A stretch of 64,000 bases of DNA from an uncultured Geobacter sp. (lineage in GTDB: Bacteria > Desulfobacterota > Desulfuromonadia > Geobacterales > DSM-12255): assembly GCA_937860145.1 (NCBI GenBank), contig CALMBF010000078.1:1-64000 (forward strand), read 5' to 3'. The translations under genes and the position numbers were made by a program. Shown here piece after piece: positions 1 through 64,000 of this stretch. The first letter of the stretch is position 1. Every line of letters begins with the position of its first letter. The notes below the pieces were generated by a model. It saw nothing but the letters and a program-made list of their open reading frames with translations. It was not told the DNA's origin and did not search any database.

Positions 1-54
1 GGGGTGGGTCAAAAAACACGCCTATGGTGGGTCAAAATTCAATGCCGATTGACA
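1..54. mobile_element. Terminal end of an IS21-like insertion sequence (partial)
   Basis: The first 54 bases carry two copies of GGTGGGTCAAAA 23 bp apart and finish in GATTGACA. Repeated internal motifs of this kind and a terminal ...GATTGACA are typical of IS21-family ends. The body of the element, with its expected istA/istB genes, would lie outside the window. The element stops exactly where the integrase reading frame loses its family sequence, at about 54/55. The family call rests on the terminal sequence only. Confidence 0.6.
3..37. repeat. Direct repeat GGTGGGTCAAAA x2 in the IS end
   Basis: The 12-mer occurs at 3-14 and at 26-37. Multiple short repeats at an IS21-type terminus are usually transposase-binding sites; that role is inferred here. 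Confidence 0.6.
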
Positions 55-1181
55 CGGTTGTACGCCCTGCCGTTTGCATCCCTGACAGCGTGTGCTAGTT
101 GATGTTCAATGAAATCAGGCCTTACCTGCAATACTTCATCGAGAATTGTTCTAGCCATAGCCCTAAATCCATGGCCGGTCATTTCATCCTTTTCAAATCC
201 CATCCGGCGCAGAGCGGCATTGATGGCGTTGTTACTCATGGGACGGGCAAACGATCTGTGACAGGGGAAAAGATACTTGCCCCTTCCGGTCAATGCATGG
301 AGTTCATGCAGCACTGCAAGCGCCTGACTGGATAAAGGAACAATGTGGGCAACCTTCATTTTCATCCGTTCTGCCGGAATGTTCCAAGTTGACGTTTCAA
401 AGTCTATCTCCGCCCACTCAGCTTGTCTGAGTTCACCCGGGCGCACAAAGAACAGAGGAGAAAGCAGTAAAGCACTTTTGACCACGAAAGAGCCTTGAAA
501 GCCGTCTATTGCTCTCAGGAGCGGTGCAACTTCTTTCGGGTTAGTAATGGCCGCGAGGTGTCCTTTCTTGTAGGGGGGTAGTGCTCCCTTGAGGTCTGCT
601 GCTGGATCACGTTCCGCCCTGCCTGTTGCCACTGCATAACGAAATATCTGGCCGCATATCGTTCTGACACGGTGGGCAGTTTCAAGAGCTCCCCTTGATT
701 CGATCCGACGAAGCATTGCCAGCAGTGCAGGCGCCTTGATCTCACCAATGATCTTATCCCCCAATACGGGGAACACATCTAGCTCTAACCGCCTGATCGT
801 TGTTTCCGCGTGGGTTGAAGACCATGAACCGGAAAACTTGCTATGCCATTCCCGCGCTACAGTCTCGAAGCTATTTTCTGCCTCAGCAACCGTCGCAGCC
901 TTGAGAGCCTTCTTGACCTCGCCGGGGTCTACACCATTATCCAGAAGTTTCTTTGCATCACTGCGGCGTTGCCGTGCGTCCATAAGGGTAACTGTTGGAT
1001 AAGACCCAAGTGCAAGGGTTTTCCGTGTGCCGTTGAATCTGTAGTCAAGCCTCCATAATCTACCGCCGGAAGTGTGGCAGAAAAGATAAAGACCGTCTCC
1101 ATCAGTCAACCGATAATCCTTATCCTTCGGCTTTGCATTTTTCACCTGGATATCAGACAACGGTGTAATCCTTTTAGCCAT
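39..1181 (-). CDS. P4-type tyrosine integrase, C-terminus cut by an IS
   Basis: Site-specific tyrosine recombinase of the P4/bacteriophage integrase group. An N-terminal arm-type DNA-binding domain (DUF4102-like, about residues 1-90, with LTDGDGLYL and LGSYPTVTLMDAR) is followed by a SAM-like core-binding domain and the catalytic domain. The catalytic residues seen are the Arg in FVRPGELR, HGFR, EHQLAH and Tyr374 in GRAYNR. Only four foreign codons follow the Arg of YNR before a stop, whereas relatives continue for roughly 25-40 residues, so the terminal helix is lost to the IS at about position 54. The gene points away from ssrA, whose 3' end is 177 bp behind its start, the classic layout for an integrase that uses tmRNA as attachment site. 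Catalytic residues are intact, but activity is doubtful. Confidence 0.88.
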   Translation of the reverse strand: MAKRITPLSDIQVKNAKPKDKDYRLTDGDGLYLFCHTSGGRLWRLDYRFNGTRKTLALGSYPTVTLMDARQRRSDAKKLLDNGVDPGEVKKALKAATVAEAENSFETVAREWHSKFSGSWSSTHAETTIRRLELDVFPVLGDKIIGEIKAPALLAMLRRIESRGALETAHRVRTICGQIFRYAVATGRAERDPAADLKGALPPYKKGHLAAITNPKEVAPLLRAIDGFQGSFVVKSALLLSPLFFVRPGELRQAEWAEIDFETSTWNIPAERMKMKVAHIVPLSSQALAVLHELHALTGRGKYLFPCHRSFARPMSNNAINAALRRMGFEKDEMTGHGFRAMARTILDEVLQVRPDFIEHQLAHAVRDANGRAYNRVNRH

Positions 1182-1195
1182 CGCCCTCTCCTTTT

Positions 1196-1244
1196 GACAG
1201 TAGATTTATTTGCGGTACACCTATCTACTGCAAAATCTACTGTC
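1196..1244. promoter_or_regulatory. Inverted repeat upstream of the integrase
   Basis: GACAGTAGATT at 1196-1206 is perfectly inverted as AATCTACTGTC at 1234-1244, and a further TCTACTG lies at 1224-1230. The array sits directly before the integrase start and between it and ssrA, where integrase promoters and arm-type or excisionase sites are expected. Function is inferred. Confidence 0.4.
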
Positions 1245-1296
1245 ATAATTACAGCATGTCAAGGGATTATACTGGACACTAAAAGACTACTGAAAC

Positions 1297-1323
1297 AAGA
1301 AAAGCCCCGATTTCTCAGGGCTT
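1297..1323 (-). terminator. Rho-independent terminator of ssrA
   Basis: On the minus strand AAGCCC, a short loop and GGGCTT form a hairpin (1302-1323) followed by a U-rich tract (TTTTCTT), about 35 bases past the tmRNA CCA end. Confidence 0.7.
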
Positions 1324-1357
1324 CTTGTACTGCTCCGGTCCTTATCGGACCTTTAAA

Positions 1358-1714
1358 TGGTGGAGGTGGCGGGAATCGAACCCGCGTCCGAAAGTCATAC
1401 GCAGAAGGGGTCTACATGCTTGTTTCAGCATTTAGGGTTTAACAGCTTTCGTCTCCGCTGAACAGGATACCCGGCTGCGATCCTCCTTTGATTTCGCCCC
1501 CCCGCCAAAGGCATTCGGGGAAACTATCCCGTGTAAATGACGTCCGCACCTTGCCCACGGGAGGAGCTCAGGCGGACGGTAGCAGGTTATTAAGCTGCTA
1601 CAGCGTAATCATAATTGTCGGCATTTATAGCCGTGTGGGATTGTTAACGGGGCCAACCCACATCCCCGGCATGCAACCTTTGCTTCCTACCCCCGTCGAA
1701 ACCTTTACACCCCC
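1358..1714 (-). ncRNA. ssrA: tmRNA (SsrA)
   Basis: Transfer-messenger RNA that rescues stalled ribosomes with SmpB and tags nascent peptides for proteolysis. The 5' end GGGGGTG (1714-1708) pairs with the 3' CACCTCC of the acceptor stem, and the conserved GTAAAGGTTTCGACGGGGG region follows. The 3' end has the T-arm GGTTCGATTCC and an encoded CCA (1358-1360). The tag frame starts at resume codon GCC (1620-1622) and reads ADNYDYAVAA, followed by two TAA stops (1587-1592). Length is 357 nt. smpB lies immediately upstream on the same strand. The 3' end is the likely island attachment site, given the adjacent integrase. Confidence 0.97.
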
Positions 1715-1793
1715 ATATGTACGTTAGTTTCGGGATGTACCACTTACATCCCATTTTTATCATCTCACGTCCAGTGTCACAGGTCTAACTAAA

Positions 1794-2252
1794 TTACACT
1801 TTTCTTCCAGCTTTCATCGCCTGCTCCACTTCCCGCTTGTGGTCCTTCCGTTTCATATCCTCCCGCTTGTCGTACAGCTTCTTCCCCTTCGCGAGGCCGA
1901 TTTCCGCCTTTACCATGCCGTTCTTGAAATAGAGACGAAGGGGGATGACCGTGTATCCCTGTTCGCGAATCTTGCTGAACAGTTTCACGATCTCCTTTTT
2001 GTGCATGAGAAGCTTGCGCAACCGGTCAGGATCGTGATTTTCCCGGTTACCGAATTCATAGGGAGAGATGTGCAGGTTATTGAGATATGCTTCGCCTGAC
2101 TTTATCTGGACAAAGGCGTCGTTCAGGTTTGCCTTCCCCATGCGGAGGGATTTGACCTCCGTGCCGGTAAGCACCATCCCCGCTTCATACTTCTCTTCGA
2201 CGAAATAGTCGTGGTATGCCTTCTTGTTGTTGCAGATAAGCTTTTCACCCAT
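1794..2252 (-). CDS. smpB: SsrA-binding protein SmpB
   Basis: SmpB binds the tRNA-like domain of tmRNA and carries it to stalled ribosomes for trans-translation. The 152-residue length is normal. The core beta-barrel signatures are present: [23 protein letters not shown], and the basic tail [19 protein letters not shown] that enters the mRNA channel. It lies about 80 bp upstream of ssrA on the same strand, so the RNA and its partner protein form one locus. A short inverted repeat (GGGATGTA/TACATCCC, 1732-1752) sits between the two. Confidence 0.97.
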
Positions 2253-2300
2253 CGTCTGACTATAGCAAAAGCGTCATATCGCGACAATGCAAATATACCG

Positions 2301-3551
2301 TCAGGAAGGGTGAACCACCGGGGTGCCGCCGACCCACACCCCTGTCAGCCGACCGTTATACAGAATAGCTTCGTGGAGAGTGCCTGTGGCCGGAACGTGA
2401 CCTAGCTCGAGAAGCAGCAGGTCGGCGCGCTTGCCGGCCTCCAGGGTACCTGCCTCCCCTCCCCTGCCGATCGCTTCCGCACCTCCCCGCGTCGCCATCT
2501 CCAGCACGTCCGCAGGGGTGAACTCGCCGGGATAGAGCTGCAGCAATGCCCTCATCTCATCCCAGAGGGAGAGGGAGTCGTTGCTCGCCAGGGAGTCGGT
2601 GCCGAGGGCAAGCCGTATCCCCGCTTTTCGGAAGACATGGACGGGTGCCCTCCCCACATCGAGCCTGTCATTGCTCCGCGGACAGAGCACGATCGGGATG
2701 CCGCTCCTGCTGATCAGTCTGGCATCGGCCGGTGTGAGGTGGACACAGTGAACCGCATGGAAATCGGGGCCGGCCAGACCGGTGCCGTGGAACCACTCTG
2801 TCGGAGTCTGCCGCCGTGGTGAAGGAAGGTAGTTTTCCCACTGGACGAACGGATAGAGGTCGGTGGCTATCTTGCCGCTGGAGTCCAGGAAAAAGGCGCT
2901 CTCCTCCTTTGACTCGGCCAGGTGCATGGTCAGAGGGATCTTCCGGCTGCGGGCGGCGGCTGTTATGTCCGCAAGGAAGCCGTCGGCAACGGTAAAGGGT
3001 GCATGGGGGGCAAGGCCGGGGAGGAACGGGTGAGGTACCCGCTCGGTAGCGGCAAGGACGTCGCCCAGCAGTTCCCGGGTAAGGGTCCGGTTCTGTCCGA
3101 TCAGCTCAAGGTAGATTCGGCCACTTATTTCACGGTCGGCATAGGTGGCGAGCAGTCGCCTGTCGCTGAGGATATCCCCCACCATGGTGGTGCCAGCCTG
3201 CAGGGAGATATCCAGCCCTTCCCGGAGGGATGCGGCGAGCTCTTCATGCTGAAGGCCGCGCTTTACCTTGATGACCTGGATGATCCAGTCCACATAGGTG
3301 CGAGGTGAATATTTCAAATCCTTGCGGTGCAGCCAGGCGGGGTAGTGGGTCAGCTCCAGGTGGGTGTGGGCATTTACCAGGCCGGGCATGAGGACGCAGC
3401 CGGGATAGTCGAGCACCGGCGCGTCGAAGGATCTGCGCAGTTCGTTCAACGGGCCGGCCGCTTGTATCAGGCCGTCAGCAACGACAACTCCCCCGCCGTG
3501 ACATGGTTCTCCACTGATCGGCAACAGATGTGAAGCGGCGATGATCTGCAT
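2301..3551 (-). CDS. Amidohydrolase-superfamily deaminase (possible aminofutalosine deaminase)
   Basis: Metal-dependent hydrolase of the ATZ/TRZ, SAH-deaminase-like branch of the amidohydrolase superfamily, 416 residues. Visible ligands are HTHLELTH (first metal site), HLAESKEES, HCVHL and the Asp in LGTDSLASNDSLSLWDEMR. The ATG at 3549-3551 is preferred over an upstream in-frame start because GGGAGG precedes it at good distance and family similarity begins there. Substrate is uncertain. In bacteria that make menaquinone by the futalosine route, proteins of this branch deaminate aminodeoxyfutalosine, and an adenosine-type base is the likeliest substrate class. No other menaquinone gene is seen nearby. 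Confidence 0.75.
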   Translation of the reverse strand: MQIIAASHLLPISGEPCHGGGVVVADGLIQAAGPLNELRRSFDAPVLDYPGCVLMPGLVNAHTHLELTHYPAWLHRKDLKYSPRTYVDWIIQVIKVKRGLQHEELAASLREGLDISLQAGTTMVGDILSDRRLLATYADREISGRIYLELIGQNRTLTRELLGDVLAATERVPHPFLPGLAPHAPFTVADGFLADITAAARSRKIPLTMHLAESKEESAFFLDSSGKIATDLYPFVQWENYLPSPRRQTPTEWFHGTGLAGPDFHAVHCVHLTPADARLISRSGIPIVLCPRSNDRLDVGRAPVHVFRKAGIRLALGTDSLASNDSLSLWDEMRALLQLYPGEFTPADVLEMATRGGAEAIGRGGEAGTLEAGKRADLLLLELGHVPATGTLHEAILYNGRLTGVWVGGTPVVHPS

Positions 3552-3692
3552 GGAAAAGCCTCCCGAACCCCCGGTGCACTGCACTGACGAGCTTAATTGT
3601 ACCAGACAAAAACAGATGGGCAAAAAACGCGAGGTCTCCTGCCCATCTCTACAACACTTCATGGGATACGGTACGTGATCAGACCGTCATCA

Positions 3693-5342
3693 TCAGCCCG
3701 CGGCCGGATCGTCGCAGAGTTCTTCAAGCTGATGAAGCAGCGCCTGGATCTCCGGGCGCTGCACGATCTCGCACTGCTCGCGCAGAACCCCCTCGAGGAT
3801 CTCGTCGGTCGTCAACGGATTGGCCAAGACGACGCGCAGGACGGTGAGTTCCTCTCCATGCCGGGCAATCCGGAGTCGTGTCCGGGAGACGAAGGTTTTC
3901 CCCGCTTCGCGCTGGATCTTCTGTAAAAGCATGCAGACCTGGTCAAGAAGTGCATTCAGGGCGGCACGCTTCTGGGGCGTCGCGTTCTCCATGGCCTGCT
4001 GCACCTTCAGCGGAGCGTACCGGTAGGTGAGGATATTCAGCTCCGGTTCGCTGGTCAGCTCGAAATCGGGAAGATTCCTGATCATGTCTGCGAAATGTTT
4101 CGCCCGCTCGATCCCCATGTCGATGAGAAGCTCGTACCCCTTGCGGCCGATGATGGAAAAACCGGCATGTACCAGCATCGACTTCCCTGGTCGCGACCCT
4201 TCGAGGGTGTGGCTCCCCAGGTCCTTGGAACCGTGTCGCAATATGTAGTTCGCGTGATGCTCGATCGCCGACAGGGCGGTGGGATCCCTGAAGACGACCA
4301 TCCCCGCCCCCATCGGTACGTAAAGCTGCTTGTGGGCATCGATGGTCACCGAATCGGCCCGCTCGATGCCGGCAAGGAGTGCGCGGTACCGGTCGGAAAA
4401 GAGCGTCGGCCCACCCCAGGCTGCATCCACATGGAAATGACAGCCGATTTCCCGTGCAAAATCGGCGAGCGCCTCCAGAGGATCGATGTTCCCGGTCTCG
4501 GTTGTCCCGGCGATGCCGACTATCGCGAGAGGGATGACATTCCGGTCCTGCAGTCGACGACACTCGTCTTTCAGGAGTTTCAGGTCGATGCGGTTAGAGT
4601 TGTCGGTCTGCACCTTGATCAGGTTGTCCCGGCCGATGCCGAGGAGGTCTGCTGCCTTGCCGAAGGAGTAATGGCCCCGCTCGGAAACAAGGACGGCGAT
4701 CCCGTCGGCACCGCGGTGCTTCAGGGCACCCGCCAACCCCACCTGGGTGATGCCGCGAAAATCTCCCTCAGGGGCGAAGAGGCGATTGCGCGCCACCCAG
4801 AGCGCCGTGACGTTGGCGATAGTCCCGCCGGAACAGAAGGCGCCCAGGGCATGCTGGCTGTCGTGGATCCAGCGGGGGTAGAAATCATCGGGTAAGCGGT
4901 AGACCAGGTGATGGAGCATGGCGAGAACCTGCCGCTCCATGGGGGTGAAGGCCTTGGATGTCTCCACCTTCACCAGGTTCTGGTTGAGAGCGGTCATGAG
5001 GCGCGCGAGGGGGAGCATGAAGTAGGGGAGCGCCGAGGTCATGTGCCCGACGAAGCCCGGGGCAGCGGTGTGGACCGACTGGGCGACCAGGTTATCCTTG
5101 ACGAACTCGGTATATTCGGAGACGTAGGTCGGTTCTTCGGGGATGGTGAAGGAGGAGAAGCTCGCTTCGATCTCTTCCATCGAACGTTCGATGGCGACAA
5201 TGTGGGTCTGGAGGAAGCCGGCGACATCGTCGGTTATTGCCTGGTCAACGGCGCCGAGGGTTGAATCGGGCGCCTCCGGCACGGTGAAGATCCGGTACAG
5301 GCTTTCCAGGTTGGCGCGGGCTGCGTCACGATTTTTCGGCAT
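3693..5342 (-). CDS. panP: PLP-dependent aspartate 1-decarboxylase PanP
   Basis: Group II PLP decarboxylase, 549 residues, of the PanP type, which converts aspartate to beta-alanine for pantothenate synthesis in organisms without the pyruvoyl enzyme PanD. Seen in the sequence: HVDAAWGG with the ring-nitrogen Asp306, the Schiff-base Lys338 in DAHKQLYVPMG, and the family N-terminus with PGFVGHMTS and LNQNLVKVETSKAFTPME. It directly follows panC and panB on the same strand (50 bp gap to panC), which supports the beta-alanine role over glutamate decarboxylation. Family members have been called glutamate decarboxylases in older annotations. No panD was seen in the window. Confidence 0.87.
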   Translation of the reverse strand: MPKNRDAARANLESLYRIFTVPEAPDSTLGAVDQAITDDVAGFLQTHIVAIERSMEEIEASFSSFTIPEEPTYVSEYTEFVKDNLVAQSVHTAAPGFVGHMTSALPYFMLPLARLMTALNQNLVKVETSKAFTPMERQVLAMLHHLVYRLPDDFYPRWIHDSQHALGAFCSGGTIANVTALWVARNRLFAPEGDFRGITQVGLAGALKHRGADGIAVLVSERGHYSFGKAADLLGIGRDNLIKVQTDNSNRIDLKLLKDECRRLQDRNVIPLAIVGIAGTTETGNIDPLEALADFAREIGCHFHVDAAWGGPTLFSDRYRALLAGIERADSVTIDAHKQLYVPMGAGMVVFRDPTALSAIEHHANYILRHGSKDLGSHTLEGSRPGKSMLVHAGFSIIGRKGYELLIDMGIERAKHFADMIRNLPDFELTSEPELNILTYRYAPLKVQQAMENATPQKRAALNALLDQVCMLLQKIQREAGKTFVSRTRLRIARHGEELTVLRVVLANPLTTDEILEGVLREQCEIVQRPEIQALLHQLEELCDDPAAG

Positions 5343-5392
5343 TATCGTTTCACCTTCATGCCGGCGGCTGACGGACTACCGGCCAATTGGAT

Positions 5393-6277
5393 TCAGTTCG
5401 GAGGGTCAACGGGCCTGGAGAGCAGGTCCTCATCGTCCCCGAGCACGCAGTTGTCGATGAGTCTTGTCGTCCCGATTTTTACCGCCATGGCCAGCAGAGT
5501 GGCGTCGTCGGCCCGTGCTTGCATCTCCAGGCTGCCGGAGTGGCGAAACTCCAGGTAGTCTATCACTGCCCCGGCGACTGAGGCGATCTCTCCCCGGGCG
5601 AGCGCTTCCAGGGCAGCAACGTCGCGCTCCCCCTTCCGGTAGGCTGCCGTCACGGCGCCAAGCGCCCGGCTGAGGCAGAGGGCATTGACACGATCCTCCG
5701 GCGAAAGGTACGAATTGCGGGAACTCATTGCCAGCCCGTCCGCTTCACGGACGATAGGCATCCCCACGATCTCCACCGGGAGGTTGAGGTCAGCTGTCAT
5801 GCGGCGAATAACCGCAAGCTGCTGGAAATCTTTTTTCCCGAACAGGGCGAACGTCGGCTGCACGATACCGAAGAGCTTGCAAACCACGGTGGTGACGCCG
5901 CGGAAATGGCCGGGACGGCTGGCACCGCAGAGCGGGAGGGTCAACTTCTCCACGTCGACCCAGGTCTGGTATCCTTCGGGGTACATCTCGCGTGCCCTGG
6001 GGGCGAAGATCAGATCGACCCCTGCTTTGGCGGCAACCGCCAGGTCGCGCTCAAGGTCACGGGGGTAGCTGTCGAAATCCTCCCCGGCGCCGAACTGGGT
6101 CGGGTTGACGAAGATGCTTGTCACAAGCAGATCGGAACGCCTGCGCCCTTCCTCCATGAGGGACCCATGACCGGCGTGGAGGAACCCCATGGTGGGGACC
6201 AGGGCGATACGCTTCCCCTCCCCCCTGGCCCGCGAGGAGATCTGCTGCATTTCAAGGACTGATTCAATGATTTTCAT
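5393..6277 (-). CDS. panC: Pantothenate synthetase (pantoate-beta-alanine ligase)
   Basis: Cytosolic ATP-dependent ligase joining pantoate and beta-alanine to pantothenate. Nucleotidyltransferase-type motifs are clear: [15 protein letters not shown] (HIGH-like), [18 protein letters not shown] and the KMSKS-like MSSRNSYLS. Start taken at the ATG giving MKIIES, the usual family N-terminus; an in-frame GTG four codons upstream (to 6289) is possible. It sits 30 bp after panB and 50 bp before panP, so the three enzymes supply pantoate, beta-alanine and their ligation from one operon. Confidence 0.95.
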
Positions 6278-6307
6278 CGTCTGTCTCACGCCTTACGATG
6301 TCTGTTA

Positions 6308-7111
6308 TCAGTTGAAGCTGTGTTCATCCGTTGGGAACGTCCCCTGTCGTACATCGTCGATGTAGGCAGTGACAGCGGCAGAAACCAGTTCCCGTGCATC
6401 GACGTAACGCTTGACGAACTTGGGCGAATACTTCTCGCACAGGCCGAGGATGTCATGGATAACCAGCACCTGTCCGTCGCAGTGAGGTCCTGCCCCGATG
6501 CCGATGGTCGGTATGGCAACCGACTCCGTGATCCGTCTGGCCAGGTTCTGGGGAATACCTTCCAGCACCACGGCAAAGGCACCGGCAGCCTCGACGGCAA
6601 GGGCGTCCTCCAGAATGCGCTCCGCCTGCTCCACCCGCTTCCCCTGGACCTTATACCCCCCCATGCGGTGTATTGACTGGGGGGTGAGACCGATATGGGC
6701 CACGACCGGGATGTCGATCTCCACCAGGGCACGGATGACCGGAGCCACGTTTACCCCCCCCTCAATCTTCACCGCAGCGGACCCCCCCTCCTTGATGAGA
6801 CGACCGGCATTCCTGCGGGCATCGGCAATGTCGATCTGGTAGGACATGAACGGCATGTCGGTGACAACCAGGGCCTTGGGGGTGGCTCGCATGACGGCGC
6901 GGGTATGGTAGATCATCTCGTCCATGGTGACCGGCAGCGTCGTGTCGTAGCCGGCAACCACGACACCTGCGGAATCACCGACCAGGATCATGTCGATGCC
7001 GCAACCGTCCATCACCCGGGCAAAGGGATAATCGTAACAGGTCAGCATGGCGATCTTCTCGCCGTCGACCTTCATCTTCTGTATGTCAAGTACGGTCTTC
7101 TTTTTGCTCAC
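6308..7111 (-). CDS. panB: 3-methyl-2-oxobutanoate hydroxymethyltransferase
   Basis: Ketopantoate hydroxymethyltransferase transfers a one-carbon unit from 5,10-methylene-tetrahydrofolate to 2-oxoisovalerate, the first step of pantothenate synthesis. The TIM-barrel family sequence is complete at 267 residues, with [49 protein letters not shown] and the substrate site around [15 protein letters not shown]. The start is GTG (7109-7111) preceded by GGGG. A strong terminator-like hairpin ends about 15 bases upstream of this start, so expression probably depends on read-through of a leader. Confidence 0.96.
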
Positions 7112-7125
7112 GGCAACCCCACAAT

Positions 7126-7159
7126 AAAAAAAGCGTCTTCCGTATACGAAAGGCGCTTG
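7126..7159 (-). terminator. Terminator/attenuator hairpin in front of panB
   Basis: On the minus strand AAGCGCCTT (7159-7151) pairs with AAGACGCTT (7140-7132), one pair being G-U, with a loop around GTATAC and then TTTTTTTA. It ends only about 15 bases from the panB GTG, leaving no room for a promoter between. It can end the upstream chemoreceptor message and must be bypassed for panB expression. Confidence 0.6.
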
Positions 7160-7344
7160 AACATCATCAATGGAAACAGAGTATCCTTGAGTTGTCGGCT
7201 ATTGCCCCCCGTCCCGGTTCAGCCACAGAATCCAGGCAGTATGTCTGCTAACGGTCTGAAAGGCGTGTATGCTCCGCGCAAGTAGCGTGCCAGCCTCATT
7301 AAACGTTCATATCACCCGCTAACGCTGTTTGTCCAGATAATTTT
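7160..7344 (-). promoter_or_regulatory. Putative panB leader with promoter
   Basis: This gap between the methyl-accepting gene and the panB hairpin holds a promoter-like TGGACA, 18 bp, TATGAA on the minus strand (about 7303-7333), giving a leader of roughly 180 nt. The octamer CGCCTTTC occurs twice in the leader: at 7258-7265 and again as the 5' arm of the terminator (7149-7156), so alternative pairing is possible. I do not recognise a known riboswitch class. Confidence 0.35.
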
Positions 7345-9333
7345 CTACCGGGAAACGTCCCGCATGACCTCCAGTTCCTTCACCACGGTGGCGCTTTCCT
7401 CTTTGCGGCTTTCGAGATTCTGGAAGATATCGTGCACCATCATGGAAACGCCGTCCACCGAATGACGGATCTCCTTGCCGCCGCGGACCTGCTGGGACGT
7501 TGCCCCCACCATCTCCTCGGCCATCTGCTTGATCGTCTCGATGGCATTGGCAATGCTTCTGGTGGCATTGGACTGCTCTTTGGAAACGTTGAAGATCTTT
7601 GAGGTCATGGCGCTGACATCCTCGATGGACTGGGTCACCAGGTCGACGCTCTGGGCCTGTTCACGGGTTGCCACCTTGATCTCCTCGGTCATTTCCATGG
7701 ACTGGTTGGCGCTGTCTATGATGGTATTGAGCGAATCACCGGTCTTGTGACCGAGGGACACCCCTTTCTGCACGAGAAGCTTGGTCTTCGAAACGTTCTC
7801 GGCAGCGGCCCGGGACTCGTTGAGAATCTCTTCGATGATATTGGTTATCTCGCCGGTCGACTGCCCGGTCTGGAGGGAGAGGTTGCGGATCTCGTCGGCA
7901 ACGACACCGAAACTCTTGCCGTATTCACCTGCCTGTGCAGCAATGATCGACGCATTGAGAGCCAGGAGATTGGTCCGCTTGGTAATGTCATTGATGACGT
8001 TGATGATGCTGTCTATGCGTGAACTGTTCTCCGAAAGGCGCAGGATCCCCTTGTAGGAGAAATCGACCGCCCGCTGGATCTCCGCCAGGGCATCCACGGT
8101 CTCCTCCACGACGGTCCGTCCTTCGTCCGCCTGGGACTTGACCATCCGGGAGACCTTGTGGGAGAGAGCCGCGCTCTGTTCCACGTTTTTCAGGGACGCA
8201 CTGATCTCCTCCATGGCAGCTGCGGACTTGAAGGTCGATTCGGAAAGGGTATCCAGGCTCTTGGTGACATTCTCGATGGCCACCGAGATCTGACTCACGG
8301 CGCTGCTCGTTTCATCAACCGACTTGAGGACACTTTCCGAGGCAGAGGCGATATCCTTGGTGTTGCAGGACATGGAGGAAACCGCCCCTTCGAGGGTTAT
8401 GAGGTTGGACGAGTAGGATTCGCGGCGCTGCAGTATCTCGGAAAACGACCGTTCCAGCTCCTTGGTCAGGGTGTCGATGGCGCGCAGCAGGCTGATGCGG
8501 GTAACTGAAGAGGCGGCCTGGTCGACAAAGAGTTTTACCGTATCCACGTCGGTGTCGTTGAGGCGGCGCTTGCTGTATTTGTTATCGATGCCGAACACAC
8601 CGATGGCCTCCCCCTTGACAACCAGCGGGCAGATGACGAAATTGTTGGAGCGAAGGGCCTTGATGGCATCGAAGGGGGGTTTGAGGTGGAACTCCTCGGG
8701 GTATTTCGAGATATCATCGACGATATAGAGTTTCTTCTCGGCAAAGCATTTGTAGATGATACCGCTCCGCTCATCCAGGGGGATGGTCAGATTGCGGGAA
8801 TCGTCATCCGTTGCGGTTGATATGACGAAGCGGAGATGCTCCCTTGCGTCATCACAGAGGAGGATGTTCACCCGCTCGTAACCGAGGATGTCGTGAAGGC
8901 CCTCGGCGCAGAGAGCGAGGACTTCGGACAGGTCCATGGACTTCTGGATACGGCTGCTGATCAGGTGGAAGTTCTTGATGTTGTTGTCCAGGATCTTGTA
9001 CCTGTTCTCGAACAGTTCCTTCTGCTCATTGACCTCGCCATGGAGGGCATCGAGCTCGATGGCCCTGTCATTGAGCTCGTCTCCGGACTTGCCGATGAAA
9101 AAACCGAGCCCCCCCATGACCAGCGATGTCCCCAGCCCCATGAAGAGGAAGAGGGTGATATTCAGCGCTGATCCCATCAGCTCATGGTACGCCTGCCCCC
9201 ACAGGGTCGTGTTGGCTTCGGGGAAAAAAACGAGTTTTATCAGCATCCAGGTGACTGGAGCGCCTATGCCGAGAATCACTCCCAACAGGGCATAGCGGGT
9301 TTTTCTTTGGGTCTTTACTCTGGAAGCTGCCAT
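7345..9333 (-). CDS. GAF-domain methyl-accepting chemotaxis-type protein
   Basis: Membrane signal transducer of 662 residues. Two N-terminal membrane segments (about 14-36 and 52-78) enclose a short loop. A coiled coil leads to a GAF domain (about 115-285, NFVICPLVVKGEAIGVFGIDN) and a C-terminal methyl-accepting signalling domain (about 340-620). The hairpin tip reads TNLLALNASIIAAQAGEYG where typical receptors have NAAIEAARAGE, so the Glu and Arg used in receptor trimer contacts are Ile and Gln. It probably senses a cytoplasmic ligand through GAF. No che genes are adjacent. Confidence 0.85.
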   Translation of the reverse strand: MAASRVKTQRKTRYALLGVILGIGAPVTWMLIKLVFFPEANTTLWGQAYHELMGSALNITLFLFMGLGTSLVMGGLGFFIGKSGDELNDRAIELDALHGEVNEQKELFENRYKILDNNIKNFHLISSRIQKSMDLSEVLALCAEGLHDILGYERVNILLCDDAREHLRFVISTATDDDSRNLTIPLDERSGIIYKCFAEKKLYIVDDISKYPEEFHLKPPFDAIKALRSNNFVICPLVVKGEAIGVFGIDNKYSKRRLNDTDVDTVKLFVDQAASSVTRISLLRAIDTLTKELERSFSEILQRRESYSSNLITLEGAVSSMSCNTKDIASASESVLKSVDETSSAVSQISVAIENVTKSLDTLSESTFKSAAAMEEISASLKNVEQSAALSHKVSRMVKSQADEGRTVVEETVDALAEIQRAVDFSYKGILRLSENSSRIDSIINVINDITKRTNLLALNASIIAAQAGEYGKSFGVVADEIRNLSLQTGQSTGEITNIIEEILNESRAAAENVSKTKLLVQKGVSLGHKTGDSLNTIIDSANQSMEMTEEIKVATREQAQSVDLVTQSIEDVSAMTSKIFNVSKEQSNATRSIANAIETIKQMAEEMVGATSQQVRGGKEIRHSVDGVSMMVHDIFQNLESRKEESATVVKELEVMRDVSR

Positions 9334-9459
9334 TGCGGGTCATCCCCCTCATACGGTCGTTACTGCACATCAGATATGGGACAGAAATTCATCTGCAGCA
9401 GTTTAGTTGGAGGATTAGTCCATGTCAATTTATTTGCGGCCGGAATGGCGCAAAAATGT

Positions 9460-9488
9460 TTGACTTGAGCACCGTTAACCTCCATATT
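9460..9488 (+). promoter_or_regulatory. Sigma70-like promoter of yedF
   Basis: TTGACT (9460-9465), 17-bp spacer, CATATT (9483-9488), about 30 bp before the yedF start. Confidence 0.5.
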
Positions 9489-9523
9489 TTCGAAGTGAAT
9501 ATTGATTTCGCAAGGAGAGCGAG

Positions 9524-10108
9524 ATGCACGAGATCGATTGCCGTAACATCCCCTGCCCCGGACCGGTCATAAGGGCCAAAAAGGCCATCGAAGGGGCCGG
9601 CGGTGAACGAGTCAGGATCATCCTCGATGCCGGCGCACCACGGGAAAATGTGACCCGCTTTGCAACCAGCCGCGGGTACCGGGTGGAAGAGGAGCAACTT
9701 GCCGATGGATACGCCCTGACCATTGCCGCCGGCGCTGTTCAGATGCCAGCTGTTCCCCGCTCACCTGCCTCAGGGAGTGCCGTTGTCCTGGTGGCGAGCG
9801 ACAGGCTCGGCAATGGGCCGGATGACCTGGGGAAGCTGCTGATGAAGAATTTCCTCATCTCGTTGCTGGAAGTGGCCGAACCGCCGGAGAAGATGTTCTT
9901 TCTGAACAGCGGCGTACTCCTGACCGTCAACGGGGCGGAAACGTTGGAAGCACTGGTGAAGCTGGCAGATGCCGGCGTTGAAATCATGTCCTGCGGCGTC
10001 TGCCTGGATTTCTTTTCCGTAAGGAATGAACTGGCCGTCGGATCGGTCACCAATATGCTGGCCATCGCCGAAAGCATGCTACAGGGGAATGCTGTCATCA
10101 GGCTTTAG
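9524..10108 (+). CDS. yedF: Sulfurtransferase-like selenium metabolism protein YedF
   Basis: Two-domain cytosolic protein of 194 residues. The N-terminal TusA/SirA-like domain has the CPxP motif DCRNIPCPGP (Cys6, Cys11), and the C-terminal DsrE/DsrF-like domain contains VLVASDRLGNGPDDLGKLLMKNF and a Cys pair in IMSCGVCLDFF. Fusions of this layout occur in genomes with selenium metabolism and are named YedF; sulfur or selenium transfer is inferred, not shown. The start is supported by AAGGAGA seven bases upstream. It stands alone, divergent from the chemoreceptor gene. No selD or selA is in the window. Confidence 0.85.
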   Translation: MHEIDCRNIPCPGPVIRAKKAIEGAGGERVRIILDAGAPRENVTRFATSRGYRVEEEQLADGYALTIAAGAVQMPAVPRSPASGSAVVLVASDRLGNGPDDLGKLLMKNFLISLLEVAEPPEKMFFLNSGVLLTVNGAETLEALVKLADAGVEIMSCGVCLDFFSVRNELAVGSVTNMLAIAESMLQGNAVIRL

Positions 10109-10138
10109 GAACGGCCAAGAGAAAGACCTGATAATCGC

Positions 10139-10167
10139 TTGACCTTGCGTATAACTTTAACTAATCT
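10139..10167 (+). promoter_or_regulatory. Sigma70-like promoter of the TPR gene
   Basis: TTGACC (10139-10144), 17-bp spacer, TAATCT (10162-10167), about 35 bp upstream of the TTG start. Confidence 0.5.
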
Positions 10168-10202
10168 GTATATTTCAATAATCCCGTCACAATGGTGAAA
10201 CG

Positions 10203-12026
10203 TTGAGTACGAAGAAAAAACTCCTTGAGAGCGCCCAGAAGAACATCCAGAAAGGACAGCTGGGTCGCGCCATCAAGGAGTATGAAGAGATCATCTCCCT
10301 CGACCCAGGCGATATCCGCCACAGGCAGAAGCTCGCCGAACTTCTCACCAAGGCCAACCGGAACGAAGAAGCTGTCAAGGAGTACACCTCCCTGGCAAAG
10401 CAGTACATAGATGCGGTGTACTATCTCAAGGCGATCGCGGTCTACAAGCAGATCCAGAAACTGGAACCGGCCAACCCGGAAGTATCCCTTACCCTGGCGT
10501 CCCTCAACGAAAAACAGGGGTTGATCGGCAACGCCATAGCCGAATATAACGCCGCCCTGCGTATTTACGAGTCAACCGGTGAAAATCGCAAGGCACTGGG
10601 CGTGCTGGAAAGCCTGCTGGCGATCGACCCCAAGAACTCCGCCATCAGGCTGCGGATTGCGGAAAAATATTTTACCATCGGGGAGGAGGGCAAAGCCCTC
10701 GAAGGGTTCTCCACACTTGCCGGCGATCTTCGTGATAACGGCGACGAAAACGGCTTCAACCACGTTGCCAGCCGCCTGACCTCTCTCTTCCCCGGTCAGG
10801 CGGCCAGTATCATCTCCCCACCTGAATCGACTCCCGTAACAGCAGCGGTCGAACCGGAAACGCAGACACAGCCACCCGCACCTCCCCCGGAGCCACCCCA
10901 CGCCCCTCCTGCCGGCGTGGAACAGAAGGTTCAGCTCCCGGCAGAAACGCCGGCCCCCTCGCCCGTCGAGCTCCCTGAACTGGAAGAGTCCCTCGAACTT
11001 CTCGAAGAACTGGAGGAAATCGGCGAAGAGCCTTCAGCGGCGGAACATGATTGGGAGGAGGAGATCGACCTGGGGGCGCTCGAAGACCGTGCCATGCCGG
11101 ACCTGGACGTCGAAGCCGGACCGCCGGAACTCGGTACGGGTGCATCACCAGACGAGATCGGGATGGAAGAGCTCGAACTGGAGCTCGAGGTTGTGCCGGA
11201 ACTGGAAGTCGAGCCCGAGGTCGAGCTTGAAGCCGTAGCGGAACTGGAAATAGAGACCGGGCAGACCCCTTGGTTCGGGGCGGAACTTGAGATAGAGCCG
11301 GACCTTGAGCTCGAGACAGTGCCGGACCTTGAGCTCGAGACAGTGCCGGAGCTGGAGCTTGAAACCGAACTGGAGCTTGAAACCGAGTTGGAGCTTGAAA
11401 CCGAGTTGGAGCTTGAGACCGAACCTGAGGAAGAGATTGAAGCCGAACTCGTGCCCGGGATCGCGCCGGAGCCTGTGACGGAGGAGACGCCGGCAGCCGG
11501 GGACTGGGCCCTTCAGCCGCCCGGAATACCGGCCGACACCTTTGACCTGGCGGGAGAGATCGCACTGTTTGCCGAAGAGCTGGATTTCGACCTCCCCCGG
11601 CGGGACAACGGGGAAGAGCTCTTTGCAGCCGACGCGGCGGAAATGTTCAAGACAAGCGATCTCGACCGGGAGGATGCGGAGTCCCACTACAGCCTGGGGC
11701 TCGCCTACAAGGAGATGGGACTGTACGAGGAGGCGATCAACGAATTCATCGTTGCCTCCAACTCACCCGCACGGAAGATCGACTGCCTGCTTCTCCAGAG
11801 CCAATGCCATCGTGACAACGGCGACCTGGCACGGGCAGAGGCGATTCTCTCCTTCCTGACGGAAGAGCCTTCCATCAGCGAGAACGAACTGCTCAGCATC
11901 AAGTACGAACTGGCTGTCTGCCACGAGATCTCGGGAGAGACGGAAGCCGCCCGGGACCTCTTCAAGGAAATCGTCGCCATGTGCCCCGGATTCAGCGACG
12001 CTGCCTCCCGCCTGGAAAGCCTCTAG
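10203..12026 (+). CDS. TPR-repeat protein with acidic repetitive linker
   Basis: Protein of 607 residues with no signal peptide. N-terminal TPR helices (about 5-200, e.g. GQLGRAIKEYEEIISLDPGD, AIAVYKQIQKLEPANPEVSL) and C-terminal TPR helices (about 485-605, AESHYSLGLAYKEMGLYEEAINEF) flank a Pro-rich segment (215-260) and a very acidic stretch (260-460) dominated by ELE and ELET repeats. The start codon is TTG; no other plausible start exists before the first TPR. TPRs serve as protein-binding scaffolds, but the partner is unknown. Similar proteins occur in Geobacter-type genomes, some near motility genes, but nothing nearby fixes the role. It converges on the HAD gene with only 2 bp between stops. 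Confidence 0.75.
   Translation: MSTKKKLLESAQKNIQKGQLGRAIKEYEEIISLDPGDIRHRQKLAELLTKANRNEEAVKEYTSLAKQYIDAVYYLKAIAVYKQIQKLEPANPEVSLTLASLNEKQGLIGNAIAEYNAALRIYESTGENRKALGVLESLLAIDPKNSAIRLRIAEKYFTIGEEGKALEGFSTLAGDLRDNGDENGFNHVASRLTSLFPGQAASIISPPESTPVTAAVEPETQTQPPAPPPEPPHAPPAGVEQKVQLPAETPAPSPVELPELEESLELLEELEEIGEEPSAAEHDWEEEIDLGALEDRAMPDLDVEAGPPELGTGASPDEIGMEELELELEVVPELEVEPEVELEAVAELEIETGQTPWFGAELEIEPDLELETVPDLELETVPELELETELELETELELETELELETEPEEEIEAELVPGIAPEPVTEETPAAGDWALQPPGIPADTFDLAGEIALFAEELDFDLPRRDNGEELFAADAAEMFKTSDLDREDAESHYSLGLAYKEMGLYEEAINEFIVASNSPARKIDCLLLQSQCHRDNGDLARAEAILSFLTEEPSISENELLSIKYELAVCHEISGETEAARDLFKEIVAMCPGFSDAASRLESL
11299..11424 (+). repeat. In-frame tandem repeats coding ELE(T)-type units
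   Basis: Two near-identical 24-bp units (LELETVPD-like, about 11299-11346) are followed by about four 18-bp units (ELELET, about 11352-11423). All are multiples of three, so unit number can vary without frameshift. Confidence 0.75.
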
Positions 12027-12028
12027 TC

Positions 12029-12658
12029 TCACCGGATCAGTGACAGCAACTCCTCGTGCCGGTCGATCCGCGCCATGCCGGGGAGGTCCGCCTTGTAGGC
12101 GACAAAAGGGACCTGCGCGGCGGCTGCCGCCTGGGCATCGACCGCGGAATCGCCGACAAACAGGGCCTCGTCGGCCCGGAACCCGAAATGATCCAGTATC
12201 CTGAGGAGCGGTTCCGGGTGGGGCTTGGGGAGGGACGACTTGGCAGCTGTCATGACAAAGCTGAAGTATTCCGCGAGTCCGAAGTCCTCCAGTACCGTAT
12301 CAATAGATGTCGAACGGTTGGTGCAGATGGCCAGGCTGACCCTCCCCCGGAGTTCGTCCAGGGTGTCCCGGAAACCGTCTTCCATCTGCATCAGCGGTAT
12401 CAGCGACCGGTAATCGATGGTGCCCGCGAAGTGGATCGCTCGTTCCCGCTCTGCCGGGTCGGAGAAGAAGTGGTGCATGACCTCCCGGTTCGCATAGGTG
12501 TGGATGATCCGGATGACCTCCGGGTCGTTCCAGTCCAGGGAGAGGTTCATGTACCCCATGACCGACCGGTAAAAGGCGAAGTTGGCCCCCATGGAATCGA
12601 ACATAACTCCGTCACAGTCATAAATGACCGCCTTGTACCTGCAACCGGGCCCGCTCAT
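12029..12658 (-). CDS. HAD-family phosphatase (phosphoglycolate phosphatase-like)
   Basis: Haloacid dehalogenase hydrolase, 209 residues, subfamily IA. Motif I is YDCDGVMFDS (nucleophile Asp), motif II ICTNRS, motif III Lys in SLPKPHPEP, motif IV FVGDSAVD. The alpha-helical cap lies at about 20-95. The second motif-I Asp seems replaced in DCDGVMFDS only by normal variation. The ATG at 12656-12658 overlaps the stop of the HNH gene by ATGA, indicating coupled translation. Substrate is unknown; the name reflects overall resemblance to Gph-type enzymes. Confidence 0.8.
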   Translation of the reverse strand: MSGPGCRYKAVIYDCDGVMFDSMGANFAFYRSVMGYMNLSLDWNDPEVIRIIHTYANREVMHHFFSDPAERERAIHFAGTIDYRSLIPLMQMEDGFRDTLDELRGRVSLAICTNRSTSIDTVLEDFGLAEYFSFVMTAAKSSLPKPHPEPLLRILDHFGFRADEALFVGDSAVDAQAAAAAQVPFVAYKADLPGMARIDRHEELLSLIR

Positions 12659-12957
12659 TCCCTCTCCCCCCCCATGGTGTTGAGATATTCCTCCCATTCG
12701 ACGGGGAGCAGGTATTTTTTCCTGTTGTTGCACTCCTTGCACGCCGGCACGAGATTCCCTTTCGTACTTTTCCCACCCCGGACAATGGGAACGACATGGT
12801 CCATGGTAAGCTCCGCCGGGGGGAATTTTCTGCCGCAGTAGTGACAGATCCCCCGGCCGACCCGCTCGCTCCACCAGCGGCTCCGCCTCATCTCCCGCGC
12901 CTTCTCCTTCTCCTGCCTGACCTGCTGTTCCGATACGTCGGAAATGAAGAAATCCAT
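12655..12957 (-). CDS. Small HNH endonuclease-fold protein
   Basis: 100-residue protein with a zinc-ribbon-embedded HNH domain: CHYCGRKFPPAELTMDHVVP, then GGKSTKGNLVPACKECNNRK. The two CxxC pairs bind the structural zinc, and the His pair of DH and the Asn of NLVPAC are the beta-beta-alpha metal residues. Start chosen at ATG 12955-12957 (MDFFISD), two bases after the rnhA stop; a longer in-frame start would run into rnhA. It lies in a tight run with rnhA upstream and a HAD phosphatase downstream. It is a stable chromosomal gene rather than an obvious mobile one, and its DNA target is unknown. Confidence 0.82.
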   Translation of the reverse strand: MDFFISDVSEQQVRQEKEKAREMRRSRWWSERVGRGICHYCGRKFPPAELTMDHVVPIVRGGKSTKGNLVPACKECNNRKKYLLPVEWEEYLNTMGGERE

Positions 12958-12959
12958 GA

Positions 12960-13400
12960 CTAGCCCACCACCTGCCTGATCGCCATGCGGGCGAGCTCGT
13001 CGCACCGCTCGTTCTCGACATGGCCATCATGCCCCTTCACCCAGCACCACTCGATAGTGTGCACCTTTGACAGGGCATCGAGCCGCTCCCACAGGTCCCG
13101 GTTCAGCACCGGCTCCTTCCTGCTGTTGATCCATCCTTTCCTGATCCAGCCGGCGAGCCACTCCTTCATCCCCTTGACGAGGTACTGGGAATCGGTGGTC
13201 AGCACGACGCTGCAGGGGCGCGTCAACGCCTCCAGGGCGGTAATGGCCGCGGTCAGTTCCATCCGGTTGTTGGTGGTCTCCCGTTCCCCTCCGGAAAGCT
13301 CCTTCACCGTCTTACCGTAGCGGAGGATGGCTCCGTACCCGCCCGGTCCCGGGTTACCGCTGCAGGCACCGTCGCAGAAGATCTCAATCCGGGTTGACAT
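12960..13400 (-). CDS. rnhA: Ribonuclease HI
   Basis: Degrades the RNA strand of RNA-DNA hybrids (R-loops, primers). 146 residues, standard for bacterial RNase HI. The catalytic DEDD set is visible: Asp in [15 protein letters not shown], Glu in [10 protein letters not shown], Asp in [13 protein letters not shown] and the late Asp in [10 protein letters not shown], plus the HxG loop [11 protein letters not shown]. Start is ATG 13398-13400 (MSTRIEIF), overlapping the end of plsC by 17 bp, so the genes are likely co-translated. Confidence 0.95.
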
Positions 13401-14037
13401 ACGCCCCCCTCGAGCGGAGAAGATCGGCGATCTTCTCCATGATCCGGTCGACAATGAGCTGGTGGGTCGTCTTGCTGTCCTCCAACTGGAACAGGTCGCT
13501 GAAATCCACCGGGACGCCGAAAACGACCATCCCTTCACGGTTGACGTCGGGGAATTTCCAGTGGTTGAGCCCGATGAGCGCCGTCGGGATGACGACCGGA
13601 CGGGTGTCGTAGATGATCTTCCCCACTCCCCGGTTACCCTTTCCCAACACCCCGTCCCGGTGGCGCGTCCCCTCGGGGAAGAGCATCACTTTCTCCGTCT
13701 GCAGCAGCTCGTTGATCCTTTTGCCGGCCCGCACGTCCCGGCCACGGTTGACCGGGAAAGCCCCCCACGAACTGTAGAGGAACCGGGTGAACGGGTGGCG
13801 GAAGAGCTCTTCCTTGGCCGGGGCCCAGAGCATCTGGAGGGGGAAGCGCCGGATGACCGCCCACGGGAGGAAGATGGTCTCGTAGGCGGAAATGTGATTG
13901 GACGCCAGCAGCACCCCGCCGCTGGCGGGGATGTTCTCGGCACCGGCGACCCGGAAACGGTTCACCCCCGACGCATAACTGCCGATGACATAGGCGGAAA
14001 ACGTCACCCACAGGCGACGAATGAGTGAGACGTGCAT
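13384..14037 (-). CDS. plsC: 1-acyl-sn-glycerol-3-phosphate acyltransferase family protein
   Basis: Membrane-associated lysophospholipid acyltransferase (PlsC-like), 217 residues, expected to acylate lysophosphatidate in phospholipid synthesis. The family blocks are [34 protein letters not shown] and VVIPTALIG. Block I normally reads HX4D; here the frame His-Ile-Ser-Ala-Tyr-Glu places Glu at the acidic position. An N-terminal hydrophobic segment anchors it. It is in the hrpB-to-HAD run and overlaps rnhA. The altered block I leaves exact substrate or activity open. Confidence 0.83.
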
Positions 14038-14109
14038 ACTTCTCCTTCCTGGGTGTACTGTGTAACGGTAATACTAGCGTGCACGATTCGGAGGTTGCAA
14101 GAGCATTGT

Positions 14110-16644
14110 TCAGCGTCCACCATGAAGCCTCTTTGTCGTCAGCCTGGTCGGGACCGCGCTCCAGGGGTCGTCGGGCCAGGGGTGCTTGGGATAACGCCCC
14201 TTCAGCTCCTTCCTGACCTCGGGGTAGACGTTGTCCCAGAAGCTGCGAAGATCACGGGTCACCTGCATCGGCCTTCCCGCCGGTGAGAGGAGGTGAAGCA
14301 GCACGGGCACCCTCCCCCTGGCCACGGTCGGCGTATCCGCCAGGCCGAACAGTTCCTGAAGCTTGACGGCCATGACGGGACCCTCCTCGGGGATATAGTC
14401 GAGAGCGATCCTCGAACCGGAGGGGACAACGAGGTGGGTCGGCGCGAGATCGTCCAGGGCGGCGTTCCGTTTCCAGCCGAGCATCCCCTTGAGGGCGGCG
14501 TGCAGGTCGATGCCGCTCAGTCTCTCCGGCCTTTCGGCAGTCATGAGCAGTGGTGCGAGCCACTCCTCTGCCGTTGCCAGCAGAGCTGCGTCGGAGAGAT
14601 CGGGCCACCCCTCTTCCCCGCACCGTTCGTGCAGCAGCTGGACCCGTGCCCGGTACTGGCGGCAGAGCGGCGTGACCGCGAACAGGTCCAGGCTCCCCCG
14701 CAGCCTGACCTGCTCCAGGACTGCAGCGACAATGTCCCGGCGTTCCGGTCTTACGGTGCGACTGTCCAGCACAAGGGCACCGAGGCGATGCTCGTCCCTG
14801 GCCGTGACCCTGCCGTTGGCCTCGTCCCAGCTCACGAATCGGCCGGACGTGATGACGTCCCTGAACAGTTCCCGTACCCGGTGCTCCTGTAAAGACGATG
14901 CGGTGAAAATGGTCCCCTCGGCACCGCTGCCGCCATCCATCCGGACGGCAACGAGGAACCTGCTGTCGCCGACCCCGCTGCGCGGGCCGAGCTGGGCACC
15001 CCGTCCGCTGGAGAGGAGGTAACGCCTGGAGCCGGGCTCCCGCTGCATGGCGATCCTGTCGGGAAAGGCGACCGCAGCCAGGAGCACGGCATCCGCCGGG
15101 GAGTACCCCCGCGGCGGGCACTTGAGGCCGGCGATGCGGCGGAGCTGGGCTGCGAGGCGTTCGACGGTCCTCAGCGCCCCACGATCGACGCCGGCGGCAG
15201 AGAGATCGTGTCGCGCACCGCTGCGCCACTGCTGCAGCAGTTCGAGCCGGTCCTCAAGATCGCAGGGTGTGGTTGCCCGGCATTCCGGTCCGCCCCGGAT
15301 GAAGTCCCGCTCGGAGATGATGGCGGCGAGGTCGCAGGCAAGATCACCCTCGCCCCGCTCCAGGCCTGCCAACAGGAGCCTGGAGAGCCGGGGGTGGAGA
15401 GGGATCCCGGACATCTTCCTCCCCAGGGGGGTGATCCGCATCCTGTCATCCAGCGCCCCCAGCATCTTCAGCAGGCGACGGGCCTCGGCCAGGGCTGCCG
15501 GCGGTGGGGGATCTACCCAGGAGAGTTCGGCCGGGTCATTCACCCCCCAGAGGGCGAGGTTGAGGGCAAGCTCGCTCAGGTCGGCGATAAGGATTTCCGC
15601 CGGGTCGTGGGGAATGAGCGCGGCCTGCTCGTGCTCGCTCCAGAGGCGATAGCAGACGCCCGGTGCGACCCTGCCGGCACGGCCGCACCGCTGGGCAGCG
15701 GCGGCGGCGGAGACCCGCTCGGTAACGAGGCGGTTCAACCCGGTCGCGGGATCGAACCTGGACCTGCGGGTCAGGCCGGTATCGATCACGACCCTGACCC
15801 CCTCGATCGTCAGGCTGGTCTCGGCGATCGTGGTCGCGAGCACGACCTTTCGCCGCTCCGCCGGCATGATGGCAGCCTCCTGCTCGGCAAAGGGGAGATC
15901 GCCGTACAGGGGGGCGACAATGACCCCGCTCCCGGCGAGCTGTTCCTCCAGTTGCGCGCAGCAGCGGCGGATCTCGCCGGAACCGGGCAGGAACAGCAGG
16001 ATATCCCCCTCCGTCTCCCGCAGGGCCCTGACGGTTGCGACAACGGCAGCGTCGACGGGCCTCTTCTCCCCTCCTCCCAGATACCGGGTCTCCACGGGGT
16101 AGAGGGTCCCCCCGCAGGAAATCACCTCCGCCTCCGGCAGCAGCGACCGGATCCCGGCGACATCGAGCGTTGCCGACATCAGGAGAATACGCAGGTCCGG
16201 CCGCAGCCCTTTTTGCATGTCCAGGCAGAGTGCCAGTGCCGTGTCGCTGTGCAGGCTCCGCTCGTGGAATTCGTCGAAGATGACGATGCCGACCCCTTCC
16301 AGAAGCGGGTCGGACTGGAGACGACGGGTGAGCAGCCCCTCGGTGACTATTTCGAGCCTGGTAGCGGCAGATGCCTGCCGGTCGAATCGGATCGCGTAAC
16401 CGACGGTCCCCCCCACCTCTTCCCCGAGGGACGCGGACATCCAGCGGGCCGCGTTGACGACGGCCAGACGGCGCGGTTCCAGCATGACTATGTTGTTGTT
16501 ATGGATCCAGTCGGATTTGAGGAGAGCGAGGGGGATACGGGTTGTCTTGCCGGAACCGGGGGGAGCGTGAACAATCGCGGCCGTCCGCTCCTGCAGGGTG
16601 TGCAGTAAGCGGGGGATGATGGTATCGACGGGAAAGTGACTCAT
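14110..16644 (-). CDS. hrpB: ATP-dependent helicase HrpB
   Basis: DEAH/RHA-type RNA-dependent helicase of 844 residues. Walker A is HAPPGSGKTTR (about 26-36), Walker B the DEFHERS box (about 123-129), with SAT in LLMSATLDV and the motif VI block QRCGRAGRVAPGVCYRLW. A helicase-associated HA2 region and the HrpB-specific C-terminal domain (about 690-844, with NVYPEVRKELKGRYPKHPWPDDP) identify HrpB over HrpA. Physiological role in bacteria is poorly defined. The start ATG overlaps the stop of the upstream HAD gene by 4 bp. Confidence 0.94.
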   Translation of the reverse strand: MSHFPVDTIIPRLLHTLQERTAAIVHAPPGSGKTTRIPLALLKSDWIHNNNIVMLEPRRLAVVNAARWMSASLGEEVGGTVGYAIRFDRQASAATRLEIVTEGLLTRRLQSDPLLEGVGIVIFDEFHERSLHSDTALALCLDMQKGLRPDLRILLMSATLDVAGIRSLLPEAEVISCGGTLYPVETRYLGGGEKRPVDAAVVATVRALRETEGDILLFLPGSGEIRRCCAQLEEQLAGSGVIVAPLYGDLPFAEQEAAIMPAERRKVVLATTIAETSLTIEGVRVVIDTGLTRRSRFDPATGLNRLVTERVSAAAAAQRCGRAGRVAPGVCYRLWSEHEQAALIPHDPAEILIADLSELALNLALWGVNDPAELSWVDPPPPAALAEARRLLKMLGALDDRMRITPLGRKMSGIPLHPRLSRLLLAGLERGEGDLACDLAAIISERDFIRGGPECRATTPCDLEDRLELLQQWRSGARHDLSAAGVDRGALRTVERLAAQLRRIAGLKCPPRGYSPADAVLLAAVAFPDRIAMQREPGSRRYLLSSGRGAQLGPRSGVGDSRFLVAVRMDGGSGAEGTIFTASSLQEHRVRELFRDVITSGRFVSWDEANGRVTARDEHRLGALVLDSRTVRPERRDIVAAVLEQVRLRGSLDLFAVTPLCRQYRARVQLLHERCGEEGWPDLSDAALLATAEEWLAPLLMTAERPERLSGIDLHAALKGMLGWKRNAALDDLAPTHLVVPSGSRIALDYIPEEGPVMAVKLQELFGLADTPTVARGRVPVLLHLLSPAGRPMQVTRDLRSFWDNVYPEVRKELKGRYPKHPWPDDPWSAVPTRLTTKRLHGGR

Positions 16645-17321
16645 GCGACGAGACGGCGCAGGTCCTCCACCGATATGCCGGCGAGCGAATCGACGGACTT
16701 GACGGCCATGCCCAGTTCGGAGGCGGGGTAACTGTTGGTCACGGCAAGCACTTTGAGGCCGGCGTTCACCGCGGAGACGATCCCCGCCGGGGTATCCTCG
16801 ATCGCGAGGGAAGAGGCGGAGGTGATCCCCACGCCGGGGAAGGCCTCCTGCAGCTGACTGACCGCGAGCAGGTAGCTTGCCGGGTCAGGCTTGCTCACCT
16901 GGACCTCATCCGCGGTCACCATCCGGTCGAAGGCGCCCGTCAGGGAAAGCTGGTCGAGCACCGGCTCGATATCCGAGCGGAGGGCGCCGCTGCAGATCGC
17001 CAGGGGGACGGTCCCGGAAAGGGACCGGATAAGTTCGACGACCCCCGGGTAGGGTTGCACCCCGGCGGCAATGACCTCCTGGAAACAGGCAGCCTTGACA
17101 TCTATCAGCTCCTGCAGCTGACCCTCGCGGAGCTGCAGGCCGTGAACCCGGAACGCCTCCCTGAAGGCATCCCGGTCATCAAACCCCATGTACCTGTCGA
17201 TGTACTCCTGCCAGGTGTAACCGGCACCGAGCGGTTCCAGCACCTTCTGGAAGGCGCGGTAGTGCATCGGTTCACTGTCCACGATAATGCCGTCGAAATC
17301 GAAAACAACCGCCTTGAGCAC
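16641..17321 (-). CDS. HAD-family hydrolase, beta-phosphoglucomutase-like
   Basis: HAD subfamily IA protein, about 226 residues. Motif I VVFDFDGIIVDSE, cap domain with HYRAFQKVLEPLG, motif II ICSGALRSDI, motif III Lys in VSKPDPASYLLA, and motif IV IEDTPAGIVSAVNAG. The IEDT/PAGI signature is typical of the beta-phosphoglucomutase and related sugar-phosphate phosphatase branch. The start is taken as GTG 17319-17321 (giving LKAVVFDFDG) because GAGGGG is well spaced before it; two further GTGs lie just upstream (17327 and 17345). Substrate cannot be read from sequence. Confidence 0.78.
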   Translation of the reverse strand: MLKAVVFDFDGIIVDSEPMHYRAFQKVLEPLGAGYTWQEYIDRYMGFDDRDAFREAFRVHGLQLREGQLQELIDVKAACFQEVIAAGVQPYPGVVELIRSLSGTVPLAICSGALRSDIEPVLDQLSLTGAFDRMVTADEVQVSKPDPASYLLAVSQLQEAFPGVGITSASSLAIEDTPAGIVSAVNAGLKVLAVTNSYPASELGMAVKSVDSLAGISVEDLRRLVA

Positions 17322-17369
17322 GTTCACCCCTCGGCGCGGCGCCACCGGCGCGCCGCGGCCATGACTGGA

Positions 17370-18569
17370 CTATTTTTTCAGCTTTGACTTGAGCAGGTCG
17401 CCGAGGGTACCCATGGTAGCCGGTGCCTGGGACGCCTGCTTGCGGAATGTCGCCATGTCCTCCTCGGCTTCAGCCTCGGCACGCACCACGTCGGCCAGGG
17501 CCAGGGAGATACGTTTGCTGTCGCGGTCGATCCCCTCGATCAGCACCTCGACGGTTTCCCCCTCGCTGAGGACTTCCCGCGGGTGATTGATCCGCTTCCC
17601 CTTGCCGATCTTGGAGATGTGGAGCAGACCGTCGACACCCTCGCCGATGGTCACGAAGGCCCCGAACTGGGCAAGCCGTGAAACGGTGCCGGTATGGCAG
17701 GAGCCGATGGAAAACTTCTCCACCGCGCTCTCCCACGGGTCTGCCAGGGTATCCTTGAGACTGAAGGAGAACTTGTTCTGCTCCCAGTCAAGGCTCTTGA
17801 TGGTGACGGTGACCTCCTGGCCCACCGACAGCACGTCGGCCACGTCGCGGATCTTCGTCCAGCCGATTTCCGAGATGGGGAGGAGACCTTCGATGGCGCC
17901 GACACGGACAAAGGCGCCGAACTTCTGGAGGGACGTTACCGTTCCGGTGACGGTCATGCCGACGGTGAGCGACTCCTTCAGCTGGTCCATCTCCCTGGCG
18001 GCTTCCTGTTCGAGGATGGCACGGTGGGATACGATGAGATTGCGCCCCCCCTCCGCATACTCGATGATGATGAACTTGAGCTTCTGCCCCACGAACGCAG
18101 CGGTGTCCGCGACACGGCGCAGCGACATCTGGGAGAAGGGAGCGAAGGCCCTGCTGGATCCGATACGTACCTCGAAACCGCCCTTCACCTCTTTCTCGAC
18201 GGTCCCTTCGACCGGGATACCAGCTTTCCAGGCCTCCTCCAGCATGGAGCGGTCGGCTGCTCCTGTGCCGCCGATCTTGGTGGTGAAGCGGAGCTCCCCC
18301 TTGCTGCTGCCCGTAAACCAGGCGGTAATGCTGTCACCGGGGGTGACGACCAGGTTGCCGTCCGCGTCGGAAACTTCGCGGCGGTCGAGGACCCCCTCCC
18401 CTTTCTGGCCGATATCGAGGAAAACCCACTCCCCGGAAACATGGAGCACCTTCGCCTGAATCTGTTGACCCGGCTGCAGACGGCCGGATTTCGCCTGGCT
18501 CGCGGCAAACAGTTCGGCAAAGCTCTCTTCAGTGGTCTCCTCGGCACCATCCTTGATTTCATCGACCAT
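17370..18569 (-). CDS. Protein with four S1 RNA-binding domains (short ribosomal protein S1-like)
   Basis: RNA-binding protein of 399 residues built from four S1 OB-fold repeats at about 37-105, 118-187, 203-272 and 288-357; the last two are canonical (GAFVRVGAIEGLLPISEIGW, GAFVTIGEGVDGLLHISKIG). This is the layout of shorter RpsA-like proteins, not the six-repeat S1, so it may be an auxiliary S1 homologue that binds mRNA or the ribosome. The acidic N-terminus and Lys-rich tail lack other motifs. Start ATG 18567-18569 is preceded by GGAGG eight bases away, better than an upstream in-frame ATG. It follows the lepA-lepB genes on the same strand. Confidence 0.82.
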   Translation of the reverse strand: MVDEIKDGAEETTEESFAELFAASQAKSGRLQPGQQIQAKVLHVSGEWVFLDIGQKGEGVLDRREVSDADGNLVVTPGDSITAWFTGSSKGELRFTTKIGGTGAADRSMLEEAWKAGIPVEGTVEKEVKGGFEVRIGSSRAFAPFSQMSLRRVADTAAFVGQKLKFIIIEYAEGGRNLIVSHRAILEQEAAREMDQLKESLTVGMTVTGTVTSLQKFGAFVRVGAIEGLLPISEIGWTKIRDVADVLSVGQEVTVTIKSLDWEQNKFSFSLKDTLADPWESAVEKFSIGSCHTGTVSRLAQFGAFVTIGEGVDGLLHISKIGKGKRINHPREVLSEGETVEVLIEGIDRDSKRISLALADVVRAEAEAEEDMATFRKQASQAPATMGTLGDLLKSKLKK

Positions 18570-18602
18570 GACAACTACCTCCATTCACGAATATATGTAT
18601 GA

Positions 18603-19538
18603 CTAGTTTGTTTGTACCTGACCGGAAGGGACGGCTGCCGCCCTTTTTGCCTCGATGTCCTGGCGCAGCTCGTCGTAGGCGACGAGGGAGGCAATGCGCG
18701 GCATGGTGCCGCTCACCGTTGCTTCATACTTCTTGAGTCTACCGTTGAAAGCCGCGGCCCTCGTGCGCAGCCCCTCGATGCTCCCCGCCAGGGCACCTTT
18801 TTCGGCCTTGTCCGCCTCTTTCCTGCCGATGAGTGACTTTGTCTTCTGCCAGTACTCGTCGGTGCTGCCGAGGTACTGCTGCAGTCCCAGGAGAAAGGAG
18901 AGAGCCGAGTTCGAAAGATCGGACGTCGATGCAAGGCGCCCCTGGAGTTCGATCATGTCCCGGGAGAGCTGCTGGTCGGCGTAGAACGTGAGCATCGCCA
19001 GTTCCTGTCCCTTTCCTTCCGGGTTGGTACCCAGGGCCTCGACGCCGCTGATGAAGTACTGGGACGAGTTCATGTAACTCTTCACCGCTGCAGAGGTGGC
19101 ACTGAGGGAAAGGGCGAAATGGGAGATGAACTTCGTCAACTGGCCAGCCTGCCCCGCATAGGGGACGGGGAGGTACCTGGCGAATCCGGCGGCGAATGAA
19201 CCGGCCTCGACGTATTTTCCATACCCTGCCAGGGCGCCACCCATCCAGCTCAGGTAGCTGTCGAAGTCGGCCATGGAGGCCCTCTCCCCCTTCAGGTCCC
19301 TGGCAACGTCCTGGAGACGCTGCAGACGCTTGGCATTGATATCTTCGAGGGTAAGCACACCGGACACGGTTTGCGGTCGCGCCGCGTCGACCGGTTGCGT
19401 GACGACGACAGCCGGCTGCGCTGCCTCGACCGGGAGCGCCACCGGTGCTACCGGCTGGGGAGGCGGGACCGTTTCCGCCAATGCCGGCAAGGGGAACAGC
19501 AGCGAGAATGCTGCGATGCAGAGAAGTCGGCGTCCCAT
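18603..19538 (-). CDS. Exported protein of unknown function
   Basis: 311 residues with a clear Sec signal peptide (MGRRLLCIAAFSLLFPLPALA, likely cut after ALA), then a Pro/Val-rich linker (about 25-60) and a helical domain of about 230 residues rich in Ala, Leu, Ser and Gln with no Cys or recognised motif. A central hydrophobic patch (FISHFALSLSATSAAVKSYM) is modest. The ATG overlaps the lepB stop by one base (TGATG), so translation is coupled to signal peptidase. I do not recognise the family; a periplasmic structural or stress role would be a guess. Confidence 0.7.
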   Translation of the reverse strand: MGRRLLCIAAFSLLFPLPALAETVPPPQPVAPVALPVEAAQPAVVVTQPVDAARPQTVSGVLTLEDINAKRLQRLQDVARDLKGERASMADFDSYLSWMGGALAGYGKYVEAGSFAAGFARYLPVPYAGQAGQLTKFISHFALSLSATSAAVKSYMNSSQYFISGVEALGTNPEGKGQELAMLTFYADQQLSRDMIELQGRLASTSDLSNSALSFLLGLQQYLGSTDEYWQKTKSLIGRKEADKAEKGALAGSIEGLRTRAAAFNGRLKKYEATVSGTMPRIASLVAYDELRQDIEAKRAAAVPSGQVQTN

Positions 19539-20191
19539 CAGTCGATCAGCCTGCCGATGTTCCTGAAGCGGACCCGGAATTTTTCATTGTCCCATGACCA
19601 GTACTTGATGAACGCCAGCCCCTTGATCTTGGAGCTCCTCACGAACCCCCAGAAACGACTGTCATAGGAGCGGTCACGGTTGTCCCCCATGACGAAATAG
19701 GAGTCCGGCGGCACGGTCACGGGGCCGAAGGTATCGCGGGGGTTCTGGGCCTTGGGGATGATCTCCTTCTCCTTGTGGATCTCGTGGGGGTTCTCGAACG
19801 GCTTGCCGTTGACGAAGACCTTCTTGTCCCTCCCCTCCACCACATCGCCGGGTAGTCCCACCACCCGCTTGATGAAGTCCTTGCTCGGGTCCTCGGGGTA
19901 CTCGAAAACGATGACATCGCCTCGTTTGGGATCGCGGATCTTGAGGATCTTGCTGTCGGTGAACGGGATCTTGGTGCCATACAGGAACTTGCAGACGAGG
20001 AGATGGTCGCCGATGAGCAGGGTATCCTCCATGGAACCCGACGGGATCTTGAATGCCTGGACGATGAACGTCCTGATGATCAGGGCGAGGACGACGGCAA
20101 CGATGATGGACTCGGCATACTCCCTGACGATGTGCTTCTTGGTCACCGGAGCCTGGGAGGTCGTATCAGCAGCAGGTTTGATGTCTTCCAT
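19538..20191 (-). CDS. lepB: Signal peptidase I
   Basis: Membrane-bound serine/lysine protease that removes Sec and Tat signal peptides outside the cytoplasmic membrane. 217 residues with one N-terminal membrane segment (about 25-44). Box B KIPSGSMEDTLLIGD contains catalytic Ser53, box D DFIKRVVGLPGD contains general-base Lys108, and box E GDNRDRSYDSRFWG is intact. Directly downstream of lepA (26 bp), the classical lepA-lepB pairing, and overlapping the exported unknown protein by one base. Confidence 0.96.
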   Translation of the reverse strand: MEDIKPAADTTSQAPVTKKHIVREYAESIIVAVVLALIIRTFIVQAFKIPSGSMEDTLLIGDHLLVCKFLYGTKIPFTDSKILKIRDPKRGDVIVFEYPEDPSKDFIKRVVGLPGDVVEGRDKKVFVNGKPFENPHEIHKEKEIIPKAQNPRDTFGPVTVPPDSYFVMGDNRDRSYDSRFWGFVRSSKIKGLAFIKYWSWDNEKFRVRFRNIGRLID

Positions 20192-20217
20192 GAAATCCTC
20201 TGGGTAGTGGGATACGG

Positions 20218-22029
20218 TCAGTCTTCAACCTTGAGTATGGCCAGGAATGCCTCCTGGGGGAGTTCGACGTTGCCGACGTTCTTCATCCGTTTCTTCCCCT
20301 CTTTCTGCTTTTCGAGGAGCTTGCGTTTCCGGGTGATGTCGCCGCCGTAGCACTTGGCGAGGACGTCCTTGCGGAGGGCCTTCACCGTCTCGCGGGCAAT
20401 GACCTTGTTGCCGATGGCGGCCTGGATGGCGACCTCGAACATCTGCCGCGGGATCAGCTCCTTCATCTTGGAGACCAGTTCCCGGCCGCGGAAATAGGCC
20501 TTGTCCCGGTGGATGATGAGGGAGAGCGCGTCGACGGTTTCGCCGTTGATCAGGATGTTCATCCTGATCAGTTCGCTGGCCCGGTAGTCCAGGTGCTCGT
20601 AGTCCAGGGAGGCATACCCCTTGGAGATGGACTTGAGGCGGTCGTAGAAGTCGAGGACGATCTCGTTGAGGGGGAGTTCGTAGATGATCATCACCCGGGT
20701 CGGGGTCAGGTACTTGATCTCCCGCTGTACTCCCCGCTTCTCCTCGCAGAGGGCAAGCACGGCGCCGACGTACTCGTTGGGGACATGGATGTGGGCGAGG
20801 ATGAACGGCTCCTCGATAAAGTCGATGTGCTGGGGTTCCGGCATCCGGGCGGCACTCTCGATCTCGATCATCGTGCCGTCGGTGCGGTGGATGCGGTAGA
20901 CGACGGTCGGCGCGGTAGTGATCAGGTCCAGGTTGAACTCCCGCTCCAGGCGCTCCTGGATGATCTCCATGTGGAGCAGTCCGAGGAAGCCGCAGCGGAA
21001 GCCGAAACCGAGGGCGATGGAGGTCTCCGGCTCGTAGGTGAAGGAGGAGTCGTTCAGCTTCAGCTTTGCCAGGGCGTCCCTGAGCTGTTCGTACTGGGAG
21101 GTGTCGATGGGGTAGAGGCCGGAGAAGACCATCGGCTTCACTTCCTTGAAACCGGCCAGGGCCTCGCCGCAGGGTTTGGTGCTGTGGGTCAGGGCGTGGG
21201 TCACCGTGTCGCCGACCTTGGCATCGGCCACCTCCTTGATGCCGGCGATGACGAACCCGACCTCGCCGGCGGAGAGTGACGGCACCTCCCGCATCACCGG
21301 GGCGAAGACACCGACCTTGAGGGCCTCGTAGGTCCGGTTGGTGGCCATGAGGAGGATCTTGTCCCCTTTCCTGAGCGTGCCGTCGATGAGGCGGACCAGG
21401 ATGATGACCCCCTGGTACTGGTCGTACCAGGAATCGAACAGCAGCGCCTTGAGCGGGGCGTCGGGATTCCCCTTCGGTGGCGGGATCTTCTTGACGATCT
21501 CCTCGAGGATCTCCTTGGTGCCGATCCCCTCCTTGGCGCTGGCAAGTACCGCGTCGTGGGCATCGATGCCGATGATGTCCTCGATCTCCTGGATCACCCG
21601 CTGCGGCTCCGCGGCAGGGAGATCGATCTTGTTGAGCACGGGGAACACTTCCAGGTTGTTGTCCAGTGCCAGGTAGACATTGGCCAGGGTCTGAGCCTCC
21701 ACCCCCTGGGATGCATCGACCACCAGCAGCCCCCCCTCGCAGGCGGCAAGGGAGCGGGAGACCTCGTAGGTGAAGTCCACGTGACCCGGGGTGTCGATCA
21801 GGTTCAGGACGTAGTCGTTGCCATTGTTCGCGGTGTAATTGAGGCGCACTGTCTGGGCCTTGATGGTAATCCCCCGCTCACGCTCCAGGTCCATCTTGTC
21901 GAGGAACTGATCCTGCTTCTCCCGCGCGGAAAGGGCGCCGGTAAACTCGAGGAGGCGGTCGGCAAGGGTCGATTTGCCGTGATCGATATGGGCGATGATG
22001 GAAAAATTGCGGATATTCTTAATGGACAT
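20218..22029 (-). CDS. lepA: Elongation factor 4 (LepA)
   Basis: Translational GTPase of 603 residues that acts on ribosomes during initiation or back-translocation. The G domain shows [48 protein letters not shown] and SAKEGIG. EF-G-like domains II, III and V follow, and the LepA-specific C-terminal domain (about 490-603) includes the basic tail [22 protein letters not shown]. Length and all motifs are typical. It heads the lepA-lepB-unknown-S1 run. Confidence 0.98.
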
Positions 22030-22094
22030 GGGCTCGTGTGGGGACGGCCGGCGCAGCCTGCGCGGTCGTTTGTGATAGTATGTTCAAGCGTAGA

Positions 22095-22123
22095 AATATG
22101 CCTGAGAGTAGTGAAATTGTAAA
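22095..22123 (-). promoter_or_regulatory. Sigma70-like promoter of lepA
   Basis: On the minus strand TTTACA (22123-22118), 17-bp spacer, CATATT (22100-22095), about 65 bp upstream of the lepA start. Confidence 0.4.
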
Positions 22124-22153
22124 GTCAATTATGGCGCCGCAGCCACACATCCA

Positions 22154-22179
22154 CCCCTGCAGCCGGGGGGGTGCAGGGG
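22154..22179 (-). terminator. GC-rich hairpin between queE and lepA
   Basis: CCCCTGCA (22154-22161) is inverted as TGCAGGGG (22172-22179). It lies 25 bp past the queE stop on the minus strand. There is no U-tract, so it may be a weak or Rho-linked end site. Confidence 0.3.
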
Positions 22180-22204
22180 CGGATACTGCATGACGGGCGA
22201 GCGG

Positions 22205-22957
22205 CTACAGCAAGCCTATAAAGCGGTGGGTCTGGGGAATGATCCTGACATCACGGAGGATACCGGCTGCGAGCTCCTGCAGCTCGATCAGGCCGGTCGC
22301 ACCTATCCTGACGGAGAGGTCTTCGGCGGTCTCCGGCTGGATGATGAACGGGATGGAGGGGGAGACTGCTGCAGTCAGCTCGGCGGCGCGGACGACCTCC
22401 CAGTGCCGGGTGGAGGCGTTGACCACGACCTTGACCGACAGGTCGGTGCCAGCTGCAACGGACAGGAACTCGGCATGGTGATCCCACAGGGTCTCCTCGC
22501 CGGTCGTCGAGGGGAGCTTTATGTCCATGCTGACGAAGTCGATGTCCCGGACGACGGTGGCCAGGGCCGTGGCGAGCACGCCGTTGGTTTCCAGGTGCAC
22601 CGGCAGGAACTCCCTGAGCGCGGCGATCCATTCCTGCAGCAGGGGGACCTGGAGCAGCGGTTCGCCCCCGGTGAGGGAGATGGAGTGATGGACCCCGGGC
22701 CAGCCGCCCTGCCAGCGCACGAGCAGGTCGGTCAGGTGGTGCAGGGGGACCGGGTTGGCAAGGTGGTGGAAATCGCCCCTGCCCGGGGTGGATTCCAGTC
22801 GGCACGGTTGTGCGGCGTCGAGCAGGTGGGTGTCGCAGTACTCGCAGGCGAGGTTGCAGCCGATGAAGCGGACAAATACCTGGCGGCGACCGATATGGAC
22901 CCCCTCCCCCTGGATGGAGGAGAAGACCTCGGCAAGGTTGGCGCACCTACTCTTCAT
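22205..22957 (-). CDS. queE: 7-carboxy-7-deazaguanine synthase
   Basis: Radical SAM enzyme that converts 6-carboxytetrahydropterin to 7-carboxy-7-deazaguanine in queuosine precursor synthesis. About 250 residues. The cluster motif is FIGCNLACEYCD (Cys34, Cys38, Cys41 from MKSRC), the family N-terminus EVFSSIQGEGVHIGRRQVFVRF is present, and SLTGGEPLLQ forms the SAM-binding GGE motif. The ATG at 22957 gives the usual N-terminus and overlaps queD by 11 bp; a GTG at 22969 is in frame. It pairs with queD on the same strand. Confidence 0.94.
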   Translation of the reverse strand: MKSRCANLAEVFSSIQGEGVHIGRRQVFVRFIGCNLACEYCDTHLLDAAQPCRLESTPGRGDFHHLANPVPLHHLTDLLVRWQGGWPGVHHSISLTGGEPLLQVPLLQEWIAALREFLPVHLETNGVLATALATVVRDIDFVSMDIKLPSTTGEETLWDHHAEFLSVAAGTDLSVKVVVNASTRHWEVVRAAELTAAVSPSIPFIIQPETAEDLSVRIGATGLIELQELAAGILRDVRIIPQTHRFIGLL

Positions 22958-23318
22958 AGTAGCTGGCACAGGCGAAATCGGATTCCCACACGGTGATCAT
23001 CTCGACCGTGACGTTGCCGTCGTTCAGCTTCTTGCCCAGTTCGGCGAAGATGAACCGGGAGATGTTCTCCGATGACGGGGAAAGGCCCCTGAACTGCGCG
23101 AGCTCGTTGAGATACTTGTGATCCAGGGTGGCGAGCAGCTCCTTGGTCTCTGCCTTGAGGATCTTGAAATCGATGCAGAGGCCCGCCTTGTCGAGCTCCC
23201 TGGCCTTGACGACCACCTCCACCCGCCAGTTGTGCCCATGCAGATTTTCACACTCGCCCTGGTAATTGTTGAGATTGTGCGCCGCGGCAAATGACGTCAC
23301 CACCTTCAGCCTGTACAT
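22947..23318 (-). CDS. queD: 6-carboxy-5,6,7,8-tetrahydropterin synthase
   Basis: QueD makes 6-carboxytetrahydropterin from dihydroneopterin triphosphate, the step before QueE. 123 residues of the PTPS fold. Zinc ligands are His14 (FAAAHNL) and His27/His29 in CENLHGHNW, with catalytic Cys23; LDHKYLNEL and the later PSSENISRFIF and TVWES motifs complete the family pattern. First gene of the queD-queE pair. queC and queF are not in the window. Confidence 0.95.
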   Translation of the reverse strand: MYRLKVVTSFAAAHNLNNYQGECENLHGHNWRVEVVVKARELDKAGLCIDFKILKAETKELLATLDHKYLNELAQFRGLSPSSENISRFIFAELGKKLNDGNVTVEMITVWESDFACASYYEE

Positions 23319-23402
23319 GAAGAGCTCCCTTGTAATGAAGAAATTTTGAACAAGTTTACCACGAAACAGAAAAAAATTGCCAGTGCAAGAGGATACCGGT
23401 CG

Positions 23403-24149
23403 TCAGTGGGGAGAAACCGGCTTGCGCAGGAACGCGGGAAGCATGAGATTCAGGGGGGGGACGAACCGTATGGGAGCGTTGAAGAGCTGGTTCGGATAGC
23501 TTGCCGGCAGCGGCGGCAGAGGTTCGGCCAGCTTGACGGTCTCCTGGAGCAGCTGGTCGCTGCGGGGGGTGCCGGAACTCTCCATCAGGTCGCAGGAAAC
23601 GACCTTCCCGTCGCGGCTGATCACGAGGATGAACGATGCGCCCCTCAGGGCGGGGTTGGCAGCGGCGTGGGTCCACCAGACCTCGTTGATCCTGCGCATG
23701 AGGGTGAAATAGTACTCGCGGATCTCCTCCTTCAGCGTTTCGCCCTCGGCAAAGCTGCCGAAATATCCGGAGGTGATCCCCAGGCCGATGGAGCTCTGGT
23801 GCACTGCCCCGGGGGTGACGACGGCCGACTTGAGGGTTTCCGACACCGCGTGCTGCAGCGATTCCGCCTGTGACGGGGGGGTCTCCCGGTGCTCCGGAGG
23901 GGCAGGTTCAGGCGCAGGAGTTTCATCATGCTCCGCCGGTTCAGGCGCGGCGGCAGGAGCCGGGGCAGACGGCAGGGACGGGAGATCGACGTAGAGCGGC
24001 TGACGTCCCAGCACCATGGAGCGGGCGGGGATGAGGACGAATACCGACAGGGCGCCATGGAGGAGCAGGGAGATCACCACCATGAGCACGAAGATGTCGA
24101 TTGATTTGCGCTGCCGCAGCAGGGTATGTGTGGGTACGGGTTGATCCAT
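23403..24149 (-). CDS. TonB-like energy transducer protein
   Basis: 248 residues. A single N-terminal membrane anchor (about 17-40, IFVLMVVISLLLHGALSVFVLIP) with the inward basic segment LRQRKS is followed by a Pro/Glu-rich periplasmic linker (55-105) and a C-terminal domain (about 150-235) with VISRDGKVVSCDLMESSGTPRSDQL, the shape of a TonB C-terminal domain. It should transmit proton-motive force from an ExbBD complex to outer-membrane receptors, but no exbB/exbD is adjacent. Start ATG 24147-24149 is 7 bp after the oxidoreductase stop; a longer start would overlap that gene. Confidence 0.72.
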   Translation of the reverse strand: MDQPVPTHTLLRQRKSIDIFVLMVVISLLLHGALSVFVLIPARSMVLGRQPLYVDLPSLPSAPAPAAAPEPAEHDETPAPEPAPPEHRETPPSQAESLQHAVSETLKSAVVTPGAVHQSSIGLGITSGYFGSFAEGETLKEEIREYYFTLMRRINEVWWTHAAANPALRGASFILVISRDGKVVSCDLMESSGTPRSDQLLQETVKLAEPLPPLPASYPNQLFNAPIRFVPPLNLMLPAFLRKPVSPH

Positions 24150-24156
24150 CCGGTAC

Positions 24157-25896
24157 TCAGGCAAGCGAGTCGAGAAAATGGGCGTTCGTGAAACCGCCGT
24201 CAGGGGCAAGTCCGCGGATACGGTAGTATTTCCCCCGCTCGAGGAGGAAGCGCTCCCGGTCGATGGGGGGGATGTCGACCCCCTCCCCGCTGCTGCCCGG
24301 TTCGGAGAAGAAGCGTAGCGGCAGGTCGTCGTCCGTGGCGGTGAACCCGTTGCGCCAGTTGTAGAACCGCTCGGTCAGGCAGATGTTCCTGCCGATCTCC
24401 CTGAGGGCATGGGGGGTATACTCGACCCCGCACGCGGCGGTCAAGAGGTCGGCGTACTCCTCAAGGGTAGCGCCGAAAAAGGAGAACTTGCAGGCGACCA
24501 GCGAATCCACTGCCGCGTTCGTATCCTCCGCAATGGCGATGATGCGCGCCTTGCCGTCGAAGGAGAAGCGGTCGGTAGCCACCGGCTTGCGGAGTATCTC
24601 GTGGGAGATGGGGTAGGCGCGCAGGTGGCACCCTCCCCGGCAGCTGGTGCAGTAGGCCAGCGCCATGCCGTAGGCGCCCCGGGGGTCGTAGGCCGGCAGT
24701 TCGAGACCCTTCACCGACATGGAGAGGCCGTCCCGGCCGAGTGCTGCCATGGCCCGCTTCGAGCCGAGGGAGAGCAGCTCCCCGTCCCCCTGGCGGCAGG
24801 CGATGTCCCGGAGCAGCCGGTGGATCTCCTCCTCGTCGGGGAAGCGCCCCCGGGCCTCACCCCAGGCGGCGATGGTGGCCGCCGCGGAGATGGTGTCCAT
24901 GCCGAGATGGTTGCAGAGGGTATTGGCCTTGACGATGGAGTGGAGGGAGGCGATGCCGTTCAGGGCGCCGAAATGGGAAACGGTCTCATACTCGGGGAGG
25001 TGCTCACCCTGCGGGGTGCTCTTCTTGCACTGGATCGGACAGCCGTAACAGCCGTCCTTGCGTGCCCCGTACTCCCTGCGGATCGCGCTCCCCGCGTAGT
25101 TGCCCGAAAGGGCGAAGACCGTGCTGCGGAAGTTTTCCGTCGGCGCCATCCGCCGCTGGCGCATCAGGTCGACCAGGGCGGGAGTTCCGTATTCGGCGAT
25201 CCCCAGTTCGCCGTAGATGACCGGCGATGCCTTGTAGAGCCGGAGCACATCCGCCCGTGCCCGTTCGAAACCGGCCGGGTCGGCGACGTGGACCTTCCGT
25301 TCGCCGTTGACGACGATCGCCTTGAGCCGTTTCCCCCCCATGATGGCACCCAGGCCGCCGCGACCGACCGCGTTCCCCTCCCCCATCATGATACTGGCGA
25401 AGAGGACGCCGTTCTCGCCGGCCGGGCCGATCGCGGCCACGCTCCCCCTGTCCGACAGCACCCGGACGGTTTCCGGCACCCCGGTCCCCCAGAGGGAGCC
25501 GGCAGGACGGAGCTCCGCCCCCGCCTCGTCGAGTGCCAGGTACACGGGGGTGGCGCTCCGGCCGGTTATCCAGAGGAGATCCACACCGGCACCCTTCAGC
25601 CGCCAGGCGAATCTCCCTCCGGCGGAGCAGTCGTAGATGGTACCGGTGAGGGGCGAACGGGAGACGACCGACAGCCGGGCAGACGTCGGTGCGGACGTGC
25701 CGCAGAGGGGACCGACGGCGAAGATGAGCGGGAGATCCGGATCGTCGGGAGACAGGTGGAAATAGTCGCGCATCAGGCGAACCCCCAGCCCCCTGCCGCC
25801 CAGGTAGGCGTGGAGGAGATCGGCGGGGAGGTTCTCGCGGACGATGGTGCCGGCGGTCAGGTCGACCTTGAGGATGTTACCGGTCCAGGCAGTCAT
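24157..25896 (-). CDS. Tungsten aldehyde:ferredoxin oxidoreductase-family enzyme
   Basis: AOR-family protein of 579 residues; members oxidise aldehydes to acids with ferredoxin using a bis-pterin tungsten cofactor and a 4Fe-4S cluster. The family N-terminus is typical: LKVDLTAGTIVRENLP, AYLGGRGLGVRLM, RLSVVSRSPLTGTIYDCSAGGRF and GRGGLGAIMGGKRLKAI. Cluster Cys lie in DGCYGCPIQCKK (about 280-290) with a fourth Cys near residue 472 (VACKF). Its ATG follows the manC stop with no gap, and a TonB-like gene follows. Substrate is unknown. Confidence 0.9.
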   Translation of the reverse strand: MTAWTGNILKVDLTAGTIVRENLPADLLHAYLGGRGLGVRLMRDYFHLSPDDPDLPLIFAVGPLCGTSAPTSARLSVVSRSPLTGTIYDCSAGGRFAWRLKGAGVDLLWITGRSATPVYLALDEAGAELRPAGSLWGTGVPETVRVLSDRGSVAAIGPAGENGVLFASIMMGEGNAVGRGGLGAIMGGKRLKAIVVNGERKVHVADPAGFERARADVLRLYKASPVIYGELGIAEYGTPALVDLMRQRRMAPTENFRSTVFALSGNYAGSAIRREYGARKDGCYGCPIQCKKSTPQGEHLPEYETVSHFGALNGIASLHSIVKANTLCNHLGMDTISAAATIAAWGEARGRFPDEEEIHRLLRDIACRQGDGELLSLGSKRAMAALGRDGLSMSVKGLELPAYDPRGAYGMALAYCTSCRGGCHLRAYPISHEILRKPVATDRFSFDGKARIIAIAEDTNAAVDSLVACKFSFFGATLEEYADLLTAACGVEYTPHALREIGRNICLTERFYNWRNGFTATDDDLPLRFFSEPGSSGEGVDIPPIDRERFLLERGKYYRIRGLAPDGGFTNAHFLDSLA

Positions 25897-26970
25897 CTAC
25901 AGGTAGTCCGTCAATCCGTTCCGTTGCAGCTCTTCCACAACTTTCTTCACATCCTGGGCACGGTCCTGACGGCAGACGAGAATGGCGTCGGGGGTATCCA
26001 CGACGATCAGGTCCTTCACCCCTACGAGGGCGGCCATCTTGTTGTTGCCGTACACGAGGGAGCCGGACGATCCGAGGGAGATCAGGCCGCGGGCCGCGAT
26101 GGCGACATTGCCGTCGCTATCGGACTCGATGACTTCCGGAAGTGCGCTCCAGCTCCCCACGTCGCTCCAGCCGAAGGAGGCGGGGATGACCAGGACATTG
26201 TTCGCCCGCTCCATCACGCCGTAGTCGATGGACTCCCCCGTGATCCCCGGGTAGATCCGTTCCACCTGGGGCCTGAGGCTGGCGGAGTCCCAGCCGGCAC
26301 CGAGCTGAAGGGTGTCGATGGCGGCGGAAAGTTCGGGCATCTGCCGGGACAGCTCCCCGCGGATCGCGTCCACCCGCCAGATGAACATGCCGCTGTTCCA
26401 GTAGAAATTGCCGGCGGCGAGGAACTCCAGGGCCCGGGCGGCATCCGGTTTCTCCACGAAACGGCGTACCGGGTAGGCCCCCGTGCCGCTCGCAGCGGTA
26501 TCCGCCTCGATGTAGCCGTAGCCGGTCTCGGGCCGCGTCGGCTCGATACCCAGGGTCACCAGCGCCCCGCTCTCGGCTGCCTGGCAGGCGGCAGCGGCCA
26601 CACGGCAGAACTCCTCCTCGTTACGGATGTAATGGTCGGCCGGCAGCACCAGCATGGTGGCCCCGGGGTCGCGGCTGGCGATGAGTGCGGCGGCGAGGGC
26701 GATGGCAGGGGCGGTATTGCGTCCCACCGGCTCCTCGATGACGTCAACGGGGAAACTCCCCAGGTCGGCGAGCTGCCGGGCGGTCTCCTCGGCCTGAAGG
26801 GAGTTGGTTACCACCATGATCCGCTCCGGCGCCAGGGGGAGCACCCGCTCCACCGTCCGCTGCAGCATCGACCTGCCGCCGAAGACGGACATCAGCTGCT
26901 TCGGCGTCTTCGTCCGCGACAACGGCCAGAACCTGGTTCCCGAACCACCTGCAAGTATCACAACGTACAT
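25897..26970 (-). CDS. manC: Mannose-1-phosphate guanylyltransferase (GDP)
   Basis: Forms GDP-mannose from mannose-1-phosphate and GTP, feeding polysaccharide and deoxyhexose pathways. 357 residues: the single-domain form without a fused phosphomannose isomerase. Motifs are ILAGGSGTRFWPLSRTKTPKQL (residues 5 onward), VLPADHYI, ETGYGYIE, FVEKPD, NSGMFIWR and ASFGWSDVGSW. It adjoins the oxidoreductase with zero spacing and follows pmbA by 10 bp. It may supply the polysaccharide locus some 25 kb away, though that link is inferred. Confidence 0.93.
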   Translation of the reverse strand: MYVVILAGGSGTRFWPLSRTKTPKQLMSVFGGRSMLQRTVERVLPLAPERIMVVTNSLQAEETARQLADLGSFPVDVIEEPVGRNTAPAIALAAALIASRDPGATMLVLPADHYIRNEEEFCRVAAAACQAAESGALVTLGIEPTRPETGYGYIEADTAASGTGAYPVRRFVEKPDAARALEFLAAGNFYWNSGMFIWRVDAIRGELSRQMPELSAAIDTLQLGAGWDSASLRPQVERIYPGITGESIDYGVMERANNVLVIPASFGWSDVGSWSALPEVIESDSDGNVAIAARGLISLGSSGSLVYGNNKMAALVGVKDLIVVDTPDAILVCRQDRAQDVKKVVEELQRNGLTDYL

Positions 26971-26980
26971 GAACGACTCC

Positions 26981-28318
26981 CTATTCGCCGCTGATGTCCA
27001 GCGCCGCTATTCGTAAGGACGGTGAACCGATCGGACTGAAGAACCTCAGGTCGTCTCCCACCATCTCCACATCTGCGAAAATATCCAGCACGTTGCCGGC
27101 AATGGCCACCCCCTTCACCGGCATCATCGCGACACCGTCCTCGATCAGGAAACCGGTCGCACCGACGGAGAAATCGCCGGAGACCGGGTTTGCCGTGTGC
27201 ATCCCGATCAGCCCGGTAAGGAGCATCCCCCTCGTGATGCCGGAGAGGAGACCTTCAGGGGGGGTGGGGCCGTTCTCGACGAAAAAGTTGCTCACCCCCA
27301 GGTGGGGTATCCCCTTCACCCCGCCCCGGGCCGAGTTCCCGGTCGACGGCATCCCCAATTTCACGCCGTACTTCGTGTCGTACAGGAAGGAGCGGACAAT
27401 CCCGTCCTCGACGAGGAGATTGTTGCGGTGGGGCACCCCTTCCCCGTCGAAAGGGGACGTGGCCATGCCGCCGGGGAGTGTCCCGTCATCCCTCACGACC
27501 AGCAGGGGGGAGAACATCTTCACCCCCAGCCTGTCCCTGAGCAGGGACTTCCCCTTGTCAAGGTTCTCGGCGGAGAAGGAGGGGGCAAGGAGTTCGAGAA
27601 ACTCGGCCGCCACCTGGTTGTCCAGCACCACCGGGGCACGCATGGTGGGTATCTTCCGTGCCCCGAGCATGGCGACGCTCTTTGTGGCGGCCCGCCGGGC
27701 AATGCGCCCGATGTCGACGGAGTCGAAACCGGTGCCGAACTCGAAGTCCCACCCCATCTGGGAATCACCGTCCGCCTCGGCCAGGGCGGCAAGGCTGCTG
27801 GAGACGGTGCTGCCCCGGTACTCGCCGTACACCCCGTTGGAGTTGCGGATATGGATCGCGTACAGCGTCTCCCCGTAGGTTGCCTTGCGGACCCGCTTGA
27901 TGCGGCTGTCGGCCGCAAGGGCCAGCCGCTCCAGTTCCAGGGCCCGCTCGATCTTCCGGCCGGTGTCCACCTCCCCTACTCCGTCGTCGTAGAGCTCCGG
28001 CATCTCCCGGCAGGGGAGCGGAGCAGGGAGGACATTGGCCTCGTCGGCACACTGGGAAAGGGCGCCGGTCAGGGCGTTGTCCACCATCTTCTCTAGGTCG
28101 CCGGGTGCAAAACTGGACGAGTAAGAAAAACCCATGCCGCCGTTTTTGAGCAGGCGGACACTCACGCCGACCGGCTCGGCCGACTTGAAGGTGTCGACTT
28201 TCCCCTCTTTCGCCTCGATGGAGAGGGTGGTCGAGTGGCCGGTCATGATCTCGTAGCCGTCGGGTGACCTGGCGGACAGGATGGCTTCGACGGCATCAGC
28301 TATCTTGACGATATTCAT
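26981..28318 (-). CDS. pmbA: TldE/PmbA-family metalloprotease-like protein
   Basis: 445-residue member of the TldD/TldE (PmbA) family. In enterobacteria TldD and TldE form a heterodimeric metalloprotease that matures microcin B17 and degrades CcdA. Seen here: the N-terminal GVSVRLLKNGGMGFSYSSSF, the middle VVLDNQVAAEFLELLAPSFSAENL, and C-terminal TGNSARG, GMHTANPVSGDFSVGATGFLIEDG. It lacks the HExxxH of the catalytic TldD subunit, which fits TldE. A tldD partner is not in the window. Confidence 0.9.
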   Translation of the reverse strand: MNIVKIADAVEAILSARSPDGYEIMTGHSTTLSIEAKEGKVDTFKSAEPVGVSVRLLKNGGMGFSYSSSFAPGDLEKMVDNALTGALSQCADEANVLPAPLPCREMPELYDDGVGEVDTGRKIERALELERLALAADSRIKRVRKATYGETLYAIHIRNSNGVYGEYRGSTVSSSLAALAEADGDSQMGWDFEFGTGFDSVDIGRIARRAATKSVAMLGARKIPTMRAPVVLDNQVAAEFLELLAPSFSAENLDKGKSLLRDRLGVKMFSPLLVVRDDGTLPGGMATSPFDGEGVPHRNNLLVEDGIVRSFLYDTKYGVKLGMPSTGNSARGGVKGIPHLGVSNFFVENGPTPPEGLLSGITRGMLLTGLIGMHTANPVSGDFSVGATGFLIEDGVAMMPVKGVAIAGNVLDIFADVEMVGDDLRFFSPIGSPSLRIAALDISGE

Positions 28319-28328
28319 GGGATATCCT

Positions 28329-28778
28329 TCAGAGGTCGACGATCATGGCGATTTCATCGCAATCGGGGAACTTGACGCACTTGATGCAGTCCCCCCAGAC
28401 CTTGTGGGGGAGTTCCGACTTGTCGACGATACGGAAGCCGAAGCGGGCAAAGAAGTCCGGCTTGTAGGTGAGACAGAAAAGGCGCTTGAGCCCCAGTTCG
28501 CGCGCCTCGTCGATGCACGCCTGGACCACCCGGGTGCCGACCCCCTTGCGCCCCGCGTCCTCCGACACGGCCACGGAACGGACCTCTGCAAGGTCTTCCC
28601 AGACGATATGGAGCGCCGAGACGCCCAGGAGCCTGCCGTCCTCCTCGATGATGTAGAAGTCGCGCACGGCTTCGTACAGCTCGGAGAGGGAGCGGGAGAG
28701 CATGTCACCACGGCTGGCGTAGTGGGTGAGCAGTTTCTGGATCTCCTTGACATCGGATATCTGGGCTTTACGGAGCAT
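28329..28778 (-). CDS. GNAT N-acetyltransferase, short ArgA-like
   Basis: 149-residue GNAT-fold acetyltransferase. The acetyl-CoA loop is VAVSEDAGRKGVGTRVVQ, and the C-terminal FARFGFRIVDKSELPHKVWGDCIKCVKFPDCDEIAM matches short N-acetylglutamate synthase-like proteins common in Geobacter relatives, where arginine synthesis may start with a stand-alone GNAT domain. The role is inferred; no arg genes are adjacent. It lies 36 bp after recN and 10 bp before pmbA on the same strand. Confidence 0.8.
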   Translation of the reverse strand: MLRKAQISDVKEIQKLLTHYASRGDMLSRSLSELYEAVRDFYIIEEDGRLLGVSALHIVWEDLAEVRSVAVSEDAGRKGVGTRVVQACIDEARELGLKRLFCLTYKPDFFARFGFRIVDKSELPHKVWGDCIKCVKFPDCDEIAMIVDL

Positions 28779-28814
28779 GGTACCCCTTTCGTGCTGGTAG
28801 CGGCAAAAGTCCTG

Positions 28815-30479
28815 TCAGCCCGCGGCTGCGTGCTGGATCAACTCTCTGGCATGCTCGCGGCTCTTGTCGGTGATGACCAGGGCGCCGAGCATCCGTGCAA
28901 TCTCCTCGACCCTGCCGGCCTCGTCGAGGCAGACGATGGCGGTGCGCGTCCGCTCCCCCTGGACCAGCTTTTCCACCCGGTAATGGTGGTCGGCGTGGGC
29001 AGCCACCTGGGGGAGATGGGTGATGCAGAGGACCTGTTGCCGTGCGGCAACGGTCTGCAGCTTTTTCCCCACCAGTGCCGAGGTCGCGCCGCCGATACCC
29101 GTATCGACCTCGTCGAAGACCAGGGTGGGGACGTCGCTCTCGGGGTGTAGCTGCTTCAGGGCGAGCATGATGCGCGACAGCTCGCCCCCCGAGGCGATCT
29201 TTGCCAGGGGCTTCGGCTCCTCGCCCGGGTTGGGGGAGAAGAGGAACTCGACCCGCTCGTACCCGCTCTCCCGCGGCTGGTCGAGGGTATCGAACCGGAC
29301 CGAGATGCGGGCATGGGTCATGGCCAGCTGGTGCAGCTCCCGCTCCAGGGCGGCCTGCAGCCTTGCCGCCGCCTCCCGACGCCTGCCGCTCAGCTCCTCG
29401 CCCAGGGAGCGCAGCTCCCGCTCCAGCCCGTCGCGCCGCGTTTCGAGTTCCCCGCGGTCATGCTCCCGGTTCTGCAGCTGCTGCAGCTCGCTCGCCATCT
29501 CCCCATGGGCGGCGAGGACCTCCCCGATCGTCGAGCCGTACTTCTTCTTCAGGCGGCGGATCACTTCGAGCCGGTCATCGACCGCCTGGATCCTGGCCGG
29601 GTCGGATTCGATGCGGCCGGCATAGTCCCGGAGGGAGAGCGCCGTATCCTCCAGCTGCAGGTAGGCGGAGGAGAGCGCATCCAGGAGGGGGCGCAGGGAG
29701 CCGTCGTACCGGCAGGCCTCGGTGACGGCCGTTTCCACGGTGCGTAGGGTGCCGAGGAGGGGACGCTCCCCGCCGTAGAGGGTCTCGTAGGCCCCCTCGG
29801 TACACGACAGGAGCTTCTCACCGTGGCTGAGGAGGTTCTTCTCCTGTTCCAGCTGTTCGTCTTCCCCGGGGGTCAGGGCTGCCGACCCTATCTCGTCGAC
29901 CTGATAGGCAAGGAGGTCCAGCCGCCTCAGGGCGTCCCGTTCCCCCTCCTCCAGGTGTCTCAGCTCCTCGGACACGGTGCGGTGGGTGCGGTGGAGCTGG
30001 CCGAAGGAAGAGCGGAGGTCGCGCAGGCCGGCAAACCCGTCCAGCAGTTCCAGGTGGTTGTCCACCCGGAGCAGGGTCTGGGACTCGTGCTGGCCGTAGA
30101 TGTTGACGAGACGGCTGGAAATCTCGGCCAGCAGACCGATGGTCGCCAGGCTGCCGTTGATGAAGACCCTGTTCTTCCCCGACCGGGAGATGACCCGCTT
30201 CACCAGCAGCTCATCGTCACCGTCGATCCCCTTGTCCGCAAGGAGCGCGCGCAGGTCGTCCCGTCCGGCGATGTCGAACATGGCCTCCACGGTCGCCTCG
30301 TCCATACCGGTGCGGATCAGGTCGCTCCCCCCGCGGGAACCGAGGAGGAGGTTGACCGCGTCGATGATAATGGACTTGCCGGCGCCCGTCTCACCGCTGA
30401 GGATGTTCAGCCCGGCGCCGAAACTCACCTGGAGGGTGTCGATGATGGCAAGATTTTTGACGGTAAGGTCGGATAGCAT
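28815..30479 (-). CDS. recN: DNA repair protein RecN
   Basis: SMC-like ATPase for double-strand break repair, 554 residues. Walker A is SGETGAGKSIIIDAVNLLLGS (about 29-49), coiled-coil arms span about 165-370, the ABC signature is ASGGELSRIMLALK and Walker B LVFDEVDTGIGG, followed by VLCITHLPQVAAHADHH. It is downstream of nadK, an arrangement seen in many bacteria, with an 81-bp gap holding a long inverted repeat. Confidence 0.97.
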   Translation of the reverse strand: MLSDLTVKNLAIIDTLQVSFGAGLNILSGETGAGKSIIIDAVNLLLGSRGGSDLIRTGMDEATVEAMFDIAGRDDLRALLADKGIDGDDELLVKRVISRSGKNRVFINGSLATIGLLAEISSRLVNIYGQHESQTLLRVDNHLELLDGFAGLRDLRSSFGQLHRTHRTVSEELRHLEEGERDALRRLDLLAYQVDEIGSAALTPGEDEQLEQEKNLLSHGEKLLSCTEGAYETLYGGERPLLGTLRTVETAVTEACRYDGSLRPLLDALSSAYLQLEDTALSLRDYAGRIESDPARIQAVDDRLEVIRRLKKKYGSTIGEVLAAHGEMASELQQLQNREHDRGELETRRDGLERELRSLGEELSGRRREAAARLQAALERELHQLAMTHARISVRFDTLDQPRESGYERVEFLFSPNPGEEPKPLAKIASGGELSRIMLALKQLHPESDVPTLVFDEVDTGIGGATSALVGKKLQTVAARQQVLCITHLPQVAAHADHHYRVEKLVQGERTRTAIVCLDEAGRVEEIARMLGALVITDKSREHARELIQHAAAG

Positions 30480-30497
30480 AACATCAGGTTCGATGAG

Positions 30498-30557
30498 CGA
30501 GGACCGAGGAGCGAGAAAATCTTAAAGACCTCCTCGAGCCTCGTACCTCGGTCCTCG
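30498..30557. repeat. Intergenic inverted repeat between nadK and recN
   Basis: CGAGGACCGAGG (30498-30509) is perfectly inverted as CCTCGGTCCTCG (30546-30557), with more partial pairing inside (CGAG/CTCG). No U-tract follows. It may be an mRNA hairpin separating the two cistrons or a dispersed REP-like unit. Confidence 0.65.
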
Positions 30558-30560
30558 TAC

Positions 30561-31415
30561 CTACCTTTCCCCCCACTTCAGCTTGGTCCTGAGGATTTCG
30601 AAATAATCGCGGCGTTCCGACGTGACCAGGTTGGCGCAATGGGCGGAACGGCAGATCTGTATCACGTCTCCTGACTTTAATTCCAGACCGACCTGGCCGT
30701 CAAGGGTGAGATACACATCCTCGTCGTCGAGGGAGTTGACGGTCACCGTTACCCGGGAGGCGTCGTCGATTACCAGCGGCCTGTTGGTAAGGGTATGGGG
30801 GCAGATGGGGGTGATGACGATGCAGTTCATCGAGGGGGTTACGATCGGGCCGCCGGCGGAAAGGGAATAGCCGGTGGAGCCGGTGGGGGTGCTGATGATG
30901 AGGCCGTCGGCCTTGAACGTCGTCAGGTCGAAATCGTTCACCCTCGTTTTCAGGTCGACGATCCGGGCCAGGGCCCCCTTGTTGATGACCACGTCATTGA
31001 GAACGAGGTGGGAAGCCATCTGCCGGCCGTCCCGCTCCAGGGTGGCCTGCAGCATCTGGCGTTGGGAAATCCGGAAATCACCGGCGAGGCACTTTTCCAG
31101 CGCCGGGTAGAGCTCGTCGACCGTGATCTCCGTGATGAAGCCCAGGCTCCCCAGGTTGACCGCCAGGATGGGGACGTTTCGTCCCCCGAGGATCCGCGCC
31201 GTGGAGATCAGGGTGCCGTCGCCTCCGAGCACCACGACCAGGTCGGCCTGTCCGGGGATGTCCGCGGCCCTGACCCCCGGGCAGTGCATGTGGCGGGCAA
31301 GGTGGGACTCCACCAGCGGCTCGAAACCGCGCTCCTTCAGCCAGCGGAAGAGCTCTCCGGCAACATCCTGGCAACGGGGATCGTGAACCTTGGCAAACAC
31401 GGCTATTTTTTTCAT
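30561..31415 (-). CDS. nadK: NAD kinase
   Basis: ATP-dependent NAD+ 2'-phosphokinase, the source of NADP. 284 residues from ATG 31413-31415 (MKKIAVF), which has GAGG seven bases upstream; an in-frame start further up is less likely. The catalytic motif LGGDGTLIS is at 64-71, then NLGSLGFITE, the Asn-Asp of HLVLNDVVINKG, and ISTPTGSTGYSLSAGGPI. Same strand as recN. Divergent from glgP across about 250 bp. Confidence 0.96.
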   Translation of the reverse strand: MKKIAVFAKVHDPRCQDVAGELFRWLKERGFEPLVESHLARHMHCPGVRAADIPGQADLVVVLGGDGTLISTARILGGRNVPILAVNLGSLGFITEITVDELYPALEKCLAGDFRISQRQMLQATLERDGRQMASHLVLNDVVINKGALARIVDLKTRVNDFDLTTFKADGLIISTPTGSTGYSLSAGGPIVTPSMNCIVITPICPHTLTNRPLVIDDASRVTVTVNSLDDEDVYLTLDGQVGLELKSGDVIQICRSAHCANLVTSERRDYFEILRTKLKWGER

Positions 31416-31498
31416 CAACGGCCTCTGTACCCTGATATGAGTTGATTTTAGTAGCATGCTTTACCATGCGTGTCTATGGAAAAGCGGTGATTTGGGGC

Positions 31499-31504
31499 TA
31501 TAAT
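31499..31504 (+). promoter_or_regulatory. TATAAT -10 element upstream of glgP
   Basis: A perfect TATAAT lies about 160 bp before the glgP start in the 251-bp divergent gap to nadK. No good -35 hexamer is at 17 bp, so only the -10 is supported. The rest of the gap shows a GC-rich palindrome-like stretch (GCGCGGCTGCGCCGCGCC). Confidence 0.3.
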
Positions 31505-31666
31505 GGAGGAGTTGCGCGCGGCTGCGCCGCGCCACGGCGGAAGGCCGTCCGGACATTGCCGCTTGAGTATTCCACCGAATTGCAGTAGTTATCAGACAGC
31601 TTGCCCCACGGCAGGCTGCAGCGCACTCCAGGCCGGAACGAACCGACCCGCCTGGCGGAGACCGTG

Positions 31667-34201
31667 ATGAGCGACACCTACGAACTTCCCAGCGAGGCCA
31701 CCGCCGAGCTCGACACAACCATGAGGATCATCAAGTCCTTCCTCGAGCACATCGAGTACACCCTCGGCAAGGACAAGTATACCGCCGTCGACCGGGATAT
31801 CTTCAACGCCCTCTCCTACGCCGTCCGCGACCGCCTGGTGGAGCGCTGGCTCGACACCCAGCAGGACTACTACCACAAGGACCCGAAGCGGGTCTACTAC
31901 GTCTCCATGGAGTTCCTCATGGGCCGGTTCCTCGAGAACTCCCTCATCAACATGGGGATACTGGACGACTACAAGAGCGCCATGGAGTCCCTCGGCTACG
32001 ATTTCGAGAAGATCATCGAAAACGAGGAGGATGCGGGCCTGGGCAACGGCGGCCTCGGCAGACTGGCCTCCTGCTTCCTCGACTCCCTGGCGACCATGTC
32101 AATCCCGGCCTACGGCTACGGCATCCGCTACGAATACGGCATATTCAGGCAGAAGATCATCGACGGCGCCCAGGTCGAACTGCCGGACAACTGGCTCCGC
32201 TACGTCAACCCCTGGGAGCTCGACCGCCAGCAGCACCTGCACGAGGTCAAGTTCTACGGCCGGGTCGTGGAACGGCACGAACCGGACGGCAGGGTCCACC
32301 AGCAGTGGATCGACACGGAAAACATCATGGCCATGGCCTACGACACCCCCATCCCGGGGTACAACACCCACACGGCCAACACCCTCAGGCTCTGGAGCGC
32401 CAAGGCGACCCGTGAGTTCGACCTGAAATTCTTCAACGAGGGGAACTACATCAGGGCCGTGGAAAAGAAGATGACCTCGGAGAATATCTCCAAGGTCCTC
32501 TACCCGGCCGACAACGTGCAGGAGGGGCGCGAACTCCGCTTCAAGCAGGAGTATTTCCTCGCCTCGTCGACCATCCACGATGTCCTCTACCGCTACAAGA
32601 AGATGCACGACGACCTCCGCCAGCTTCCGGACAAGGTCGCGGTGCAGCTGAACGATACCCACCCTGCCCTCTGCATCCCCGAGATGATGCGCATCCTCCT
32701 GGATGTGGAGCATTTCAGCTGGGAAGAGGCCTGGGAGGTCACGTTCAGGACCTTTGCCTACACCAACCACACCATCCTCCCGGAAGCCCTGGAAAAATGG
32801 CCGATCTGGTTCTTCGAGCATATCCTCCCCCGGCACCTGATGATCATCTACGAGATCAACGAACGGTTCCTCCTCGATGTCCGGAGCCGGTTCCCCGATG
32901 ACGAACCCCGCGTCGAGCGGATGTCCATCGTCGAAGAGCACTGGGAGCGGAAGATCAGGATGGCCAACCTGGCGATCATCGGCAGCCACTCGGTCAACGG
33001 CGTGGCCGCCCTGCACACCGAGATCCTGAAAAACGACCTCTTCCACGACTTCTACGAGATGTTCCCCGAGAGGTTCAACAACAAGACCAACGGCATCACC
33101 CAGCGGCGCTGGCTGCGCAAGGCGAACCCCGGCCTGTCGGGACTCATCTCGAGCCGGATCGGCGACGGCTGGGCAACCGACCTGTACGAGATGGAAAAGC
33201 TCCGCCCCCTTGCCGAAGATCCGGCGTTCAGGGAGGAGTGGCACCAGGTGAAACTGGCGGCAAAACGGCAGCTTGCCGACTATATCCTCAAGCACAACTG
33301 CATCCAGGTGGATGTGGACTCCCTGTTCGACTGCCAGGTGAAGAGAATCCACGAATACAAGCGCCAGCTCCTCAACGTGCTCCACATCATCGCCCTGTAC
33401 AACAGGCTGAAGCACAACCCGGGTCAGGCGATCGCTCCGCGGACCTTCATCTTCAGCGGCAAGGCCGCCCCCTCCTACGTCATGGCCAAGCTGGTGGTCC
33501 GCCTGATCAACGGGGTCGCCGACGTGGTCAACAACGACCCGGAGATCGGCGACAGGCTCAAGGTCGTCTTCCTGGCCAACTACAACGTTACCCTGGCGGA
33601 GCGGATCTTCCCCGCGGCCGACCTGTCGGAGCAGATCTCCACCGCCGGCACCGAGGCGTCGGGAACGGGCAACATGAAGTTCACCCTCAACGGTGCCCTC
33701 ACCATCGGCACCCTGGACGGGGCCAACATCGAGATCATGGAGGAGGTCGGGAGGGAGAACATCTTCATCTTCGGCCTCGATGCCGGCGAAGTCGGACGAC
33801 TGCGCAACGACTACAACCCCATGGACTGGTACAAGGGGAACCCAGAACTGAAACAGGTCCTGGACATGATCGGGGGGGGGCGGTTTTCCCCCGAGGCCCC
33901 CGCCCTCTTCCAGCCCATCGTCGACTCGCTCCTCCACGACGGCGACTACTACATGCTGATGGCCGACTTCACCTCCTACGTGGCGACCCAGGACGAGGTG
34001 GGGAAACTCTACCTCGACCGGGACGAATGGCTGCGCAAGTCGATCCTCAACACCGCGGGGGTCGGCAAGTTTTCCAGCGACCGGACAATCCAGGAGTATG
34101 CCCGCGACATCTGGGGGGTCGGCTCCCACCCGGTGGGGAGCAGGCTCCGGCGCGCCCTTGAAGACGAATCCATCATACCCCCGGGAATTTCTACACGATG
34201 A
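31667..34201 (+). CDS. glgP: Glycogen/starch/alpha-glucan phosphorylase
   Basis: PLP-dependent phosphorylase that releases glucose-1-phosphate from alpha-1,4-glucan. 844 residues, GT35 family. Substrate-site motifs include DAGLGNGGLGRLASCFLDS, YGYGIRYEYGIFRQ and NDTHPALCIPE; the PLP Lys671 sits in EASGTGNMKFTLNGALTIGTLDG. Start ATG 31667 (MSDTYELP) has GGAG six bases before it. The last four bases overlap rarA (ATGA). It opens a plus-strand operon that continues with rarA, pfkA and threonine aldolase. Confidence 0.97.
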   Translation: MSDTYELPSEATAELDTTMRIIKSFLEHIEYTLGKDKYTAVDRDIFNALSYAVRDRLVERWLDTQQDYYHKDPKRVYYVSMEFLMGRFLENSLINMGILDDYKSAMESLGYDFEKIIENEEDAGLGNGGLGRLASCFLDSLATMSIPAYGYGIRYEYGIFRQKIIDGAQVELPDNWLRYVNPWELDRQQHLHEVKFYGRVVERHEPDGRVHQQWIDTENIMAMAYDTPIPGYNTHTANTLRLWSAKATREFDLKFFNEGNYIRAVEKKMTSENISKVLYPADNVQEGRELRFKQEYFLASSTIHDVLYRYKKMHDDLRQLPDKVAVQLNDTHPALCIPEMMRILLDVEHFSWEEAWEVTFRTFAYTNHTILPEALEKWPIWFFEHILPRHLMIIYEINERFLLDVRSRFPDDEPRVERMSIVEEHWERKIRMANLAIIGSHSVNGVAALHTEILKNDLFHDFYEMFPERFNNKTNGITQRRWLRKANPGLSGLISSRIGDGWATDLYEMEKLRPLAEDPAFREEWHQVKLAAKRQLADYILKHNCIQVDVDSLFDCQVKRIHEYKRQLLNVLHIIALYNRLKHNPGQAIAPRTFIFSGKAAPSYVMAKLVVRLINGVADVVNNDPEIGDRLKVVFLANYNVTLAERIFPAADLSEQISTAGTEASGTGNMKFTLNGALTIGTLDGANIEIMEEVGRENIFIFGLDAGEVGRLRNDYNPMDWYKGNPELKQVLDMIGGGRFSPEAPALFQPIVDSLLHDGDYYMLMADFTSYVATQDEVGKLYLDRDEWLRKSILNTAGVGKFSSDRTIQEYARDIWGVGSHPVGSRLRRALEDESIIPPGISTR

Positions 34202-35541
34202 GTGCCACCGAAGACCTCTTTACCCATGCCACGGCCGGCAGGATGGAACAGCTGGCCCCCCTTGCCGAACGGATGCGCCCCCGCACCCTGGACGAGTACA
34301 TCGGCCAGGAACACCTGCTCGGCACGGGGAAACTCCTGCGCCGGATGATCGAGAACGACCAGCTCGCCTCCCTCCTCTTCTGGGGCCCCCCGGGGTCGGG
34401 GAAGACCACCCTCGCCCGGGTCATCGCCAATGCCACGAGCGCCCATTTCATCTTCTTCTCCGCCATCCTCTCGGGGATCAAGGAGATCCGCGACATTGTC
34501 CGCGAAGCCCAGGACGAACTTGCCTACCGCGGTCGCAAGACGATCCTCTTCGTCGACGAGATCCACCGTTTCAACAAGAGCCAGCAGGACGCCTTCCTCC
34601 CCTACGTGGAGAAGGGGGTCTTCACCATCATCGGCGCCACGACGGAGAACCCCTCCTTCGAGGTGATCGCCCCCCTCCTCTCCCGCTGCAAGGTGCTGAT
34701 ACTCAACCCCCTCAACGAGGTGGAGCTGGTTCACATCCTCCGCCAAGCCCTCGGCGACAGGGAACGGGGGCTGGGAGAGCTCGACCTGGAGATCACCGAC
34801 GAGGCCCTCGCGGCCATCGCCGAATATGCCGGGGGGGACGCCCGCCGCGCCCTCAACACCCTGGAGAACAGCGCCAGGCTCTACAGCGGCAGGACCATCG
34901 ACCTGGCGGCCGTGCAGGAGGCGATCCAGCAGAAGCCCCTTCTCTACGACAAGGGGGGGGAAGAGCACTACAACGTCATCTCGGCCTTCATCAAGTCCAT
35001 GCGCGGCTCCGACCCCGATGCGGCCCTCTACTGGCTGGCGCGGATGATCGAGTCCGGCGAGGACCCCCTCTTCATCCTCCGGCGCATGGTCATCCTGGCG
35101 TCCGAGGATATCGGCAATGCCGACCCCCGGGCCCTGCAGATCGCCGTCTCGGCCCTCCAGGCGTTCCAGTTCGTGGGGATGCCCGAGGGGAGGATCATCA
35201 TGGCCCAGGCGGTAACCTACCTTGCCACAGCCCCCAAGTCCAACGCCTCCTATGCCGGCATCAACGCCGCCCTGGCCGAAGTCCGCAGGAGCGGCTCCCT
35301 CCCGGTGCCGCTGCATATCCGCAACGCCCCCACCAAGCTGATGAAGGAGGCAGGATACGGCAAGGGGTACCTCTACGCCCACGACTACGTGGAAGGGGTC
35401 GTCGCCCAGGATTACCTGCCGGAGAAACTGAAGGGTACGACCTACTACGACCCGAAGGGGAACGGCTATGAGAAGAGCATCAAGGAGCGGATGAACTGGA
35501 TCAAGAACAGGACCAAGACCACACCGGGGGAAGAGTCATGA
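34198..35541 (+). CDS. rarA: Replication-associated recombination protein A (MgsA/RarA)
   Basis: AAA+ ATPase of 447 residues related to clamp loaders, acting at stalled replication forks. Start motif LAERMRPRTLDEYIGQEHLLG, Walker A WGPPGSGKTTLARV (about 62-73), Walker B LFVDEIHRFNKSQQDAFLP, sensor 1 ATTENPSFEV, and the tetramerisation region YNVISAFIKSMRGSDPDAALYWLARM. It overlaps glgP and pfkA by 4 bp on each side, an unusual insertion of a recombination gene inside a carbohydrate operon. Confidence 0.96.
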   Translation: MSATEDLFTHATAGRMEQLAPLAERMRPRTLDEYIGQEHLLGTGKLLRRMIENDQLASLLFWGPPGSGKTTLARVIANATSAHFIFFSAILSGIKEIRDIVREAQDELAYRGRKTILFVDEIHRFNKSQQDAFLPYVEKGVFTIIGATTENPSFEVIAPLLSRCKVLILNPLNEVELVHILRQALGDRERGLGELDLEITDEALAAIAEYAGGDARRALNTLENSARLYSGRTIDLAAVQEAIQQKPLLYDKGGEEHYNVISAFIKSMRGSDPDAALYWLARMIESGEDPLFILRRMVILASEDIGNADPRALQIAVSALQAFQFVGMPEGRIIMAQAVTYLATAPKSNASYAGINAALAEVRRSGSLPVPLHIRNAPTKLMKEAGYGKGYLYAHDYVEGVVAQDYLPEKLKGTTYYDPKGNGYEKSIKERMNWIKNRTKTTPGEES

Positions 35542-36497
35542 AAAAGATCGGCATACTGACCAGCGGCGGAGACTGTTCGGGGATGAACGCCTGCGTCCGC
35601 AGCGCCGTGCGCACCGCCCTGCGACTGAACATAGAGGTCGTCGGCTTCCGCAAGGGGTACCTGGGGGTGATGAAGGGTGACTGCATCGACCTCGACTCCA
35701 AGACCGTCTCCGGGATCATGCACCGGGGGGGGACCTTCCTCCAGTCGGCGCGGTCGCCGGAGTTCAAGACCCCCGAGGGGCAGGCAAAGGCAGTGGAGAT
35801 GCTGCGGAGCCTGCAGGTCGAAGGGCTGGTGATCCTCGGCGGCGACGGCTCCCTCTCCGGGGCCCTGGCCCTGCACCGCCTCGGTTTCCCGGTGGTCGGC
35901 ATCCCGGCCAGCATCGACAACGACATCCCCTTCACCGACATGGCCCTGGGGGTCGATACCGCCCTGAACAACATCATCTACGCCGTCGACTGCATCAAGG
36001 ACACCGCCAGCTCCCATGCCCGGGCCTTCGTCATCGAGGTCATGGGGAGGAACTCCGGCTACCTGGCGAGCATCGCCGCCATAGCGTCCGGGGCTGAGTT
36101 CGCCCTCGTGCCGGAGCGGGAATTCGACCTGGCGGAGATCTGCCAGCAGCTGCGCCAGCGCTTCGAGGAGGGGCGGGACAACGCCATCATCATCCTCGCC
36201 GAGGGTGCATCGTCGGGGCAGGCCATCGCCGACAGCATCAAGGACGCCATCGGCTTCGAGACCAGGGTGACCGTCCTCGGCCACTACCAGCGCGGCGGCG
36301 CCCCCACCGTCTTCGACCGCCTCCTGGCGAGCCGGTTCGGCAAGAAGGCCGTCGAACTCCTCGTCTCGGGCAACCACGGCGTCATGGCCGGCCTCTCCTG
36401 CAACACCATCCTCGCCACCCCCATCGAGGACGTGATCAGAGGGGAAAAACGCCCCCAGGACGAAATGCTCCGCCTGGCAGAGGTCCTGGGGATATAG
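35538..36497 (+). CDS. pfkA: ATP-dependent 6-phosphofructokinase
   Basis: Phosphorylates fructose-6-phosphate in glycolysis. 319 residues, bacterial PfkA length. MKKIGILTSGGDCSGMNA starts the ATP site. GGDGS at 101-105 has Gly104, the hallmark of ATP- rather than PPi-dependent enzymes. PASIDNDI holds catalytic Asp127/Asp129, MGRNSGYLA and the RGGAPTVFDR effector/substrate region follow. Start overlaps rarA by ATGA. With glgP it moves stored glucan carbon into glycolysis. Confidence 0.95.
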   Translation: MKKIGILTSGGDCSGMNACVRSAVRTALRLNIEVVGFRKGYLGVMKGDCIDLDSKTVSGIMHRGGTFLQSARSPEFKTPEGQAKAVEMLRSLQVEGLVILGGDGSLSGALALHRLGFPVVGIPASIDNDIPFTDMALGVDTALNNIIYAVDCIKDTASSHARAFVIEVMGRNSGYLASIAAIASGAEFALVPEREFDLAEICQQLRQRFEEGRDNAIIILAEGASSGQAIADSIKDAIGFETRVTVLGHYQRGGAPTVFDRLLASRFGKKAVELLVSGNHGVMAGLSCNTILATPIEDVIRGEKRPQDEMLRLAEVLGI

Positions 36498-36508
36498 GAA
36501 CGGAAGCG

Positions 36509-37564
36509 ATGACGAATCGATCACACCGGATGCGATACAACTTCGCCAGCGACAACTACGCCGGCATCTGCCCCGAGGCGTGGGAGGCGATGCGCCTCGC
36601 CAACCGCGGGTATGCCCCCTCCTACGGCGACGACGACTGCACGGCCCGGGCCTGCGCAGCGCTGCGGGAGCTGTTCGAAACCGACTGCGAGGTCTTCTTC
36701 GTCTTCAACGGCACGGCTGCCAACTCCCTGGCCCTGGCCTCCCTCTGCCACTCCTACCACAGCATCGTCTGTCACGAAAGCGCCCACGTGGAGACCGACG
36801 AATGCGGCGCCGCCGAGTTCTTTTCCAACGGCACCAAGGTCCTGCTGGTGGGGGGAGACAACGGCAAGATCGACCCTGACCAGGTAGAGCACACCGTCTG
36901 CCGCCGGTCGGACATCCACTACCCCAAGCCGAAGGCCATCAGCGTCACCCAGGCCACGGAACTGGGGACCGTCTACTCCGTGGCGGAGCTGCAGCGGATC
37001 GGCGAGGTGGCCGCCCGGCACGACCTGAAGATCCACATGGACGGCGCCAGGTTTGCCAATGCCGTGGCATCCCTGGGGGTCTCCCCGAAGGAGATCACCT
37101 GGCAGGCGGGGGTGGACGTCCTCTGCTTCGGCGGGACCAAGAACGGCATGGCGGTGGGGGAAGCGGTCATCTTCTTCAACCGGGACCTGGCGCTGGAGTT
37201 CGACTACCGTTGCAAGCAGGCGGGACAGCTCGCGTCCAAGATGCGCTTCCTCTCCTCCCCCTGGACCGGCATGCTGGCCAGCGGGGCCTGGCTCGACCGG
37301 GCCGCCCACGCCAACAGCTGCGCCGCCCTCCTGGAGGAGAAGCTCGCCCCCCTCCCCGGCGTGACCATCAAGTTCCCGCGCCAGGCCAACGCGGTCTTCA
37401 TCGAGATGGCACCGGAGCGGCTCGAACGGCTGAAGGCCCTCGGCTGGCACTTCTATACCTTCATCGGTGCCGGGGGGGCACGGTTCATGTGTTCGTGGGA
37501 GACGACGGCGGCGGATGTCCTCGCCCTTGCGGAGGATATCGCAGCAACGGGGGACGAAAAATAA
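36509..37564 (+). CDS. Low-specificity L-threonine aldolase
   Basis: PLP fold-type I enzyme that splits L-threonine/allo-threonine into glycine and acetaldehyde. 351 residues. The family start RYNFASDNYAGICPEAWEAM, SYGDDDCTARA, the CHESAHVETDECGA loop, MDGARFANAVASLG and PLP Lys211 in CFGGTKNGMAVGEAV are visible. Start ATG 36509 has GGAAG before it; an ATG seven codons on is also possible. It is 11 bp after pfkA, last of the operon. The related phenylserine aldolase or beta-eliminating lyase families are alternatives. Confidence 0.88.
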   Translation: MTNRSHRMRYNFASDNYAGICPEAWEAMRLANRGYAPSYGDDDCTARACAALRELFETDCEVFFVFNGTAANSLALASLCHSYHSIVCHESAHVETDECGAAEFFSNGTKVLLVGGDNGKIDPDQVEHTVCRRSDIHYPKPKAISVTQATELGTVYSVAELQRIGEVAARHDLKIHMDGARFANAVASLGVSPKEITWQAGVDVLCFGGTKNGMAVGEAVIFFNRDLALEFDYRCKQAGQLASKMRFLSSPWTGMLASGAWLDRAAHANSCAALLEEKLAPLPGVTIKFPRQANAVFIEMAPERLERLKALGWHFYTFIGAGGARFMCSWETTAADVLALAEDIAATGDEK

Positions 37565-37592
37565 AAAAAGCTCCCGGCGTGATGCCGGGAGC
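37563..37592 (-). terminator. Terminator after the phosphatase gene
   Basis: GCTCCCGGC, a GTGAT loop and GCCGGGAGC form a perfect 9-bp stem (37570-37592), followed on the minus strand by seven T. It ends the minus-strand phosphatase gene and can slow plus-strand read-through from the aldolase. Confidence 0.8.
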
Positions 37593-37654
37593 CCATAACA
37601 CAACATTTCAATGCACTTACATATCAATTCATAAACATATCATTGCATGGTAAA

Positions 37655-38212
37655 CTAAACCGCTGATCTGACCGAATGACAGTAACGTTCGTGGGTCCAG
37701 GTTTCCAGGGCTCCGAGGCGTGCCCCGCGGACCAGCGAGATGGCCTCGTCCTTCGCAACTCCCATCTCGATGAGGAGGCGGGCTGCGATCAGACCGGTGC
37801 GACCGACCCCCTCCTGGCAGTGAATCAGTATTTTGCCCCCCCCCTGCAGGATGGAACGGAGTTCCGCGCCGACCTTATCCCAGAGCACCTCGAAATCGCC
37901 ATCCGGAAGCGACCGGTTCCTGATGGGGAGATGGATCCAGTCGATGCCGTATTCGGCCAGTTTCTCGGGGAGATTGTTAACCTGCAGCACGTGCAGTTCG
38001 ATGACTTCCATCAGGGTGACGAGAACCGTTGCTCCCCAGGATGAGATCGTCTTGATGTCGGCTTCAAGACGGGAAACGGACGGTTCGAAGAAATAATCAT
38101 CCTGCTTACCGGGGCAACTCGTCATGCCGATCACGCCACCGGTGCCCGGGACCGTCACACTGTCGATGAACAGTGAAAACTTCCTCGCTTGCTCCGCCAG
38201 TTGGGCATTCAT
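37655..38212 (-). CDS. Dual-specificity/tyrosine phosphatase-like protein
   Basis: 185-residue cysteine phosphatase of the DSP/CDKN3-like type. The P-loop HCQEGVGRTG has nucleophile Cys132 and Arg138, and the general-acid region is around SLPDGDFEVLW (Asp104). The N-terminal half contains GVIGMTSCPGKQDDYFFEPS and SWGATVLVTLMEVIEL as in this branch. Start ATG 38210-38212 (MNAQLAEQ) has GGAGG five bases upstream; an upstream in-frame start lacks this. Substrate is unknown. It stands as a single gene behind a repeat-rich 390-bp upstream region. Confidence 0.85.
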   Translation of the reverse strand: MNAQLAEQARKFSLFIDSVTVPGTGGVIGMTSCPGKQDDYFFEPSVSRLEADIKTISSWGATVLVTLMEVIELHVLQVNNLPEKLAEYGIDWIHLPIRNRSLPDGDFEVLWDKVGAELRSILQGGGKILIHCQEGVGRTGLIAARLLIEMGVAKDEAISLVRGARLGALETWTHERYCHSVRSAV

Positions 38213-38602
38213 CCTTACCTCCGAAAATCCTACCCCTACACTAGCCGGTGTCGCGTTCAACATCATGTTTACACTATGCACGAACCGACGGTGGCGTGCA
38301 AGCTAAAAAATAAAATTTTGCGTTATATTTCAATATGTTACCGTATAGGTGCCGTACTTGCGAAATTTTACGTTCTGAAATTATTCAATGTTTACAAGAT
38401 GTTGGCAAAACGTAAAATATTTTTACGTTGAAACATAAATCACGCAGTTTCAATATGTTAGACAGATGTAAAAAAAGGATGCGTAGCAAAAATGACAGTA
38501 AATTATTTTTATCTCATTATCTGTTCATCGGGGAAAATAGTTAGAATCGAGATCGGAGGGGGGAAGGCTTGGACGAATATATGGTCGAAGCGACAGTCGT
38601 TC
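38213..38602 (-). promoter_or_regulatory. A+T-rich upstream region with repeated sites
   Basis: This 390-bp gap is far richer in A+T than its surroundings and I see no gene in it. TTTTRCGTT occurs at 38316 and 38366 and as a perfect palindrome AACGTAAAA-TAT-TTTTACGTT at 38409-38429. TTTCAATATGTTA occurs at 38328-38340 and 38448-38460, exactly 120 bp apart. The palindrome and its copies look like sites for a dimeric regulator in front of the phosphatase gene. Confidence 0.45.
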
Positions 38603-39337
38603 TCAAGCACGTTGCAGTAGAATCTTCCTCATCAAGCGGCAGGCAACCTGCATCATAAAAATGTCATCGTTTGCAGCATCTTCCAGCTCCTTTTCGTCAA
38701 TGCTGATGGTATCCCCGTACTCACCGTCAAGCAGATTCTCCCGGAAACGATCGACATCGAAGGAGCCGAGCTTGAACTGCTCTGCCGCCTCCCCTGTCAG
38801 TGGTACGATCTTCGAAGATTTCAGCTCGTCCGTCAGCTTCTGCCAATCCAGGAAGGTCTCCTCGTACATCGTCATGCCGGCGTTTGTCCACCACTCCCTC
38901 ACGGTGGTCTCTGGTCCGCTTTCCACCCCGCGGCACCCCTTCCAGACGAAGATGTTGAACCGGCGGTCCGCCTCCGCCGTCTCGTCGGTGCGGCACTCAA
39001 CCGGCACCACCGGAAAGAGGCGGCAGACCCAGGGCCGATCGGGGTAGATGGAGCAGCCACTGTCCCCAGCAAAGGGGCATCTCCCCTCTCCGTTGTCGGC
39101 ATTTTGCAGGAGAAGAACCGGAAAGTGGGGTGGCGAGTCGAAATAGCGGCAATGGCGACGGATGAACTCGGTCGTGGAAATGCCCAGGGACCGGGAGATG
39201 CGGATCACGTCGAAGGGGTAGAGCCAGATGTTCGTGCCGGTACAGCAGTCGATAAAACAGGAGATGTGGGGACCACAGGAGAAGCGGAAGGAGCCGTCGA
39301 AGTCAAGCTCGGGGTAGATCGGCTGTTCACTGGTCAT
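38603..39337 (-). CDS. YkgJ-type cysteine-cluster protein
   Basis: 244-residue protein of the zinc/iron-chelating YkgJ (UPF0153-like) family. The N-terminal half is Cys-rich: FSCGPHISCFIDCCTGTNIWLYPFD and later RCPFAGDSGCSIYPDRPWVCRLFP, the typical C...C..C-C plus C...C pattern expected to bind metal or an Fe-S cluster. The C-terminal half (about 140-244) is acidic and specific to this locus type. It is the last gene of the RiPP operon, 21 bp after the radical SAM gene, with GAGGAGG before its ATG. A helper role in peptide modification is inferred. Confidence 0.85.
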   Translation of the reverse strand: MTSEQPIYPELDFDGSFRFSCGPHISCFIDCCTGTNIWLYPFDVIRISRSLGISTTEFIRRHCRYFDSPPHFPVLLLQNADNGEGRCPFAGDSGCSIYPDRPWVCRLFPVVPVECRTDETAEADRRFNIFVWKGCRGVESGPETTVREWWTNAGMTMYEETFLDWQKLTDELKSSKIVPLTGEAAEQFKLGSFDVDRFRENLLDGEYGDTISIDEKELEDAANDDIFMMQVACRLMRKILLQRA

Positions 39338-39358
39338 CTGCCTGCCTCCTCGTAACTA

Positions 39359-40660
39359 TCAGCGAATGGCCGATTTGTAGCGCTGCTCCTGTAGGACGAA
39401 GCTCTCCAGCAGGGTGTCGAAATAGTCCCGGCGGCAGTCGAGATCCCGGATGGAGCCCCCCCGCTGCAGGGCGAGGAAGCGACAGCCGCCGAAGCAGATG
39501 GGGAGGTAGGGGCATTCGAGGCATTCGTCAGTTTGCCAGCGGCTGCCGATGGCATGGGTCACGCCGTAGTCGGCCATACCATCCTCCAGAGTGCCGACGG
39601 AGAGCTCCGGATACCCCATGAACATCGGACACTTGTAAAAGGAGCCGTCCCAGTTGACGATAAGATCGTTGTCGAAATCCACCACACAGGCGGACATGGA
39701 GATCTTCCTGGCAGGGAAGCCGCGCCGCAGCGTCTCCTCCCGAAGGAAAGGGCCGGCCTCCAGCAACCACGGCTCGCTGCCGGTAGCGCAGTGACCCATG
39801 TGGTGGGGGACTGCGTCGTCGCCGGACTTGGGCATTATCGGGCTGAACTGGACCAGGTCGAGCATCTCCGGCCTGATCCCATCGGCCAGGAGATGGTCAA
39901 GGAGCCGGGGAAACTCCCGCCAGTTGTCCTGGCCGAAGTTCCCGGTGATCTGCACCGCCACAAGGTCATAAATCTCCTTCAAGTTGGCGACGATGGTGCC
40001 GAAACTCCCCCTGCCGGAGGTGAAGGGGCGTTGCCGGTCGTGGATCTCCCGAGGACCGTCCAGTGTCATGCGCACCCCGCGAAGCCCCAGAGGGAGCAGG
40101 TCCTCCACCACCTTCCGGGTCAGGAGGGTGCAGTTTGTGAAGAGATCGAAGGTAAAGCCTACCCCCCGCTCCCGGCAGGCATCGGCAACCGGGGCGGCGA
40201 TGCCCTTCAGGAGCTGCAGGGTGAGAAGCGGTTCGCCGCCATAGAAGTCGATGTGGATGCTTCTTCCCCGTTCGACCTGGGGGAGGATCTGCCGCTCGAT
40301 GAGCAGCCCTGCCGTCCTGTCGGTCATCTTCTGTTTTCGGCGGAAATCGCCCTCGAAGCAGTAGGGGCAGGCGAGATTGCAGTCCAGGTTCAGGACCGCG
40401 GTAATGTTGAACAGCCCCTTGCGCGCGGCCACGTCGGAGAGCAGTCCCCTTGCCTCCTCGAGTTCAGCGTCCGGGTCGGGGACGAGGATGCCGATGCGGG
40501 CAAGCTTTTCAGTAGTTACCGTATCGAGGTCGCCGGAGTGGATCGCCTCAAGAAGAGGATCGGAAATCCGGGCCAGGGAACCGCGCCGGGTTGAATAGAT
40601 GAGACTGTTGCCGGGGTTCTCCTTGCAGGAGTAAACCCGGAGATACCTTGATAGCTGCAT
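39359..40660 (-). CDS. Radical SAM/SPASM peptide maturase (geopeptide-type)
   Basis: 433-residue radical SAM enzyme with a SPASM domain. An N-terminal RiPP-recognition-like region (1-85) precedes the cluster motif LDCNLACPYCFEG (Cys94, Cys98, Cys101), followed by DFYGGEPLL and MTLDGPREIHDRQRPF. The C-terminal part has SPASM cysteines in ISMSACVVDF, FYKCPMF and TDECLECPYLPICFGGCRF. It follows a 34-codon Cys-Cys peptide gene by 54 bp on the same strand. The family matches what I know as the Geobacter 'geopeptide' maturase; no search could be run. By analogy it would cross-link or otherwise modify the peptide's core, probably at the cysteines. Confidence 0.88.
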   Translation of the reverse strand: MQLSRYLRVYSCKENPGNSLIYSTRRGSLARISDPLLEAIHSGDLDTVTTEKLARIGILVPDPDAELEEARGLLSDVAARKGLFNITAVLNLDCNLACPYCFEGDFRRKQKMTDRTAGLLIERQILPQVERGRSIHIDFYGGEPLLTLQLLKGIAAPVADACRERGVGFTFDLFTNCTLLTRKVVEDLLPLGLRGVRMTLDGPREIHDRQRPFTSGRGSFGTIVANLKEIYDLVAVQITGNFGQDNWREFPRLLDHLLADGIRPEMLDLVQFSPIMPKSGDDAVPHHMGHCATGSEPWLLEAGPFLREETLRRGFPARKISMSACVVDFDNDLIVNWDGSFYKCPMFMGYPELSVGTLEDGMADYGVTHAIGSRWQTDECLECPYLPICFGGCRFLALQRGGSIRDLDCRRDYFDTLLESFVLQEQRYKSAIR

Positions 40661-40678
40661 GAATGCTCCTCAAAAGAA

Positions 40679-40706
40679 GAGGGGGGGCAGCCGCCCCCCC
40701 CCCTCT
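40679..40706 (-). terminator. G/C hairpin between precursor and maturase
   Basis: A run of G (40681-40687) pairs with a run of C (40694-40703) around GGCAGCC, flanked by GAG/CTC. On the minus strand a U-rich CTTCTTTT follows, then the maturase ribosome site GAGGAG. It probably works as an attenuator that keeps peptide output above enzyme output. Confidence 0.6.
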
Positions 40707-40714
40707 CGTCATCT

Positions 40715-40819
40715 CTACTTGATTTTTGCGCTGTTACCCGACGGGCAACATGCATTCACGACCGTTGTAGCATCATGTCCCTCGTCCAGCACTTCCAGCT
40801 CGTTCGCGTTCAGGTCCAT
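40715..40819 (-). CDS. RiPP precursor peptide (geopeptide-like), 34 aa
   Basis: A 34-codon gene with GGGAGG seven bases before its ATG (40817-40819) and a TAG stop at 40715-40717. The leader begins MDLNANELEVLDEG and is acidic, as in many substrates of radical SAM maturases. The C-terminal core holds the pair Cys24-Cys25 followed by Pro26 and ends SGNSAKIK. The three-gene order precursor, hairpin, maturase and YkgJ protein, plus the strong ribosome site, makes it a real gene despite its size. No protease, exporter or immunity gene is adjacent. The nature of the modification is unknown. Confidence 0.85.
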   Translation of the reverse strand: MDLNANELEVLDEGHDATTVVNACCPSGNSAKIK

Positions 40820-40976
40820 ATCAAAACCTCCCAATGTAAAATGCATCCCGAAGGATGGTGCATCACCGAATTAGTGGACAATTGGGTCTACATTTGTTAT
40901 AAAACCGCTGCTGTTATTGATCCGAACGCCTCTCATGAAGCGTTTATACAGCTGACTATTTTTTCCTGCAAGAGGA
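40820..40976. promoter_or_regulatory. Divergent promoter region, RiPP operon / TonB receptor
   Basis: 157 bp between two divergent starts. A near-palindrome ATGCATCC-CGAA-GGATGGTGCAT (40841-40863) sits about 20 bp upstream of the precursor ATG and could bind a regulator serving both operons. I found no clear sigma54 site (TGGC...TTGC) and no strong sigma70 pair. Confidence 0.35.
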
Positions 40977-42857
40977 ATGTTCGTGCGGAAAACCTGTTAT
41001 GCAATCCTGACTGTCATTGTCATTGCCCTTGCACTCACCACAGTGAATGCGGCTGCAGACGAACTTTCCGATGAACTTTTCCCCCTCGGGTTATCACCGA
41101 GCAACTCCCAGATCGTCACCACCTCCCGCATCCCCCGCCCCATCTCCAAGATTGCCGAGAACGTCACCGTCATCACCGCCGAGCAGATCGCGACCCTGAA
41201 CGCCCACACCCTGGCCGACGTACTGAACACCGTTCCCGGCATCCAGATGAACCACACCCGTACCCCCGGCAGTTTACCTGTGATCTACCTCCAGGGTAAG
41301 TCGGAAAGCCACGTAAGGGTCCTCATCGACGGGGTGCCCCAGAACGAACTGGCCGGCAACTTCAGCGACACGGGCTCAATTCCTGCCCACTACATCGAGC
41401 GAATCGAGATCATCAAGGGGGCAGCCTCCGCCGCCTGGGGACCGGCCCTTGCCGGGGTGGTCAATGTCATCACCAAGTCCCCCGATCCCGAGCGGAAGAT
41501 CGGCGGTTCAGGATTTGCCAGCTACGGAGAGAGGGGAACCAGCGACCTGCACCTTGACGCGAGCGGGACCCTTGACCGCCTCGGCTACTACCTCTCCGGC
41601 AACACCCTCTACTCCAAGGGGTTTCGCCTCAATAACGGCGTCAACAACAAGAACCTGTTCGGGAAATTCACCTACGACCTCCCGAGCAACGGGACCTTGA
41701 CCCTCGGCCTTGACTACCGGGACACCGACCGGGGTATCGTCGCCACCCCCGACCCTTTCCTGGATTACCGGGAAAGAATCACTGCCAGATACTTCTCCGG
41801 TTACCTCTCCCTTACTCAGCCCCTTGCTGAGAAACTTACCCTCGACCTCCTCTATCGGGAATGGCACAGTAAGCTTCACGACACCCAAAGGAACTTTGCC
41901 GATACCGGCTTCTGGGCACTTGCCGGCAATACCCAGGCAGTGCGCGGTGCAACCGCCAAGCTGAGCTGGGGCGATTCCATGAGAAGCCTCGTCGGCGGGG
42001 TCGAGTTCGAGCACGCCAAGCTCAGTACGCATGGTCAGTTCGACACGGACTGGGACCTGGTCCTTGACACCACCTTGGACGATTTCAAGCGGATGGACCG
42101 CTACGGCATCTTTGCCAACGGCTCATGGTCCATTGGTGCACTTACCCTCCTTCCCGGCATCCGCTATGACAGGGTCAGCGTCACCAACGACAACTTCAGT
42201 TACACCCTGGGGGCCACCTACCAGCTGACCGACTCCACGACCCTGCGGGCTTACGCCGCCAAGGCCTATTCCCTCCCCTATGCACTCCAGACCGAGGAGG
42301 TTCAGAAGGTCAATACCGTGCAGGCCGGGTTCGAGAGCTCAGTCATACCCCATCTCTGGCTCAAGGGGACCTTTTTCTACAACATCGAGAAGACCCAGAA
42401 ACTTGACCTTTCAGTCATCCCCAATACCGTCACCACCTTCAAATACAAGCGGCAGGGTGGAGAGATTGAGCTGAAATCGACCCCCCTCTACGGCTTCAGC
42501 CTCGGGGGCGGCTACACCTATACGTACCTCACGAACAAGGACACCGGGGAACAGGTCCACAATTACCCGAAAAACCTGGCCAAGATCGCCCTCAACTACA
42601 GCAGCACCGATCTCGGGCTGAAAGGGGTCCTCACGGGGAACTACGTCTGGTGGAACGGGGCAGAAGGCTGGAACGGCCATTACAACCCCGTCATCTGGGA
42701 TATCTCCCTCACCCAGAAACTCTTCCCCGCAAGCGACATGTCGCCGGAGATATTCTTTTCCGGCCACAACCTCTTCAATGGCAGCCAGCACTACCTGGAC
42801 ACCGTCTACAATAACACCCGCCGGTGGATCGAGGGTGGAGTGAGGTTCAAGTTTTGA
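40977..42857 (+). CDS. TonB-dependent outer-membrane receptor, copy 1
   Basis: Outer-membrane gated channel of about 626 residues. A signal peptide (about 1-25, LTVIVIALALTTVNAAA) is followed by a TonB-box-like segment and a plug domain (about 45-165: SRIPRPISKIAENVTVITAEQI, DVLNTVPGIQM, IEIIKGAASAAWGPALAGVVNVITK). A beta-barrel follows, ending in EGGVRFKF with a terminal Phe. ATG 40977 has AGAGGA very close; a GTG at 40983 is better spaced. The ligand is unknown; the plug resembles vitamin-B12/siderophore-type receptors. It is divergent from the RiPP operon and coupled to a substrate-binding protein. Confidence 0.9.
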   Translation: MFVRKTCYAILTVIVIALALTTVNAAADELSDELFPLGLSPSNSQIVTTSRIPRPISKIAENVTVITAEQIATLNAHTLADVLNTVPGIQMNHTRTPGSLPVIYLQGKSESHVRVLIDGVPQNELAGNFSDTGSIPAHYIERIEIIKGAASAAWGPALAGVVNVITKSPDPERKIGGSGFASYGERGTSDLHLDASGTLDRLGYYLSGNTLYSKGFRLNNGVNNKNLFGKFTYDLPSNGTLTLGLDYRDTDRGIVATPDPFLDYRERITARYFSGYLSLTQPLAEKLTLDLLYREWHSKLHDTQRNFADTGFWALAGNTQAVRGATAKLSWGDSMRSLVGGVEFEHAKLSTHGQFDTDWDLVLDTTLDDFKRMDRYGIFANGSWSIGALTLLPGIRYDRVSVTNDNFSYTLGATYQLTDSTTLRAYAAKAYSLPYALQTEEVQKVNTVQAGFESSVIPHLWLKGTFFYNIEKTQKLDLSVIPNTVTTFKYKRQGGEIELKSTPLYGFSLGGGYTYTYLTNKDTGEQVHNYPKNLAKIALNYSSTDLGLKGVLTGNYVWWNGAEGWNGHYNPVIWDISLTQKLFPASDMSPEIFFSGHNLFNGSQHYLDTVYNNTRRWIEGGVRFKF

Positions 42858-43735
42858 GATACCTCATTCTCGCCATAACGACCCTTCTGGTCGCCGCCCT
42901 CCCCGCCGTTGCCGCCGACGTTCTTATCCTCCAGGGGAATACCACCCGGAACATGGAACAGGTGACCCGCCTGGTCCAGAACGACTGCGGCGCCAGCAAC
43001 CGGACCCTTGTCCTCTCCGACTATGCCGAGCTCGACCTGGCCCGGATGGTGCGCGAGGAACGCCCCTCGGTGGTCGTTGCGATCGGCGACCAGGCCGTGA
43101 CGGCGGCGAAAAAGCTGCGCCGGGTGCCGGTTGTCTACGGCATGGCGCTCAACACTGACGAGGACACCCTGGCGGGGAACATCTCCGGCGTCAGCATGAT
43201 GGTCTCCCCCCGCTCCTACCTGCAGCTCTTTGCCGCGCTGAAACTGCACAGGATAGGGATCGTCCACGACCGGAACCACACGGGTGCCTACATGCGCCGC
43301 GCCATCACCATTGCGAACGGCATGGGGATCGAGCTGGTCCCCCTCCAGGTCAAGAGCGCCCGGGAAGTCCAGCAGCGCCTTGTCGAGATGGAGAACAAGA
43401 AAGTCGATGCCCTCTGGCTCCTCCCCGACTCGACTGCCATCGCACCCGAGACGGTCGACAGCTATTTCAGTTTCGCCCTGCAGCACCACATCCCCGTCAT
43501 CGGCTTCTCCGCCGCGTACCTGTCAAAGGGGGCACTTGCCGCCGTGGAACTGACCCGCCAGGAGATCGGCAAGAACCTGTGCGACAAGATCAAGACGAGC
43601 AGGTCGGGGAGCGGCAGCGGCACGATAGACGCCACTGCGGGCAAGCTGTTCTTCAACAGGGCGGTGGCGGAAAAGCTCGGCATCCGTATCCCCTCCGTAT
43701 CCACCCTCCCCGCCGCCCTCTCCACCGACGGCTAA
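42854..43735 (+). CDS. ABC-type substrate-binding protein (PF04392-like), copy 1
   Basis: Periplasmic binding protein of 293 residues with signal peptide (LRYLILAITTLLVAALPAVAA). The two-lobe ABC_sub_bind pattern is seen: VVVAIGDQAVTAAKKLRRVPVVYGMALN, GVSMMVSPRSYLQLFAAL, RIGIVHDRNHTGAYMRRA and VIGFSAAYLSKGALAAVEL. The likely start is TTG 42854, overlapping the receptor stop (TTTGA) and preceded by GGAGTGAGG; a GTG at 42824 is alternative. No permease or ATPase gene accompanies it, so it may deliver ligand to the nearby histidine kinase rather than to a transporter. That is inference. Confidence 0.82.
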   Translation: MRYLILAITTLLVAALPAVAADVLILQGNTTRNMEQVTRLVQNDCGASNRTLVLSDYAELDLARMVREERPSVVVAIGDQAVTAAKKLRRVPVVYGMALNTDEDTLAGNISGVSMMVSPRSYLQLFAALKLHRIGIVHDRNHTGAYMRRAITIANGMGIELVPLQVKSAREVQQRLVEMENKKVDALWLLPDSTAIAPETVDSYFSFALQHHIPVIGFSAAYLSKGALAAVELTRQEIGKNLCDKIKTSRSGSGSGTIDATAGKLFFNRAVAEKLGIRIPSVSTLPAALSTDG

Positions 43736-43761
43736 CAGGAACTCTCGATCTTCACCACGAC

Positions 43762-43784
43762 AAAGGGGAGCGCCGCTCCCCTTT
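43762..43784 (+). terminator. Hairpin after the first receptor-binding protein pair
   Basis: AAAGGGGAGCG pairs with CGCTCCCCTTT, followed by TCTGATAT. It lies 27 bp past the stop and separates the two cassettes. Confidence 0.65.
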
Positions 43785-44012
43785 CTGATATACAGTACCC
43801 TGCTCCCGGTACCTGTTCAGGCGCCTAATTCTCCTCCCCTCCGGCGCCACCCTTTCCTGCCATGGGTCCCTCCTTACTCGCTCGGGACAACCGGGATGCC
43901 GGAATTTTAGTCGATGGACAGCACCGGGATAATCTGGTATAAATTGGAACATTATCGCACTTTTCTCATACTATCCATGGACGCTCTCTCTAGACGGTTC
44001 CGGGGAAATTTA

Positions 44013-45806
44013 ATGCGCATGTCATGCAATGTACCTGTACTGTTATGCCTGCTGCTGACCGTCGCCACCCGGGCGTTGGGCGCCGGCAGCGACGAGCTAT
44101 TGTCCTTCGATCTCGCAGCCCCGGAGCAGCAGGTCACGGCCTCCGCCCGTTCCCCACGCCCTATCTCCAAGATCGCCGAAAACGTCACGGTCGTCACCAG
44201 CGAGCAGATTACCACGCTGAACGTCCATACCCTGGAAGAAATCCTCAATACCGTTCCCGGCATCCAGCTTGATTCACGCCGCACCCCCGGCAGTTGGGGA
44301 GGCTTTTCCGTGAACGGTCTCGGATTCGAGCATGTGCTTGTAGTTCTTGACGGCATCGTCCAGAATGATCTTCTCAACAACTTCCCCGACGTCGGACTGA
44401 TCCCCGCCCAGCAGATAGACCGTATTGAGATCATCAAGGGAGCGGCCTCGGCGGCCTGGGGGCCGGCCCTGGGCGGAGTGATCAACATCATCACCAAATC
44501 CCCGTCCCTTGACAGGAGGGCTGGCGGCAGTGCTCTGGCTACCTACGGCGAAAAGGGGACCACGGAGCTGAATGGAGAACTGTCGGGGACCGTGGACCGG
44601 CTCGGCTACTACATTGGAGGGGGGAATTTTCACTCACGAGGACTACTCCTTGGGAATGGCATCAACTTCAATCATGTTTGGCTGAAGATGACGTACGATT
44701 TGCCTTCAGGTGGCACCATGACCCTCGGCAGTAGCTTGCGGGATGCTTTCCGAGGGCTTGAGGCTTCAGTCCCTCTCAATTACAATGACACGGATAGTAC
44801 CACCTTTTACCATGGGCTCATCGATTACACCCAGCCCCTCGGGAATAACCTGAGTTTCGACCTCTCAGTTCGACATCAATCATACCAGGACACGGTCATA
44901 TGGGGCAGTCTCGACCAAACAGTGCTTCCGGCTGTTTTTCCCGTCAGAGAAATCGTCACAACGGCTAGTACAAAACTGCGTTGGATAACCGCTGCCAATT
45001 CGCTCCTTATTGGAGTCGACGGCGAACATCAAGGACTCACTGATGCACTCGGCGCCCACAACAAGGTAGATCGCTGGGCCACCTACCTGAATGGCTCACT
45101 GACCACGGGCAAGTTCACTCTCCTCCCTGGCATCCGCTACGACCACACAGGTCTCGATACCAACCCGGTCAGCCTCACTCTTGGCGCTACTTGGCAACTG
45201 GAAGAAAAATCGGTTCTACGCGGCTATGTAGCCCAGGGATACGGATTGCCCACAGTCTATAATTCCAGTTCGCTTCAGCGAATCCGGACCGTACAGATTG
45301 GAGCCGAAACATCCTCGATTCCCTACGTCTGGCTTAAAGGTACCCTGTTCTACAACTATCTCTGGGATATCGTGACATCCGTCATCTCCGACAAGCAGAC
45401 CCAGATACGTCAGGGATTCGAACTGGAAGCCAGAACCCTGCCGCTTTTCGGATTCACCCTCTGCTCCGGTTACACCTACAGTGACAACCGGGACAAAGAC
45501 AGCCATAAACCGATACCATTTACCCCCGAGCACTCTCTCAAGGCAAGTCTCGACTACAAGAGCAGTTTCGGACTGAGCGGCATCCTGACCGGGAATTATG
45601 TCTGGTGGAACCCGGATGCATACGCTGCTCGCTACTCCGCCATGATTTGGGATCTGAGCCTGACCCAGAAACTGCTGCCACACAGCAATCTGTCGCCGGA
45701 ACTATTCTTCACCGGGCATAATCTGTTCAACGGTGCCCAATACATAAACGATCTATACAAAAATGCCCCCCGGTGGATCGAGGGCGGAGTGAGGTTCAGA
45801 TTTTGA
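44013..45806 (+). CDS. TonB-dependent outer-membrane receptor, copy 2
   Basis: Paralogue of copy 1, about 597 residues from ATG 44013 (GGGGA upstream). Signal peptide VPVLLCLLLTVATRALGAG, plug domain with SARSPRPISKIAENVTVVTSEQI and RIEIIKGAASAAWGPALGGVINIITK, a barrel, and the terminal EGGVRFRF. The plug and C-terminus match copy 1 closely, while the barrel (about 44.65-45.7 kb) is much more divergent and has less G/C-biased codons. A different ligand from copy 1 is likely. An upstream in-frame start (43914) would add 33 residues with no signal sequence and is rejected. Confidence 0.88.
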   Translation: MRMSCNVPVLLCLLLTVATRALGAGSDELLSFDLAAPEQQVTASARSPRPISKIAENVTVVTSEQITTLNVHTLEEILNTVPGIQLDSRRTPGSWGGFSVNGLGFEHVLVVLDGIVQNDLLNNFPDVGLIPAQQIDRIEIIKGAASAAWGPALGGVINIITKSPSLDRRAGGSALATYGEKGTTELNGELSGTVDRLGYYIGGGNFHSRGLLLGNGINFNHVWLKMTYDLPSGGTMTLGSSLRDAFRGLEASVPLNYNDTDSTTFYHGLIDYTQPLGNNLSFDLSVRHQSYQDTVIWGSLDQTVLPAVFPVREIVTTASTKLRWITAANSLLIGVDGEHQGLTDALGAHNKVDRWATYLNGSLTTGKFTLLPGIRYDHTGLDTNPVSLTLGATWQLEEKSVLRGYVAQGYGLPTVYNSSSLQRIRTVQIGAETSSIPYVWLKGTLFYNYLWDIVTSVISDKQTQIRQGFELEARTLPLFGFTLCSGYTYSDNRDKDSHKPIPFTPEHSLKASLDYKSSFGLSGILTGNYVWWNPDAYAARYSAMIWDLSLTQKLLPHSNLSPELFFTGHNLFNGAQYINDLYKNAPRWIEGGVRFRF

Positions 45807-46684
45807 GATACCTCATCCTGGCCATAACGACCCTCCTGGTCGCCGCCCTCCCCGCCTTCGCCGCCGAGGTCATCATCCTGCAGGGCTCTTCGTCCCGGAA
45901 CATGGAGCAGATGACCCGGCTGGTCCAGAACAACTGCGGCGCAAGCAACCGGACCCTGGTCCTCTCCGACTATGCCGAGCTCGACGTGGAACGGATGGTG
46001 CGCGAGGAGCAGCCGGCCGTGGTGGTTGCCATCGGCGACCAGGCCCTGGCAGCGGCGAAGAAGGTCCGCAGGGTACCGCTGGTCTACGGCATGGCGCTCA
46101 ACACGGACGAAAACACCCTGACCGGCAACATCTCCGGCGTCAGCATGATCGTCTCCCCCCGCTCCTACCTGCAGCTCTTCGCAGCGCTGAAGCTGCGCAG
46201 GATCGGGGTCATCCACGACAAGAACCGCACGGGGGCCTACATGCGCCGGGCCGTCTCCGTTGCAGCCGCTATGGGGATCGAGCTGGTCCCCCTGCAGGTC
46301 CGCAGTCCCAAAGAAGTCCCCCAACGCCTGACCGAGCTGAACAAACGCAAGGTCGACGCCCTCTGGCTCCTCCCCGACTCGACGGCGGTGACCCCTGAAA
46401 CGGTTGACGCCTATTTCACCTTCGCCCACCGCAACAGCCTCCCCGTCATCGGTTACTCAGCCGCGTACCTGACAAAGGGGGCACTTGCTGCCGTCGAACT
46501 GATCCGCCAGGATGTCGGCAGGCAGTTGTGTGACAAGGTCAGGACGAGCAAGAGCGGCGTAACGAGCGGGACATCGGACGCCGCGACGGGAAAGGTGTTC
46601 TTCAACGATGCGGTGGCGGAAAAGCTCGGCATCAAGGTCCCCCTGATGTCGATCCTCCCCCCGACGCTCTCGTTCAATGGCTGA
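45803..46684 (+). CDS. ABC-type substrate-binding protein (PF04392-like), copy 2
   Basis: 293-residue paralogue of copy 1 with the same signal peptide (LRYLILAITTLLVAALPAFAA) and the same TTG start overlapping the receptor stop. Shared blocks include VVVAIGDQALAAAKKVRRVPLVYGM, GVSMIVSPRSYLQLFAALKL and PVIGYSAAYLTKGALAAVELI. Variable patches such as KNRTGAYMRRAVSVAAAMG and the loop TSKSGVTSGTSDA mark the divergence. It is followed after 39 bp by the histidine kinase on the same strand. Confidence 0.82.
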   Translation: MRYLILAITTLLVAALPAFAAEVIILQGSSSRNMEQMTRLVQNNCGASNRTLVLSDYAELDVERMVREEQPAVVVAIGDQALAAAKKVRRVPLVYGMALNTDENTLTGNISGVSMIVSPRSYLQLFAALKLRRIGVIHDKNRTGAYMRRAVSVAAAMGIELVPLQVRSPKEVPQRLTELNKRKVDALWLLPDSTAVTPETVDAYFTFAHRNSLPVIGYSAAYLTKGALAAVELIRQDVGRQLCDKVRTSKSGVTSGTSDAATGKVFFNDAVAEKLGIKVPLMSILPPTLSFNG

Positions 46685-46723
46685 CCTTCTGACCCCCATG
46701 ACACGCCAACCAGGGATGACTGC

Positions 46724-48304
46724 ATGAACCCCCTTTTCCTTTCCGGCATAAAGTTCTGGAAGACACTCCGCTTCCGCCTCCTGCTCTTCTTCACCATTCT
46801 GTCAGCCATCATCACCTTCTCGTTCACGGCCTATTACGTCGTCCACCAGAAGAAGACCTCCCTCAACCGGTTGCAGCAGGATGCCAAGCTGATCCTTTCC
46901 GCCCTGAAAACAACAGTCCGTCTCCCCCTCTACGCCGAGTACCGCGAAGGGATCGCATCCTGTATTGCGGAAGTGATGGATAACAACGCACTCGTCGCCA
47001 TCAAGGTCTACAACCCTCACGGGGCTGTCCTCGGTGAAGGACACGGCAAGTCCCTCACCAAGGGGGGGAAGACCATCACCGTCCGTGAGGATGTCTTCAT
47101 CCATGACTACAACTACACCCCCGAATCCCTCCTCCTGGGCGAGGACCCGAAACGGACGAAGCGGATCGGGTACATAGACATCACCATGGATACCACTGCC
47201 GTTGCCGGGCAGATGCGCTCACTCTACCAGGCGGCAATGCTCATAGGGTTCATCTTCTGGCTCAGCACCTCGATCATAGGGTTCCTCCTGTTGCGGCATA
47301 TTACCGAGCCGTTCCAGAAGCTCCTCGCGGGGATCAAGGAGATCGAGAAAGGCAATCTGGAACCGGACATCAGGTTTTCCCCGGGTGACGAGACCGAGCA
47401 GGCGGTGAACGCGGTGAAGGACCTGGCAGCTTCGCTCAGGGAACGGGAAGAGGAGAACCGGCGACTCAATGACGACCTGATCCGCTCCATGAGGCTGGAA
47501 GTCCGGGAAGAGAAAAAGAAGATGATGGCCAAGCTGATCAACACGAACAGGATGACGTCACTCGGCCTCCTGGTCTCGAGCATGGCCCATGAGATCAACA
47601 ATCCCAACGGTTCGATCCGTTTTTCCAACGAGTACGTGGCGAAGATGTGGGGAGCCGCCCTGCCGCTGCTCGACAAGACCCAAAGCAGGGAGGGAGATTT
47701 CCTCCTCTGCGGCTTGCCCTACAGCGAAGCGCGGCACGAGGTCCTGACAGCCTGCGACAACATCGAGCGGTGCACGGCGCGGATCGAGCATGTCATCAAG
47801 GACCTGCGCAGCTACAGCCTCGGAGAACGCCTGAATCCCGACCCGTCCGTTCATATCAATGCCGTTGCCGAGAGCGCCATTTCGGTTCTCCGTGCCCATG
47901 GCAGGGAAAACGAGATGCAGATACTCACCGATTTCCCGGACAGCATCCCCCCCGTGCACGGCAACGCCAAGCAGCTGGAACAGGTCCTGCTCAACCTGAT
48001 CATGAATGCCACCCAGGCATCCAGCGAGCGGAAGGGTACGATCAACGTGGCGACCAGGTATGATGCCACCTCCCGCCAGGTTATCGTGGAGGTCACCGAC
48101 GAAGGGAAAGGTATCGACCCGGACGACATGCCGCGGTTGTTCGACCCGTTTTTCTCGACGCGGATAGATGAAGGGGGGAGCGGACTCGGCCTGTACATCT
48201 CGAAATACATTGTCGACGAGCACGGCGGGACGATATCCGCCGAGTCGACGGTCGGCAAGGGGTCCACATTCAGGGTGGCCCTCCCCTGCTCCTTGCCGGC
48301 CTGA
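46724..48304 (+). CDS. Membrane-bound sensor histidine kinase
   Basis: 526 residues. Membrane segment 1 (about 17-38), a periplasmic sensor region (about 40-165) and membrane segment 2 (about 168-190) are followed by a HAMP linker (about 191-245), a coiled coil, the phosphoacceptor helix with His289 in SSMAHEINNPNGSI, and an HATPase domain with NAKQLEQVLLNLIMNATQAS, DEGKGIDPDDMPRLFDPFFSTR and GSGLGLYISK. It follows the second binding protein gene at 39 bp, so a binding protein may act as its periplasmic ligand carrier. It converges on the NtrC-type regulator, its likely partner. Confidence 0.9.
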   Translation: MNPLFLSGIKFWKTLRFRLLLFFTILSAIITFSFTAYYVVHQKKTSLNRLQQDAKLILSALKTTVRLPLYAEYREGIASCIAEVMDNNALVAIKVYNPHGAVLGEGHGKSLTKGGKTITVREDVFIHDYNYTPESLLLGEDPKRTKRIGYIDITMDTTAVAGQMRSLYQAAMLIGFIFWLSTSIIGFLLLRHITEPFQKLLAGIKEIEKGNLEPDIRFSPGDETEQAVNAVKDLAASLREREEENRRLNDDLIRSMRLEVREEKKKMMAKLINTNRMTSLGLLVSSMAHEINNPNGSIRFSNEYVAKMWGAALPLLDKTQSREGDFLLCGLPYSEARHEVLTACDNIERCTARIEHVIKDLRSYSLGERLNPDPSVHINAVAESAISVLRAHGRENEMQILTDFPDSIPPVHGNAKQLEQVLLNLIMNATQASSERKGTINVATRYDATSRQVIVEVTDEGKGIDPDDMPRLFDPFFSTRIDEGGSGLGLYISKYIVDEHGGTISAESTVGKGSTFRVALPCSLPA

Positions 48305-48366
48305 GCTCGACAATGGAGAGGATTCCCGGCCGGGTCAGCCGTCGCGCCGGCGGACCGGCGGAACTG

Positions 48367-49779
48367 CTACGCGTCGTCGGCGGCTGCGAGCAGCTTGCGG
48401 TTGAGGGTCGGCCTGGTAATCCCGAGGAGGTCGGCGGCATGAGCCTTGCTGCCGCTGAACTTGATCGTCTCCTCGATGATCAGCCGCTCGAACTCATCCA
48501 GGGTGGGGCATTTTTCGAAGATCGCGTGGATGGTGAAGGTTTCATCCTGGGACATTCTCACCAGGCCGGCCGAACTCTTCTTCACCTGGGGAAGGCCTGG
48601 GAAATCCTCGAGTGACATGGTACCACTGCTGTTCAACGCCACGCCGTTCCTGATCATGTTGATCAACTCCCGCACGTTGCCGGGATACTCACCTGCCGAC
48701 AGGGCATCGATGAGGGCGGGGTCGATGTCGGGCGACGTCTTGCTGAGGTAACGCGCCTCTTCGGCGACAAAGTGCTGCACGAGCAGGGGGATGTCCTCGC
48801 TCCGTTCCCGCAGTGGCGGGATGTCGATCTGGTGCGCACTGAGCCGGTGATACAGGTCCCGACGGAATTTCCCGCTGTCGATGAGCTCCCGCAGGTCCCG
48901 GTTCGACGCGGCTATGACGCGGGCATTGCTGCGCATGACCGTGTCAGACCCGGACCGGTAATACTCCCCCTCCTGGAGCAGTCGCAGCAGCGCTATCTGT
49001 GCTTCCTGGCTGAGATCGCCGACCTCGTCGAGGAACAGGGTCCCCCCCTGGGCCCTCTGGATCAGCCCCCCCCGGTCACTCCCCGCAAAGGCGTGGGCCC
49101 CCTTCACGTGTCCGAACAGGGTATCGATGAACATGGCACCATCGAGGCCGCCGGCATTGAAGGGGACGAACTCACCCCTGACCCCGCTGACGCCGTGAAT
49201 GACCGTTGCCACCAGTTCCTTTCCAACGCCCGTTTCGCCGGTTATGAGGATCGGGTGCATGGTCGTGGCAAAGGTTTCGATCAGCTTGAATATCGCCTTC
49301 ATCCTGCTGTTGCGGGTGACGATGCGGGCAAACAGTTCGGGCGACGACAGGGGGTTGCCGAGGAGGAAGTTCTTGAACCTGCGGTTTTCGAGGTTCAGCA
49401 TGTTCAGGCGCAGGGCATTGTGTACCACCTGGACCAGCCTGGTGGTATCGATGGGCTTGACCAGGTAATCGTAGGCGCCGACCTTCATGCAGTTGACGAC
49501 GTTGTTGATCTCGTTGACGGCGCTGGAGATGACCACCGGAGTGTCCGGATACTTGTCCAGCAGCAGGGGCAGAAGATCGCGGCCGGTGATTCCCGGCATG
49601 ACCATGTCGAGGAGGATGACGGCGGCCCCTTCCTGCTCCAGGGATTCGATCGCCTCGGTGCTGCAGCTGAACGACGCTATCGACTTGAAGCCGTTCACCC
49701 GCAGGACTCGTTTCATCCCCTCCAGAAAATCGACGTCATCGTCGATCAACAGTATCCTTTGTCCGGTCTCATTGCTCAT
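48367..49779 (-). CDS. NtrC-type response regulator with altered GAFTGA loop
   Basis: 470 residues: receiver domain (about 7-125, phosphorylation site Asp58 in LLDMVMPG, Lys in YLVKPID), AAA+ domain (about 150-390, Walker A TGETGVGKE, Walker B GGTLFLDEVGDL), and Fis-type helix-turn-helix (about 425-468, GSKAHAADLLGITRPTLNRKL). The loop that normally reads GAFTGA and touches sigma54 is G227-A-H-A-F-A-G-S234, with two extra residues and a lost Thr. It faces the kinase gene tail to tail with 62 bp between stops. Phosphorylation by that kinase is inferred. Confidence 0.9.
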   Translation of the reverse strand: MSNETGQRILLIDDDVDFLEGMKRVLRVNGFKSIASFSCSTEAIESLEQEGAAVILLDMVMPGITGRDLLPLLLDKYPDTPVVISSAVNEINNVVNCMKVGAYDYLVKPIDTTRLVQVVHNALRLNMLNLENRRFKNFLLGNPLSSPELFARIVTRNSRMKAIFKLIETFATTMHPILITGETGVGKELVATVIHGVSGVRGEFVPFNAGGLDGAMFIDTLFGHVKGAHAFAGSDRGGLIQRAQGGTLFLDEVGDLSQEAQIALLRLLQEGEYYRSGSDTVMRSNARVIAASNRDLRELIDSGKFRRDLYHRLSAHQIDIPPLRERSEDIPLLVQHFVAEEARYLSKTSPDIDPALIDALSAGEYPGNVRELINMIRNGVALNSSGTMSLEDFPGLPQVKKSSAGLVRMSQDETFTIHAIFEKCPTLDEFERLIIEETIKFSGSKAHAADLLGITRPTLNRKLLAAADDA

Positions 49780-49842
49780 GAATGGCTGCTCCCGCCCCCC
49801 TGCTTCATCGTGACCCCACGGCGCACCGACATCGCCTGCGCC

Positions 49843-51441
49843 TCAGAACCGATAACCGAGCTCGACCGTGGCCAGGCTGTTGTTCCTGTTGTTGCCCGGT
49901 TCAAGGTTGAAGTTGTCCACCCGCTCCGTGCCGGCAAGCATTTTCAGGTCAGCCTTGTCCGTGAGGGGAAGGTTCCAGAACAGCCTGACCGAGTTTTTCC
50001 TCTCCAGGGCCTGTCCCGCCACCCTGCCGAGATTGCCGCGGGTCGTGTGAATGTAGTCGAGCCCGGCGTTGGTGCGGGCATCGAACCAGTGGCTGTAGCG
50101 AAGGAAGAAGTCCTGGGTCCCCCCCCCCTGGGAGTTGCCGATGGGCATCCCCTTGTACAGGTACCCCTCGGTGAACTGCGAGTGGGTGTAGAGGATCCTG
50201 TTCCCCAGGAAGTACTCGAACCGGAGATCGTTCCTGCCGTCGGCCGTGAGGTTCGGGACGTAGATGCCGGCAAGGTAGCTTTCGACGATGGGCCAGAACT
50301 TCGCCGCATCCTCGCCCGAAAACTCCCCGTACACCTCGCTGTTGCGCAAGGCGGGGATGCGCCACCTCACCTCCAGGCCACCAAGGCTGTTGGAGTCGTC
50401 TTCGTGGGTGCCGCCGACCAGCCCCTTGATGAAGCTGCCGAAGGAATTCTTCACCCCCGGCCCCCCCTGCTGCCGGCCGAGAGTGAGCCCGACCTCCACG
50501 TCGGAAACCGGCTTCAGGGAGGCCTTGATCGCGTAGAAATAGGGCTGACGATCCCCGTACGCCGTCGTGACACGGTCGAAGCGGGAGACGATGAGGGCGT
50601 ACTTGAGAGTGCCGAGGAAACCGACATCAAGCGGTTCGGGGCTGGACAGCTTAAGGCCGTAGAAATTCTTGGCGTTGCTGGAAAGGGTGATCGCCCCCCG
50701 CTGGCCGAAACCGAGCCAGTTGGCATCCCTGCCGATCTCGAGTTCGAGGCCGCCACCACCCAGCTTTGCGTACCCCTTGTTGAGCCTGCCGCCGATCATG
50801 CCGTGGGTCGTGATGAACTGCGGTTCGAGAAGCAGGGCGACACTTCTCCCCACGGTCGCCTCGCTGGTGAATCGGATATCCAGGCTGTTACCGTCGAGGT
50901 ACCTGCTCCCTTCGTTGTTCTCGAACAGGGGGGTACCTTCCGTACCCTGCTGCCGCACCACAAGATCCGGCGGGTTATCCGGTCTCAGGCCGGAGCCGAT
51001 GCCGAACACCCCGTCTCCACCGGGATCGTGCACATCCCGTGCGTAGTTTCTCGCCTCGCCGTCCAGGTAGGCGTAACGGACTTTTGCCTCGGCAAGGGGC
51101 TTGATGCTGCTGGTGACAGCCTGGTCGGGATTTTCGATGTAGAACAGCTCCCGGCCGAGGTGCCTGCGGGTCTCGGCCGTCAATTCGACGGCGAATTCCG
51201 ACCCCTTCCCCTTGGCAAGAGAGGCCTCGGCCTCCTTCACCAGCCTGGCGGCTTCGCTCCGGGTAATCGGCCTGAGCCCCTTGAAGTCCGAGGTGAAGAG
51301 TCCGAACCCCGCCATTTTGTCCAGGTAGCCGTAAAGGGGGCTGTCCAGAGGGATGTTGTTGGATGCGAGGGAGGCATGGGCCTGGGGTGCAGCAAGCGAA
51401 AGGAGCAGCAGCGCTGCCGGGATGATACCGTTTTTTTTCAT
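49843..51441 (-). CDS. Capsule assembly Wzi-family outer-membrane protein
   Basis: About 532 residues with a signal peptide (MKKNGIIPAALLLLSLAAPQAHA), a helical N-terminal part (DSPLYGYLDKMAGFGLF, PITRSEAARLV), and a long beta-barrel-like body ending VELGYRF with terminal Phe. This layout matches the Wzi family that attaches capsule or surface polysaccharide to the outer membrane. Start ATG 51439-51441 has AAGGA upstream; the longer frame is rejected because the signal peptide would be internal. It heads the downstream end of the polysaccharide locus. Confidence 0.82.
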   Translation of the reverse strand: MKKNGIIPAALLLLSLAAPQAHASLASNNIPLDSPLYGYLDKMAGFGLFTSDFKGLRPITRSEAARLVKEAEASLAKGKGSEFAVELTAETRRHLGRELFYIENPDQAVTSSIKPLAEAKVRYAYLDGEARNYARDVHDPGGDGVFGIGSGLRPDNPPDLVVRQQGTEGTPLFENNEGSRYLDGNSLDIRFTSEATVGRSVALLLEPQFITTHGMIGGRLNKGYAKLGGGGLELEIGRDANWLGFGQRGAITLSSNAKNFYGLKLSSPEPLDVGFLGTLKYALIVSRFDRVTTAYGDRQPYFYAIKASLKPVSDVEVGLTLGRQQGGPGVKNSFGSFIKGLVGGTHEDDSNSLGGLEVRWRIPALRNSEVYGEFSGEDAAKFWPIVESYLAGIYVPNLTADGRNDLRFEYFLGNRILYTHSQFTEGYLYKGMPIGNSQGGGTQDFFLRYSHWFDARTNAGLDYIHTTRGNLGRVAGQALERKNSVRLFWNLPLTDKADLKMLAGTERVDNFNLEPGNNRNNSLATVELGYRF

Positions 51442-51466
51442 CAATGAGTCCTTTGCAGTTGATAGG

Positions 51467-53377
51467 TCAGGTGTACAGGTCAGGGCGCATATGCCGGAAC
51501 GGGGCCGGCGCCAGGTCACCATAGGTATTGTTGTGCCGGAACTCCGGCACCATCTCGTTCAGGGTGTGCATCACGCCGGTGACGTCATTGCCGGCCGCGG
51601 CATCCAGCAGCCGCGTGTAGGAGGCAAGCAGCCCCTCCCGGTCGATGGCGAGGGGACACAACACGCGGATCTTTTCGTGGGACGTGGGGACGACACCTTC
51701 CCCCTTGATCAGCAGCTCCTCGTACAGTTTCTCCCCGGGGCGCAGGCCCGAGAAGCAGATATCGATGTCTTCGTAAGGTGTCAGTCCCGACAGCCGGATC
51801 AACTGGATGGCAAGATCCAGAATGCGCACCGGCTCCCCCATGTCGAGGACGAAGATATCCCCACCCGTGCCGAGGCAGCCCGCCTGAAGCACCAGCTGGG
51901 TTGCCTCGGGGATTGTCATGAAGTACCTGATCACCCGTTCGTCGGTCACCGTGACCGGACCGCCGTTCTTGATCTGCTCCTTGAACAGGGGGATGACGCT
52001 GCCACTGCTGCCGAGGACGTTGCCGAAACGTACCGTGGTGAAACGGGTCTGGCTCGATGCTGCCAGCGACTGCACGTAGAGCTCGGCAACCCTCTTGCTT
52101 GCCCCCATGACATTGGTCGGGTTGACCGCCTTGTCCGTGGAGATCATGACGAAGTTCCTGACCCCGAAAGCATCGGCGACATCCGCCAGGACCTTTGTGC
52201 CATGGCAGTTGTTGGTAATGGCCTCGCAGGGATTGTATTCCATCATCGGAACATGCTTGTACGCAGCGGCGTGGAAAACGACCTCCGGTTCGAAGGTGTC
52301 GAAAACCGATTCGATCCGCTGCCGGTTGCGCACATCGGCGATGACCGGCACGATGGGGATATCGGGATAGGCAGCGGCCAGCTCCATTTCTATGGTGTAC
52401 AGGGGGGTCTCGGCAGCTTCGAGCAGGATCAGCATCCGCGGCCTGAATTTGCCGACCTGGCGGCAGATTTCGCTGCCGATGCTGCCGGCGGCACCGCTTA
52501 CCAGCACCCGCATCCCCCCCAGGTAGGATGCTATGGACGATTCATCAAGGTAGACGGGGTCGCGCCCGAGAAGGTCCTCGATCTCCACGTCCCGGAGATG
52601 GGACACCTTGACCTCACCCTTGAGAATCTCGTTCAGGCAGGGGATGATCTTGAAACGGACACCGGACGACTGGCACTGCTCCACGAGCTGCCTGACGAAC
52701 TTTGCCCCGGCCGAGGGGGTGGCAATGATGACCTTGTCGATACTGTGCTTCCTGACCATCTCCGACAGCATGTCAGTTGGCCCCAGCACCTCCACGCCGT
52801 GCATCATCATCCCCATCTTGCCATGGTCGTCGTCGAGAAAGCCGATGACTTTATACGGGTTTGACGGCTGTTTGAACATCTCGCGCAACAGCATGTTGCC
52901 GGCGTCCCCCGCGCCGACGATAAGCGTACGACGGGTTTCATTGTCCGTGGCATCGGAGGCACCGAGGATGCCGTTCTGCAGGTAGTTCCGCTCCTGGAAC
53001 AGCCTCCAGAGCACCCTGCTGCACGCGACCAGGGCGAGCAGGACCCCCCAGTCAAGGACAAACACAACCCGCGAAAAATGAGCCATCTGCTGGAAGAAGA
53101 GCTGGGCGAGACCGGTCATGATCGAGGCGACCGATACGGTCTTGAATATTTCCACCAGGTCGTGGAGCGATGCGTATTTCCAGATGCTGCGATACAGATT
53201 GGACGTGGAGAGGACGAGGAGTTTGACGACGGTTACCAGGAGAAGGGTCTGCAGAAAGGAACGGGTGAACAGATCGGAGCTGTTGAAGTCCGAGTGAAGA
53301 AGGGATGCGAGACAGTAGGAAAAAATAACAAAAAGCAGATCAACCAGAATCAGAAAAACTCTGCGTGGCAATGGCAT
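51467..53377 (-). CDS. NDP-sugar 4,6-dehydratase/epimerase (CapD/WbpM/PglF type)
   Basis: 636 residues. Four N-terminal membrane segments (about 8-125) and a nucleotide-binding CoA-like domain (about 150-260, TLIVGAGDAGNMLLREM) precede an SDR domain (about 290-590) with VSGAAGSIGSEICRQV and the catalytic triad ISTDKAVNPTNVMGASKR. The family converts UDP-GlcNAc to the 4-keto-6-deoxy sugar. With the downstream-encoded aminotransferase and phosphoglycosyl transferase it fits a 4-amino-4,6-dideoxy sugar route. Confidence 0.92.
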   Translation of the reverse strand: MPLPRRVFLILVDLLFVIFSYCLASLLHSDFNSSDLFTRSFLQTLLLVTVVKLLVLSTSNLYRSIWKYASLHDLVEIFKTVSVASIMTGLAQLFFQQMAHFSRVVFVLDWGVLLALVACSRVLWRLFQERNYLQNGILGASDATDNETRRTLIVGAGDAGNMLLREMFKQPSNPYKVIGFLDDDHGKMGMMMHGVEVLGPTDMLSEMVRKHSIDKVIIATPSAGAKFVRQLVEQCQSSGVRFKIIPCLNEILKGEVKVSHLRDVEIEDLLGRDPVYLDESSIASYLGGMRVLVSGAAGSIGSEICRQVGKFRPRMLILLEAAETPLYTIEMELAAAYPDIPIVPVIADVRNRQRIESVFDTFEPEVVFHAAAYKHVPMMEYNPCEAITNNCHGTKVLADVADAFGVRNFVMISTDKAVNPTNVMGASKRVAELYVQSLAASSQTRFTTVRFGNVLGSSGSVIPLFKEQIKNGGPVTVTDERVIRYFMTIPEATQLVLQAGCLGTGGDIFVLDMGEPVRILDLAIQLIRLSGLTPYEDIDICFSGLRPGEKLYEELLIKGEGVVPTSHEKIRVLCPLAIDREGLLASYTRLLDAAAGNDVTGVMHTLNEMVPEFRHNNTYGDLAPAPFRHMRPDLYT

Positions 53378-53448
53378 CTACTGACTCCACGAGACAGGAA
53401 TAATGAAAAATGTATATCAAACACGGGAGAAAGTATAAAGGATTATGT

Positions 53449-55680
53449 TTACGCTGGACCCGGTCCGGGGAAATACCCCGGCAACTGCTTCAACACTTCG
53501 ACAAAGCTGGCTCTTGAATGCCGCTCTCCCAGGAGAGCCTGCGCTTTTTCAACAAGGCCCGACAGTTTCCTGGAATCGTGAAGGATTTCCTTTACGCACC
53601 GTACATAGCCGTCAACATCGTCGAACCTGTCGACCAGAAAGCCTGTTTCATGATCGATGACGACCTCTCCGATGCCACAGACGTTCGGTGCGATAACGGG
53701 CAGCCCCGTCGCCATGGCCTCCAGGAGGATGTTCGGCAGACCGTCCCACTGGGCGGTGTAGAGGAAGACGTCGTAGGTTTCGACGGAGAGGGAATGGAGG
53801 CCGTCGAATTGCCCGTAGTAGGTTACATTGACGAGCTTCCTGAACAGGGGGGTAATCCTGTCCGCCTCCAGGAGTGGCGAGCCGTACACGTGGAAAGTAA
53901 CCGGCAGGTCACGGCACGCCCTGGCGATCTCCACCAGTAGGTCGGGGCGCTTCTGACGATCGAGACGGCTCGCCCAAAGGATATCAAGGTGTTTTTTCCT
54001 TTTCAAGCCGACAGGATATTTTCTCATGTCAGCGACGGGGGACGGCAGGTAGTGGACAAACAGTTTCGCCTTGTCAAAAGCATACCGTTCGTGGAGTTTG
54101 TCGGCAAAATAGCGGCAGTCGCACAAAATGCCGTTGAGGACGTCGATACACTGGGGGAGGTATTTTGAGGGGTATCCGGCGATCTTCCCCTCGGGCGTGA
54201 TGTCGTCACAGTAGGAGCTTGCATAGAGCCGGGACACGGTTTGCAGCGCGACTCCGTATTTGCAGATCACCCGGTAGCCGAGATCGGAATTTATATTGTG
54301 CACGACACTCGGCGCCATCTGCAGAAGCAGCCTGGTGAGGAGCTTTTCCTGTTCGTCGTTTGTCAGGTCGTGGCAGAGTCTGCCGAATTCAATAAACCTG
54401 ACCCGGGTGGGGATTCTATGACTCCAGGGAGAATCGGTATTGTTGGTTGCAATGACCGTGATGCCACGCACCCGGGGGTTTGCTGCCAAGGCCTCGATAT
54501 AGGTGAGTGCGGCGAGGTCCGCACCTCCCCGTTTCAACCATGGCAGCACAATAAGGTGGCTCGTCTCATCGGCGAACAGCCGGCACAGTTCAAGATAATG
54601 TCCACCGATGCGCGGCGCGGAAACGGCATAATGGGCGATCCTCGAAACCAGGCGCCGTTCCGGGAAGAGCTGGGGTTCGATGGTGTTGATGGCGCTCCAT
54701 TCGTTCAACAGCCACGGGGGGACAGGCTCGGTGGGGGAAAGGATGCTTTTCACACTCTCCACGAGCCCCCTGGAGAGCGGTTCGCAATGGTGATTGAGCC
54801 TGGAAATTACTTTCAGGGCAAGATCGACAGGCTTTTTCAGTTTCCTGCGATGGCGGTATAACCGGCCCATGACTTTCGCTTTCACGGAGAGCCGGATCGC
54901 CGGTTCCTCGCGATGACGGTTCAACTCCTGTCGCGACTGGATGAACGAAGCGAACGTAATCGGATCGAACAGCTTGGAAGGACCTAACACCCTGTTATCG
55001 CGGTTGCTTTCCAGAAGTTGCGACCCCTGGCTCTTGCGGCGGATGAAATATGAGGTTTCGGGAACGACACCGTGTTCAATACCATTGACAAGGGTCTCGC
55101 AGTTGAAATGCCAATCTTCATAGCCAAAACCATGGCCATGGGTGGTAACGTAAAAGGGGTTGTCGAGAAAGACCTCTCTCCTGGCCATGCAGACGGTGTC
55201 CCAGCAGTTGGTCTCCAGAAGAGTCAGGGGACTGAACTGGGGGTCCAGGGAAGATATCTGCCGCCAGATCCTGTTTTCCATTTCGAATATCACGTAGTAT
55301 TCGGGGTGGACAACAACTGGCGTAGCGGTCTTTTCGAGGCAGCGATACGCCTTGTACAACCAGAATTCGCTGAACAGGTTGTCCGCATCGAGAAAGGCGA
55401 CGTACCTCCCTGCCGACACCTTCACCCCGTGGTTTCGTGACAGACCGGGATCACCGAAGGCAACGGTTTCGAGCCTGAACTCTCCCCGGCCAGTGGTAGC
55501 GAAATACTCCGCCGTGGCTGTATCGGGCTTATCGAGCACAACGACTATCTCGGTTGTCAGGCCCCTCGTTGTTGCATACTCAACCGCGACGAAGAGGCTT
55601 CGCATGGAGCGGTGCGCGAGCAGCCCCTCATGATGGGCGGTAACGACAACCGAGATGTCAACGGCGTTGGTTTTCAACAA
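53449..55680 (-). CDS. Two-domain glycosyltransferase (GT2-GT4 fusion)
   Basis: 743 residues. The N-terminal GT2 domain (about 8-250) shows ISVVVTAHHEG, EIVVVLDKPD and the metal-binding FLDADNLFSEFW. The C-terminal GT4 (about 360-740) shows LPWLKRGGADLAALTYIEAL, LWASRLDRQKRPDLLVEIA and NILLEAMATGLPVIAPNVCGIGE. The middle link (about 255-350) has no motif. The start is TTG (55680 or the next TTG at 55677) after GAGGAG. It likely adds two sugars of the repeat unit in sequence; specificity is unknown. Confidence 0.88.
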   Translation of the reverse strand: MLKTNAVDISVVVTAHHEGLLAHRSMRSLFVAVEYATTRGLTTEIVVVLDKPDTATAEYFATTGRGEFRLETVAFGDPGLSRNHGVKVSAGRYVAFLDADNLFSEFWLYKAYRCLEKTATPVVVHPEYYVIFEMENRIWRQISSLDPQFSPLTLLETNCWDTVCMARREVFLDNPFYVTTHGHGFGYEDWHFNCETLVNGIEHGVVPETSYFIRRKSQGSQLLESNRDNRVLGPSKLFDPITFASFIQSRQELNRHREEPAIRLSVKAKVMGRLYRHRRKLKKPVDLALKVISRLNHHCEPLSRGLVESVKSILSPTEPVPPWLLNEWSAINTIEPQLFPERRLVSRIAHYAVSAPRIGGHYLELCRLFADETSHLIVLPWLKRGGADLAALTYIEALAANPRVRGITVIATNNTDSPWSHRIPTRVRFIEFGRLCHDLTNDEQEKLLTRLLLQMAPSVVHNINSDLGYRVICKYGVALQTVSRLYASSYCDDITPEGKIAGYPSKYLPQCIDVLNGILCDCRYFADKLHERYAFDKAKLFVHYLPSPVADMRKYPVGLKRKKHLDILWASRLDRQKRPDLLVEIARACRDLPVTFHVYGSPLLEADRITPLFRKLVNVTYYGQFDGLHSLSVETYDVFLYTAQWDGLPNILLEAMATGLPVIAPNVCGIGEVVIDHETGFLVDRFDDVDGYVRCVKEILHDSRKLSGLVEKAQALLGERHSRASFVEVLKQLPGYFPGPGPA

Positions 55681-55711
55681 CTTCTCCTCGCTTCAAATGA
55701 TAGACAACGCT

Positions 55712-56602
55712 TCATTGTAACAGGCCGGCCATCTTTGCCCGAAGAAAGCGGAGCGGTGCGGTAATCCTCCAGCTTGCGGACTGTTCCATATGCGCCAGGC
55801 GCAGGGTGTAAGCACGCTCCTTTTCATCAAGGTAGTCGGCATAACGTTTGAGATCGGCTGAAACTGTCTTGTTCCCCCCATGACTCGCGATGACCAGCGC
55901 AGCTTCCATGACTGAAAGGTAATTCGAGGCGGTTGTCTTGGCCCGAGGATGCTTTAGGCTGGTGGAGAGGTTGCGGTCGATCGTCAGGAAGGGAAAACGT
56001 TTCGCTATCTTCAGCCACAGGTCCAGATCCATTGCGTATTGCAACTCTTCATCAAGTGGACCACACTGTATCCATGCATCCTTTGAAAAAAAACAGGATG
56101 GCTGCCAGAAGTAAGAGTGCAGCCAACCATAGAGGGATTCACGGGTTATGGCGTCGGGCTTGACGTAACGGACCAGGTTCCCCTCTTCGTCCACCATGTC
56201 ACCGGCCCCGACTATGACGGATGCTGAGGGGTTCAACCGGGCAGCTTCGGCAACTGCCTGCAGTGCCCCGCTGGAATACCAGTCATCCGAGTTCAACCAG
56301 CCGAAGAGCTCTCCCGAGGCATGCCCGAACCCCTTGTTGATGGCATGGCTCTGCCCCCTGTCCTCCTCGCTTACCCAGTAGGCAAGGTGTTTTTCATATT
56401 TCTTGATGATTTCGACGCTCTGGTCGCTGCTTTGTCCGTCGATGATGATGTATTCGAGGTTCGGATACCCTTGGTCCAGGACGGAAAGGATGGTCCTTTC
56501 CAGGAACTCCCCCTGGTTGTAGCTGGGTGTCACTATGGATATCTTGGGATAGTTACGATCGTGCACAAAGGTGACCTTGCCTGGACGTGGGATTCTGCTC
56601 AA
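55712..56602 (-). CDS. Glycosyltransferase family 2
   Basis: About 296 residues. GT-A motifs KISIVTPSYNQGEFLERTILSVL, YIIIDGQSSDQSVEIIKKYE, and WLNSDDWYSSGAL with the DxD-like SDD; HSYFWQPSCFFSKDAW and MDLDLWLKIA complete the acceptor region. The start is uncertain: TTG 56602 overlaps the sugar transferase stop (TTGA) and is taken here; a longer start (56650) or GTG 56566 is possible. It sits between the fusion glycosyltransferase and the phosphoglycosyl transferase. Confidence 0.87.
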   Translation of the reverse strand: MSRIPRPGKVTFVHDRNYPKISIVTPSYNQGEFLERTILSVLDQGYPNLEYIIIDGQSSDQSVEIIKKYEKHLAYWVSEEDRGQSHAINKGFGHASGELFGWLNSDDWYSSGALQAVAEAARLNPSASVIVGAGDMVDEEGNLVRYVKPDAITRESLYGWLHSYFWQPSCFFSKDAWIQCGPLDEELQYAMDLDLWLKIAKRFPFLTIDRNLSTSLKHPRAKTTASNYLSVMEAALVIASHGGNKTVSADLKRYADYLDEKERAYTLRLAHMEQSASWRITAPLRFLRAKMAGLLQ

Positions 56603-57195
56603 CCGACGAGCGCTTTCAGCGTTTTCAGGATCAGCATGAGATCGAGCCACAAGGAACGATCGAGGACATACCGGCTACAGTGACCGAGCTTGACCGGCAT
56701 GACCTCCTCGATATACGCCTTTTCCGGATCGACCGCCCGAGCGAGAACGGCATTCTCATCCCGGTATTCGATCGATGCATAATCGGTGATCCCGGGGGGG
56801 ACGGACAGGACAAGCTCGCGGACGTCGGGTGGATACAGGGCTACATAGCGCGGGACTTCCGGACGGGGGCCGACAAGACTCATCTCCCCTGAGATGACAT
56901 TGAAGAGCTGCGGCAGTTCATCGAGCTTGTACATGCGCAAAAAACGACCGGACCTGGTGATGCGGGGATCGTCGCCGACCGTTATCTGCCTCCCTTGAGA
57001 TTCGGCATCCAGACACATTGTCCGGAACTTGAATATATGGAAATTTTTCCCGAAACGCCCTACCCTCTCCTGCCTGAAGAATACCGTGCCGGGACTGTCG
57101 ATCCTTATCCAGATCGCGATGGCAAGCAGGAGCGGGGCAAGCAGCAGCACCCCGAGCAGGGAAAAAAAGAGATCGAAGATACGTTTGGCGATCAT
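56599..57195 (-). CDS. Monotopic phosphoglycosyl transferase (PglC/WcaJ-type small sugar transferase)
   Basis: 198-residue initiating enzyme that transfers phospho-sugar from a UDP-sugar to undecaprenyl phosphate. A reentrant hydrophobic helix (about 6-30, [19 protein letters not shown]), then [23 protein letters not shown], the catalytic pair Asp92-Glu93 in YKLDELPQ, and [14 protein letters not shown]. Length and motifs match PglC-like short forms without the extra N-terminal membrane domain of WbaP. The ATG overlaps the aminotransferase stop by 4 bp. Confidence 0.93.
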
Positions 57196-58343
57196 GACAG
57201 GATCTGCCGTACCGCCGCGATGACCCGGTCGAGGTCCTCGTCTCTCATCCTGGTGAACAACGGGAGGCTCACGGCACGCTCGTAGCTCTTCTGCGCAGCG
57301 GGAAACTCTTCGGGGCTCAGACTGTACCTGTCACGCCAGTACGGGTGGAGATGCAGCGGGATGAAGTGGACACTGCAGCCGATCCCCTTTTCAGCCATCT
57401 GTTCTATGAAACGCTCGCGGGTAACAGGTGAGTCGTCAGACAGACGGACCACGTAGAGGTGCCAGGCGTGGATGTCGCCAGCGGGAGCATGGGGTGGCAG
57501 AATCAGGGGGAGACCGGCAAACGCCGCGTCGTAGCGTGCTGCCATGGCTGCCCGTCTCTCCTGGAAAGCCCACGCCTTCTTCAGCTGGTGGATCCCCAGC
57601 GAAGCAGCCACATCGGTCATGTTGTATTTGCAGCCGGGAGCGACGACTTCGTAGTGCCAGGAAGGTTTGTTCGACGTGTAACGGTCGAAGGCATCGCGAC
57701 TGATGCCGTGAAGTCGCATGACCCGACAGCGCCGTGCCAGCTCCGGATTGCGGGTAACGACCATTCCCCCTTCACCGGTGGTGATGGTTTTGGTCGCATA
57801 AAAACTGTAGACCGTGGCATCGCTCGCCAGAGAGCCGATCAGCCTGCCGTTGCAGGTCGTCGGTAACGCATGGGCGGCATCCTCGACAACCTTGAGGCCA
57901 TGTTTCCGGGCAATGGCCAGCACGGCATCCATATCGCACGACAACCCGGCGAAATGTACGGGGATGATCGCCTTCGTTCTCGGCGTAAGTGACGACTCGA
58001 TCCGTGCCGGGTCGATGTTGAATGTCGACGGGTCGATATCGACCAGAACCGGGTCTGCACCAAGGTAGCGGACCACCTCGGCAGTGGCGGTGAAGGTATA
58101 GGTCGTGGTTATGACCTCGTCACCCGGGCCGATGCCGGCCGCCTCCAGGGCCAGATGCAGACCGGAGGTTGCGGAGTTGACCGCAATCGCTTCGATACCG
58201 TCTCCGACAAATCCAGCGAAATCATCCTCGAATCGCCTGGTTTTCGGGCCGGTAGTCAGCCAGCCGGAACGGAGCGAGTCGAGAACCTCGTTGATTTCAT
58301 CGTCACCGATATCAGGTAGAGCAAAGGGCAAAAATTCAGACAT
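57192..58343 (-). CDS. DegT/DnrJ/EryC1 sugar aminotransferase
   Basis: PLP-dependent nucleotide-sugar aminotransferase of 383 residues that aminates a 4-keto sugar, likely the product of the dehydratase at 51.5-53.4 kb. Motifs: [51 protein letters not shown] and PLP Lys185 in [15 protein letters not shown]. It resembles PglE-type enzymes. Its stop overlaps the phosphoglycosyl transferase start and its start overlaps the methyltransferase end by 8 bp. Confidence 0.93.
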
Positions 58344-59064
58344 GGGAGCTACTTTCAGTCGTTTTTTTTATCCAGCACAGCACATGGGTACGGAGAAACG
58401 GAACCGTGTTGAACAGCGTGTACAATTTCGGATGCAGGCGCGTCACCCGCCTGCTGATGGGTGGAGCTAGGGTCAGGCGCCAGCAGACGATTTCGCCCTC
58501 CGGGAACAGGGATCGTACCCTACCGACCGGGACGCCTCTAACGTCGGGATTGGCCGGGTTGTTGTAGATGAAATCGTACCAGAGAACGCCTCCTCCGGGT
58601 TTTACCAGTGACCACATCCTTGCCGCCAGTTTCATCTGGAACTCGTCATCGAGGATGGAGGTAAACACGGTCGATTGGTATACAACGTCAAAGGAGTGAT
58701 CCGGCAGTTCAAGGGTCGACGCATCTCCGAGCAGCACGCTGGTAGCCGTGGGGAGCATGTGACGTGCCTCCTGATAGCGTTCGGGAAGCAATTCGTTGCC
58801 GACCAGGTTCTCCGGCAAGAATCCCAGGCGGATAAACTGGAGGAGATTTCCTCCGGCCCCGCAACCGATCTCCAGGATTCTCCTGGTATGAACCGGAGCC
58901 AGCCCTGACCGTGCGATCCACCGTATCAGGCACCGTTCCTTTTCCTGCTGCCCCATGTACACGGCAGGGGACAACGGGTCATAGCACGCTGACTGGGGCA
59001 GAGATGCCCGTCTGTCATAGCGCTCCCTTACCAGATCAGTCTCTTCCCGGGTATCACTCGGCAC
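58336..59064 (-). CDS. Class I SAM-dependent methyltransferase
   Basis: About 242 residues. The Rossmann-fold motif [15 protein letters not shown] binds SAM, then [52 protein letters not shown]. The start is GTG 59062-59064, six bases after AGGAGGGAG; a GTG five codons upstream is also in frame. In a polysaccharide locus it probably methylates a sugar or the chain end, but this is inferred from location. Confidence 0.87.
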
Positions 59065-59086
59065 AGTCTCCCTCCTCACCCGTCAG

Positions 59087-60319
59087 TCATCCGGCCATTA
59101 TGTCGAGAAACGAGTTGGCAAGCACGGAATAGGTGTGTTTCCGCATCACATACTCCCTGCCGCGAAGCCCCATGGCGTGCCTCTCATCGGCATTCAAGGC
59201 GAGCAGACGGCGAATGCCCCGTACGATTGCGTCAGGGTCCTCCGGCGCTACCGTCATCCCGCACCCGGCTTCGCCCACGGGATCATTGCCCGCCTCTACG
59301 GAATGTAATACCGGCCGCCCCGCCATCATGTAATCCATCAGCTTGTTCGGTGCGATACCAAAACGATACAACGGCTGCCTGTGCCAACCGATATAGGCGA
59401 CATCAAAAAACTGCAGCAGAGAAGGAATCTGCTCTTTCTTGACCGGGTCAAAGAAACAGACGTTGCGGATCTTTTCCGCTTCTGCCCGCTGTTGTAACGA
59501 AGCCTTTTCAGGACCACCACCCACCAGGACGAAGACGACGTTTTCATCTGTCATCAATCGGGCAGACTCTAACAAGACATCAAGCGCATTGGCGACGCCG
59601 TGCGTACCGGCGTAACCTATTATTGACACCCCATTCACCTTGAAGCGCAGAAGAACCTCCGCTACGTCATCCGGCAAGGGGGGAGGAGCGCCCTGCCATT
59701 CGGCGAGATCGATCCCATTGGGTATTATCTGCAACTTGCGTGGTTCCATGCCCCGCGACTCCATATACTCACGAACCTTGGGGAGCATGGACACCACGAT
59801 GTCCGCGTGACGATACGCATAATCCTCGGCAGCCTGCACCAGCATAATGAAAGGGTGCCGCCTGGACATGCCTCCCAGCTCCATGGGGGAAAGCGGCCAC
59901 AGGTCATGGACCTCGAACAGCAGTTTCGCATTGGCCATCCGGGCAATCCGGTGTGCCGGCCAGATATCCATGGGATACGTGCTTGAAGCGATCACCACAT
60001 CGGGATTGAACTCTTCGGCAAACCGCCTCCCCTCGCGGTACAGCCGGCTGACAAAAGAGGCCATGTTCCGGACCCGGCCGATACCGTTGCCGGAATACGG
60101 CGGGGTAGTGAACCAGGTATAGTGGATACCGTCGATGGTCTCGTCGAGCCTCTCCCCCCCGGCCAGGTCGGGTTGGTTGGCACGTACGTGGGATATGGCA
60201 GAAGCAACGATAGTGACCTGATGCCCCGACTGTACCCACTTCCGTGACAGGTAGTAGGGACGAAACTCCATGCCATGGCGTGGAGAACCGGCATAGTGAT
60301 TAATCAGCAGTATTCTCAT
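59087..60319 (-). CDS. Glycosyltransferase family 4 (WbuB-like)
   Basis: 410 residues, GT-B fold. ILLINHYAGSPRHGMEFRPYYLSRKWVQSGHQVTIVAS is characteristic of the WbuB/WbpH-like GT4 branch; FEVHDLWPLSPMELGG, IIPNGIDLAEW, FVLVGGGPEKASLQQRAE and the EAG-type APNKLMDYMMAGRPVLHSVEAGNDP follow. Expected to transfer an amino-deoxyhexose to the lipid-linked sugar, although specificity cannot be read from sequence. Just 22 bp upstream of the methyltransferase start. Confidence 0.92.
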   Translation of the reverse strand: MRILLINHYAGSPRHGMEFRPYYLSRKWVQSGHQVTIVASAISHVRANQPDLAGGERLDETIDGIHYTWFTTPPYSGNGIGRVRNMASFVSRLYREGRRFAEEFNPDVVIASSTYPMDIWPAHRIARMANAKLLFEVHDLWPLSPMELGGMSRRHPFIMLVQAAEDYAYRHADIVVSMLPKVREYMESRGMEPRKLQIIPNGIDLAEWQGAPPPLPDDVAEVLLRFKVNGVSIIGYAGTHGVANALDVLLESARLMTDENVVFVLVGGGPEKASLQQRAEAEKIRNVCFFDPVKKEQIPSLLQFFDVAYIGWHRQPLYRFGIAPNKLMDYMMAGRPVLHSVEAGNDPVGEAGCGMTVAPEDPDAIVRGIRRLLALNADERHAMGLRGREYVMRKHTYSVLANSFLDIMAG

Positions 60320-60327
60320 GTCTCAAG

Positions 60328-61548
60328 CTACGTTCGGTTGGTTAATGCTGCATTGCACATTTTGAACCTGCCTAGCAATTCAGAAACGACCATTTTCACA
60401 GAAAAGCCGGTTTCAACACGTTCTCTCCCCGCTTTTGCAATCCTGTCTCGATGCACATCATCAAGAACGAGTTTTTCAATTGCTGCAGCCAGTGCTGCAG
60501 GATTCTCAGCCGGGACCAAAACACCTCCACCCTCAAGAAGTTCGGAGATACCCCCTGTATACGTCGAAACGACGGGAACACTAAAACACATGGCCTCCAT
60601 AAGCGCAACAGGTATACCTTCGTGAAGACCATTGCCCATGTCGATACTGGGGAGCACAACAACACTGACAGAGCCTTGTTGATAGAGCGACAACACATCT
60701 GAATGAGGCAGTTGGCCGAGGAATCGACACACGTCAGTCAATTCGAGGTCGTTCACCTGCTTTTCCAAAGCATCGCGCAAAATACCAGTTCCTGCAATCC
60801 ACAGTTCAAAATCGAGACCTCGGCTTTGCAGTATGGAGCACGCTTCAATCAGATATTTATGCCCCTTTACGGGTATCAGGTTTGCCGGACAGAAGATGAT
60901 CTGCTTCCCGGTAGGTCGGGATCGGCAACCGACCTCATCCGGTAGTGTAACGCCCATATGTAACACAAAGGATTTATCCGGCAGGACCCTGACACCCTGT
61001 TGTTGTGCCAACCGGATAGCGCTGTTCGAGATGAAGCGGGAAAATGAAGAATGCGCAAGTTTGACTTGAAGAAGATTGTTGTCGACGATATCCCATCTGT
61101 GAGCGGTAAAACTCCACGGGATTGCAGTCTGCTCACTCGCGATTAACGCCATGGTGGCGGTCGTTGAAGCCCAATGGGCATGTATATGCTCTACTCCCAA
61201 CATGCGGACATTGACAGCTAGCCACAAACCTTTCAAAAACACAGCGATGTTTTTGAAAAACACATGGGTGTTTCTGCTTTTCAACAACAGTTTAAAGGAC
61301 TTCAGCGTCCTGACGGGATGATGTAACGATTCAAGTAATGCTGCAGACAATACGTTAAGACTGAAAAGTCTCTCGTGTAAAACATATCGTGAAAGATCAG
61401 CAAGTGGATCAACTGATAAAGGACCACGCGGATGCATCGGTATGATAATTAATTCATTTCCTCGTGAATATATCTCCGTCATTTCAGGAAACAGGAAAGA
61501 TTCGCCATTGCCGTACGGGAATGTTGAAGTAATATAAGCGATTTTCAA
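60328..61548 (-). CDS. Glycosyltransferase family 4
   Basis: 406 residues. IAYITSTFPYGNGESFLFPEM, HIHAHWASTTATMALIASEQTAIPWSFTAHRWDI, ICPANLIPVKGHKYLIEAC-type donor motif and GIPVALMEAMCFSVPVVSTYTGGISELLEGGGVLVP with the EX7E-like core. The start is TTG 61546-61548 (giving LKIAYITSTFP). Codons are clearly more A/T-rich than in the genes below 60 kb. It ends 8 bp before the next GT4. Confidence 0.9.
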   Translation of the reverse strand: MKIAYITSTFPYGNGESFLFPEMTEIYSRGNELIIIPMHPRGPLSVDPLADLSRYVLHERLFSLNVLSAALLESLHHPVRTLKSFKLLLKSRNTHVFFKNIAVFLKGLWLAVNVRMLGVEHIHAHWASTTATMALIASEQTAIPWSFTAHRWDIVDNNLLQVKLAHSSFSRFISNSAIRLAQQQGVRVLPDKSFVLHMGVTLPDEVGCRSRPTGKQIIFCPANLIPVKGHKYLIEACSILQSRGLDFELWIAGTGILRDALEKQVNDLELTDVCRFLGQLPHSDVLSLYQQGSVSVVVLPSIDMGNGLHEGIPVALMEAMCFSVPVVSTYTGGISELLEGGGVLVPAENPAALAAAIEKLVLDDVHRDRIAKAGRERVETGFSVKMVVSELLGRFKMCNAALTNRT

Positions 61549-61625
61549 CGGTACTTACTCCACAAAAGTCGAGCTGCTATCGTTATGGACGACGTATGAA
61601 CCAATAAAAGCAATCTGCGATACGT

Positions 61626-62906
61626 TCAGCTAGAATGCACAACAGTTTTATGACTATTGACCTTTAAGACTGTGTATATGACATATAAAAACGCCAGGTT
61701 GAACAGAATTGGTACAAGTTCGAGTAAAATTGCGTTCTTGAACAAACCGATTACAGACACCCCTCTTGAGAAGTGGAATATGTTGAAGAAGAAGGTGGCG
61801 AAAAGGAATGTACCGAGGAATTTGTATGACACGATGATGCGTTGTATGATTTTGAAGAAACATCCACTTATAAGCCCGTACAACAGCAGGCCTGAATATC
61901 CACCCCACCAATATCCGAAAGCAGCATTGTTGAAACCATAACCATGCCCTGAAATGAACAGATCATTGTACAAGATATTCATATAACTTTCTGCAGCAGG
62001 TAACGGTCGGTCAGCCCAGATAAACTTGGGGACAAAAATACATAGTTCCTTAGACAGTAATAATATATCTGTTGGCAGTTCCTCAATAACACTGACAATA
62101 GAATGTGCTGGCCAATAAAACTCACCTATACCGAGAATATTGTAATTTTCAAACTTGAAATTCTGGATGAATTTCCAGAATAACACGATATTTTCGTACG
62201 CCGTGGCACCGCTTCGTGAGTGACCGACAGTAATGATCACCATGGCAAAAGAGATTATGGAAATAACTAAATATTTGATATCAATCTTGATGCGATGAAA
62301 TGTGTACAAGGCATAATATATGGTAAACAGCATGATAATTATGGCACTTCTGCTGCCACTGATTGTAGAAATGAGTGATGTGAGTACAACGAGTGGTAAA
62401 AACGCGAATAATCGTGCCCTGACAACAGCAATAACGAGCAGGTATGGAGAGGCAGACAGAAGCAATAGCGAAGGCAGCGTAGCAAGGATCTGTTCACTAC
62501 CACTGGTGACAAGCCTGTATTCAACCGACTCACCATAAGACATCCAGGTCCTTAAAAACAAGGACGATATATACATGAGGAAATAAAAGAAAATAAGTTT
62601 CCTGTCTTTAGTCAGTACATCGATAATATGTTCTAATTTACTGAAGACACGGATCTCTGAAAGGGATTGAAATAAGTTAGATCTGATGATTATCAGTACG
62701 ATCATGAAATATATGAAGGATATCAGAGTATAAACAAAGTAAGTGGGGTAACTTTTTGCGTTCAGATCAATGGCATTTACCAGTAGATAAACATAATTTA
62801 CGAATATGAATATAACCGAAAATTGGTATTGCGCATGCACGCGACTTTTATTATTACATGCAATAAGCAACAATAGTATAAAGCTCAAAATAAATAAAAA
62901 AGGCAT
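61626..62906 (-). CDS. Wzy-like oligosaccharide repeat-unit polymerase
   Basis: 426-residue integral membrane protein with about 10-12 hydrophobic segments spread along its length. Loops contain HSRSGATAYENIVLFWKFIQ, VPKFIWADRPLPAAESYMN and GYGFNNAAFGYWWGGYSGL, the large periplasmic-loop style of Wzy and O-antigen polymerases. The gene is strongly A+T-rich, as is usual for wzy. Its place among glycosyltransferases supports polymerisation of lipid-linked repeat units. Confidence 0.82.
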   Translation of the reverse strand: MPFLFILSFILLLLIACNNKSRVHAQYQFSVIFIFVNYVYLLVNAIDLNAKSYPTYFVYTLISFIYFMIVLIIIRSNLFQSLSEIRVFSKLEHIIDVLTKDRKLIFFYFLMYISSLFLRTWMSYGESVEYRLVTSGSEQILATLPSLLLLSASPYLLVIAVVRARLFAFLPLVVLTSLISTISGSRSAIIIMLFTIYYALYTFHRIKIDIKYLVISIISFAMVIITVGHSRSGATAYENIVLFWKFIQNFKFENYNILGIGEFYWPAHSIVSVIEELPTDILLLSKELCIFVPKFIWADRPLPAAESYMNILYNDLFISGHGYGFNNAAFGYWWGGYSGLLLYGLISGCFFKIIQRIIVSYKFLGTFLFATFFFNIFHFSRGVSVIGLFKNAILLELVPILFNLAFLYVIYTVLKVNSHKTVVHSS

Positions 62907-62919
62907 GGTCTCTACCGGT

Positions 62920-64000
62920 TCAGCTGGGGAACAGTTCTTTTATGGACTTTTCGAATGTGCGCTTCGTGACAGAGTCTAATGAGGCGGACTCTTTCAATAA
63001 GTACCTGGTGAATTTGACCAATTCCATGCTTCTTGCCCGGCACTTGAATTTAACCAGAGGTATTATATATAACAAATAAATCAATCTCCAAATAGACCAT
63101 AAAGGTAAAGGCCAGTAATGCTTTAGATCGATAAACCTGTTAAGGTAGTAAACATACGGTTTACCTAAACTTATCCCCTTGGACGCCTTACCGATTGAAG
63201 CTCCGACCTTGTGATAGATGATTGAATCATAAATGCAGGCCTGCTTACAGTACTTGAGTTTTTTGATCCTCAACGCCATTTCAAAATCTTCTTCACCGAA
63301 AAAGTATTTATGCGTCAGTATGCCGATATCCGCAAATAGACTGGTACGGAACAGGGCGGCACAGCCGGTGATGTATGTCACATTCTTGTAACCTGATTCA
63401 GGTACTGATGACATGGTTGACCCGCAATAATCATATTTCCTGCAACCATACCAGGTAAGCATCCCTCCGCAGTTCCAGATAACATCAGGTTTACCATAAT
63501 AACGTATTTGAGCAGTGGCAACGCCGTAATCGGCATGAAGATCCAGAAAATCGACTAATTTTGACAAGGCATCGGGCATGACCAGGGTGTCGTTATTTAA
63601 CAGCCAAATGTAGTCCGCAGCCGACGACTGGGCATATCTGATACCGACATTACAGCCGCCGGCAAAACCTAGGTTTTCATTGTTTTCAATAATGACAATC
63701 CGTTTGTGTGATGGTAACTCCGCCATTTCAAGTTCAACACTATCGATTCCGCCCTTTTCAGCAACATCCTGCGCATAAGTGTAAACATCTACAGGCTTTG
63801 AATCTGGCGCGAACGTGCATAAAGAAGTTGAGACGTTAACGTGACCTTTAGCCCATTTTGTTATTTGGTCAAGAGAGTCATTTTCAGACCCGTTATCAAC
63901 TACAACAATTGTGAAATTGTCATAATCCTGATGTATCAGTGATTCCAAGCATTCTATGGTATCGACCCAGCCATTCCAGTTCAGAATGATTATATAGACA
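62920..64000 (-). CDS. Glycosyltransferase family 2 (5' end beyond the window)
   Basis: The reading frame stays open to the window edge; the first visible codons give IIILNWNGWVDTIECLESLIHQDY, a typical GT2 start, so only about the first few residues are missing. Later: IVVVDNGSENDSL, NLGFAGGCNVGIRYAQ, WLLNNDTLVMPDAL, and TGCAALFRTSLFADIGILTHKYFFGEEDFEMALRIKK. It resembles rhamnosyltransferase-type GT2 (RfbF/WbbL-like) enzymes. A+T-rich. 13 bp separate it from the polymerase gene. Confidence 0.9.
   Translation of the reverse strand, partial: VYIIILNWNGWVDTIECLESLIHQDYDNFTIVVVDNGSENDSLDQITKWAKGHVNVSTSLCTFAPDSKPVDVYTYAQDVAEKGGIDSVELEMAELPSHKRIVIIENNENLGFAGGCNVGIRYAQSSAADYIWLLNNDTLVMPDALSKLVDFLDLHADYGVATAQIRYYGKPDVIWNCGGMLTWYGCRKYDYCGSTMSSVPESGYKNVTYITGCAALFRTSLFADIGILTHKYFFGEEDFEMALRIKKLKYCKQACIYDSIIYHKVGASIGKASKGISLGKPYVYYLNRFIDLKHYWPLPLWSIWRLIYLLYIIPLVKFKCRARSMELVKFTRYLLKESASLDSVTKRTFEKSIKELFPS

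Follow-up and report, generated by a model that had tools for sequence, protein, structure and literature searches.

The window, a stretch of 64,000 nucleotides from a contig of an uncultured Geobacter sp., holds a group of genes that includes a small precursor gene and its probable modifying enzyme. A sequence-only reading of this DNA had proposed a 34-codon RiPP precursor gene with a GGGAGG ribosome site, an acidic leader and a Cys-Cys-Pro core, lying just before a SPASM radical SAM gene and separated from it by a G/C hairpin. Each of these elements is present. The open reading frame and its stop codon occupy positions 40715 to 40819 of the minus strand, the GGGAGG site is located 7 nt 5ʹ of the ATG, and the gene that follows encodes a radical SAM/SPASM protein. 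The leader carries the acidic residues D2, E7, E9, D12, E13 and D16, lacks lysine and arginine before Cys24, and is followed by Cys24-Cys25-Pro26. The features of the locus are as follows.

39359..40660, minus strand: radical SAM/SPASM geopeptide maturase, 433 aa (TIGR04280)
40678..40706, minus strand: G/C-rich hairpin in the spacer between precursor and maturase, resembling a partial terminator or attenuator; comparable hairpin at 82/91 loci
40715..40819, minus strand: precursor gene of the geopeptide family, encoding the 34 aa MDLNANELEVLDEGHDATTVVNACCPSGNSAKIK; under the TIGR04229 cut-off (E=1.3e-5), and 33.7 bits with the leave-one-out profile
40827..40832, minus strand: GGGAGG ribosome site serving the precursor gene, 7 nt 5ʹ of its ATG
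40844..40857, minus strand: inverted repeat CATCC-TTCG-GGATG in the 5ʹ-UTR, about 40 nt 5ʹ of the precursor ATG
40977..42857, plus strand: divergent TonB-dependent receptor, copy 1; conserved partner
42824..43735, plus strand: copy 1 of the periplasmic binding protein (ABC_sub_bind, PF04392), which overlaps the end of the receptor gene; conserved partner
43914..45806, plus strand: TonB-dependent receptor, copy 2 of the tandem duplicate pair
45773..46684, plus strand: PF04392 binding protein, copy 2
46724..48304, plus strand: HAMP-containing histidine kinase with two N-terminal hydrophobic segments; conserved partner
48367..49779, minus strand: sigma-54 response regulator of the NtrC type, in a convergent arrangement with the kinase gene; found at 29 loci with flanks of about 5 kb and at several distant loci

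The geopeptide precursor and its maturase

The link to the ‘geopeptide’ family, which the sequence-only reading had suggested, is borne out on the side of the enzyme, which scores 598.6 bits against the NCBIfam model TIGR04280 for geopeptide radical SAM maturases (cut-off 400). The peptide matches the corresponding precursor model TIGR04229 over residues 8-28 with 24.8 bits (E=1.3e-5), which is below the curated cut-off of 30 bits, and annotation based on that cut-off would therefore omit the gene. However, a profile built without the peptide's own sequence picks it out of the 1610 frames of the window with 33.7 bits (E=1.6e-9), against 9.0 bits for the second-best frame, making the precursor the sole strong match. 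With the same leave-one-out profile, the reversed frames of 100 loci all stay at or below 13.5 bits.

Conservation of the peptide frame beside orthologous maturases, whose absence the sequence-only reading had named as refuting its claim, was examined in 100 regions from the order and is borne out. These regions yielded 104 tblastn matches to the maturase, a total that counts the window and also a few copies that are split. A matching small open reading frame lies 5ʹ of 99 of these 104 maturases, and three of the five without one are at contig ends. The window peptide has the conserved xLxVLDEG...CC sequence of other peptides beside TIGR04280 enzymes, and the consensus of the 98 distinct peptides consists of [LIV]x[VI]L[DE]EG, mostly 8-11 further residues, CC and a variable tail of 6 to 12 residues. 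The core is CC in 95 of the 98 and CTC in the remaining three (loci L103, L134 and L060). The window precursor directly precedes its maturase, whose start is 54 nt past the peptide stop. In addition, at least four of the five positions of GGAGG are matched 5ʹ of the precursor gene in 85 of 95 relatives. An alternative in-frame start at 40846, 27 nt upstream, would produce a 43-aa product, but the ribosome site and comparison with relatives favour the 34-aa start.

It is thus nearly certain that this open reading frame is a genuine precursor gene of the geopeptide family. The score below the TIGR04229 cut-off might instead be taken to indicate a chance frame, with the true maturase substrate lying elsewhere, but this is so improbable as to be effectively refuted by the leave-one-out score, the position, the ribosome site and the conservation.

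The precursor is a new member of a named family that lacks functional characterisation; our search of the open literature found no paper on geopeptides, and an earlier description in subscription papers, which lay outside that search, is possible. The same genome carries a second geopeptide set on contig C116, whose peptide, MNRLEILEEGVGPQLVGPSYSCCWVTVVMIR, is too divergent for direct searches to detect. Another genome of the collection has at least four geopeptide frames and two maturases at one locus (L066, G050:C1:2267000-2280000).

The maturase carries the radical SAM CxxxCxxC cysteines C94, C98 and C101 and the SPASM cysteines C325, C344, C380, C383, C389, C393 and C409, together with an extra C291. 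The CxxxCxxC and SPASM cysteines are conserved among the maturases, in keeping with membership of TIGR04280, and of 141 genomes sampled from the order, 101 (about 70%) encode a protein over the cut-off of this model. By sequence, the nearest solved chain is 5wgg (E=4.7e-33), which we take to be CteB. An AlphaFold model of the maturase (pLDDT 89.4) likewise has 5wgg and 5why as its best fold matches (E about 1e-21), and the title of these depositions refers to thioether bond formation. Judging from this CteB-like predicted fold, the likeliest modification at Cys24/Cys25 is a thioether, which fits the thioether or similar cross-link proposed by the sequence-only reading, and N-terminal strands and helices of the model resemble a leader-binding RRE domain.

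Two potential hairpins flank the precursor coding region. The hairpin between the peptide and maturase genes scans as terminator-like and is found at 82 of 91 loci, compared with 1.7% of shuffled spacers; its stem is typically GGGGAG...CTCCCC, and about a third of examples have a T-rich tail. Most likely, this structure reduces expression of the maturase relative to the precursor. Hairpins scoring at least 9 are present in the 5ʹ-UTR of 29.5% of loci (3.5% of shuffles), and the repeat in the window scores 8, a level reached by 40% of loci and 10.2% of shuffles. Across many relatives the pairing of this repeat is kept while its sequence changes (CATCC/GGATG, CACCC/GGGTG, CCGGC/GCCGG). No known RNA family was found at either hairpin.

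A conserved cassette of receptor, binding protein and kinase genes

The stronger finding at this locus, which was absent from the sequence-only reading, is the cassette of TonB receptor, binding protein and kinase genes that surrounds the peptide-maturase pair. When every gene lying up to about 5 kb away from one of 100 loci was clustered, the families that recur besides the maturase were the TonB receptor (95 loci), a group comprising the binding protein and kinase (87 loci) and the NtrC-type regulator (29 loci, a count limited by flank length), and no further family appeared in more than 12 loci. With tblastn, a TonB receptor was located on the opposite strand at 92 of the 104 maturase matches and on the same strand at eight more, a PF04392 protein was located near 90, and a kinase near 76. 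Within these flanks, the cassette has no conserved exporter or leader peptidase, a signal sequence was not found there either, and no ABC permease or ATPase is present among the conserved neighbours of the binding protein. In the window, the pair of receptor and PF04392 genes is tandemly duplicated (40977-46684) ahead of a single histidine kinase gene. A YkgJ-like CxxCxxCC gene (PF03692; 38603-39337, minus strand) directly after the maturase was considered as a component and rejected, as among the 104 loci only the window has it.

The same genes occur together outside Geobacterales, in named genomes of Nitrospirae/Nitrospirota, Desulfobulbaceae, Desulfobacteraceae and Thermodesulfovibrio. Receptor, binding protein and kinase are all present at each of the 23 distant loci with enough flank, where the gene order is rearranged (e.g. 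receptor, peptide, maturase, binding protein, kinase and regulator on one strand); at a number of these loci the peptide was undetected at the profile threshold used there. Survival of the linkage through such rearrangement argues for a joint function.

Within the order, the cassette-type binding protein was found in 99 of 103 maturase-bearing genomes versus 14 of 38 others (Fisher P=1.6e-13 for 141 genomes, from a table read by hand from two listings, with the maturase scored as present at E below 1e-60 and eight unlisted binding-protein negatives counted as maturase-negative). Among the 150 binding-protein copies listed, 104 are within 10 kb of a maturase, where about 0.6% would be expected by chance. 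The other 46 include some at contig ends and others in single-contig genomes, where second copies without a maturase nearby (L229-L231) indicate that the receptor unit can occur without the peptide. The 3.96 Mb genome from which the window derives encodes five TonB plug domains and four PF04392 proteins over cut-off; three of these plug domains and three of these PF04392 proteins are located at its two geopeptide loci. Our search of the open literature, to the exclusion of subscription papers, found no description of this combination of TonB receptor, binding protein and kinase with a geopeptide.

Upstream sequences were also inspected for promoters. Sigma-54 promoters are not enriched over shuffles 5ʹ of geopeptide or receptor genes. 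The window has TGGACA-17-TATAAA, with TG preceding the second box, at 40875-40903 (plus strand), directed at the TonB receptor gene, and a comparable two-part motif can be picked out by eye in the upstream region of many loci but fails a simple promoter scan.

One further locus, L217 (G012:C154:73000-89000), is syntenic with the window and encodes a receptor, binding protein, kinase and regulator that share 44 to 55% identity with those described here. The phosphatase neighbour is present too, with two such genes adjoining, but the stretch separating it from the receptor lacks the peptide and maturase. The arrangement looks like a receiver without production, as would be expected for a shared molecule; shared siderophores are known to have such cheaters. 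It is also compatible with a receptor unit that has a separate role.

At one extreme the tails of the peptides are polar and basic (CCTGGTNSTRK), at the other strongly hydrophobic (CCIYLYLFVGLI). Across 75 loci, tail properties correlate with receptor distance when maturase distance is controlled (partial Mantel r=0.25, P=0.001); for binding-protein distance the correlation is r=0.29. Both relationships are supportive only, as the Mantel permutations leave some shared ancestry in. The predicted structure of the binding protein (pLDDT 91) is closest to 3lkv, 3lft (solved with L-Trp) and 6hni; the alignment for the PDB sequence search included two kinase fragments, whereas that for the model and genome search did not. 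On the basis of these relatives, a small ligand, for instance one end clipped off the peptide, may occupy the pocket in place of the complete peptide. Because no conserved ABC permease or ATPase is nearby, sensing is at least as likely a function for this protein as transport. An apparent fusion of binding protein and kinase at L121 (an 832-aa open reading frame) was dropped as proof of signalling, because it looks like a frame-joined pair.

Possible roles of the modified peptide

The best explanation for these observations as a whole, for and against which we see the case as evenly balanced, is that the modified peptide is exported, recaptured and sensed as a metallophore-like or signal molecule. 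In such a system, the RRE-like domain of the maturase (an N-terminal beta3-alpha element) would bind the acidic leader at ELEVLDEG, the conserved stretch of the family, and the CteB-like enzyme would modify the Cys24-Cys25-Pro core and tail, most likely forming thioether cross-links from the cysteines, while the spacer hairpin would lower maturase output relative to the precursor. Either the mature peptide or a fragment clipped from it would leave the cell by a system encoded elsewhere and then, probably with bound cargo such as metal, would be recaptured by the divergently encoded TonB receptor. The PF04392 protein would bind the peptide in the periplasm, and the histidine kinase and NtrC-type regulator would receive the report of its capture. 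Conservation of the cassette, the tracking of tail with receptor and the existence of L217 count in favour of export, recapture and sensing. Against this explanation count the lack of a conserved exporter or leader peptidase, the 46 listed binding-protein copies away from a maturase, and the lack of sigma-54 promoter enrichment despite an NtrC-type regulator; the L-Trp bound by 3lft counts against the whole peptide as the binding-protein ligand.

A narrower role, in which the peptide is solely a metallophore that scavenges metal as the anaerobe counterpart of methanobactin and the kinase and regulator are accessories that sense metal or loaded peptide, is somewhat unlikely. Neighbouring cysteines in the core and the receiver-only locus are compatible with this role, as is the precedent of MbnT, a TonB receptor, and periplasmic MbnE, which together recover the loaded RiPP (PMC7558416). 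However, the binding protein belongs to PF04392 and is TrpX-like, unlike the OppA-like MbnE, the tails vary from polar to very hydrophobic with no obvious single metal site, and a thioether would consume the sulfurs of the cysteines.

Slightly less plausible still is a function purely in signalling, wherein the peptide is an autoinducer or cue that carries no cargo, the binding protein and kinase detect it much as LuxP/LuxQ do their ligand, and the receptor only admits the peptide to the periplasm. The conserved neighbours of the binding protein do include the kinase and frequently a sigma-54 regulator, but neither a permease nor an ATPase to match it. Yet TonB receptors mostly serve scarce cargo, and a sigma-54 site shared by the regions 5ʹ of geopeptide genes was not found.

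We consider it improbable that the peptide acts within the cell or envelope without export, for example by tuning the receptor or kinase, with the receptor genes being only co-regulated neighbours. The cassette's lack of an exporter or signal sequence, and the existence of receptor units without the peptide, agree with this possibility, but it is difficult to reconcile with linkage that persists through rearrangement across phyla and with tails that track the receptor.

Relation to known systems and significance

With other members of the geopeptide family (TIGR04229/TIGR04280), the system in the window shares the peptide motif, the CC core and the adjoining maturase, and differs in having a peptide that scores under the curated cut-off. 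The SCIFF maturase CteB, which acts in thioether (ranthipeptide/sactipeptide) systems, is the nearest solved relative of the geopeptide maturase in both sequence and fold, although identity over the fold match is about 19%. To our knowledge, SCIFF systems have no link to TonB receptors.

In LuxP/LuxQ, a periplasmic binding protein reports to a histidine kinase in response to the small molecule AI-2, and, in contrast to the geopeptide cassette, neither a RiPP nor a TonB receptor is involved. Methanobactin is modified by MbnB/C, which are not radical SAM enzymes, and is regulated by a sigma/anti-sigma system. Identity of the geopeptide system with methanobactin was rejected, since its maturase is a radical SAM enzyme and no other modifying enzyme is among the conserved neighbours; furthermore, a PF04392 protein takes the place of the OppA-like MbnE, and a two-component system that of sigma/anti-sigma. 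The two nevertheless resemble each other in outline, given that methanobactin is a RiPP with a cysteine core that is recovered by the TonB receptor MbnT and bound by periplasmic MbnE (PMC7558416). Isopeptidase-type lasso peptide clusters (astexin type) offer a second pairing of this kind, combining a TonB transporter with a sigma/anti-sigma pair, and their products are mostly non-antimicrobial and have been likened to siderophores (PMC9266682). These clusters differ from the geopeptide cassette in peptide class and enzymes, in using sigma/anti-sigma rather than a kinase and regulator, and in lacking PF04392; the locus was rejected as a member of this type because an isopeptidase or lasso cyclase was not identified and no other family occurs in more than 12 loci within about 5 kb. 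The geopeptide cassette thus appears similar to both RiPP/TonB pairings in outline, with distinct chemistry, binding protein and two-component system.

The family name and the peptide-maturase pair were already known, and it is the surroundings of the pair that are new. Although the maturase is widespread in the order, no paper we found assigns the family a role. Its tie to a receptor, binding protein and sensor, which withstands rearrangement, makes the geopeptide a directly testable uptake or sensing system, and three of the five TonB receptors of the genome examined here are candidates for serving it. More broadly, and with a confidence that falls a little short of even, we suggest that anaerobes across Geobacterales, Nitrospirota and other Desulfobacterota may release a radical-SAM RiPP and re-read it through a dedicated receptor, binding protein and two-component sensor. 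This would be a RiPP metallophore or signal of a new class, in which some strains only receive. Such a system would be relevant to Geobacter-type and other anaerobes in the biology of sediment, groundwater and electrodes.
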